IMG/VR virus record: IMGVR_UViG_3300033148_001743
Coordinates: 1-34,475 of that record
Source of the DNA: a virus
DNA: 34,475 bases
Reading direction: 5' to 3' (one strand)
Shown: positions 1 to 34,475 of the stretch, piece after piece
Numbering within the stretch: the stretch's first letter is position 1
How the letters are laid out: each line of letters starts with the position of its first letter
Translations under genes and position numbers: made by a program
Notes under the pieces: model-generated
Database searches by the model: none
What the model was told of the DNA's origin: nothing
What the model saw: only the letters and a program-made list of their open reading frames with translations

Positions 1-114
1 AATGTAAATCGACTTGCAGTAGTGACCGCCAACGTCCGCGACTGTGTCCTTGATATTCTTGTACAAACCTTTAGCGATTGCACCTCCTTTGAATGACTTA
101 ACCGTCAGGACTTC
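1..114. repeat. 114-bp terminal direct repeat, left copy (circular overlap)
   Basis: Bases 1-114 are identical to the last 114 bases of the window (34362-34475). The repeat lies inside a coding region that is complete only when the two copies are merged. It is therefore best read as the overlap of a circular assembly of a circularly permuted or circular molecule, giving a unique length of 34,361 bp. A true fixed terminal repeat would split the SSB-like gene and is less likely. Confidence 0.9.
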
Positions 115-345
115 TTTGGAAAGGTCTTCGACTTCGTTCGACCAGATACCTGATTCGCTATCGTCGTGCCAACCTTTGACTGTGTGACGCTCCATGAGTA
201 CCACAAACTTTAACGGCAACGCAATGAGAACGTTCTCCTCTGCGTCGTGGTCGTAGTATCTGAATTGCTGGTCGTCGCTTGCCCATTCTAAATAGCGAGC
301 CGCTGGGCGCTCAAAGCTCTTGTTAAATTCGTCTGCTCTTGACAT
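1..345 (-). CDS. SSB-like protein, N-terminal part (gene spans the joined ends)
   Basis: This is the first 115 codons of a 237-aa protein. The frame runs from an ATG at 343-345 to base 1 and continues in register at 34361 down to a stop at 33993. The N-terminal part has an aromatic-rich globular sequence (YLEW near residue 18, then RYYDHD, WHDD and IWSNEV) followed by a basic, glycine-containing patch (VKSFKGGAIAKGLYKNIK), compatible with nucleic-acid binding. It follows the 122-aa early gene by a 27-nt gap. See the 33993-34475 entry for the tail and the function argument. The family assignment is inference; the joined reading frame is directly seen. Confidence 0.75.
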   Translation of the reverse strand, partial: MSRADEFNKSFERPAARYLEWASDDQQFRYYDHDAEENVLIALPLKFVVLMERHTVKGWHDDSESGIWSNEVEDLSKEVLTVKSFKGGAIAKGLYKNIKDTVADVGGHYCKSIYI

Positions 346-372
346 ACTTTACGTGTTTGAATTGATTGATAA

Positions 373-741
373 TTAGAATTTGTGACCGAAGATTTTCAGA
401 GCCGCTTTCGCGAAAGACTTCAAGCTCCATTCAGCTCCGCCAACTTTGTCGACACAGGCTTTCACCTCAACAAACTTAACCAGACCGTCAAGGAAACTCT
501 CAGCGTTCTCGTAAGTTGAGAGAGCTTTGTCTTGCTTCTTGTTTACTGGAGTATAAGTCGCGTCGAATTTGCTCTTCGGCATCCAGATAATTACTTCGTC
601 GGTCGTGATCTCGAAGCCCTCCGTCTCTTGATTCTTGTCGTCGCTATCCTTGTCGACGTACCCAGCTTCTTTCGCTTTGGCTCTCGTCATTGCGACAGCT
701 CCTTCTAGGGCTATGAACCCTATGTACAATTGTTTATTCAT
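373..741 (-). CDS. Conserved early phage protein, unknown function (122 aa)
   Basis: I do not recognise a defined family. The protein has a short N-terminal beta/alpha segment and an acidic linker (residues 30-42). A motif of the form EGFEITTDEVIIWMPKSKFDATY resembles the small 'G-Y-x-V-x-Y-x-D-G-x-x-x-W-x-P-K-x-x-F' domain common in Caudoviricetes early operons. The C-terminal half is helical and ends in a basic stretch. It lies between the 89-aa gene, across a 140-nt gap holding a hairpin, and the SSB-like gene, so it probably belongs to DNA replication or host takeover. The start is the ATG after an AT-rich stretch; there is no Shine-Dalgarno sequence. Confidence 0.75.
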   Translation of the reverse strand: MNKQLYIGFIALEGAVAMTRAKAKEAGYVDKDSDDKNQETEGFEITTDEVIIWMPKSKFDATYTPVNKKQDKALSTYENAESFLDGLVKFVEVKACVDKVGGAEWSLKSFAKAALKIFGHKF

Positions 742-772
742 AATAATTAATTAAATGTTTGTACCGCCAAAT

Positions 773-796
773 CCCCAGCACTCGAAAGTACTGGGG
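773..796 (-). other. Intercistronic hairpin with UUCG loop
   Basis: The arms 773-782 and 787-796 pair over 10 positions with one C-A mismatch, and the loop reads TTCG on the minus strand. No T tract follows in either direction, so it is more likely an mRNA processing or stability element, or a weak terminator, than a full terminator. It sits in the 140-nt gap between two early genes. Two similar TTCG-capped hairpins occur in other gaps of this operon. Confidence 0.5.
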
Positions 797-881
797 CGGT
801 GGGTCGTGTGCGTATGCTGATTGTCAGCTGCGTGCCACTTGGTCGAGGGTTGCTCTGAAAGGGCTTACCGAATCGCTCACG

Positions 882-1151
882 TCAAGGTAGATGAAAGGGT
901 CTCTTATCACAAACGTGACAGGGGGAATCTTCTGTCAGACGATCTTGAACCTTGTCGAATAATTCCCAGCTATCGCCTTTTATAAATGCCTGAGTCAGTC
1001 TGTACTCGTAAATCATGATCCCTGCGAGCTGTTCAAATTCTGTCACATGAATTATCTTGAAGTCTTTATACTCTTTTCGGCTCTCAAAGAGGCTTTTTAT
1101 TTGAAGGAATTTCCGAGGGCTATCACCTAATATTGCTAAGACTTTACTCAT
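882..1151 (-). CDS. Small early protein of unknown function (89 aa)
   Basis: This is an unrecognised 89-aa protein. The N-terminus (MSKVLAILGDSPRKFLQIKSLF) looks like the first beta-alpha unit of a small alpha/beta fold. The C-terminus holds a C-H-V-C pair (CHVCDKR), too little for a confident zinc site. It is read leftward in the early operon, 18 nt after the 220-aa gene, with an AT-rich start region. It is supported mainly by operon position, length and amino-acid composition. Confidence 0.65.
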   Translation of the reverse strand: MSKVLAILGDSPRKFLQIKSLFESRKEYKDFKIIHVTEFEQLAGIMIYEYRLTQAFIKGDSWELFDKVQDRLTEDSPCHVCDKRPFHLP

Positions 1152-1169
1152 AGTTTTTATTGATTTGAT

Positions 1170-1832
1170 TTATACTTCGCATTCACATTGCTGCATTTCT
1201 TCGATCTTCTCTTGAATAGTTTCGCGGAGTTTCTCGTTGTATAGTCCATCAACCTCAGCATCGTAATCTTCTTGATCCATTTCCTCAGCGTCGAACTCTC
1301 CGATCTCGTCAATCGCTTCGTCTTTCAACTCGTCGAAATTAATATCAGTATCAACCGCTTGCATATCATTTAACCATGAGCTAACAGCCTCTTGTCGCTC
1401 AGTGATCAACTCATATACTGGAGAGTTAGCAAGCCCCTCGTACTGGCTTAAATTGCTTTCCTTTTCTTCAAGCTCTTGCTCAATCTCTTCGATTTGAGTC
1501 TCAATGTTCTCTCTGAATTCAGTGAGTAATCCCTCAGTCGTAAAGCTATCAACTGTCATGTCTTCCATTTCCTCGTTGATAGAGTATAAAGCTCCGTAGA
1601 ATTCGTTCTGTGTCAACTGTGAAGGTCTTGGAGCTGACATTGAGAACATCTTGCTGCCGTGTCTGAATTTCCACCAGTAATACGTGTCACCTTTATGACA
1701 GAAGACGCGGTCGTTCTCGTCTCTGGGTTTTGATTTGTCGATTCTGAACCCGCTTTTCGTGTGCGCGCTCTTTACTTTTAAGCCGTTGACGTATCTTATC
1801 GAACGGGCTATACTTGTATTTGCTCTTGCCAT
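1170..1832 (-). CDS. Conserved phage protein with basic N-terminus and acidic coiled coil (220 aa)
   Basis: The first 70 residues are basic and aromatic (VNGLKVKSAHTKSGFRIDKSKPRDENDRVFCHKG, given here as one region at residues 15-48, then YYWWKF), a pattern seen in uncharacterised phage early proteins. From about residue 105 it becomes a long, strongly acidic helix (IEEIEQELEEKES) ending in C-E-C. The two-part architecture suggests a nucleic-acid or protein docking head plus a coiled-coil rod. Its stop lies 18 nt before the 89-aa gene and its start only 2 nt after the stop of the 121-aa gene, so it is probably co-translated. The function is unknown. Confidence 0.8.
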   Translation of the reverse strand: MARANTSIARSIRYVNGLKVKSAHTKSGFRIDKSKPRDENDRVFCHKGDTYYWWKFRHGSKMFSMSAPRPSQLTQNEFYGALYSINEEMEDMTVDSFTTEGLLTEFRENIETQIEEIEQELEEKESNLSQYEGLANSPVYELITERQEAVSSWLNDMQAVDTDINFDELKDEAIDEIGEFDAEEMDQEDYDAEVDGLYNEKLRETIQEKIEEMQQCECEV

Positions 1833-1834
1833 AG

Positions 1835-2200
1835 TTAAAAATTTACGGTCGGTAAGATCATTGATTTCTGAACCTTTCCGTCCTTGCGTTGTGCTAATGT
1901 ACCACGATTATCTGGATTGACAATAGAATCTTTGTTATTTATTTTCCAGTTCTTCTTGAGAAAGCTCAGGAGAACGCGCCTCTCATAGACTTTCGTTGAT
2001 CCAGTAACGAGGTTTCTGATCTTGTCGTACGTCCGACCCTTGACGACCCCTGTTTTAATGCAGACCCACCGCTCCCAGTTGATCAGAATGTTGTCAGGGA
2101 GTGCGCCGAAGTACTTGCCTGTCGGTATCTCCATAGTCGTGCGATCTATCTCGACGATCTTGCTGGTCTGTGCTTTCTTATTTGCTGCTGTGCTTGCCAT
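1835..2200 (-). CDS. Early protein of unknown function next to VRR-NUC nuclease (121 aa)
   Basis: This is an unrecognised basic protein. Its N-terminus overlaps the 3' end of the nuclease gene by 23 nt, which suggests translational coupling. Residues 25-60 (YFGALPDNILINWERWVCI) are hydrophobic and aromatic; the rest is rich in Lys and Arg (RTYDKIRNLVTG, VYERRVLLSFLKKNW), consistent with DNA or RNA contact. A role alongside the nuclease and helicase is inferred from position only. Confidence 0.75.
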   Translation of the reverse strand: MASTAANKKAQTSKIVEIDRTTMEIPTGKYFGALPDNILINWERWVCIKTGVVKGRTYDKIRNLVTGSTKVYERRVLLSFLKKNWKINNKDSIVNPDNRGTLAQRKDGKVQKSMILPTVNF

Positions 2201-2432
2201 TTCTTAGGATTTTAAAGTCAGCTCCGTGACGCATTACCTCCTTGCCTCTGTATATCTGGAGAGGCTTGACTGTGTCGTTCGCTTCTTTGCATTCAATGAA
2301 TAGAGGCTTCTCTCCGTCCTTCAAACAGAGCAAGTCAGCGATCCCGTTCTTGTTCGTCCTGATCAGGTTGATCACGAGCCAGCCTTCTCGCCTGTAGTGC
2401 TTGATTACTTTCGTTTGAAACTTGCTTGCCAT
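2178..2432 (-). CDS. VRR-NUC domain nuclease (84 aa)
   Basis: This is a stand-alone VRR-NUC (PD-(D/E)xK superfamily) nuclease. The visible motif set is complete: the G30-I-A-D33 acidic residue, E47-C-K49 as the E-x-K pair, and Q59 in the following helix. Members cut branched or flapped DNA, and in phages they often lie next to an SF2/SNF2-type helicase, as here (the helicase ends just upstream at 2455). I chose the ATG at 2432 (MASKF); an alternative TTG start at 2450 would add six residues. The length is typical for phage single-domain versions. It likely processes replication or recombination intermediates. Confidence 0.9.
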   Translation of the reverse strand: MASKFQTKVIKHYRREGWLVINLIRTNKNGIADLLCLKDGEKPLFIECKEANDTVKPLQIYRGKEVMRHGADFKILRNGKHSSK

Positions 2433-2454
2433 AGTTATCTGATTGTGCAAACGG

Positions 2455-3753
2455 TCAAGGCTGTCCGCCTGTCCGCTTGTTCTTCATTTGTTTTAAAAAT
2501 GTCTTCTCGAATACGTCTGTAGTGTAGCTCTTCTTACCTTCTACCGATTCGTATATCGAGTCCTCGATCCCGCCCTTCGCGAATATCCAGAAGATTTCGT
2601 TCGTTGATCTCTCCTTTGTGGTCAATCTGTCACGGCTCTGCCAGTAGCTCACCGCTGAGTAGTCTATATTCAAGTAGATTAGAACCTCAGCAGCTCTTAA
2701 AGTTAAGCCCTCGCGTCCTGAGACGATCTGGAGAGCGATGTCTTTGTCTGTTCTGTTGAACTCGTCGAGGTCTGTCGTGATCCCGCTGCCGAATACTTGC
2801 TTCAACATTTCCAGCTCAGCTCCGAACTGATAAAATATCCCTTTCTTCTTACCGAGAAATCGACTCCTGATAAACTGAGCTTTGCTGTCGTCCAGAATCT
2901 TCCAGCTCGGCTTGATTGCTCCAGCTTTGATCTCGAAGATTATCGTCCCGCTGTATATCTGGTGCAAACGCTGCTGTAATTTCACGGCGGTGTCGGCGAG
3001 TATGGTCTCGTGAACCCCCTCGATAACCAGATCGCGACGCAGCCAGTCTGCTAGTGCGTACGTGTTCGGTTTCATATCGACGTGGAGTATAGTCTCAACG
3101 ATCTCAGTCTTGTAGCCAAGCTCCTCCTGAGTCAGCGTCACCATATACGGGCTGATCACCTTCATGATCGCGATCTTGTTCGCTCTGTCGTACATATTCA
3201 CGCGACCGTGACCCAGTTTCTTTTGATACTTGTCTACATATCCAGCGTGAACCCACTTGTAGAAGTTCTCCTCACCGAATGGTGATCGGTGACTCACCCA
3301 GAACTGGTGAAACACCTCGCTGTAGCTCTCTGGGTGAGGTGTCCCGCTGAGGTATATCTGAGGGAGGTGTCCGAATCGTGCCTTGAACAGCTCCGCTTTC
3401 ACTGTTGGTTTCGGATAGCTCTTGAATCGGTGGTGTTCGTCATGGATCACGACGTCATAGTCGACCAGAAAACCGTTCGCTCTCGTGATCTTATGCATTG
3501 ATTCGTCGTTGACTATGTCGATAGCGAAGTGCTTGTCAAAGCCGAACTCTTTCAGGTCGTCTCGGACGCTGGAGATCGCTTTCTTTTTGGTTAAGAATAA
3601 CACCTTCTTAGCACCGTACTGGCGAGCGACGTCCATCGACATCGGTGTCTTACCAGTACGCACCTGACAAGCCATGTAGACGAGCCGCTTTGCTCTCAGT
3701 ATCTTGACCGCCTTGTCCGCTGTGTCCGCTTGTTTTGGATAAAGCTCTTTCAT
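2455..3753 (-). CDS. SF2 DNA helicase/translocase (432 aa)
   Basis: This is a superfamily 2 ATPase of the kind found in phage replication modules. Visible motifs are Q8 (Q-motif-like), Walker A Q30-V-R-T-G-K-T36, the DEHH box at 105-108 (Walker B), S136-G-T-P139 (motif III), S-G-R-E-G-L-T-L (motif V) and Q372-S-R-D-R (motif VI with arginine finger). Both RecA-like lobes are present, with no fused nuclease; the VRR-NUC protein encoded next could supply that activity. The gene overlaps the start of the upstream 232-aa gene's stop by one base. It probably remodels forks or unwinds recombination intermediates using ATP in the cytoplasm. Confidence 0.92.
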   Translation of the reverse strand: MKELYPKQADTADKAVKILRAKRLVYMACQVRTGKTPMSMDVARQYGAKKVLFLTKKKAISSVRDDLKEFGFDKHFAIDIVNDESMHKITRANGFLVDYDVVIHDEHHRFKSYPKPTVKAELFKARFGHLPQIYLSGTPHPESYSEVFHQFWVSHRSPFGEENFYKWVHAGYVDKYQKKLGHGRVNMYDRANKIAIMKVISPYMVTLTQEELGYKTEIVETILHVDMKPNTYALADWLRRDLVIEGVHETILADTAVKLQQRLHQIYSGTIIFEIKAGAIKPSWKILDDSKAQFIRSRFLGKKKGIFYQFGAELEMLKQVFGSGITTDLDEFNRTDKDIALQIVSGREGLTLRAAEVLIYLNIDYSAVSYWQSRDRLTTKERSTNEIFWIFAKGGIEDSIYESVEGKKSYTTDVFEKTFLKQMKNKRTGGQP

Positions 3754-4451
3754 TACTCTGGAGATTCAGGTTTGAATCCTGTGACGAGTACGTTCTGGCA
3801 GTCATCGCAACGATAATGCTCACCAGCGTCAGAGCTTTTAGTATATGTGAAACTGTCTCGTCCTACAGACTTACAAACTGCACACCCGAAAGACTTCTCC
3901 CAGACGTCAAGAGCCTTTTTATATTGTTTCTTATGATCAATGATCTCTAACCAAGAAGGGAACTCGTACCCTTTCTGTTCGAGCTGCAATAAAGGAGAGT
4001 CGGCAGTTTCGTTCCAGCCTGAATCGTCAAGGATTCTCCGCTTCGTGAAGTTGTCCTCTGGATATGTCACACCTCTATCAATAAGCCATTGAGGTAGCTT
4101 GTCATAACTCCACCACGTAGCACCTTTGAGAAGCTCCCAAGTATTTGTAGTGTGCGGGTGGTGAAACCCTGACTTCATTTCATCGTCAAAGAGGTCTATC
4201 AATTTCACAATGTGACCGTAGTCAATATCGAAACCCTTGTAACGCTCCATTAGAAAACCTTCGTGCGGGTCATTGTTCTTTGTGAATACAGTAGCCTTGT
4301 CGCTGGAGTCTCCCGCCTCCCATTTAGCTATATGTTTTCTGCTACATAATATCACTGAATGATATGGCGCGTTGTGGTGCTTTGGTTTGTCTGATCTCAA
4401 TATCAAATAAACGCTTCTAGTCTCTCTTAATTTTTTCGCTTGATGCTCCAT
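3753..4451 (-). CDS. Early protein with C-terminal zinc-ribbon-like motif (232 aa)
   Basis: I recognise no family. Residues 190-220 hold C-A-V-C and C-D-D-C pairs about 25 residues apart, a classic four-cysteine zinc ribbon. The rest is rich in His, Trp and aromatic residues (HHPHTTNTWELLKGATWWSY) without a known catalytic motif. It is immediately upstream of and coupled to the helicase (one-base overlap), and 1 nt follows the 79-aa gene. It could be a DNA-binding accessory factor of the helicase or primase; that is inference from the ribbon and position. Confidence 0.75.
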   Translation of the reverse strand: MEHQAKKLRETRSVYLILRSDKPKHHNAPYHSVILCSRKHIAKWEAGDSSDKATVFTKNNDPHEGFLMERYKGFDIDYGHIVKLIDLFDDEMKSGFHHPHTTNTWELLKGATWWSYDKLPQWLIDRGVTYPEDNFTKRRILDDSGWNETADSPLLQLEQKGYEFPSWLEIIDHKKQYKKALDVWEKSFGCAVCKSVGRDSFTYTKSSDAGEHYRCDDCQNVLVTGFKPESPE

Positions 4452-4452
4452 G

Positions 4453-4692
4453 TTATTGTTGTTGTTTAATCTTGTTAAAATCTCTGACTCCAGATTCGTA
4501 CAGCTCGCGCCACGTTTTGAAGTCCTCCTTTGTGATCTGTCTCATTGCCTGAGTCCAAGGTGTGAAGTCAATGACTCCAGCGTCGAACTTAGCGCGAGCG
4601 TCCTGTTGTTTCAACATGCGACGGGTGTCGCTGTGAAGGAACTCGCCCCAGCTCATAGCCTCGGCGACTGTTAGATACGATCTCTTTGCCAT
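4453..4692 (-). CDS. Small helical early protein (79 aa)
   Basis: This is an unrecognised charged helical protein (MAKRSYLTVAEAMSWGEF, then TKEDFKTWRELYESGVRDF). It has no cysteine cluster or membrane segment. Its stop is 1 nt from the start of the zinc-ribbon gene. The 70-nt leader upstream is AT-rich and contains two weak inverted repeats (TTTCGC/GCGAAA and AACTC/GAGTT), which could be local mRNA structure. The coding call rests on codon pattern and tight operon packing. Confidence 0.65.
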   Translation of the reverse strand: MAKRSYLTVAEAMSWGEFLHSDTRRMLKQQDARAKFDAGVIDFTPWTQAMRQITKEDFKTWRELYESGVRDFNKIKQQQ

Positions 4693-4762
4693 AGAATATA
4701 TACTTTTATATATGTTTTCGCTGCTCGCGAAAGGGTAACTCGTTGAGAGTTAGGTTATTAAC

Positions 4763-4975
4763 TTACTCTAGTTTATTTAAATCTCTTAAATTGATGCACT
4801 GAATATCGAGCTTCTCTTTCGCTTCTATGTCTTTAGTCTGTAGAGTGAACATGCCGATTGCATGCTCCTTGCTCTCAGCTTCGGCGTGACGAATGATAGT
4901 GTCCCAGTAATTGTGAATAGCCTTGTCTTTAACTTCCTGTCTGGTTAGGATTGTTTGAACTAATATGAATCTCAT
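4763..4975 (-). CDS. Small early protein of unknown function (70 aa)
   Basis: An unrecognised protein with a beta-strand start (MRFILVQTILT), a helix and a second strand, the pattern of a small alpha/beta fold. It lies 18 nt downstream of the primase-helicase gene in the leftward operon. Many Bacteroidota phages carry comparable short genes here without assigned function. Confidence is moderate because the sequence is short. Confidence 0.6.
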   Translation of the reverse strand: MRFILVQTILTRQEVKDKAIHNYWDTIIRHAEAESKEHAIGMFTLQTKDIEAKEKLDIQCINLRDLNKLE

Positions 4976-4993
4976 GTTGTTGAATTTGGATAT

Positions 4994-7702
4994 TTAAAAA
5001 ACTTTTCGTATAGAGTCGTCAGCTTGTTTCGGGAACTCCTCTGCTGTGATCTCCTCCTCTTCGACCGCTGTAGTCTTGCTCACGATGAACCCGCGCACTC
5101 GTCCGTTATTGGTTTGCACCTTTACGTTGTCGCCAGTCTTAACGTCCCAGCCGCTGTCTCTAAAGTATCGGTACATTTTGGACGTAAAGGATCGCTGATC
5201 TCTGTCAAAGCGTTCGATATTGTTCCTGTTGCACCAGTTAACGTACTGCTCGTGAACTACAATGTTCGCCGTCTTGATGTCGAACAGGATAATCTCATTC
5301 TCAACAGCGTCCTCCAGCCATTCGACGAGGCTCATTCCGACAGCGTTGATCAGTTGTCGGCGATGCAAGTTCTTAGTCTTGGCTGGTATCAATCCGTGCG
5401 TCAAATACTTCTGGAGACAGTTGATTATATAATGATCATAGTACTCCCATTGCTGAGCGTTCTCTCCTGTCCAGTCATAGAATAATTGACAGCCGAAATC
5501 GTCCTCAGGTCGGTGATCTTTTTGACCCCTGACTCCAGCATGATAATGAGTACTGAATTCGAGATTGTGAATCCTGTCGATAGTCGACGGGTCAAGAGCT
5601 GAGATCGTGAAGTTCGTCGAGACGATCAGCTTCGGAGATTCGTGTGACGGTATCTGGATAGCTGGTTGATACTTCTGCTCGATTGTCCAGTCGTCCGTTG
5701 TCAGATTATACAGGCTCTCGAAATTGAATTTCCGAGCCATGTCCTCAAAGTTTACGATCTGGTGATATGGTTGCACTCCTTGCAGCCAGAATTTATCGTC
5801 GGACTTGATCGTCTTTCCAGAGATTTCGTATCGACTTCTGATATGTCCGAGCGACTTTCCGAATAGTCCTTTCCCAGACCGTCCGCTCGATACTCCCTCC
5901 AGTGAAATTTGTGAATCGTTCGTCGTAATTATCTTGGTCGTTGAGCTGCTCTTGTAGCCATGAACTAGGTAGCCGATAGCTGTCTCGAACGCGAGCTTGT
6001 TATGCTCGGCTGTGTCCTCTCCCAGATCGGCAACGTGACCAATGAATTGCTCGTAGTGTCCAGCTCCTTTCGGTGCTTTCTTTGATATGGTTCTGCCGTT
6101 GAGTTCCTCTCTCCAGATCGGCGCGTCGAGTTCTGTGTACTTGGAGTACGTGACAGAGTCTTTCGCGATAGTGGCAACGCAATTGTCGTAAAATATTCTG
6201 GAGCTGGTCTTCTCGTCCCTGAGCTTCGTGATCTCGACGGGTCTCAGACCTGATAGGTTCTTCATTTCTGCGAATGAGGGCTTGCTCAAATAGAGTCGTT
6301 TGACTGCTTTGATCTCGCTCTTCGCTTTCTTATTGACAGCCTCGTGAAGTTCGTCCAGCCAGTTGAGTATAAAATGCTTTATATCCCAAGGGGTCACGAC
6401 CTCAACTACGTTCTCAACGATCCGTACAAGCTTGGCGTCCTCGCCTTTCTTCGCGCTGGCGTACCCAAAGTAAGCGAGCCAGTCCAGCACGTCGATCATG
6501 TCGAGGGTGAGTGTCGTTTTCTTCTTGTCGTCCTTTCCTGTCGTGACAAAATACCAGAAGATCGGGTCGTTCGCTTCGTCGACCATTGATTCGACGTTCC
6601 CTTTGGCTGACTTCTTTGTCCGCTTGTCCGCTTTCTTCGGTTTAACCTTGTCTCGTTTAACTGACCCGCGAGAAAAGCTCGAACTTGCGTCGATCTCCTC
6701 AGCCTCGTCGGCGTCAGGAATGACCGTCTGATCTAAACCGTCGACTTTTCTGACAGTTGGCTCAGGTAATGGGTCGAGCTTCGGTCTGCTTGAGCCTCTG
6801 CTGAATGAGTTCGGTATCTCTGGACGCTTGGTTATAGTCTTGCTGCCAGCCTCCGCCTTCTTGAATCCCTGAGAGACTGCTTTCTTGAATTCGTTCTCTT
6901 TGAAATCCTTCCAGTCCTGTACGTTCTTACGGATTATATCAATCGCCACGTCCTTGCTGATCCCATAGTCGCAGAACATCGCTGCTCGCTTCATGGTTGT
7001 ATTGTTTCGGTTCGTTGAGAAGTCCTCGAATAAGGTGGCGTCGATCTTGCGAAGCTCGCCGAGAATAGTTTCCTCGCGTCTCTCGATCTCGACGTCTGGT
7101 CTAGGTGGCGACGATTTCGCGCTACCCTTCTTTTGTGTGACCTTTTGAGTCCATACCTCAGCCTCCTCGTTGACGTAAATGTCAGGGTCATGAGTGAGGT
7201 AACACAGGCGCGTGAAATCCTTTCCAGATTCGTCCAAGAATTTGCTATTGAAAAACTCCTTCAACGATAACCAAGTGCCGACATGCGACTCTTTATCCTT
7301 GACGGCTGGCGTTCTGATTATCGCTTTCACTCCGTCGCCTGAGGGAGACACAAATGCAGCGAATACTATCTTGCACCCAGCGAGTTTCTTCTTGAACGCT
7401 GGAATGTCCTCGACGTGATCGAAGTCCATGACCGTGAGTCCTGTGAATTCTTTTATATCGACCTCTTGACGCTTCGATTTAAATGTCGCCGAGACGACAA
7501 TCGAGGGGAGGGTCTTCTTTAATTTCGTTTTGAGTACCTTCTTTCCAGTGGCGTGAGCTTCTCTGACTCCTTTGATCTTGTCTTTGATCTCTTTGTTCGA
7601 TCTGATCGCTCTAAAGATTGCGCCAACGTTCACCTCCTTTTCTGGGTGACCGCCCTTTCCTTTTATTGCCAAAGGGTGGCACTTTGAGACTTTTGTCTGC
7701 AT
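4994..7702 (-). CDS. BT4734-type (PrimPol-like) primase fused to SF3 helicase (902 aa)
   Basis: This is the replication initiator of the phage. Residues 40-170 form a BT4734/VirE-N domain related to archaeo-eukaryotic primases: M92-D-F-D-H96 is the DxD catalytic motif, S119-P-S-G-D-G124 the conserved glycine/acid motif, and H171-D-P-D a late motif. Residues 215-285 look like a PriCT-type linker helix bundle. A low-complexity K/R/S-rich hinge follows (290-370). The C-terminal SF3 (D5-type) helicase has Walker A G607-R-S-G-K-G612, Walker B I649-V-N-F-E-D654, motif C I693-V-S-T-N697 and Arg710. The protein should prime DNA and unwind it; with no phage polymerase in the window, host Pol III is presumed to extend. 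It is transcribed from its own promoter at 7760-7788. Confidence 0.9.
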   Translation of the reverse strand: MQTKVSKCHPLAIKGKGGHPEKEVNVGAIFRAIRSNKEIKDKIKGVREAHATGKKVLKTKLKKTLPSIVVSATFKSKRQEVDIKEFTGLTVMDFDHVEDIPAFKKKLAGCKIVFAAFVSPSGDGVKAIIRTPAVKDKESHVGTWLSLKEFFNSKFLDESGKDFTRLCYLTHDPDIYVNEEAEVWTQKVTQKKGSAKSSPPRPDVEIERREETILGELRKIDATLFEDFSTNRNNTTMKRAAMFCDYGISKDVAIDIIRKNVQDWKDFKENEFKKAVSQGFKKAEAGSKTITKRPEIPNSFSRGSSRPKLDPLPEPTVRKVDGLDQTVIPDADEAEEIDASSSFSRGSVKRDKVKPKKADKRTKKSAKGNVESMVDEANDPIFWYFVTTGKDDKKKTTLTLDMIDVLDWLAYFGYASAKKGEDAKLVRIVENVVEVVTPWDIKHFILNWLDELHEAVNKKAKSEIKAVKRLYLSKPSFAEMKNLSGLRPVEITKLRDEKTSSRIFYDNCVATIAKDSVTYSKYTELDAPIWREELNGRTISKKAPKGAGHYEQFIGHVADLGEDTAEHNKLAFETAIGYLVHGYKSSSTTKIITTNDSQISLEGVSSGRSGKGLFGKSLGHIRSRYEISGKTIKSDDKFWLQGVQPYHQIVNFEDMARKFNFESLYNLTTDDWTIEQKYQPAIQIPSHESPKLIVSTNFTISALDPSTIDRIHNLEFSTHYHAGVRGQKDHRPEDDFGCQLFYDWTGENAQQWEYYDHYIINCLQKYLTHGLIPAKTKNLHRRQLINAVGMSLVEWLEDAVENEIILFDIKTANIVVHEQYVNWCNRNNIERFDRDQRSFTSKMYRYFRDSGWDVKTGDNVKVQTNNGRVRGFIVSKTTAVEEEEITAEEFPKQADDSIRKVF

Positions 7703-7759
7703 TATTTTGATGCTGTTAAATGGGTTAATAATTGACTCAACTTTACGAGACGAGCTTCA

Positions 7760-7788
7760 CAAATATATGAAACTTTTTGAACTGCAAA
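7760..7788 (-). promoter_or_regulatory. Bacteroidota-type promoter for primase operon, with palindrome
   Basis: On the minus strand TATATTTG (7760-7767) is a perfect TAnnTTTG box. It is preceded by TTTG (7785-7788) at 17 nt, slightly short of the usual 19-21. The -33 TTTG is the centre of the inverted repeat TGAACT-TTGC-AGTTCA (7778-7793), a likely operator. The leader to the primase ATG would be about 50 nt. Confidence 0.6.
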
Positions 7789-7797
7789 GTTCAGGTC

Positions 7798-7826
7798 AAA
7801 AAAAGTCCCTCGACGAATCGAAGGAC
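7798..7826 (-). terminator. Rho-independent terminator upstream of primase
   Basis: The minus strand shows a 9-bp stem (one G-U pair) between 7818-7826 and 7805-7813, a TTCG loop (7814-7817) and a run of seven T (7798-7804). This is the best leftward terminator in the window. It separates the upstream early genes and the small-RNA cassette from the primase promoter. Confidence 0.85.
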
Positions 7827-7880
7827 ATTTTCTCGTAAAGTATTTCCCATAAATCAATTGCATAGATAATGCAGAAGCAT
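7798..7880 (-). ncRNA. Candidate small RNA (~80 nt) between promoter and terminator
   Basis: A consensus promoter (7885-7915) and a strong terminator (7798-7826) on the minus strand bound about 83 nt that contain no convincing gene. The predicted transcript has a 5' hairpin (TGCAT-TATCT-ATGCA, 7859-7873), a single-stranded AU-rich middle and the terminator hairpin, the usual form of a base-pairing sRNA. It could instead be the attenuated leader of the primase operon if the terminator is read through. The 70-codon open frame across this region (7702-7914) would run through the terminator and is not accepted as a gene. Confidence 0.5.
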
Positions 7881-7884
7881 AAAG

Positions 7885-7915
7885 CAAAGTTAAAGCATTT
7901 TCTGACATACGCAAA
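7885..7915 (-). promoter_or_regulatory. Consensus Bacteroidota promoter (TTTG-19-TAACTTTG)
   Basis: On the minus strand TTTG (7912-7915) and TAACTTTG (7885-7892) are separated by exactly 19 nt, matching the Bacteroidota -33/-7 consensus at every defined position. The start of transcription should be near 7877-7880. The first terminator is met about 80 nt later, so its main product should be the small RNA described at 7798-7880. Confidence 0.7.
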
Positions 7916-7933
7916 TGATTGATAAGGTTAATA

Positions 7934-8200
7934 CTAATTGATACTTGGCTCGTCTTCGCTATTAGGAATCAGCTCGGACTTTCTGGTCGTCATATAGATT
8001 GCTTGCATTGGACGATTGCCAGTCAATTGCTTAATGAATATCTTACCAGTTCTAGCGACCTCAGCCAGCTCGTCCTCGTTCAATTCAAACCCAAATGAGA
8101 CCGAGCCTTCTTTCGTGTCAGCGAACGCGGGGAGCGTTATAAACTCGGGCTGGTTCTCGGCGATCCTAATGTTCACCTCTTTAAATTCTACTGCTTTCAT
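7934..8200 (-). CDS. Conserved small phage early protein (88 aa)
   Basis: A short protein of a type I associate with Bacteroidota phage early operons (core EFKEVNIRIAENQPEFITLP, then GSVSFGFELNEDELAEV and QLTGNRPMQAIYMT). It has no known biochemical function. The fold looks all-beta with one helix (residues 38-50). It is the second gene of the leftward operon, separated from the first by a 72-nt gap with a 15-bp hairpin, and is followed by the small-RNA cassette. Confidence 0.75.
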   Translation of the reverse strand: MKAVEFKEVNIRIAENQPEFITLPAFADTKEGSVSFGFELNEDELAEVARTGKIFIKQLTGNRPMQAIYMTTRKSELIPNSEDEPSIN

Positions 8201-8224
8201 ATTGTTGATATTTACGTTTACCTA

Positions 8225-8258
8225 CTCAGCCCCGCTCGACGAATCGGGCGGGGCTGAG
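8225..8258 (-). other. 15-bp intercistronic hairpin with UUCG loop
   Basis: The arms 8225-8239 and 8244-8258 pair over 15 positions with one G-U pair; the loop is TTCG on the minus strand. No T tract follows on either strand. The apex sequence CTCGACGAATCG (8235-8246, plus strand) is identical to the apex of the terminator at 7805-7826. It may be a processing or stability hairpin between the first and second early genes. Confidence 0.6.
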
Positions 8259-8272
8259 GTTTGTTAGTTGAG

Positions 8273-8695
8273 TTATCTTATTCTAGGCTTGTCAGCGTCG
8301 TAGTCTACAGTGACCCAGCGATTGACAACTGCTCCGTCGGACTGAAATCGCACCGTCCAGTATTCGGAATAGTGATCGGTCTGCAATCGAGTGATCAGTA
8401 CTGCCTTTCCCTCTTCGATTTGGTTGCCTTCTGAATCGGCATTGTTAACCGTTACAACGTGACCACTGATAAGGTACTTCGGAATGATCAGATTGAGCAG
8501 CGCGGCGAGCAAATCCTTTCCGAGCATTCTCTCGACACTTGGTCGACTCCCCTCGTCTACGTACTGCTCTTTCCAGTGGTCGATAAATAGATCGACCTGC
8601 TTGCTTTCGATTGCGCTGTGAGCTGCCATGCTCCAGATTCCTAGTTCGCCGTCTCTGATTGCCTCAGTGAAGGCTTGCTTTGTCATTTTTGCCAT
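8273..8695 (-). CDS. First gene of leftward early operon, unknown function (140 aa)
   Basis: I chose the ATG at 8693-8695 (MAKMTKQAF) because it lies 17-25 nt behind a promoter-like element; the open frame extends to 8965 but that extension would run through the promoter and repeat array. The protein has a helical N-terminal half (LGKDLLAALLNLIIPKYL near residue 70-87) and a beta-rich C-terminus (YWTVRFQSDGAVVNRWVTVDY), without recognised catalytic motifs. As the promoter-proximal early gene it could act in host takeover or regulation; that is inferred from position only. Confidence 0.75.
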   Translation of the reverse strand: MAKMTKQAFTEAIRDGELGIWSMAAHSAIESKQVDLFIDHWKEQYVDEGSRPSVERMLGKDLLAALLNLIIPKYLISGHVVTVNNADSEGNQIEEGKAVLITRLQTDHYSEYWTVRFQSDGAVVNRWVTVDYDADKPRIR

Positions 8696-8717
8696 AGTAT
8701 AAAATTTATTTGTTGTC

Positions 8718-8747
8718 GCAATATACAACAGATATTTCAATTGGCAA
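8718..8747 (-). promoter_or_regulatory. Candidate leftward early promoter
   Basis: On the minus strand ATTG (-33, TTG at 8745-8747) is followed after 19 nt by TATATTGC (8718-8725), one or two changes from TAnnTTTG. The ATG at 8695 is about 22 nt downstream. A GCGGACA copy (8754-8760) lies just upstream of the -33 element. Confidence 0.5.
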
Positions 8748-8753
8748 TGACAT

Positions 8754-9054
8754 TGTCCGCTTATTTCGTGCTGTCCGCTAGGAAATCGCAAAGCGGACAG
8801 TTTAGCGGGTCGCTCTAACCGCTTGTAACTAAGATAATTAGACGACGTTGTCCGTTTGTCCGTTGAATTCTTTAACCTAACACACGAAAGAAAGAATATT
8901 TTAAAGAGATATTGCAGAAAAGAAATAGTAATACGTATATAGAGGTGACGTTTTCCAGCGGACAAGGGGACATTTTCATAAGTGCCTGATATAGAAGCAC
9001 CTTTTTGACCGTCCGCTCGTTTTTGCTGAGATCGTTCCAGCGGACAAGCGGACA
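8754..9054. repeat. Array of GCGGACA heptamers (operator or iteron-like)
   Basis: Copies on either strand lie at 8754-8760, 8772-8778, 8793-8799, 8849-8855 and 8857-8863 (TGTCCGT), 8958-8964 and 8966-8972 (second copy GGGGACA), 9010-9016 (CGTCCGC), 9040-9046 and 9048-9054. Three pairs are tandem at exactly 8-bp pitch. The copies at 8772 and 8793 extend to a perfect inverted repeat CTGTCCGCT / AGCGGACAG (8771-8779 and 8792-8800) with a 12-nt spacer. The last pair overlaps the -33 position of the late promoter. Confidence 0.8.
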
Positions 9055-9067
9055 GAATTATTCTTTG

Positions 9068-9075
9068 TAGCTTTG
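9068..9075 (+). promoter_or_regulatory. Late (rightward) promoter -7 box
   Basis: TAGCTTTG is a perfect Bacteroidota -7 box 37 nt upstream of the first late gene. There is no TTTG at the expected -33 position (about 9045-9048); that position is occupied by the tandem GCGGACA pair. A promoter lacking its -33 element and carrying protein-site-like repeats there suggests activator dependence, which is inference. Confidence 0.6.
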
Positions 9076-9111
9076 ATGCTGTAAATTAGTATTAATCTAA
9101 ATTGTTTTATT

Positions 9112-9702
9112 ATGAATGCACCTACTCTGGAGCAAATTAAGAGCGTTATGCTTTCCGCTGGAATGAAAGTATTTACCAACCCTTACGACATGACGCTCGG
9201 CGGGATCAGAACCAAGGACAATAAATCGAATACGTTTAACGATTTTTTGTTCATGATGTATCACGACGCGAACGGTAATTTTTGCGGCGTAGTCGCATCG
9301 GGAACGACCGACGCTGGGCTTTACTATCGTAAGCACCCCATGCAACTCGACGGAACTGCTATTATTCAGCACGGCGTACAGCATCGAGGCGCATATACGT
9401 ACATGGAGAAAGGAGGTCATCGAGGACAGGAGGCTTTTAGACAGACGGGCAATATGAAGTACTGGCGAGACGCTGATCGCGATTCTTATCTCGATTTCGA
9501 CGGGATCGAGCAGACAGCTCTATTCAATACGAACGGTCACGACATGGGAACGGTCGGCAAAGTTGTCGGTAAATGGTCGGCGGGTTGCTGGGGGGCTGTC
9601 AATTCGACAATGGACTCGCTCTATGATCTGGCGAAAGCGCAAATTGACGCGGGTCACGGAAAGAAATTCTCGTTCGCTATGCTTCACGAATCAATGTTTT
9701 AA
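9112..9702 (+). CDS. Probable endolysin, L,D-transpeptidase-like Cys/His motif (196 aa)
   Basis: The protein has the pattern of a family of cell-wall-active proteins found in Bacteroidota phages: a beta-rich core (GTTDAGLYYRKHPM, GTAIIQHG), the YWRD-x-DRD-x-x-LDFD segment (residues 117-130), then N-G-H143 followed by K-W-S156-A-G-C159. The H...SAGC arrangement resembles the catalytic H...(S)xGC of YkuD L,D-transpeptidases, suggesting a cysteine enzyme acting on peptidoglycan cross-links. It has no signal peptide, so a holin would be needed for release. It is the first late gene and is directly followed, 4 nt later, by the spanin candidate, which supports a lysis role. The exact bond cleaved is not known. 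Confidence 0.7.
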   Translation: MNAPTLEQIKSVMLSAGMKVFTNPYDMTLGGIRTKDNKSNTFNDFLFMMYHDANGNFCGVVASGTTDAGLYYRKHPMQLDGTAIIQHGVQHRGAYTYMEKGGHRGQEAFRQTGNMKYWRDADRDSYLDFDGIEQTALFNTNGHDMGTVGKVVGKWSAGCWGAVNSTMDSLYDLAKAQIDAGHGKKFSFAMLHESMF

Positions 9703-9706
9703 AGCC

Positions 9707-10330
9707 ATGAGACTCAGACACTTAAACAGGCTATTTGCGCTACTTCTAAGCTCGCTAATTCTGGCGAGCTGTGGAGTGGTCGAGAACGGAACTAAGTACG
9801 AGAGGGGTGAGCGAGCGTCTTCTGAGACTGTTTTCAAAAAGGAGAAATCGGTCGATTCGCTGGGGCTGATCTTGCCGACTGATTCGATTCGGCTCTGGTC
9901 TTCTCTGGACAGCACGATCCTGACCCCAGAACCTGACCAAACAGCACCCGACACGCTCACCAATAGAGAGAAACGGCAGCAGCGACAGGACGCTAACAAA
10001 CGCAAGAGAACGTCTCGCAGAGATAAGCGCAAGAAGGATCGCCGCAATTACGTACTGATCAAACAAGACAGGAAATACACTGCAAGGAATGACCGTAAAA
10101 GGACAAAACTGAGCGGACGGACGGACAAGGAACGAGTCAAACAGGACGGAAAGACGACCCGTAAAAAGGTGAAACAAAGCGGACGGACGGACAGATCAAA
10201 AGAGAAGACAACGCGAAGGGGTAAGCGTAGAAAATTACCCCCAGCGGTTTGGTGGTTCTTATTCTTTTTGATTACATTCGCAATAACTGCTGTTTTTGGC
10301 AGGAAATTATACATCAAATATTTTAAATAA
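9707..10330 (+). CDS. Candidate unimolecular spanin (lipoprotein plus C-terminal TM, 207 aa)
   Basis: The start at 9707 (MRLRHLNRLF) gives a textbook lipoprotein signal peptide with lipobox L19-A-S-C22. The C-terminus has one hydrophobic helix at about residues 179-198 (VWWFLFFLITFAITAVFG) followed by a basic tail. A lipid anchor at one end and an inner-membrane helix at the other is the topology of u-spanins such as phage T1 gp11, which fuse inner and outer membranes in the last step of lysis. It is adjacent to the endolysin. It is odd in that the middle (about 85-175) is extremely Lys/Arg-rich with repeated S-G-R-T-D-[KR] units, longer than T1 gp11. An upstream in-frame start at 9563 would overlap the endolysin and lose the signal peptide, so it is rejected. 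Confidence 0.65.
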   Translation: MRLRHLNRLFALLLSSLILASCGVVENGTKYERGERASSETVFKKEKSVDSLGLILPTDSIRLWSSLDSTILTPEPDQTAPDTLTNREKRQQRQDANKRKRTSRRDKRKKDRRNYVLIKQDRKYTARNDRKRTKLSGRTDKERVKQDGKTTRKKVKQSGRTDRSKEKTTRRGKRRKLPPAVWWFLFFLITFAITAVFGRKLYIKYFK

Positions 10331-11055
10331 TGGAACAACAAAAGGATTTGGAGATCACTCTGAAATTGCCAATGTCAAAAGTGAACGTAATCGTCGACGC
10401 ATTAGCTGCTCGAACGTTCGCAACTGAGCATTTAATGAATGAAGTGATCAATCAAGGGAACTCGCAACTGCCGACTCCTGTCGCTGGCTGGAAAGCACGT
10501 CAGGAAATGGCTGGATTCAAACCTCAAGACCTCGTCGAAGAGAAGACAGACACGCTCGGGATCAATGAAGAGTTTGAGGACAGGGTTTTTGCGATACTCG
10601 GAACTGGCGAAGAGGTCAAATATGCGTGGGGCGAAGGTGTCATTCAGGTGACTCAAGCAAAAGTCGAGCCTAAGCAACTGGACGCAATCAATAAGCTGGT
10701 TGACGGTTCAGAGGTTCACTGCATTATCGAGCCAAGTGAGGACGGTGTCGTTGTCACGTTTGAGCTAATGAAGCGCAAGGAGAACTCTTACGGCGAAGGT
10801 CTAGGAGCTGACTGGAACGAGAGGCTTCTTGGATTATTCAGCGAGCTGGATCAGATGAAAGACGTCGACTTTGACTTCTCAGAAGCTGGAAAGGTTGAGG
10901 TTCTCTGTCAGTACAATCGTCACGTAGTACTCATGGTACAGCTTGAAGAGAAGGCTCTGATCATGCTTGACGGTACGGACATCGACGGGGAGATCAAAGA
11001 GCTGCCAGAAGGCAAGACGTTGTTCACGTTCAAGCAGAGAACAGCAAGCCTGTAA
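10330..11055 (+). CDS. Late-operon protein of unknown function (241 aa)
   Basis: An acidic soluble protein with no recognised family. Residues 70-140 and 175-235 look like two similar alpha/beta segments: each has 'acidic helix, then V-x-[VY]-...-V/L strand' (EEFEDRVFAILGTGEEVKYAW, and LLGLFSELDQMKDVDFDF). It starts at an ATG overlapping the stop of the spanin gene by one base and ends 3 nt before the small membrane gene, so it is co-transcribed with the lysis genes. A role in lysis timing or DNA packaging cannot be distinguished. Confidence 0.75.
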   Translation: MEQQKDLEITLKLPMSKVNVIVDALAARTFATEHLMNEVINQGNSQLPTPVAGWKARQEMAGFKPQDLVEEKTDTLGINEEFEDRVFAILGTGEEVKYAWGEGVIQVTQAKVEPKQLDAINKLVDGSEVHCIIEPSEDGVVVTFELMKRKENSYGEGLGADWNERLLGLFSELDQMKDVDFDFSEAGKVEVLCQYNRHVVLMVQLEEKALIMLDGTDIDGEIKELPEGKTLFTFKQRTASL

Positions 11056-11058
11056 TCT

Positions 11059-11313
11059 ATGTCAGTGACAATATACTCACAAGGAATACTATACAACGCC
11101 CTCGTAATGTGGGCGTTGTTGTCTTTCCTGTATGACCAGTACGAGACTGTCAGCGATGTGATCAAGTCTCCGAGCTGGAGAACTCGCTTGCTCTGTCCGA
11201 AGTGCTTCTCGTTCTGGCTAACCCTGTTATTCACGTTCGACGTTTTCACTGCTTTGGCGGTGTCGTTCCTGATCCATCTGTACAGTAAGTACGTTAAATT
11301 TACAACATTATGA
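11059..11313 (+). CDS. Small two-helix membrane protein, holin candidate (84 aa)
   Basis: Two hydrophobic segments are visible, residues 10-27 (ILYNALVMWALLSFLYD) and 51-74 (FSFWLTLLFTFDVFTALAVSFLI), separated by a charged loop with a C-P-K-C pair. The size and two-helix topology suit a class II holin, and the gene lies close to the endolysin and spanin. The C-x-x-C next to F-x-F-W also resembles small uncharacterised phage membrane proteins, so holin is only a candidate. Its stop overlaps the next start by 4 nt (ATGA). Confidence 0.6.
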   Translation: MSVTIYSQGILYNALVMWALLSFLYDQYETVSDVIKSPSWRTRLLCPKCFSFWLTLLFTFDVFTALAVSFLIHLYSKYVKFTTL

Positions 11314-12218
11314 GCAAGAAGAAAAAACACCTATTAACAGACGAGGAGCTGAGACAGCTCAAAGATATTCGTCACCGCAAGACCATTGTCACGGCTGATG
11401 GTGACACCCTTGAGGCGATCTATAAGCGCATGAATCCTAACTATGATCTATGCAAGACGTGCCTTGACACTCTTGCCTCAGAAGCTATGAGTCTGATCGG
11501 GTACGCTGAAAAGCAACTCGGCTACTCTATACTCAAATTCGAGGAGGAGGAGAAAGCTGGGACGGCTGAGGTAGTTACAGAAGAACAAGCGGACACAACG
11601 GACAGCAAGACTCAAGAGCCTAAGAAAGAGCCAGTTAAAGAGTCCGCTCCAGCGAACACCTCAACGGACAGCCCAAAGATTGACGACTACATGATCGAGG
11701 GGCGACTCACTGATCTAGGTCTGCTCAAGTATATTGAGGAGCAGAAGAGGGTTACGCTCACCGCTGAGGTCAAAGCACTGACAGGAGAGAAGCTGCACAA
11801 GGTAGCCTGTGAGATACTCGGGATCACATCTGAGGAGCTGATCAAGCTGATCGTTCCAGTAACGGACGGGGTCGCTCCAGAAGCTCCAGCAGAGGACGCT
11901 CCTATCGTTCTGAATCATGAAGGGATAAACGGACTCAATAACGCTGATCTGATCAAGTACGTATTCCAGAAGACAGGAGTCGAACTATCTGAGCATGCTG
12001 ACCGCTCTGATCTGATCTCGTCGGCTGACGATCTTCTCGACGATAAAGAGGAGGAGACTGCCAGATTGACCGTGCCAAAAGGAGGCGTCGGACGAATGAA
12101 GAACGTCGACCTGATCGCTTATCTTGAGCAAGAGACTGGCACGAAATACGACAAGCTGGAACGACCTGAGCTGTTAAAGCTTGCTAAACAATCGAAAGCA
12201 AATGAAAAGAGTACCTAG
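11310..12218 (+). CDS. Protein with three HeH/SAP-like repeats (302 aa)
   Basis: The N-terminal third is helical with an N-Y-D-L-C-K-T-C segment (residues 44-51). An acidic, proline-rich linker follows (80-125). The rest holds three degenerate helix-extended-helix units at about 137-169, 211-243 and 264-294, sharing the pattern L-[IL]-x-Y-...-V-x-L-...-R-x-x-L-...-A. Such units resemble SAP/LEM/HeH or Rho-N domains that often bind DNA. It sits directly before the terminase genes, so an accessory role in packaging or DNA organisation is possible (inference). Confidence 0.7.
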   Translation: MSKKKKHLLTDEELRQLKDIRHRKTIVTADGDTLEAIYKRMNPNYDLCKTCLDTLASEAMSLIGYAEKQLGYSILKFEEEEKAGTAEVVTEEQADTTDSKTQEPKKEPVKESAPANTSTDSPKIDDYMIEGRLTDLGLLKYIEEQKRVTLTAEVKALTGEKLHKVACEILGITSEELIKLIVPVTDGVAPEAPAEDAPIVLNHEGINGLNNADLIKYVFQKTGVELSEHADRSDLISSADDLLDDKEEETARLTVPKGGVGRMKNVDLIAYLEQETGTKYDKLERPELLKLAKQSKANEKST

Positions 12219-12339
12219 CATCATTCTCGACAGATTGGTACGTATAGCGGTGGCGGGAATTCTGCTGCCGCTTCTTTGCATTAGAGCGATATTTTTCGTA
12301 CTATTCACTAACAAGGATGCAACGATAACAGTCGAATGA
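12202..12339 (+). CDS. Tiny single-pass membrane protein (45 aa)
   Basis: A 45-codon gene nested between its neighbours: the ATG at 12202 overlaps the 3' end of the preceding gene by 17 nt, and its stop overlaps the terminase small-subunit start (ATGA). The protein is MKRVPSIILDRLVRIAV at the N-terminus, a hydrophobic helix at about 17-36 (AGILLPLLCIRAIFFVLF) and a short polar tail. It fits a small holin, antiholin or moron-type membrane peptide. The double overlap with coupled starts supports it being real. Confidence 0.55.
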   Translation: MKRVPSIILDRLVRIAVAGILLPLLCIRAIFFVLFTNKDATITVE

Positions 12340-12854
12340 GAAAAGAAGATCACGAATATACAGCGGACGAGCGGACAGCTCTGGACGCCTTGACTCCTAA
12401 AATGAGAGGGTTCACTCTGGACTGGCTTGATCACGGCTCTCCTAAGCGAGCAATGATTGACAACTATGCTGTTGACCCAGAGAACAAACGACTCGCTCAG
12501 AAAGGACATGACAAGCTAAAGAACCCTAAGATCGCCAACGCTATCGAAGTGCTGCGTCGTGGAATGCAGAAGCGCACCGAGGTGACGCTTGACGGATTGG
12601 TCGGGGAGCTTGTGGACATCGTGAACGATAACGCTGAGGTGAGAAAGGCTGCTATCAATTTAGCCCTGAACGGAGACCTCAGCAATAAGCTGACCCTAAG
12701 ACGGGTCGACAGGCTGACAGCTCTGGACAGTTCAGCTCAGTCGATTGCTGCCGTTAAACAGCTCAGCAGAATGCTGGGATTTGAAGCTCCGAAAGGAGGC
12801 GGAAACACAACCAACAACCTGATCCAGATCAACGTAATACGACACGGCAAGTGA
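12336..12854 (+). CDS. terS: Terminase small subunit (172 aa)
   Basis: This is the DNA-recognition subunit of the packaging motor. Residues 20-75 have the helix-turn-helix layout typical of Terminase_2-like proteins: 'L-T-P-K-M-R-G-F-T-L-D-W-L', then AMIDNY, then a helix ending 'L-K-N-P-K-I-A-N-A-I'. A central oligomerisation region follows, and a glycine/asparagine-rich C-terminus that would contact the large subunit. The stop overlaps the large-subunit start as GTGA, so the two are translationally coupled. Confidence 0.85.
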   Translation: MRKEDHEYTADERTALDALTPKMRGFTLDWLDHGSPKRAMIDNYAVDPENKRLAQKGHDKLKNPKIANAIEVLRRGMQKRTEVTLDGLVGELVDIVNDNAEVRKAAINLALNGDLSNKLTLRRVDRLTALDSSAQSIAAVKQLSRMLGFEAPKGGGNTTNNLIQINVIRHGK

Positions 12855-14185
12855 TAGAGACTGACTACGAACCGACCCCTCCTCAGGAACTCGTCTGGGA
12901 CGCATGGGACGACGCTGACAGTACGTCGATCCTAACTGGAGGCGGAGTCAACTCGGGCAAGTCTTACAACCTCATGGCAATGGCAACGATCAAAGCGATC
13001 ACTCACCCAGAAACCCGCTATCTAGTAGGGCGTAAAACGCTCAAGAGCCTAATGGACACAACAGCGAAAACGCTCTGGAAAGTGTTTCGCGACTTCGGTC
13101 TAGTTGTCGACGTTCATTATGGGTACAACGGGCAAACGAGAACCGTGACCTTTCTCAATGAGTCAGAGATAGTATTTGACCATTTAACGTACGAACCAAG
13201 TGACGACGAGATTTCGAGACTGGGAGGTCTGGAGCTGACCGCTGCTTTCTTGGACGAGGTCGCTGGCTGTGATTACAGGGTCGTCGAGAAGGTTCACGAG
13301 AGAGTCGGTCGCCAGAACAACAAGAAGCAAGGGATCAAGCCTATGGTCTTTATGACGTGCAACCCGTCAAGAGGCTGGCTCAAGAAGAAATACTACACTC
13401 CTTTCATGAAAGGAAAGTTGCCACCTCATAAGGCGGTAATGCTCTCAACGGTCTATAGCAACCCTCACGCTGACGAAGCGTATATCAAGAACCTAATCAA
13501 CACATTAACATCGTCAGAACGCAAGAGACAGCTCGACGGTAGCTGGGAGTTCAGTGACGATCCTGATCAGCTCACGACGTACGAGAAAGCTGAGGCGATG
13601 TACTTTCACCCGTTCGACGAATCTGATCTCAAAGACACTTGGTATATCACAGCCGACATTGCCTTCTCTTCTGACAAGTGTATTGTCGGAGTATGGAACG
13701 GCTGGAAGTTGCTCAAGATAGTCGAGGTCAAGAAGGACAAGGAGAAGCCTGAGGACATTATCAAAGCTCTACAGAAGGAACACAAGGTCAGCGGCAAATA
13801 CGTCGCTTACGATTCGACTGGAGCGGGTCTGTACTTAAAGAACTATATTAGCGGAGCGTATGCTTTCCATGCTGGAGGTAAGACCTTGAAGGACAAGGAC
13901 ACCAAACAGAAGACGTACGAGCATCTAAAAACGCAAATGTATTGCCACCTCGCCGACAAGATCAACAACGGAACAGCTCAGATTTATACTGACTTTCTCA
14001 AGGACGATCTACTCGACGAAATGACAGCGATTCGATCCATCCCAAAAGAACGGATTGACAGCGTCATGAAACTGATCTCAAAGGACGAGATCAAGAAACT
14101 GATCGCTCGCTCCCCTGACCTTTTGGACATGATGTCGATTCGGGGCGTGTTCGATTTCAAGAAACCGTATCAACGAAACTTTTAA
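12851..14185 (+). CDS. terL: Terminase large subunit, ATPase and nuclease (444 aa)
   Basis: This is the motor that pumps DNA into proheads and cuts concatemers. The ATPase domain shows Walker A G30-G-G-V-N-S-G-K-S38, Walker B A131-A-F-L-D-E136 and coupling motif T169-C-N-P-S173. The RNase H-like nuclease domain shows D269 (ITADIAF), D321 (VAYDSTGAG) and D426 (PDLLDMM). Length and motif spacing are normal for PBSX/Terminase_3-like phages. It starts at GTG. The intact gene and circular map are compatible with headful or cohesive-end packaging; the packaging type cannot be read from this alone. Confidence 0.95.
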   Translation: MIETDYEPTPPQELVWDAWDDADSTSILTGGGVNSGKSYNLMAMATIKAITHPETRYLVGRKTLKSLMDTTAKTLWKVFRDFGLVVDVHYGYNGQTRTVTFLNESEIVFDHLTYEPSDDEISRLGGLELTAAFLDEVAGCDYRVVEKVHERVGRQNNKKQGIKPMVFMTCNPSRGWLKKKYYTPFMKGKLPPHKAVMLSTVYSNPHADEAYIKNLINTLTSSERKRQLDGSWEFSDDPDQLTTYEKAEAMYFHPFDESDLKDTWYITADIAFSSDKCIVGVWNGWKLLKIVEVKKDKEKPEDIIKALQKEHKVSGKYVAYDSTGAGLYLKNYISGAYAFHAGGKTLKDKDTKQKTYEHLKTQMYCHLADKINNGTAQIYTDFLKDDLLDEMTAIRSIPKERIDSVMKLISKDEIKKLIARSPDLLDMMSIRGVFDFKKPYQRNF

Positions 14186-14260
14186 CCAAAATAGAAAAGT
14201 CTGACTGTCAAGCAGTTAAGCAAAACAGCAGAGCAAAAACATATATAAAAATATACAATT

Positions 14261-14857
14261 ATGAAAAACAAATGGGACGACGTAACGCTTGACGAGTTCA
14301 TTGAGCTGGCGAAAATAGAAGTAGACGCAGAGCTTCTGGCGATGCCGCTCAAAAGAGCCAAGCTCAGGATCATGGTTCTGTCAGATATGAAAGAGGAGGA
14401 ACTTGAGAACTTGACTGGTAGTGAGTTCGGCAATCTGATCACTGAGGTTAAATTCACAGACGACGAGCCTGAGTTCGATCAGCTCGAAACCTTCAAGATC
14501 GGTGAGGTCGAATATGGTTACAGAGGCTCTGGAGAACTATCGACTGGAGAGTATATCTCAGTAGAGCTTGCAATTGCTGACGCGAGGAGAACGAAGACGT
14601 CCGCTCTCCCTGATCTGTTAGGTGTCCTGATCCGTCCTGTTGAGAGGGTTCACGATCCAGAGTTCGGCGAGAAAATCGTTGTCGAGAAGTTCATAACTAA
14701 GAAGCATAAACCAAGGGTAGCCAAGTTCAGAAAAGAACTGACAGTGCCTTTTTTCATAAATGCTCTGACGCGTATTATGGGTGGCGAGAACGGCATCAAG
14801 CAAGCAATCGCGAGTTATATGAACACGGACAGTACAACGTCTCAGGGCAAAAAATAG
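14261..14857 (+). CDS. Tail assembly chaperone, short form (gpG-like, 198 aa)
   Basis: An acidic, helical protein with the character of tail assembly chaperones, which bind the tape measure during tail formation. The coding frame ends G-K-K-stop at a run of six A (14849-14854), and the -1 frame continues open for another 55 codons. The short form and a longer frameshifted form are thus expected, as for lambda gpG/gpGT. It follows the large terminase by a 75-nt AT-rich gap. It is odd in lying 8 kb from the tape measure gene rather than just before it. Confidence 0.75.
   Translation: MKNKWDDVTLDEFIELAKIEVDAELLAMPLKRAKLRIMVLSDMKEEELENLTGSEFGNLITEVKFTDDEPEFDQLETFKIGEVEYGYRGSGELSTGEYISVELAIADARRTKTSALPDLLGVLIRPVERVHDPEFGEKIVVEKFITKKHKPRVAKFRKELTVPFFINALTRIMGGENGIKQAIASYMNTDSTTSQGKK
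14849..14855 (+). promoter_or_regulatory. A6 slippery site for -1 frameshift
   Basis: The zero-frame codons are GGC AAA AAA TAG. Slipping back one base on the A6 run puts the ribosome on ATA GAA AAG and bypasses the stop. A transcriptional slip on A6 would have the same result if one A were added twice or two lost. No downstream pseudoknot was worked out. Confidence 0.7.
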
Positions 14858-15021
14858 AAAAGACCATAACGGCACTCGACTGGATGCGATTCGTTGACGA
14901 TATTGTTGCTGGAAAAGTTGTCGAATACGAGAAAATTTACGATCTTAATTGGGGTTACCTCTCGAAAATCTTGGTAATGAAGAAACGCAAATTCAAAGAA
15001 CTAGAACAGAATGGCAAATAA
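14854..15021 (+). CDS. Tail assembly chaperone, -1 frameshift extension (gpT-like)
   Basis: This segment has 55 codons from ATA at 14854 to a stop at 15019-15021, without its own good start (one internal ATG at 14893 region would leave 45 codons). It adds a helical, charged domain (TALDWMRFVDDIV, then LNWGYLSKILVMKKRKF) to the 198-aa short form for a total of 253 aa. The -1 frame stays open and protein-like upstream of the slip as well. It overlaps the next gene by 11 nt. By analogy with gpGT the extension would contact the tail tube protein. Confidence 0.7.
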   Translation: MEKTITALDWMRFVDDIVAGKVVEYEKIYDLNWGYLSKILVMKKRKFKELEQNGK

Positions 15022-15502
15022 AACACTTAACAACGTCACCGATAAGCTCGACGAGCTTGCTGGAAAGCACCCAATGATTAACGACGTCGGCAGTGGTCAC
15101 ACGACTGACATTGGAACTAAGCGCGAAGAGGGAGGGCGAGAGCTAGTCTATCCGTACTTATGGTATGACTACAAGGACGTTCGCTATGTAGTTACTAAGA
15201 ATCAGCGAGGGATTGCCTATAAGCTTTACACGTTTCAATTCATGGTCATGGACAAATACACTCCTAACCAGATCAACTCAAAAGAAGTAATGAGCGATAC
15301 CGAAGGAATACTGTCAGACTTCATTCAGAAGCTTGTAAATGATCGGAGCTTAAAAGAGTTCATAATCGAAGAGGGAACGATTGCAGGGACTCCAGTAAGA
15401 GACGACGAGAAGGACGGAGTCGAGGGCTGGCTAATACCATTAGCTTTCAAAATCCCTTATTCATTTTGTGCTAAAAATCTACCTTTCTTGAATGGCAATT
15501 AG
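15011..15502 (+). CDS. Putative tail completion/terminator protein (163 aa)
   Basis: A mixed alpha/beta protein without a recognised signature. The core 'YPYLWYDYKDVRYVV', then YKLYTFQFMVMDKY, and the late 'EGWLIPLAFKIPYSFC' form a set of beta strands around one helix (DTEGILSDFIQKLV), a layout like tail-terminator proteins (gpU-like). The position between the tail chaperone and the gp10-like gene supports a head-tail or tail-end role. Its stop overlaps the next start by 11 nt. Confidence 0.6.
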   Translation: MANKTLNNVTDKLDELAGKHPMINDVGSGHTTDIGTKREEGGRELVYPYLWYDYKDVRYVVTKNQRGIAYKLYTFQFMVMDKYTPNQINSKEVMSDTEGILSDFIQKLVNDRSLKEFIIEEGTIAGTPVRDDEKDGVEGWLIPLAFKIPYSFCAKNLPFLNGN

Positions 15503-15986
15503 AGACAGAATCAACAGGAGCATGGAGTCCGTCTCTGACGAGTACGGCGAACTATTGGTCGAAGTGACCAAGAAGAACCTCGCAGACTTGGACAAGTACG
15601 CGACTGGTGATCTTGTTGATACTATGTACTATGAGACCGTAACGGCTGACGGTAAGAGCGTGATCCAGTTGGTCGCGAATGAATACCTCAGATACGTTGA
15701 TAAAGGTCGTAAGATCGGAAAGTTCCCGCCTCTTCAAGCAATCTCTAAGTGGGCAAGTGTGAAGGGAATATCTCAGCGAGCTGTCTTTCCTATCGCTCGT
15801 AAGATCGCCCAGAAGGGAATACCAGCGACGGACGTTATCAACAAGTCAATCAAAGAAGTAAACGAGAAATTCATTCCGCTCTATACAGAGCATTTAAAAG
15901 ACATCGTCGGAGTTATCCTAGTCAAAGACATATTCAATCAAACCACAACCAGCGGACGCATAGTACCGCGCAATCTCAGAACGTAA
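15492..15986 (+). CDS. HK97 gp10-like neck/tail completion protein (164 aa)
   Basis: A basic helical N-terminus (MAIRDRINRSMESVSDEY...LVEVTKKNL) leads into a beta hairpin with A-N-E-Y-L-R-Y-V-D-K-G-R, the most telling motif of HK97 gp10/gpZ-type tail completion proteins, in which 'Y-A-x-x-V-E-x-G' precedes a helix. 'FPIARKIAQKGIPATDVI' follows, also typical. It probably joins the tail to the connector. Its stop overlaps the following ATG by one base. Confidence 0.7.
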   Translation: MAIRDRINRSMESVSDEYGELLVEVTKKNLADLDKYATGDLVDTMYYETVTADGKSVIQLVANEYLRYVDKGRKIGKFPPLQAISKWASVKGISQRAVFPIARKIAQKGIPATDVINKSIKEVNEKFIPLYTEHLKDIVGVILVKDIFNQTTTSGRIVPRNLRT

Positions 15987-17173
15987 TGGCACTAGTAATT
16001 TATCAGCAACCTGAACTATATCACCCGATACATATTCCCGTAATGCTGGAGGTCGGTTCTGACAATACCGCGAACGCGAACTTCAAGTATAAAGTTACGA
16101 TAGTATTGCCAGCCGATCCTAACAGGATTCTCTACATTTCGCCTCGACCAACTGACGCGAGACTTGAGCTTGATCTGGCTACTCATTTGCGTGACTATAT
16201 GGAGTACGATAACTTCATTCTACCGACTGGGTTCAATTTCACGAGTGCGCCCTATGTCGACTATTCGATAACCGTCGAGGAGAACTGGGAGGGTGACGAT
16301 CAAGGGATTGACATCGCTACAGGAAATAAGACCGCGACGAACGTTCTGCTGGATCGTCAGGAGTGGCTCAGCTTCGACTTTGAGAAGTACATGATCAAGG
16401 AGTCAGGGATTGCTCCGATCACAGGAGAGCTGCTGATCAATAAGCCGCTGGGAGTTCCTATGTACAGAGACGAGTATTATCATATCCACGTTGTCGGAAT
16501 GACTGACAACGATTTCATGAGAGCAAAGGTCAGCCAGTACGATGCGCAAGGCGTACCGATAGCTGCTCCAGATTTCATCTTCAACGCTGGAGTTTCAACT
16601 CAGAATGCGAGAGCTGTGTTCTTCAAGCTTGATCTGTCGCTCAGTGCGTTTGACGTTCTCTGTAAGCGAATAGGAATAACGATACAAGACGGCAACACTG
16701 ACGACGTGACTGTTGAAAAGTTCTTCGACCTAGAGACTTACGACTGTACGCCGTGGGAGCGATGGAAACTTGTGTACATGGACAGAGGAGGGAGTTATAA
16801 CAATGTCAGCTTAGACATGATCAGCAGCTCCTCAATGGAGGTCAAGCCGAAGACATACCGCAAGAGAATTGATCCATTAAACGACAGCCCAAGAAAGCGA
16901 GGAGTCACTCGATACACTCAGCGAAGCTCTGAGAAATTCATGTTGAATACAGACTATCTGACAGAGGTGCAAGCCTTGACCCTTGAAGACCTTATCGAGA
17001 GTCCCAATGTCTATCGTGATATGCGTAATATTGACGGCTGGGGAGCTACTGATTTCTTGCCAGTAGAAGTCCTTACAAAGACACTGGAGCGATACTCTTA
17101 CAGTAAGAACGATATGCCTCAATATCCTATCGAGGTGAGGTACTCATTTGAAAAGAACGTGAGACATGAATAA
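15986..17173 (+). CDS. Putative distal tail / virion structural protein (395 aa)
   Basis: A mainly beta protein with no enzyme motif. It has repeated aromatic and Asp-rich strands (YHPIHIPVMLEVGSDN, LDLATHLRDYM, EYYHIHVVGMTDNDF) and a C-terminal half (CTPWERWKLVYMDRGG, then PKTYRKRIDPL) similar in style to tail-tip or distal-tail proteins of Bacteroidota siphophages. The position directly before the large hub-like gene (8-nt overlap) supports a baseplate role. Confidence 0.6.
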   Translation: MALVIYQQPELYHPIHIPVMLEVGSDNTANANFKYKVTIVLPADPNRILYISPRPTDARLELDLATHLRDYMEYDNFILPTGFNFTSAPYVDYSITVEENWEGDDQGIDIATGNKTATNVLLDRQEWLSFDFEKYMIKESGIAPITGELLINKPLGVPMYRDEYYHIHVVGMTDNDFMRAKVSQYDAQGVPIAAPDFIFNAGVSTQNARAVFFKLDLSLSAFDVLCKRIGITIQDGNTDDVTVEKFFDLETYDCTPWERWKLVYMDRGGSYNNVSLDMISSSSMEVKPKTYRKRIDPLNDSPRKRGVTRYTQRSSEKFMLNTDYLTEVQALTLEDLIESPNVYRDMRNIDGWGATDFLPVEVLTKTLERYSYSKNDMPQYPIEVRYSFEKNVRHE

Positions 17174-20036
17174 ACTAACAGCATACACTCAGGACGGTCA
17201 GCCTATACAAGAGCTGGAGCTTGGCGAGAATGTGACAGCTCCGTTGATCTACAAGATCGCTGACATTAAGAAAGTAGGAGTCAAGGGCGGCGCGTTCTCC
17301 AAGACGATCAAGCTCCCAGCTACTCCAAACAATAACAAGTTCTTTGGCGGTCTGTACGACGTCAATGTCGATTATACAGTTTACAATACGAACCTCAAGA
17401 CATGGGTTCGTTTAGTCGTTTCTGACGAGGAGGTCATGAACGGGTACATGAAACTGAACAAGATCACGGTCGACGATATGGACGACGCTGTCTACGAGAT
17501 TATAATCTACGACACGAGCGTTGATTTCTGGAGTAACATCGAGGGAAAGTACGTCTTTGAATTGGGCAATATAGACGATCTGTCACACGTTTGGAGCAGT
17601 CCAATCGTAGCGGACTCATGGGACACCGACTGGGATCAGCTCGGTTTCTTCTATCCGTTAATGCTGAACAGTGTGACCACAACTGGCGGCACATTCAGAA
17701 CCTATACAGAGCGGCTCTATCCAGCAGCGTTCCACAAGCGATTACTTGACATGGTTATCGCTGATCAGGGCTATACATGGAGCGGGACTCTAAAAGACAA
17801 TCCTATCTACGAACGTGAGATTATACCTTATACTGGAGATCACCCCAACGTGACGCTCGCAGAGGCTGAGAAGCGCAAGTTCAAAGCTGGCTGGAATGCT
17901 CACCAAGTCGGCTGGTCTGACTTTGCTCCTCCGATAGTCAATAGTGGTTACATAAGAAACACGAACCGAACCGACTGGAACTATCTGGGCGGTGCTGAAT
18001 TCCCAAACGAGGCGGGTGGGAGTTTTGGATTCAATGACAATTTCAACCTTTGGGCGTCACCCATATATACAGCTCCTGACGCTGGAGAATATTCTTTCGG
18101 TTTGAACTTGAAACTACAAGCCGAGCTGGGATATTTCAAATCAGGGAATCCCACCTCCAACCTTGAGTATGACGTCAACTTCATGGTGTATGCAGAGATA
18201 GACACTGGAGGCGGGACATTCACCTCAGGCGGTACTCCGTTGACTGGCTTCGATTGGTGGTTCGATAACAGCGCACCAGACACTCCTCTCACGTTGGTCA
18301 CTCAGAATCAGACTGACAATCTGATCTTTCCAGCGTCCAGCGTTGGAAGTCTTGGCGGTAATACGAACGGCGACTTCTTTGTTTTGCAAGCTGGCTGGAC
18401 TGTAAGGTTCTATATCGGGTACAGCTCGCAAGGACTCAGACGCTCCCAGTCTGGTTTTCCTCCCTACTACACGGGCAACCAAGACGCAACCAAGAAATTC
18501 AGAATACAAACATTCCATTTCAAGATGTTGGCTGGAAGTTTCGCGGAGGTGAATAACGCACTGTCTGCTTATGGCGAAGACTTTCTAGTTCCATACGTGG
18601 CATGGATCAATAAGAAAATGAAACAGAAGGATTTGTTCAGCGATATTCTCGCGAGATACAATGTCCATATCTATATGAACCCTGACAAGATGCTCGATAT
18701 TGTTATCGACACAGGAGAGACTTTCTACGATCCTGATCCAGCGGACACGGACGACTGGAGCGATCTCAAGGAAAGCGATGACAAGGACGAAATCAAACAC
18801 ATGGCTGAGCTACAGAACGAGCGTCTGCTGCTGACTTATAAGGAAAGCGGAGACGACTACAGCAAGTCATACAAAACGAACACAGGGGAGATTTACGGAC
18901 AGCATGAGCATAGATTCGACAACGCCTTTGTTAAGGGCGTCAAGAAGATTGAGACGCCGTTCTCGGAGACTCCTATAGTTGAGGTCACCGAAATGTATTT
19001 CCCAGCAGTAGAAGCGAAAGAAAAGGACGGAGCAATGAGAGTGCTGTACGCTCCGAAAGGAGGTATCGAACTGAAAGACTGGAACAGTATCAAGTTCTTT
19101 GCTTTACTCGGTAGCAACAGCGTGGAGTTCCTTGGAGCTAACGCGCGTAACTATCCTTATGCTGGTCACTTCCAGAACCCGAACGCTATCAATGACACGA
19201 CGGTCTATAACATAGCGGACGACAATGACCTCAATTTCGGCTCGTGCGCTTACCTATTCCCTGCGTCCCTCAGTGGTGTCTCTTCTCTTCCAGTTCATAC
19301 TTTAGAAGATCGTTACTGGAACAATAGAATTGATCAAATGAACAGAGGTAAGATGCTGACGAACAAATTCGATTTAACGTCAAGACATATCAATCTGATT
19401 CGTCGGAAACCTTACACAAGAATCTGGACTAATAACGCATATTGGCAAGTCAATAAAATCAATTTCGAAGGCAATGATAACCTGAGAAAGTTGAGCAGAG
19501 TCGAGCTGGTAAGTATAGAGAATCTCCGTCACATTGGCGGACGAATAATAAAACCAACGAGACCGACGATATTAGATCACGGAGGGATTCGCGGGTTCAG
19601 CAGCAGCACTACAAACGTGAATGGGAGAGGCTCTGTCAATTACAACGTCAGAGGCTTTCACAATACAATAGGTAGTAATACCGACGGGATCACAATCACA
19701 GGGAACGAGAACACAATCAAGGGCGGCTCTAAGAACGTCGAGATCGTGAACTCCCACAGAGTTACCGTTGACGGTAGCAACGTGACTGTGATCGACACTA
19801 GCGACATTCGAGTAACCTCCAGCGACGTGACGATAATCAGAGGGGTGCTGTATGACGGCGACAGAGTGACCCCGCTCTTTAATCTAGTTGACGGAGGAGA
19901 GGACACTGTCAGACCTTCCAGATCAAAGTTTAAAATTAACTTGATAGAGTCAGGAGAAGATCGTAACTTAAATAGATTCAGTGATAGTAGTATCGAAGTG
20001 ATCGACTCGGACACTGGTCAAAATGAAAAAATCTAG
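17166..20036 (+). CDS. Large baseplate/tail-tip protein with C-terminal beta-solenoid (956 aa)
   Basis: The N-terminal 200 residues are a beta-rich domain with 'KVGVKGGAFSKTIKLPATPNN', a motif typical of tail-tip proteins in Bacteroidota phages. The middle (about 490-650) holds the A-R-Y-N-V-H-I-Y-M-N-P-D-K segment, like hub proteins that adopt the gp27 fold. Residues about 818-893 form short repeats (NTIGSNTDGITITGNENTI, then VTVDGSNVTVIDTSD) with alternating N/D, V/I and G that look like a parallel beta-solenoid, useful for receptor or glycan contact. It ends with an acidic tail. It likely forms the hub and part of the receptor-binding tip. Confidence 0.7.
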   Translation: MNKLTAYTQDGQPIQELELGENVTAPLIYKIADIKKVGVKGGAFSKTIKLPATPNNNKFFGGLYDVNVDYTVYNTNLKTWVRLVVSDEEVMNGYMKLNKITVDDMDDAVYEIIIYDTSVDFWSNIEGKYVFELGNIDDLSHVWSSPIVADSWDTDWDQLGFFYPLMLNSVTTTGGTFRTYTERLYPAAFHKRLLDMVIADQGYTWSGTLKDNPIYEREIIPYTGDHPNVTLAEAEKRKFKAGWNAHQVGWSDFAPPIVNSGYIRNTNRTDWNYLGGAEFPNEAGGSFGFNDNFNLWASPIYTAPDAGEYSFGLNLKLQAELGYFKSGNPTSNLEYDVNFMVYAEIDTGGGTFTSGGTPLTGFDWWFDNSAPDTPLTLVTQNQTDNLIFPASSVGSLGGNTNGDFFVLQAGWTVRFYIGYSSQGLRRSQSGFPPYYTGNQDATKKFRIQTFHFKMLAGSFAEVNNALSAYGEDFLVPYVAWINKKMKQKDLFSDILARYNVHIYMNPDKMLDIVIDTGETFYDPDPADTDDWSDLKESDDKDEIKHMAELQNERLLLTYKESGDDYSKSYKTNTGEIYGQHEHRFDNAFVKGVKKIETPFSETPIVEVTEMYFPAVEAKEKDGAMRVLYAPKGGIELKDWNSIKFFALLGSNSVEFLGANARNYPYAGHFQNPNAINDTTVYNIADDNDLNFGSCAYLFPASLSGVSSLPVHTLEDRYWNNRIDQMNRGKMLTNKFDLTSRHINLIRRKPYTRIWTNNAYWQVNKINFEGNDNLRKLSRVELVSIENLRHIGGRIIKPTRPTILDHGGIRGFSSSTTNVNGRGSVNYNVRGFHNTIGSNTDGITITGNENTIKGGSKNVEIVNSHRVTVDGSNVTVIDTSDIRVTSSDVTIIRGVLYDGDRVTPLFNLVDGGEDTVRPSRSKFKINLIESGEDRNLNRFSDSSIEVIDSDTGQNEKI

Positions 20037-20039
20037 TAA

Positions 20040-20834
20040 ATGAGTGTAACAGTAATAGACGCGAAGCAGCGACAAAAGAGATCAATCATAGCAACAACCG
20101 TGCCAGCTATCGGAGGCACGGACGACCACACTGACGGGAGCTGGAGCGACGACGACATTTATAGCGGCGAGTTGTTCCTCAATGTTCCAGACGAGAGACT
20201 CTGGATCGGAGTCGGAGCAGCAGTCAAAGAGATAGCTTTCACGGCTGACATACCAGCAATGAAGAATCTGGAGACTGACGATCTGGTGAGTACAGACAAC
20301 GATAGGAGCTTCGAGACCAACGGAACAGGAGCAGGGAGCAGTTTCACAGTAGCGGCTCTAGGAGGTGCTAAGATTACACGATTCCTTGGCGACGGAGACG
20401 TGAACTTTTACGACAACTCAGCAGTTATCTATAGTTCTTTTGATCAGTCCTCGCAGAAATTTAGTTCCGCTAAAGAGGTTGTAGGATTAATTGGAACTGC
20501 TGCTCAATATGCTAGAGATACCTATTCGCGATTAGCCGCCTCCTCAGGTGTTGAGAGAAAGTTCAATAGTACAGGAAAACTGATCTTTGATTTTAGACAA
20601 GCAAGCGGTCACGGAACTCTCGGGATAAGAGAGAATACTGGAACAACGAACACGATATTTATGCACGGTCAAACTGGTACTATTGAGGTCGGTGATAAGT
20701 ATAAGGTTAACGGGACGAACGGACTCGGAGCTGCTGGAGGAACTACTTATACTTTCGGAGGTGGAGGTTCTGGAGATATAGCGACCATGACCTTTGAGGG
20801 CGGACTACTGACAGCAGTCACAACAGTGCCATAA
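20040..20834 (+). CDS. Tail fibre protein (264 aa)
   Basis: An early motif 'S-G-E-L-F-L-N-V-P-D-E-R-L-W-I-G-V-G' (residues 41-58) is the short fibre-attachment repeat found near the N-terminus of many phage fibres. The rest is glycine-, serine- and threonine-rich with repeating strands and ends 'T-F-E-G-G-L-L-T-A-V-T-T-V-P', a common terminal motif of trimeric fibres. It starts 3 nt after the tail-tip gene. It should form a trimeric host-recognition fibre. Confidence 0.75.
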   Translation: MSVTVIDAKQRQKRSIIATTVPAIGGTDDHTDGSWSDDDIYSGELFLNVPDERLWIGVGAAVKEIAFTADIPAMKNLETDDLVSTDNDRSFETNGTGAGSSFTVAALGGAKITRFLGDGDVNFYDNSAVIYSSFDQSSQKFSSAKEVVGLIGTAAQYARDTYSRLAASSGVERKFNSTGKLIFDFRQASGHGTLGIRENTGTTNTIFMHGQTGTIEVGDKYKVNGTNGLGAAGGTTYTFGGGGSGDIATMTFEGGLLTAVTTVP

Positions 20835-20860
20835 CAAAATAATTAACAAAAGCAAATAAC

Positions 20861-21250
20861 ATGATAGAAACTAAAGAACCTCAATTAATAGACGCTAGAA
20901 GCGGACAGAACGAAATCGTTTACTTTGATATAATATCAGAGATAAGGGACAATACGAACGACACTCGTGTGATTGTGTTCCAGACTAAAGTCAAAATCGC
21001 AGAAGCGACAGAGAAAGACCCAGCTCAGTTTGAAGTTATCGGTGAGGACTATTATGCTGTGTTTAAAGATTCGACATACCTAGCTCTATTTGGAGATATG
21101 ACTCTGAACGAGTTTGAGGCGGCGAAACCTTTAACTATGATCAGTCAGATAGCCTACATTAACACTTACGATTGGAAAGGCGACGAGCTGTCTAGTCCTG
21201 TGAAGTTCTGGAACTTGACTGAGAACGATATGAAAGCATCGTCGAACTAA
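20861..21250 (+). CDS. Tail-associated protein of unknown function (129 aa)
   Basis: A beta-rich protein (IVYFDIISEIRDNTNDTRVIVFQTKVKI) with an acidic surface and no known motif. It starts 26 nt after the fibre gene and lies in a run of four short genes between fibre and tape measure. It could be a fibre accessory or baseplate protein. The assignment is positional. Confidence 0.65.
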   Translation: MIETKEPQLIDARSGQNEIVYFDIISEIRDNTNDTRVIVFQTKVKIAEATEKDPAQFEVIGEDYYAVFKDSTYLALFGDMTLNEFEAAKPLTMISQIAYINTYDWKGDELSSPVKFWNLTENDMKASSN

Positions 21251-21293
21251 TAGATTTATTTCGTAACTTAAAGTAAAACACAATTCTAAAGAT

Positions 21294-21632
21294 ATGAGCG
21301 CATACAATCCTAAATACGACGTAACACTTGGAGACGTCAGAATGATCGTTAACCCAACGCCTAAGATAGCAATGACAGCCTCTGTCGAGCTGACTACTGG
21401 AGCAGCCTTCGACGGCACAACCACAACAGCCAGACTGTTGCAGTCGAACGACAAAGATTCTGATATAGATAACTGGGCACACTTGCCAGAAGACCCGCTC
21501 GTCCTTGTGACTGGAGCTGGAGTCTCTTTGCTTCAAACCGTTTCATTCACTTGCAAGTACTTAGCTGTAGAAATCATACAGGGAGACGCTACCGCTGGAG
21601 TCATTAACGTAACAGAGCAATTCAATGGATAA
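21294..21632 (+). CDS. Small structural protein, probable tail accessory (112 aa)
   Basis: A Thr/Val/Ala-rich, probably all-beta protein (ITMTASVELTTGAAF-like region at residues 25-40, then LVTGAGVSLLQTVSFTCKYLAVEII). It has one cysteine and no charged coiled coil. Composition and position between fibre-associated genes suggest a small beta-sandwich decorating the tail. The stop overlaps the next start by 8 nt. Confidence 0.6.
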   Translation: MSAYNPKYDVTLGDVRMIVNPTPKIAMTASVELTTGAAFDGTTTTARLLQSNDKDSDIDNWAHLPEDPLVLVTGAGVSLLQTVSFTCKYLAVEIIQGDATAGVINVTEQFNG

Positions 21633-22026
21633 TCGAACAGAACAAAAGATAATCTTTCTAGGAGGTGACGGTACAACCGAGTTGAGAGGAGGGTTAATTC
21701 TAGGTGATTCGTTGACGGTAGTTGTCGACGAGGACACTCATAATTTCGAGCCAGAGGGTCTCGATAAAGTTGTAATGTTGAGGCTTGACGTTCAGGGTAA
21801 TCAGGAACTGACAGGGATCGTCCCGCCTGACGTCAACAAGACTTCTCTCCTCACTGTTGTTAACGTGGGGGCAAATGTCTTATCTGTAAAGAATGAGGAC
21901 ATTGCAAGTCTTGCTAACAACAGATTCTGTTTAGGCTCAAATATAACGGTTCAAGGCGGCGAAGGTATCACTGTAATTTATGATAATGTTGATAAATGCT
22001 GGCGATCTGCTGGGAAAAATATATAG
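21625..22026 (+). CDS. Fibre-like protein with terminal 'SNITVQGGEGITVIYD' motif (133 aa)
   Basis: The C-terminal half (LLTVVNVGANVLSVKNED, ANNRFCLGSNITV, GITVIYDNVDKCWRSAG) strongly resembles the conserved C-terminal module of many phage fibre and tail-tip proteins, which ends in a beta strand 'V-x-L-x-Y-D-x-x-x-x-x-W-R'. Here it is a separate small gene. It could be a fibre tip or a trimerisation module. Confidence 0.65.
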   Translation: MDNRTEQKIIFLGGDGTTELRGGLILGDSLTVVVDEDTHNFEPEGLDKVVMLRLDVQGNQELTGIVPPDVNKTSLLTVVNVGANVLSVKNEDIASLANNRFCLGSNITVQGGEGITVIYDNVDKCWRSAGKNI

Positions 22027-22029
22027 TCA

Positions 22030-22365
22030 ATGAATGAAATCTATCTAGCAGCTATCGGTCTGATCTCAGGCGGTGGGATTCTTAAATTGATACAAGGAGT
22101 CTCGAAGTCAAAGAGAGCTAACAAAGCTCAGGACAGAGACGACTACAAAGATTATATCTCAATGCTCAAGGACGATCTGAAACTCAGAGACGAGAAGATC
22201 GACGGACTGGTTGAGAAGATCGAGGAAATGTTTGAGCGTATGCTGGAAATGAACGGCAAGATCGCCAAGCAGTCTGGGATTATTACTGGACTAGACAATC
22301 AGATCGGGGAGCTTACGACAGAAGTTCACCAATTACGGAGCGAGAACGAAGAGCTGAAAGGGTGA
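22030..22365 (+). CDS. Membrane-anchored coiled-coil protein (111 aa)
   Basis: Residues 4-22 (IYLAAIGLISGGGILKLIQG) form one small-residue-rich hydrophobic helix. The rest is an uninterrupted charged coiled coil (about 32-110) with heptad-like spacing (LKDDLKLRDEKIDGLVEKI). The topology resembles small Bacteroidota phage proteins sometimes named holin-like, or an i-spanin-like rod. It is too far from the lysis genes to say which. The stop overlaps a GTG-started gene. Confidence 0.65.
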   Translation: MNEIYLAAIGLISGGGILKLIQGVSKSKRANKAQDRDDYKDYISMLKDDLKLRDEKIDGLVEKIEEMFERMLEMNGKIAKQSGIITGLDNQIGELTTEVHQLRSENEELKG

Positions 22366-22520
22366 GATTCTGGACGCGAAAAAATAGAATTAGAAAAGCG
22401 GTCGAGCCTGAGTTAAAGAGGCTCGACGAAAAGATCGACAAAGCATACGGGCGAGTCGACGAAATATTGAAACAATTAAAACCCGAAGACGATGAAAAAA
22501 GCGACAATCAAAGTAACTGA
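22362..22520 (+). CDS. Short charged coiled-coil protein, GTG start (52 aa)
   Basis: A 52-codon frame begins at GTG 22362-22364, which shares bases with the stop of the previous gene (GTGA, the same coupling used by terL and the MuF-like gene), and ends at 22518-22520, overlapping the next gene by 29 nt. It encodes a helical, highly charged peptide (VEPELKRLDEKIDKAYGRV). No function is recognised; tail or tape-measure accessory is possible by position. Confidence 0.5.
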   Translation: MRFWTRKNRIRKAVEPELKRLDEKIDKAYGRVDEILKQLKPEDDEKSDNQSN

Positions 22521-22824
22521 CTTTATAAAGGAAACATACAAAAAGGTCAAGAACGTCAATGACAATTATGCAACTACTGAGGCGCATTTTCGAGCAAAGA
22601 AAATCAAGCCAAGAGTCGAAGCTGAGATCGGTGACGTTGTTCTTCTGGTGACTAAGAAAGGTCACGAATATAAGAGCGGACATGTCGGGACGGTAACCGC
22701 TGTCGGTGAGGAGACTTACTCATTCGACATGATGTTTAACGGATCGGTAAAATCATTCACTCTCCCTTACAATTTCCTTGCCAAAGAAGGAATGATAACA
22801 GTCGGGTTCTATACGGCTAAGTAA
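22492..22824 (+). CDS. Small protein with KOW/SH3-like core (110 aa)
   Basis: The middle (IGDVVLLVTKKGHEYKSGHVGTVTAV, residues 46-71) has the spacing of a KOW/SH3-type barrel: 'G-D-x-V-x-[LV]-x-x-x-x-x-x-x-x-G-x-x-G-x-V'. Its N-terminus is a basic helix. The stop overlaps the tape measure start by one base, so the two are co-translated. It may be a tail accessory rather than a transcription factor, given the location. Confidence 0.6.
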   Translation: MKKATIKVTDFIKETYKKVKNVNDNYATTEAHFRAKKIKPRVEAEIGDVVLLVTKKGHEYKSGHVGTVTAVGEETYSFDMMFNGSVKSFTLPYNFLAKEGMITVGFYTAK

Positions 22825-25800
22825 TGGCTGAGGAGGTAGAAATCAATGCAACCCTAAACCCCGAAGGAACGGTCAAGGGGTTGCTGGAGATCGAGGAGAG
22901 TACAGTCAAAGCCGCGAAGAAAGTCTCCAAGCTCACGGACGAGTACGAAGACCTGAACCAGCAGCTCAAGAAGCTGGACACTGGCGCGGACGAATGGGAG
23001 GACTTATACAAAGAAGTTACCAAAGCGGAGAAAGCTCTCAACAAAGCGAACAAGGAGCTGGACGAGACCACGCAATCAGCGAATGCAGCGACTGGTTCTA
23101 TCTCAGGCATGCAGCAAACCCTCGCTTCACTAGAGGCGGAAATATCTGGAGTAGCTGTCGGATCAAAAGAGTTCGACGCACTGTCGGCTAAGATCAGAAA
23201 GGTCGACGGAGAGCTGACGACAGCGACTGAATCTCTTAACGGTCTGTCCTCAGAGGACAAAGCGAGCAGGGTCGGTCAACTTGCTGGAGGTCTCGGGAAC
23301 GTGGCAGCTAGTGCCGCGCTGATTGGTGGCGAGGAGTCTGCTATTGGTGAGTTCTTCGGAGGGCTTGAAGGGGCTATCGGAATAATGGTCGGAGTTCAGG
23401 GAGCTATCGAGGCGGTGGCTGCAACCAAAAAGCTTTTAGGTCTTGCTGCTGCTCAGAACGCGGTGGCTGTAGCTGGAGAAACTGCTGCAATGGGTGCTAG
23501 TACTGTAGCAACTGGAGCGCAAGCTGTAGCAACTGGAGCGGCGACAACCTCAATGTGGGCTTTGAACGCTTCATTGTTGGCGAATCCTATCTTCTGGATC
23601 GTTGCTGTGATCATGGCTGTGATAGCCGCGTTCGCATTGTTCAGTGCTTCAACGAAAACGGCTGGAGCAGAGCATGCGAAACTCAACAAGGAACTGGAAC
23701 GGGAAGGCGAGCTAATTGAATCGAACCGAAAGGCGAGAGAGCGAGCGAATAGTGAACTGCTGAACGAGATCGCGAACAAGGAGAAATTGATCCAAGCAGA
23801 GAGAGACTTACTCGCTGCGAATGAGTCAAGAACGAAGGCTCAAGAGGAGCAGCTCAAAACTCTGAACAAACAGCTCGGAGAAATTGACGAGCAATCCCTT
23901 GATATAATGGGAGAGGAGACTCGAAAGCAAATCGCTGAGAATTCCAAACTCATGCACGGTCAAGTCAAAGCTGCTCAGGTGGGACTTACTGCTGTATGGG
24001 ACGAGGACTGGGGGTCACCTGATTTTGACTTCGGCTCTGTCCGTACTTACTTCTCAGATGTTGACGCTTTACAGGGTAAAGCTGCTCGATTGTACAACAA
24101 AGCAAACGAAGCCACAACCGAAGCCGAGAGAGACGAGTATATCAAGCGAGCTAACGCAGTAGAAACGCAAGTAACCAAAAGCACCGCCAGAATTCAGGCG
24201 AAGCTTGTCAAGATAAAAGGAGAACTCGGGGGCGATGCTTCTGAGGAAATGGAAAAGGTGATCGAAAACATTGCCAAGTTCGGAGAACGAGCTGACGAGT
24301 CGGCTGGGCTAATCAGTGAATATCAGAAAGCTATTGATAATTTCAATACTGACGGTATGGTCGGCGAACTCGAAGACGAGGCGGCGGCTCAAGAGGAGGC
24401 GAACAGAAAGCGAGAGGAGGCAATTGATCAATGGAAGGACTTTATCGCTTCTCAGCGAGAGCTAAGAGAGGAGCTGTCCGTTGCTCGAATGTCAGATCAA
24501 GAACGAGAGCTTCATGAGCTGGACTTGTGGAACAAGGAGCGGCAAGCACTCGTCAAGAATGACGCTGACCTAGCTGCTGAGCTTGCTGAGGAGCTGGAAA
24601 AAAGAAAGATAGAGATCAGTGACAAGTACAAAGATATTGAGACGGAGAAAGAACAGGCTCGCGCCGCTGGACTTTTAGAGATTGAGAGACAGCTCGCAGA
24701 CAATAGAGCCTTGATCGCGTCAATGAGAATTTCTGCCGCTGCTGCAATGGCAGAGGAGGAGGTTAACGCCCAGCTCGAAGCATGGCAGAAGGGACTCGAA
24801 GAAAGTCAAGCGATCAGTGATCAGGAACTTTCCAATTTAAAGGCATCGTTAGCAGCGAGGAGAGACACAATCCTTGCAGCTATAGATCAGGAATCTACCG
24901 ACCGTAAAAGTGCAGCAGAACGCGCGAGAATAGACGAGATCGCAGCAGCTACCGAGAAGATCGCAGCTCTGCAAGAGTCAGGTCTCGCCGAAGCTGAGGC
25001 AATGACCCAGCTCGCTGAGCTTAAAAAGTCCATATTAGCAAAATACAACGCCGAGGTCGCTGACGCTGACGAGGCTGCTGCACTTGAAAAGAGAGCGGCT
25101 CAGAAAGAATACAACGACGCAGAGCTTCAAGCTGAGCAAGAGCAAAAGGATAAGCTCGTAGCTATCAATCAAGCGCACACTGATAAGATTCTTGGCAGCT
25201 TGGACACCATATCACAAGCTCTGAACGAATCTGTCGGCGAGTTCGAGGGTGCGCTCGGAACTCTGGCGAGTGCTGTCTCCTCAGGGATCAGTCAGCTAGG
25301 TAGTTCTATTCAAGGTCTGAGCGAGAAGCTCAAGGAGATCAAGGAGAAAACGAAAGACGGAGCGCAACTGTCACCTGAGGAGGTTCAGGAAATGAAAGAG
25401 AACACGGCGGCGGCTGTCTCTGCAATTGTTGGAGCGGCTGGAGCTGTAGCTCAAGGAATCGTTCAGGCTATTGCTGAGAACAATGCAGCGAAAGCGGAGG
25501 AGCGCATTGCTATAGTTGAGGAGAACGCAGCAGCGGAGAACGCGATCATTGATCGAAATCTGGCTTCTGGTCTTATTAGTCAGGAGGCTGCTGACAAGCA
25601 ACGCAACGCTTTACAATTCAAAGCTGAGAAGGCTAAATTCGACATTCAAAAGAAAGCGTTCGATCAAGACAAGAAAGCGAAGATAGCAGCCGCTGCGATC
25701 AGCGGTCTGACTGGAGCTGTATCGGCGTTTGCTGGAGCGATGTCACTAGGTCCGATTGCAGGTCCGATTGTTGGCGGGATTCTTGCCGCTGCTGTCGGGA

Positions 25801-26090
25801 CAATGACAGGGCTAAACATAAGCAAGATTAAGAAGACTAGATTCGGCGGGACAGCTCCAACGGCAGCCTCTTCGGGCGCACCGTCAGCGACGCCGTCAGC
25901 GGTCAATCCTTCCAACTTCTTGCCGACTGGATCGGAAAGCCAGAATGAAGAGGGGAGCAGTCAAACAGGAGAGCAAGGTCTAGGCTCACAAGGCGGTGAA
26001 ATAACAGTCAAAGCTATAGTCGTCGAGACTGACGTAACAGATACACAGAACCAAGTTTCTGCCATAGAGGACAGATCAGAATTTAACTAG
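22824..26090 (+). CDS. Tape measure protein (1088 aa)
   Basis: The longest gene of the late region has the expected composition: Ala/Glu/Lys-rich, long coiled coils (residues about 25-90, 287-360, 480-690, 760-900) and hydrophobic stretches. Membrane-like helices are at 255-274 (PIFWIVAVIMAVIAAFALF) and around 950-990 (glycine/alanine-rich). It fixes tail length and is ejected to help DNA cross the envelope; at roughly 1.5 Å per residue the tail would be near 160 nm (rule-of-thumb inference). The segment 287-325, just after the first membrane helix, closely resembles the early lipoprotein encoded at 33692-33937. No peptidase or lysozyme motif is evident. Confidence 0.9.
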   Translation: MAEEVEINATLNPEGTVKGLLEIEESTVKAAKKVSKLTDEYEDLNQQLKKLDTGADEWEDLYKEVTKAEKALNKANKELDETTQSANAATGSISGMQQTLASLEAEISGVAVGSKEFDALSAKIRKVDGELTTATESLNGLSSEDKASRVGQLAGGLGNVAASAALIGGEESAIGEFFGGLEGAIGIMVGVQGAIEAVAATKKLLGLAAAQNAVAVAGETAAMGASTVATGAQAVATGAATTSMWALNASLLANPIFWIVAVIMAVIAAFALFSASTKTAGAEHAKLNKELEREGELIESNRKARERANSELLNEIANKEKLIQAERDLLAANESRTKAQEEQLKTLNKQLGEIDEQSLDIMGEETRKQIAENSKLMHGQVKAAQVGLTAVWDEDWGSPDFDFGSVRTYFSDVDALQGKAARLYNKANEATTEAERDEYIKRANAVETQVTKSTARIQAKLVKIKGELGGDASEEMEKVIENIAKFGERADESAGLISEYQKAIDNFNTDGMVGELEDEAAAQEEANRKREEAIDQWKDFIASQRELREELSVARMSDQERELHELDLWNKERQALVKNDADLAAELAEELEKRKIEISDKYKDIETEKEQARAAGLLEIERQLADNRALIASMRISAAAAMAEEEVNAQLEAWQKGLEESQAISDQELSNLKASLAARRDTILAAIDQESTDRKSAAERARIDEIAAATEKIAALQESGLAEAEAMTQLAELKKSILAKYNAEVADADEAAALEKRAAQKEYNDAELQAEQEQKDKLVAINQAHTDKILGSLDTISQALNESVGEFEGALGTLASAVSSGISQLGSSIQGLSEKLKEIKEKTKDGAQLSPEEVQEMKENTAAAVSAIVGAAGAVAQGIVQAIAENNAAKAEERIAIVEENAAAENAIIDRNLASGLISQEAADKQRNALQFKAEKAKFDIQKKAFDQDKKAKIAAAAISGLTGAVSAFAGAMSLGPIAGPIVGGILAAAVGTMTGLNISKIKKTRFGGTAPTAASSGAPSATPSAVNPSNFLPTGSESQNEEGSSQTGEQGLGSQGGEITVKAIVVETDVTDTQNQVSAIEDRSEFN

Positions 26091-26094
26091 GATT

Positions 26095-26742
26095 ATGAAA
26101 ACATTTAACGGGAAACCATTATACGACATTGTCGTTGACGCGAAGAGTAAACAATCAGGGACGAATCGAATTGATTTCGTAAGCAAGCCAGCGAACAAGA
26201 TGCCGATGCTTAAATTCTCAGAAGAGGACATCAAAACGAAGCTCGCTTTTAACGAAGAACGCCGACTTGTTACCGCTGTAATTATGCAGCCAGATTTCCC
26301 AATGAAACGAACTGTTAACGGCGAGGTGATTTACGTTCAATTTTCCGCTGAGACTATTGAATTCATGAGAGATAAATTCATGATGCTCGAAAAGCTACAT
26401 GAAAGAGGAACTCAGCACGAAGAGGAACTCGAACCGATGGACGCTCCACTTGTTGAAACGTGGATCACTGACGAGTCTCGCGGTATCTCCGCACCTGAGA
26501 AGTTAGAGACTGGAGACAGGAGCTGGCTGGGTACATTTAGAATACTGAATGACGAAGTCTGGGCGAGTGTTAAAGATGGAACTTTTGAGGGCGTATCTCT
26601 TGAGGGAATCTTTGATCTGTACGAAAGTTTCAGTGAGGTTTCTCCTAATATCGACAAAGGCTTGTTTAACATATTTAAAAACGCTATATTAAATAGTGAT
26701 ACCTCTACAGTGGAAATATTCAACACGCTGAAACGTCTGTGA
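26095..26742 (+). CDS. Prohead maturation protease, XkdF-like (215 aa)
   Basis: The protein follows the XkdF / Peptidase_S78_2 pattern: an N-terminal 'DIVVDAKSKQSGTNRIDFVSKPA' region, an 'AVIMQPDFPMKR' strand, a helix with H102 and H108, and 'SWLGTFRILNDEVWASVK' leading to F-E-G-V-S168-L-E-G, where Ser168 is the likely nucleophile. It would cleave scaffold and capsid N-termini in procapsids. It starts the head module, 4 nt after the tape measure stop, and its stop overlaps the following GTG start (GTGA). Confidence 0.8.
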   Translation: MKTFNGKPLYDIVVDAKSKQSGTNRIDFVSKPANKMPMLKFSEEDIKTKLAFNEERRLVTAVIMQPDFPMKRTVNGEVIYVQFSAETIEFMRDKFMMLEKLHERGTQHEEELEPMDAPLVETWITDESRGISAPEKLETGDRSWLGTFRILNDEVWASVKDGTFEGVSLEGIFDLYESFSEVSPNIDKGLFNIFKNAILNSDTSTVEIFNTLKRL

Positions 26743-27935
26743 AAGTTGTTTATTCCGAAGCTGAAAAGCGCGCCACCTTAGAGACCTTGAAATCGAAGGG
26801 TTCAAAACGACCCCCAAATTGGAAACTCATTCACAGCGAATCATGTGACGAGAACGAGCTTAGGTTCGATCACGGAAAACTGATAAAACGACTGTCGAAT
26901 AAATTCCGTTTAGGGAGCAACGATCTAAAATTCGCTGTTTCAGTTGTTAGTAATCCTAACGAAACAAGTTCTCTGGATCGGGGCGTAATTAAGATAAGGT
27001 ATCGCTATGTACTGAGTGCAGCTCATAGAGGTGAATCTTTGATCAAGTCAAACTCGCGTGAATTTTGCGTGACGCTGGTTGCTCATAACAAACTCTATAG
27101 GCTCGAAGACATTAACATGATGTCGTTCAGGGGCGCGAATCCTATCAGTTCACAGAACTATAGTATTTTCAAACTCCGAGGACATTGGAATTGTCGTCAT
27201 ACATGGCAAAGAGAAGTTTATCTCGTGGAGCGGGATAACAAAAATGTTGAGAACAACGAATTAATTAACAAAACTCTCGAAATGAAAGAGGACAAAAAAG
27301 GTTTAGTAGCCCAGTTCAAAGTGTTGCTAAGCAAAAAAGAGAAGCCATTGACACAAGCTGAGGCTGTTGAGTTGTCAAAAGAGCTTGTAAAGAACACAGT
27401 ACAAACATTCAAGGACGTCAAGGTTGACGACGCAGTAATGCGCGTTGAAGGTGACGAGCTGGTCGCTGGTGCAACGGTTGCATGGGCTGACAAAGACGGC
27501 GAACTAACTGCTGTCGAGAATGGTGAGTACACTGTTAAGGAGGACAAGGTCATTCTTGTCGTTGAGAACTCTATGATCTCAGAGGTTAAGCCTTTGGACG
27601 GTGAGGAGACTGACGAGGACAAGAAGAAAGCAGCCGCTAAAGCCGAAGAGGAGAAACTTGCAGCAGAGAAGAAAGCGAAAGACGAGAAGTCTGGAGAGTT
27701 CAACGCTGAGGAAAGTATCAAAGAAATCAATGCTCGTATTGAACAAATGCAAAGCAATTTCAAAGCGGAGACTGAGGCTCAAATCACTGAGTTAGGAAAG
27801 ACTATGACAGCTTCATTTTCAGAAGCGTTGAAGAACGTTCCAGCTTTCAACAGTGAGAACACAAGTCAAAACTTTTCAAGCAGCGAAAACAACAAGGACA
27901 ACAAGTACAGTCACCTGAGTGTAACGGGTAACTAA
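26739..27935 (+). CDS. MuF-like head morphogenesis protein fused to scaffold (398 aa)
   Basis: Residues 20-165 carry a motif set like the C-terminal part of Mu gpF-type proteins in Bacteroidota phages: N-S-R-E-F-C110, N-K-L-Y-R-x-E-D-I-x-x-M, and a late G-x-W-N-C152-R-H154-x-W, a possible zinc or structural site. From residue 182 the protein turns into a scaffold: a short beta domain 'V-E-G-D-E-L-V-A-G-A-x-V' plus 'G-E-Y-T-V-K-E-D-K-V', an acidic/lysine-rich helix (290-350) and a polar tail. An in-frame ATG at 27282 after an A/T-rich stretch would yield the scaffold alone. It starts at GTG, coupled to the protease. Confidence 0.65.
   Translation: MKVVYSEAEKRATLETLKSKGSKRPPNWKLIHSESCDENELRFDHGKLIKRLSNKFRLGSNDLKFAVSVVSNPNETSSLDRGVIKIRYRYVLSAAHRGESLIKSNSREFCVTLVAHNKLYRLEDINMMSFRGANPISSQNYSIFKLRGHWNCRHTWQREVYLVERDNKNVENNELINKTLEMKEDKKGLVAQFKVLLSKKEKPLTQAEAVELSKELVKNTVQTFKDVKVDDAVMRVEGDELVAGATVAWADKDGELTAVENGEYTVKEDKVILVVENSMISEVKPLDGEETDEDKKKAAAKAEEEKLAAEKKAKDEKSGEFNAEESIKEINARIEQMQSNFKAETEAQITELGKTMTASFSEALKNVPAFNSENTSQNFSSSENNKDNKYSHLSVTGN
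27282..27935 (+). CDS. Nested scaffold protein from internal start (217 aa)
   Basis: The in-frame ATG (codon 182 of the 398-aa gene) follows 'TTAATTAACAAAACTCTCGAA', an A-rich region like those in front of most genes here. The product would begin MKEDKKGLVAQF and hold the complete scaffold-like domain and coiled coil but not the MuF-like part. A nested scaffold gene is known from lambda (Nu3 within C) and related phages. Its use here is inferred. Confidence 0.4.
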   Translation: MKEDKKGLVAQFKVLLSKKEKPLTQAEAVELSKELVKNTVQTFKDVKVDDAVMRVEGDELVAGATVAWADKDGELTAVENGEYTVKEDKVILVVENSMISEVKPLDGEETDEDKKKAAAKAEEEKLAAEKKAKDEKSGEFNAEESIKEINARIEQMQSNFKAETEAQITELGKTMTASFSEALKNVPAFNSENTSQNFSSSENNKDNKYSHLSVTGN

Positions 27936-27960
27936 TTATTTATATTAAAAAGCAAAAATT

Positions 27961-28893
27961 ATGTCTTACGACGCAAGTGCATTGACGGATTACGTCAAAG
28001 AAAACGCCGACAGAATCCTGACTCGTTCGATTCTAGGAATGAGATCGGCTCGATTTATGACTGTACAACCAGGAATTAAATCGTCAGAAAACCTTACTAA
28101 CTTAATTACAGAAGCATCCCTTCAAGGTGGGGCTTGTGGGTGGAATCCTACAGGAACAACGCTGCTGGATAAACGTAACCTAGTTGTTGAGGACATCATG
28201 TCTCAAGAGTCTCTGTGTACAAAGAAGCTGGAGAAGAAAATGCTCCAGATCAAAGTACGTCAGGGAGCTATGGCTGGTAACGAGGACATGCCGATTGAAC
28301 AAATCTACATGGACGACAAAGTTAAGCGTATCAATAAGAACATTGACATTCTTATCTGGCAGGGAGACAAGACTCTTGTCGGTGACGTTGTCCGTAAATG
28401 GATCGACGGGTTGTTATTGATCTTAGATAACGATATGCCAGCAGCTAACATTATCGCTCGTACAGCTTCTGTATTGAACGATACTGACTCTCTGTTGAAC
28501 TTGTTACCTGAGGACGTTCTTGGTTCAGGAAATACCTTGACTGAGTACTTGTCGATTACGAACTTCTCAAAGTTGACAGTTGAGATCAGAGACAAGAACT
28601 GGTTCCATATCCCTCAGAACGATCTCGGTGATTTCGTTATGAGATACCCGGGCATGCCTTTGGATGTTGTTGGAGTTACAGGATTGCAAGGAAAGAATCA
28701 AATGGTTCTTGGAAGCTCTGAGAATTTCTTCATTGGAACAGACTTGGAGAACGACTTCGAGTCAGTGAAGTTCTGGTTCTCTCAAGACAATAACGAACAC
28801 CGTTTCCACATGAATTTCAGACTCGGTACGCAAGTAGGTTTCCCAGAGGAAATCGTTGCTGCTGGAGAAGCTGCTGGAGATTTAGTTCTATAA
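27961..28893 (+). CDS. Major capsid protein, HK97 fold (310 aa)
   Basis: The position after protease and scaffold, the 310-aa length and the sequence style fit an HK97-fold capsid protein of Bacteroidota phages. It has an N-terminal helix (LTDYVKENADRILTRSILG), an E-loop-like stretch (RFMTVQPGIKSSENL), a spine-helix region (MPIEQIYMDDKVKRINKNIDILIWQGD) and a C-terminal A-domain-like end (FRLGTQVGFPEEIV). Codon use looks biased to a few codons, as expected for a highly expressed gene. It is followed by a hairpin. Confidence 0.8.
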   Translation: MSYDASALTDYVKENADRILTRSILGMRSARFMTVQPGIKSSENLTNLITEASLQGGACGWNPTGTTLLDKRNLVVEDIMSQESLCTKKLEKKMLQIKVRQGAMAGNEDMPIEQIYMDDKVKRINKNIDILIWQGDKTLVGDVVRKWIDGLLLILDNDMPAANIIARTASVLNDTDSLLNLLPEDVLGSGNTLTEYLSITNFSKLTVEIRDKNWFHIPQNDLGDFVMRYPGMPLDVVGVTGLQGKNQMVLGSSENFFIGTDLENDFESVKFWFSQDNNEHRFHMNFRLGTQVGFPEEIVAAGEAAGDLVL

Positions 28894-28905
28894 TATTAAT
28901 CTAAT

Positions 28906-28936
28906 GGGTGAGCCGTCAAAAGCTCACCCTCTTTAA
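28906..28936 (+). terminator. Hairpin after capsid gene, weak terminator or mRNA stabiliser
   Basis: An 8-bp perfect stem GGGTGAGC/GCTCACCC (28906-28913 and 28922-28929) with an 8-nt loop is followed by TCTTTAAAA. The T tract is short, so partial termination or 3'-end protection of the abundant capsid mRNA is more likely than a full stop, because portal genes continue downstream. Confidence 0.6.
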
Positions 28937-28948
28937 AACTTAAAAAAT

Positions 28949-29542
28949 ATGCCTTGTATATTTGAAGAAGATTACAATCTTGACGAGTTCTGCGACGTAA
29001 GTGCAGCAGGGGTCGATCAGATCGACGTAATTCAACACAAGAAAGGAGAAGCCTCTTTCTCAGATTCTATCGAAGGAACTGAGGGCGGCTTGGTTAACGG
29101 GGTCTTAACTGGAGCTGACGCTGCAACCCCTGCAAACTGGAAAACTATTCACCAAGATATTGAGATTGCTGAGGCGACTCAAGATGTTGAAGGGAGCAGA
29201 GAGAACGGTACTGTCGCTTACCCTGTGAAAGTTATGCTGACTATGCACTACGGTTCTGATCCTGCGAGAAACGCTAAGATTAACAGATTAGCGACTGAGC
29301 TTGAGACTAGAAACTCTATGATCGTGCTGACAATGCAAGACGGTTCTAAGCGTCTCTACGGTCGCAACAACGGACTCAGAGGAACTGAGGGTAATGATAG
29401 CACAGGTAAAGCTATGAATGATCTCAACGGGGTTAATATCGTATTGAACGGTAAAGAGCCTAGACGTTGGAATCCTGTTCGTGTAAACGAAGGAACTCCA
29501 GCGAATATCGAAGCGGGTTATCAAGCTATCGTTCTACCGTAA
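28949..29542 (+). CDS. Putative major tail (tube) protein (197 aa)
   Basis: A beta-rich protein with 'GSDPARNAKINRLATELETRNSMIVLTMQDGSKRLYGRNNGLRG' (residues 91-135), a layout matching tail tube-like subunits: one helix between strands and a loop with R-N-N-G-L-R-G. It is highly expressed-looking like the capsid gene and directly follows it. An alternative is a head decoration protein. The stop overlaps the next ATG (TAATG). Confidence 0.55.
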   Translation: MPCIFEEDYNLDEFCDVSAAGVDQIDVIQHKKGEASFSDSIEGTEGGLVNGVLTGADAATPANWKTIHQDIEIAEATQDVEGSRENGTVAYPVKVMLTMHYGSDPARNAKINRLATELETRNSMIVLTMQDGSKRLYGRNNGLRGTEGNDSTGKAMNDLNGVNIVLNGKEPRRWNPVRVNEGTPANIEAGYQAIVLP

Positions 29543-29904
29543 TGCTGAGAGTTAAACTAGGAGTTAATATCTTATACGCCACGCTTTCCGAAAGGGAGGT
29601 CGTGGCGTCTCCTGTTTACGAAATGGTGATCACACCAATCGAAGCAAAGACCAACGCGAAGACTCTCGTCCCAACCGATCTCTCAGTCGCTGGTAAAAGA
29701 GTAAATGAAATAGAGATCGAACTTGTAGCGACCGTCAATACAGAGGACTTGCCAAACGGTAAAGTATTCCTTACTGGGGGCGATTACCACTACAAAATAT
29801 CAGATCAAAACAACACATTAGAGACTGGAGTTCTCCGATACGATACCGAGATCGACCAGTCTGAGTACAGCAACAGTATCACTGAAAAGGTTTACAATGG
29901 ATAA
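29542..29904 (+). CDS. Virion-associated protein of unknown function (120 aa)
   Basis: I chose the ATG at 29542, which overlaps the previous stop, rather than an upstream in-frame start at 29467 that lies inside that gene. The protein is beta-rich (VASPVYEMVITPIEAKTN, INEIEIELVATVN, GGDYHYKISDQ) and may be a small immunoglobulin-like or decoration fold. Its stop overlaps the portal start by 8 nt. The function is unknown; head or tail accessory by position. Confidence 0.65.
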   Translation: MLRVKLGVNILYATLSEREVVASPVYEMVITPIEAKTNAKTLVPTDLSVAGKRVNEIEIELVATVNTEDLPNGKVFLTGGDYHYKISDQNNTLETGVLRYDTEIDQSEYSNSITEKVYNG

Positions 29905-31297
29905 CAAAGACGAAACGAAAGTACAGAAAGGTTTGCAAGTGGATTTCGCGCAAATGAATAGCGTTCCAGATATTCACTCTCCGCAATTCAAAGAAGATAA
30001 GAAAGCTCAGATTGTGAAGTACGGAAAGGACAATCTGTACCCTGACTTTCTTCTTGATCTATTCATAAACAAATCAAGCAAGCACCGATCTATCATTGAA
30101 AAGAAAGTGAGCATGATCGCGGGGCAAGGTTTTGACTACGACAAGACAGAGGACGAAGCTCGTCAGTTCTGGGCGAACGAGAAAGGCTCTCACAACCTTG
30201 ACGATCTCGGAACTCTTGCAGCTACCGATTACGAAATATTCTTTTACTTCGCTTTGATCATTCGCTGGGATTCAACCAAGACGAAGATCGCAGCTATTGA
30301 TTACATGCCAGCTCACAAAGTCCGTAAAGGATTGAAACCGAAAACGTGGTGGGTCTCGGACAACTGGAAACACTACAAAAAGCCAGAGTCGCAAACGCGT
30401 CAGTATATGGAGCTGGACGAGAAACCTCTCCCTGAGGGCTTCGCTGAAATGAAACAAGCAGACAAGCGTTTGCACTTGACTCAGATCGTTATATTCAAGA
30501 ACTTGACTGTAGGTTCTGACGCTTACCCTCACGTCCCATACCAGCCAGCTATTCACTATCTACTGGCAGACTATCAGATCGGAAAGTTCACGCTCAATAA
30601 CGTGAAGAACAACTACGTCGGAGGCTATCACATTGACTTTGTCGGTGAGATTCCAGAAGCTCCAGAGAGAGCGGAGACGAAGCAAGCCTTTCTGACTGAG
30701 TACACGAACAGCGAAAGCTCGAACGTCGTATTTACTTGGACAGAACCTGACTCACCAAGAGGAACGACCTTGACTCCCTTGCCGACCAATGGATCAGAGG
30801 ACGCCTTTCTCAATGTCGATAGGTCTGTCCTTGACAATATCTTCGTAGCTCACTCAGTTACGTCGCCAATGCTGTTCGGAATTCGAGAGGCTGGTTCTCT
30901 TGGAGGCAAGCAAGAGCTGGAGGAGTCTCTTGGTATATTCCAAGCGACCGACATTTCGCCAAAGCAAGGCAAGATCGAAGGGGTGTTCAATGGCTTGGCG
31001 AAGATCAACGAGATCAGAACTATATACAAGCTCTTGAAGTACATGATCGAAGAGGAGCAAGTCGATACTGAGGACGCGAACTCGTTCAACTCATTATCGC
31101 CGCTAGTAGCTACTAAGATACTGGACAACTTGACAGTGAATGAGATTCGTTCTCTAGGTGGTCAGCCTCCAGTTGAAGGAGGAGACGAATTCATTCCTAA
31201 GGACAGAGAGAAATTCGGCTTCTCTGATCAGGAAACTATAACGAGAATAATAAAGCTCTCAGGAGTTAAGTTCACAATGAAAGAATTAGCAGCATGA
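29897..31297 (+). CDS. Portal protein (466 aa)
   Basis: The sequence 'YGKDNLYPDFLLDLFINKSSKHRSIIEKK' (residues 40-68) matches the N-terminal wing of portal proteins of Bacteroidota phages. 'SVTSPMLFGIREAGSLGGKQELEESLGIFQ' (about 320-350) matches the conserved 'V-x-P-x-L-x-G-x-x-x-x-G-x-x-G' clip/stem region, followed by a long helix. A dodecameric ring at one capsid vertex is expected. It is unusual in lying downstream of the capsid gene. Its stop overlaps the next start (ATGA). Confidence 0.88.
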   Translation: MDNKDETKVQKGLQVDFAQMNSVPDIHSPQFKEDKKAQIVKYGKDNLYPDFLLDLFINKSSKHRSIIEKKVSMIAGQGFDYDKTEDEARQFWANEKGSHNLDDLGTLAATDYEIFFYFALIIRWDSTKTKIAAIDYMPAHKVRKGLKPKTWWVSDNWKHYKKPESQTRQYMELDEKPLPEGFAEMKQADKRLHLTQIVIFKNLTVGSDAYPHVPYQPAIHYLLADYQIGKFTLNNVKNNYVGGYHIDFVGEIPEAPERAETKQAFLTEYTNSESSNVVFTWTEPDSPRGTTLTPLPTNGSEDAFLNVDRSVLDNIFVAHSVTSPMLFGIREAGSLGGKQELEESLGIFQATDISPKQGKIEGVFNGLAKINEIRTIYKLLKYMIEEEQVDTEDANSFNSLSPLVATKILDNLTVNEIRSLGGQPPVEGGDEFIPKDREKFGFSDQETITRIIKLSGVKFTMKELAA

Positions 31298-31842
31298 AGA
31301 TAGTTAGACTTTTATCAGTAGAGAGATTCAGAGAATTGCAAGTGATCAATGAAGACACTAGCGCAGACATAATCAAAAAGGTACTTTATCAAGCTCAGTC
31401 GATCAAGGTTCTCCAGTTCCTCGGCTCTAAGCTTTACAATAAGATTCTGGAGCTAGTAGATACTGACGAAATCGAGGACGCGGAGAACGTGAAGTACAAG
31501 CAATTGCTTGACGAACACATTCACACCGTACTCGGTGGCTGGGGTTATCATAAAATCATACCTCACTTGACATATCAGCTCACGGATAAGGGGCTACAGC
31601 AGCGCGATGGTAATCATTCCAGAACACCAGCGGACAATACGGTCACTAAGCAGCTAAAGATCGCTGAGAACGACGCAGAATTCGTCACGTCCTTAATGAT
31701 CACGTTCATTTGCGAACACCAATCGGACTATCCAGAGTACGGACAGACGGACGACGGGATCGAAGCGAACAAGAAACCATACTTCTCAGGCATACAGTTC
31801 GGTCACGGATCAGGCGGAGGTAACTCTCTGGAGAACCCTTGA
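31294..31842 (+). CDS. Head-tail connector-like protein, DUF6712 type (182 aa)
   Basis: The helical N-terminal half (LLSVERFRELQVINEDTSADIIKKVLYQAQSI, then 'FLGSKLYNKILEL') and a later 'LLDEHIHTVLGGWGYHKIIPHL' are characteristic of the DUF6712-type proteins that follow portals in Bacteroidota phages, thought to be gp6-like connectors. It has a glycine-rich tail. It is the last gene of the main late operon and overlaps the portal gene by 4 nt. Confidence 0.75.
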   Translation: MKIVRLLSVERFRELQVINEDTSADIIKKVLYQAQSIKVLQFLGSKLYNKILELVDTDEIEDAENVKYKQLLDEHIHTVLGGWGYHKIIPHLTYQLTDKGLQQRDGNHSRTPADNTVTKQLKIAENDAEFVTSLMITFICEHQSDYPEYGQTDDGIEANKKPYFSGIQFGHGSGGGNSLENP

Positions 31843-31862
31843 AAATTATTCGGCTCTGACGC

Positions 31863-31892
31863 TTGGATATTAGATCAAGACGATTATATTTG
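31863..31892 (+). promoter_or_regulatory. Consensus Bacteroidota promoter (TTG-19-TATATTTG)
   Basis: TTG at 31863-31865 and TATATTTG at 31885-31892 are separated by exactly 19 nt. It lies just after the last late gene and points right. Only about 110 nt separate it from a strong terminator, and no gene of useful length fits between. Confidence 0.7.
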
Positions 31893-31896
31893 TGTC

Positions 31897-32010
31897 TGAT
31901 TATGCCATAGTCTACGCCGAACCTTTGACCGTTCCGCAGCTCTCACAGAGTCGAGCCGAACTAGTTGAAACAAAGCATTAAGAGAGTTGACCTGCGTCAG
32001 CTCTTTTTTT
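31897..32010 (+). ncRNA. Candidate small RNA (~110 nt) after the late operon
   Basis: Bounded by the promoter at 31863-31892 and the terminator at 31983-32010. The only ATG (31911) is followed at once by a stop. Internal features are the small stem CTCT-CAC-AGAG (31941-31951) and two copies of GCCGAAC (31915-31921 and 31954-31960). It would be expressed independently of the late operon and could be a regulatory RNA; a remnant of a lost gene is the alternative. Confidence 0.45.
31983..32010 (+). terminator. Rho-independent terminator after late operon/small RNA
   Basis: A 9-bp stem with one G-U pair (31983-31991 with 31996-32004), a 4-nt loop, then a run of T to 32010. It should end both the main late transcript and the small RNA. 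Confidence 0.85.
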
Positions 32011-32025
32011 ATTCGATTTATTTTC

Positions 32026-32033
32026 TATCTTTG
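32026..32033 (+). promoter_or_regulatory. -7 box (TATCTTTG) of the secreted-protein moron
   Basis: A perfect TAnnTTTG box ends 5 nt before the ATG at 32039, so transcription would start at or within a base or two of the start codon. The -33 position falls in the T tract of the preceding terminator. A leaderless or near-leaderless mRNA is implied. Confidence 0.6.
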
Positions 32034-32038
32034 AGACC

Positions 32039-32338
32039 ATGAAAAAATATCTATTAATCTCCAGTGTATTGCTTATGTCCAGCGCGGCGTTCTGCAACTC
32101 GGTATCGGCTGAGCTGGACAACGTAGATGTTATCGTTTTAGAGGAAAGCGATTCATTTGATTTCACCGCGATCTCGACGCCACTAGAAATAGTTTCGATC
32201 AGAGAGAACGTTGACTTCTTATGTTCACGACCTCTTGCTGTAACATACGAAGCGAACACGTACCTCAACGGTCGTGTTGCTGCGAGTGTTACTTTTAACT
32301 CTTTGGGATATTTCCCGAGGGCAAGGAGTAACTTGTAG
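32039..32338 (+). CDS. Small secreted protein, moron (99 aa)
   Basis: The N-terminus (MKKYLLISSVLLMSSAAFCNSVSA) is a clear Sec signal peptide, with cleavage likely after Ala24, leaving about 75 residues. The mature part is acidic at first (ELDNVDVIVLEESDS), then beta-like, with one remaining Cys (FLCSRP). No family is recognised. It has its own promoter and terminator and sits between the two convergent operons, the classic moron position; such genes often alter the host surface or block other phages. The function is inferred from location only. Confidence 0.7.
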   Translation: MKKYLLISSVLLMSSAAFCNSVSAELDNVDVIVLEESDSFDFTAISTPLEIVSIRENVDFLCSRPLAVTYEANTYLNGRVAASVTFNSLGYFPRARSNL

Positions 32339-32356
32339 CGTAAAAGAACTATAAGA

Positions 32357-32387
32357 AAGGAGCAGCGAATTCGTTGCTCCTTTTTTT
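32357..32387 (+). terminator. Rho-independent terminator after moron
   Basis: A stem of 11-12 bp with one G-U pair (AAGGAGCAGCG with CGTTGCTCCTT), loop AATT, followed by a run of seven or eight T up to 32387, reading rightward. Confidence 0.85.
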
Positions 32388-32442
32388 ATGCGTATATTCG
32401 GCTCGTTGTTTACATGTTTAAAATCCATGTTGTTGAAAACAG

Positions 32443-32472
32443 AGAAGGCGTCTCCATTTGGAAACGCCTTCT
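32443..32472 (-). terminator. Hairpin ending the leftward operon
   Basis: A 13-position stem with one mismatch (AGAAGGCGT...ACGCCTTCT, extended by CC/GG) and loop ATTT. It lies 22 nt after the stop of the last leftward gene. The T tract on the minus strand is weak (TCTGTTTTC), so it is a plausible but not perfect terminator; together with the 32357-32387 element it separates the converging transcripts. Confidence 0.65.
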
Positions 32473-32494
32473 TTGCTTATATGATATTCGATCC

Positions 32495-32692
32495 CTATTT
32501 CTCGACAGGGTCAAGGCTCACTTCTGACTCCAGAACCTTGCAGACTTTTCTCAACTCGGAGAACTGCATTGTCTCTCTGTTGATTCTCTTGTTTAGATTC
32601 GATCTATCCGTCCCCAGCTTGTCAGCGAGTTGTCGCTGTGACATTCCTTTCGCTTTGAGCTGGTCGTCCAGTATCTTGCTGAGGCTTTCCAT
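32495..32692 (-). CDS. XRE/Cro-CI-type transcription regulator (65 aa)
   Basis: A minimal helix-turn-helix protein. Residues 17-38 (M-S-Q-R-Q-L-A-D-K-L-G-T-D-R-S-N-L) are the classic XRE HTH, followed by 'I-N-R-E-T-M-Q-F-S-E-L-R-K-V-C-K-V-L'. There is no dimerisation or cleavage domain, so it is Cro-like in size. It is the last gene of the leftward operon, overlapping the exonuclease stop by one base. It is the only recognisable DNA-binding regulator in the genome and therefore a candidate to bind the operators at 8754-9054 or 7778-7793; that link is inference. Confidence 0.85.
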   Translation of the reverse strand: MESLSKILDDQLKAKGMSQRQLADKLGTDRSNLNKRINRETMQFSELRKVCKVLESEVSLDPVEK

Positions 32693-33687
32693 TAAGTGAG
32701 TGACTTTAAATGAGCCAAGTGTTCAACGTTCCTGTTCTTCCAGATTTCGTCCAGTGTACCGTAATGGATTCTCGCGAGCTTCACAGCATCCTTGATCGCT
32801 TCTTTGTCCGCTTCTGTCACATCTACTCGGAAAATCTTTAAACGATCCTCTAAGGGCAGCTTTTCAAAGTTGAAATAATCCCTCACCTCTTCGTAGAACT
32901 TCTCAGGAATCTCCTCAAACCAGTCGCGCCCGTTCTCTTTCCAGAGCTTCTTGACTTCGATCTCCAGCAAATCAGCAGGGAGGTTCTGGAGTATCTTCAC
33001 AACGTAGCCCGTCTCAAATCCTAGCATCCAGTTATATCCTTTCCCTTGCCAATCATAGATTGGATCAAGCGGTTTGCTGATCATGAGTCCGTCAGGATAG
33101 TATAAGTTCTTGATGTCGAACTGAAAGCCAGAGCCGAACCCGAGCCTCTTGATCGCGTCAGGAGTTCCCTGAATGTATTCGTTGTCATAGTGCTGCTCGT
33201 TCTTGATCACGTCCTCCAGTCCTAACAGATCAGAGACGACCTTGATCGCCTTGTCTTCCATTGAGTGACCCTTCTGGATGAACTTCGAGCTGAGTCCTTT
33301 ACGAAACGAGAACTTGTCCTCGACGTAAATCTCCTCGACTGCTGTCTTCGCTCCCTTCGAGAGAGCTGGTTCTGCGTCTCGCTTCTTAATCAGCTTGATT
33401 CGAGTCTCCTCTTGCTTGGCTGATAGCTCAGGTTTCTTGTCGCGCTTCGCGATCAGTCCGTCGAGCTTCTTGATCTGAGCTTCGGTCGCTGTTCCCTCGT
33501 CTTTCTTCTTGCTGATCTTGTTCAGCTCCTCCTCCTGATTCATTGTGAGGTTCGACCACGTCGTTGCGTTCTTCGTCTCCTCAAGAGACTCCAAGTCTTT
33601 CAGTTGAGTCTCTGTGATCTGAGTCTCTGGGTCAAAGGTCATGATTCGCCCCAGTGCTGAGCATCTGATTTTGATTTCTTCTGCCAT
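32692..33687 (-). CDS. YqaJ/lambda-exonuclease-type recombination nuclease (331 aa)
   Basis: A PD-(D/E)xK exonuclease: E144 (HSMEDKAIKV), D177 in G-T-P-D, D191-I-K193 in place of the usual E-x-K, and Q214 in W-Q-G-K-G-Y. It would resect dsDNA ends to 3' overhangs for single-strand annealing. The N-terminal 110 residues contain about four imperfect helical repeats ('Q-x-x-x-L-x-x-L-x-x-K-R-D-x-x-P-x-L-S') before the catalytic domain. The ATG at 33687 is preferred; an upstream start at 33747 overlaps the lipoprotein gene by 56 nt and adds unlikely residues. Its annealing partner is not obvious. Confidence 0.85.
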   Translation of the reverse strand: MAEEIKIRCSALGRIMTFDPETQITETQLKDLESLEETKNATTWSNLTMNQEEELNKISKKKDEGTATEAQIKKLDGLIAKRDKKPELSAKQEETRIKLIKKRDAEPALSKGAKTAVEEIYVEDKFSFRKGLSSKFIQKGHSMEDKAIKVVSDLLGLEDVIKNEQHYDNEYIQGTPDAIKRLGFGSGFQFDIKNLYYPDGLMISKPLDPIYDWQGKGYNWMLGFETGYVVKILQNLPADLLEIEVKKLWKENGRDWFEEIPEKFYEEVRDYFNFEKLPLEDRLKIFRVDVTEADKEAIKDAVKLARIHYGTLDEIWKNRNVEHLAHLKSLT

Positions 33688-33691
33688 AGTA

Positions 33692-33937
33692 TTACTTCTT
33701 AAATTTCGACTGAGCATTGTCCAGTCTCTTTTGATTCTCGATCTCATTCAAGCGGAGATCGTTCGCTCTTTCTCTGGTTTTCCTCTCGGCTTCGATTCGC
33801 GCCTCGTCCCGTTTCAGCTCCTCGTTGAGCTGATCTCTCTTGTCCGCCGCCTTGCTACTGCAAGAAGTGCTGATCATCGCTGGGAGGACAGCAAGAGCCG
33901 TCGCAATGATCCAAGCTGTTAAGTGTTTCTTTAACAT
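33692..33937 (-). CDS. Small lipoprotein resembling a tape measure segment (81 aa)
   Basis: The N-terminus has a basic start and a hydrophobic stretch (residues 7-24, TAWIIATALAVLPAMIST) leading to C26 in S-T-S-C-S-S-K, a relaxed lipobox acceptable in Bacteroidota. The remainder is a single coiled coil. Residues 37-75 match tape measure residues 287-325 at 21 of 39 positions without gaps, including R-K-x-R-E-R-A-N and L-N-E-I-x-N, and in both proteins this follows a hydrophobic helix and a short Ser/Lys linker. It lies in the early operon between a terminator and the exonuclease gene. A superinfection-exclusion decoy is the favoured idea; a spanin-like or chance coiled-coil origin is possible. 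Confidence 0.7.
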   Translation of the reverse strand: MLKKHLTAWIIATALAVLPAMISTSCSSKAADKRDQLNEELKRDEARIEAERKTRERANDLRLNEIENQKRLDNAQSKFKK

Positions 33938-33948
33938 ATTGTTGAATT

Positions 33949-33976
33949 AAAAACGGGGAGAGCAGAACCCTCCCCG
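33949..33976 (-). terminator. Rho-independent terminator between SSB-like and lipoprotein genes
   Basis: On the minus strand a 7-bp perfect stem CGGGGAG/CTCCCCG (33970-33976 with 33954-33960), a 9-nt loop, then TTTTT (33949-33953). It lies just before the lipoprotein start with no new promoter visible, so it would lower rather than abolish expression of lipoprotein, exonuclease and regulator. Confidence 0.7.
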
Positions 33977-33992
33977 AGTCATTGGGTTAATA

Positions 33993-34475
33993 CTAAAAGT
34001 TAACGACCTCCTCACTAGGCATATCGAAATCAACCTCCTCGGCGTCAAGCTCTGAGTCTTCTACGTCTTCGGTCGACTTGTTCTCAGCGTCATTCGCTAA
34101 CGATTGCGCTCTTGCTGATAGGTTCTCAATCAGCTCGTCGTAACAAGCGTCTGCTTTCTTCGCGACTGGTGCTTTGATCTTGCCTTTGAACTCAAAGACT
34201 GGGACAGAATACTCGACTTTCCCTTTCTTCTTTTCTTCGACAGAGGTCACGGCAACCAGCTCACCGATCAATCGCTTGCGATCCTTCTTGATGAACTCTC
34301 CCCAAGCGAATACAGCCGACCCTTTGATTGAGATATTCCATATCTCACCGTCGTCGTTCATAATGTAAATCGACTTGCAGTAGTGACCGCCAACGTCCGC
34401 GACTGTGTCCTTGATATTCTTGTACAAACCTTTAGCGATTGCACCTCCTTTGAATGACTTAACCGTCAGGACTTC
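33993..34475 (-). CDS. SSB-like protein, C-terminal part (continues at base 345 side)
   Basis: The full protein (237 aa when the ends are joined) has a beta-rich core (KSIYIMNDDGEIWNISIKGSAVFAWGEF) and a linker, and ends in an acidic tail with a C-terminal Phe (D-V-E-D-S-E-L-D-A-E-E-V-D-F-D-M-P, last residues V-V-N-F). An acidic tail ending in Phe is typical of single-strand binding proteins (E. coli SSB, T7 gp2.5), where it docks partner proteins. It lies upstream of the exonuclease, so it could also act as the missing annealing protein. An in-frame ATG at 34427 gives a shorter frame but the joined version starting at 345 is preferred. Confidence 0.65.
   Translation of the reverse strand, partial: EVLTVKSFKGGAIAKGLYKNIKDTVADVGGHYCKSIYIMNDDGEIWNISIKGSAVFAWGEFIKKDRKRLIGELVAVTSVEEKKKGKVEYSVPVFEFKGKIKAPVAKKADACYDELIENLSARAQSLANDAENKSTEDVEDSELDAEEVDFDMPSEEVVNF
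34362..34475. repeat. 114-bp terminal direct repeat, right copy
   Basis: Identical to bases 1-114. Merging the copies gives a circular map with an uninterrupted leftward operon. Confidence 0.9.

Follow-up and report, generated by a model that had tools for sequence, protein, structure and literature searches.

The predicted lipoprotein LpA, encoded in the replication/recombination region of the phage genome analysed here, carries a helix that resembles the first helix behind the membrane segment of the tape measure protein (TMP) of the same phage, the tail protein by which DNA is carried through the cell envelope. The earlier note had read this as mimicry of a TMP segment, and the present analysis supports that reading: the similarity is far above chance and specific to this TMP lineage, it is kept in a second phage species, the helix is placed at the same distance from the membrane anchor, and it has been retained at the protein level despite saturated synonymous sites. 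Since LpA is an early-block lipoprotein of a probably lytic phage and resembles the membrane-side helix of the DNA-carrying TMP, an exclusion factor is the best explanation. LpA may act as a decoy or poison subunit that excludes related phages by poisoning an incoming TMP or competing with it, a reading that we prefer tentatively and would stop short of calling probable.

The window, i.e. the whole stretch of 34,475 nucleotides that was analysed, has 114 identical bases at its two ends (1-114 and 34362-34475), and the gene at 345..1 runs on into 34475..33993 across this terminal repeat. The identical ends and the early gene reading through the join indicate that the contig is a complete phage genome, with about 34.36 kb of unique sequence. 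Matches of the terminase and of other proteins point to a siphophage of Bacteroidota, and the phage is probably lytic since no integrase was found among the window ORFs scanned against PHROGs. The features on which the argument is built are compiled in Table 1. Two genes upstream of the TMP, a small protein (22030-22365, plus strand) combines an N-terminal hydrophobic helix with a coiled coil and has weak holin-like and chemotaxis PHROG matches. A 398-aa protein (26739-27935, plus strand) matches the C-terminal part of the portal family phrog_33693 with its residues 40-184; the portal itself is encoded at 29897-31297, and the 398-aa protein looks like a separately encoded portal-associated domain.

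Table 1. Positions in the window of LpA, its counterpart in the TMP and the neighbouring features.
Feature	Position	Strand	Basis
LpA, 81-aa predicted lipoprotein	33692..33937	-	Translation; AlphaFold helix; syntenic ortholog LpB with invariant T-S-C and helix motif
LpA codons 39-73, TMP-like helix core	33719..33823	-	Alignments and pairwise scores
TMP residues 258-326, TM helix and first post-membrane helix, counterpart of LpA	23595..23801	+	BLASTP, hhalign
Tape measure protein (TMP), 1088 aa	22824..26090	+	Weak PHROG tail length tape measure matches; relative's TMP 63-67 % identical; low-confidence all-helical model
Exonuclease, immediately downstream of LpA, start inferred near 33687	32692..33687	-	phrog_5715 exonuclease, 1.3e-24; 68 % identical in phage B
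Early gene upstream of LpA, C-terminal part, phrog_6706 (no assigned function)	33993..34475	-	PHROG match; continues into 345..1
Leader hairpin just before the LpA start codon, 10-bp stem, T-run, terminator-like	33954..33976	-	Hairpin at the corresponding place in phage B, without T-run

LpA consists of a predicted signal peptide (residues 1-25), the putative lipidation site Cys26 and a charged helix covering about residues 31-80. The signal peptide, MLKKHLTAWIIATALAVLPAMISTSC, is of the typical lipoprotein type, and judged by eye both LpA and its ortholog LpB from the second phage have an n-region with KK, a hydrophobic core and ISTSC/IATSC with an invariant Cys. By this signal peptide, LpA is a small phage-encoded envelope protein that is predicted to be lipidated and to reside in the periplasm. 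AlphaFold models residues 26-80 as one long helix, with pLDDT values of 87-96 over most of residues 31-80. No significant match to Pfam, PHROG, NCBIfam or PADLOC was obtained for LpA, and its weak matches were to T7 gp14-like and internal virion proteins (E 0.015-0.05). The gene is located on the minus strand between the early gene of phrog_6706 and the recombination exonuclease of phrog_5715, within the replication/recombination block and outside the lysis cassette, and from this position only we infer early expression. The hairpin before the start codon may attenuate or set the expression of the lipoprotein; in the second phage, a stable hairpin without a T-run is found at the same place before LpB (L008 about 976-1007). 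In both phages, a small helix-turn-helix regulator is encoded directly after the exonuclease (window 32495-32692, minus strand; L008 2122-2328).

The ungapped match reported in the earlier note, in which LpA 37-75 and TMP 287-325 share 21 of 39 residues, was reproduced. BLASTP aligned LpA 9-76 with TMP 258-326 at 31 of 69 identical residues and one gap (53 bits, E 6e-14 as a single comparison), and the profile-profile comparison that had been proposed as a check recovered the same segment with an hhalign probability of 95 % and an E-value of 2e-8. The Smith-Waterman score of LpA against the TMP was 135, compared with maxima of 73 in shuffles and 71 in heptad-register shuffles. Mature LpA, from which the signal peptide was removed, reached 100, with maxima of 62 in shuffles and 79 in heptad-register shuffles. 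Among the 581 frames of the window, the TMP was the top non-self ORF of LpA, and the next one scored 51. As decoys, 13 other Bacteroidota TMPs together with other and reversed parts of both TMPs scored 34-64 against the lipoprotein, and the TMPs of HK97, TP-J34, P12002L and Arctus_1 scored 31-53. The best match among all PDB chains had 13 bits, and a lipoprotein profile searched against about 395 Bacteroidota genomes gave a best match of 19.8 bits, compared with the 39.4 and 31.8 bits that LpA reached with phmmer on its own TMP and on that of the second phage.

A second phage species (phage B) is represented by the contigs 3300029267_000513 and 3300017989_000588/_000609 from two metagenome samples. 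Its proteins are 63-67 % (TMP; 63 % over its length), 74-75 % (terminase) and 68 % (exonuclease, over aligned columns) identical to those of the window phage, and the same gene order includes the syntenic ortholog LpB, which has 70 aa and is 50 % identical to LpA. Aligned without reference to LpA, LpB has its best site in its own 1,091-residue TMP at residues 251-321, which is the same segment, with a score of 80 (shuffle maximum 69, decoy maximum 57). For mature LpB the margin is small, with a score of 72 against maxima of 64 in shuffles and 69 in heptad shuffles, and against TmpA it scored 68 with a heptad-shuffle maximum of 74. LpA, LpB and both TMPs all carry the motif L-x6-IE-x2-RK-x-RER-x-N-x4-N. 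The motif Ile lies 22 residues behind the lipidated Cys in LpA and LpB, and in the TMP it follows the end of the membrane helix by about 23 residues, so that the motif would be displayed at about the same height above the membrane. Scans of viral contigs for the lipoprotein, TMP, terminase and exonuclease recovered no contigs other than those of phage B and a single distant one, found with the exonuclease, that lacks the lipoprotein; scans of genome contigs returned nothing beyond generic TMP membrane helices, and in phage and plasmid collections neither the TMP nor the lipoprotein had a significant match.

The claim that LpA copies the whole architecture of the TMP segment stands for the helix and its spacing. 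The likeness of the signal peptide to the TMP membrane helix is weak in phage B, which lacks the W-I-x-A match, and for this reason only the helix and the spacing are well supported. The description of the shared segment as a coiled coil could not be established: charged residues make up most of the match, few a/d positions are hydrophobic, and LpA is predicted by AlphaFold to form one long helix. The structure model of the TMP is poor, with pLDDT values of 24-45 around the segment, which is too low for a fold comparison.

Between LpA and the TMP helix, pN is 0.30 and pS is 0.72 with saturated synonymous sites, and the 21 identical residues use the same codon at 9 positions compared with 8.0 expected. 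Because the synonymous sites are saturated and codon sharing does not exceed expectation, the resemblance is old and held at the protein level; a recent duplication or gene conversion is unsupported, given the saturated codons. The values for LpA and LpB (pN/pS 0.38/0.65, synonymous sites saturated) are consistent with a selected gene. In several Bacteroidota prophage TMPs, the NPI membrane segment is followed by a helix with the sequence ..LLKSRIETNRQQREL.. or a similar one, and an IExNRxxRE-like helix is found at the same post-membrane place in related prophage TMPs (G393, G599, G601). This suggests that the TMP form is older and that the lipoprotein is probably a derivative of the TMP helix, a direction of copying that we infer from these relatives. 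The sequence DALHETAxE..LLKxxIExNRxxRE is common to several Bacteroidota prophage TMPs (L035-L051, L062-L081) after an ANPxF membrane helix, a hint that the TMPs of Bacteroidota phages have a conserved post-membrane helix.

Signs of co-variation between the lipoprotein and the TMP are mixed in the two lineages covered. Within the 35-residue core, LpA is identical to its TMP at 19 positions and to LpB at 20 (hand count from alignments), and LpB is identical to its own TMP helix at 12 of 35 positions and fits TmpA equally well. The two TMPs differ at nine sites of this core, where LpA sides with its own TMP 4:0 and LpB with its own 1:3, as counted by hand in these two lineages only. With phmmer, LpA reached 39.4 bits on its own TMP and 31.8 bits on the TMP of phage B, and LpB reached 16.9 bits on its own and 16.7 bits on the other TMP, again for two lineages only.

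In the proposed mechanism, LpA would be made in infected cells as a decoy or poison subunit and would display its copy of the post-TM helix of the TMP on the periplasmic side of the membrane. Once the TMP of a related phage is ejected into the envelope, LpA would pair with the homologous TMP helices or, alternatively, would occupy the partner that those helices must bind. The DNA channel would then fail and superinfection by kin would be excluded. Co-assembly as a coiled coil is one option for this step and competition for a common partner is the other; as the conserved residues are mostly polar and form no coiled-coil core, binding of a third partner suits the data at least as well as direct co-assembly. 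More generally, this could be exclusion by self-mimicry, in which a membrane-displayed copy of the phage's own DNA-entry machine shields the infected cell and rivals are recognised through the self-similarity of their tape measures. We regard this concept as quite possible, still short of likely.

The mainly polar or charged character of the conserved residues also speaks for another explanation, in which LpA helps the phage by sharing a binding partner with the TMP helix, either a host envelope protein or a phage protein, and has its role in takeover, lysis timing or assembly and not in exclusion. LpB not tracking its own TMP would fit this, and siphophage TMPs engage inner-membrane proteins, for example lambda and ManYZ (PMC13190303). 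However, no partner is known, and competing for a partner of the TMP would itself tend to exclude superinfecting kin; we consider this explanation unlikely, while deserving of consideration. More doubtful is an exapted helix, i.e. a TMP fragment that was fused long ago to a signal peptide and has since taken on an unrelated role in the replication/recombination operon, for instance keeping an early protein close to the membrane. The position of the gene between an early gene without assigned function and the exonuclease in both phages and the lack of clear co-variation with the TMP in the two lineages are in line with it, but the signal peptide and lipobox point to the membrane side opposite to that of the replication proteins, and all four sequences have kept the TMP-specific motif.

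Convergence of unrelated charged helices, with neither common origin nor common function, is very improbable. Both helices are rich in Glu, Arg and Lys, and the bare core IE-x2-RK-x-RER, scanned as a DNA pattern, matches in about 8 % of Bacteroidota genomes (an uninformative scan). Nevertheless, the scores are far above those of shuffled, heptad-preserving and real-TMP decoys, nothing comparable was found in genomes or the PDB, and the same TMP segment was picked out again in phage B. The similarity is thus better than that between unrelated charged coiled coils, which the earlier note had named as the comparison that could overturn its claim, and a chance match of charged helices was rejected by the same controls. 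Least credible of all is an identity of LpA as the outer-membrane subunit of a spanin. A small lipoprotein with a helix has the general shape of Rz1-type or unimolecular spanins, but the gene is located in the replication block, far from the lysis genes, and LpA has no C-terminal TM. In both phages, a candidate unimolecular spanin with a lipobox and a C-terminal TM follows the endolysin, which makes a lysis role of LpA unlikely, and the spanin identity is not supported on these grounds. This candidate (window about 9680-10330, plus strand; L002 1463-2128) has a long Lys/Arg-rich middle with short repeats, and no convincing family match was found for it.

Exclusion by LpA would have precedents in membrane proteins that act on TMP-dependent DNA entry, namely Ltp, HK97 gp15 and SNIPE. 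Ltp of Streptococcus phage TP-J34 is, like LpA, a small phage lipoprotein, and it targets the TMP of the incoming phage, as stated where PMC3952083 cites Bebeacua et al. 2013. Two repeat domains, expression from the lysogeny module and a charge-based action on the C-terminus of the TMP set Ltp apart from LpA. In Pfam and NCBIfam, LpA had no match to the Ltp repeat domain, and by its sequence it is outside the Ltp family. The superinfection-exclusion protein gp15 of HK97, which according to work cited in PMC10883804 is escaped by HK97 hybrids with the tail-tube and TMP genes of HK022, is close to LpA in build: both have about 60-80 aa (gp15 62 aa), one hydrophobic anchor and one charged helix. 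In contrast to LpA, gp15 is transmembrane and not lipidated, and it is a moron encoded beside the TMP. Neither Ltp (z 0.2) nor gp15 (z 1.9) resembles its own TMP, and a self-copy would therefore be a different means to exclusion; as a mode of exclusion, mimicry has no known precedent. SNIPE is a bacterial membrane-anchored nuclease that contacts siphovirus TMPs during DNA entry, and in some members of its family the N-terminal region shows homology to a phage envelope-penetration protein (PMC13190303); LpA, by comparison, is phage-encoded and without a nuclease domain. SieA of P22 is a phage membrane protein that blocks DNA entry through the ejection proteins (PMC10883804) and differs from LpA in that it is located in the inner membrane and acts on a podovirus, with no TMP involved.

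Exclusion by self-mimicry was not described in the open-licence literature searched. No second example of a mimic was found among 13 prophage TMP neighbourhoods, some of them truncated, or in four reference phages; both scans were small and used simple start and lipobox rules that can miss cases, and the reference-phage scan missed LpB itself due to an upstream Met.

If the proposal is true, it suggests a simple genome-wide search for small envelope proteins that resemble the TMP of their own phage, which may reveal further exclusion factors. The specificity of exclusion could then be readable from sequence, given that the blocker duplicates its target. The proposal would also single out a short post-membrane TMP helix as important for the entry of DNA in siphophages of Bacteroidota, a step that is still poorly understood.
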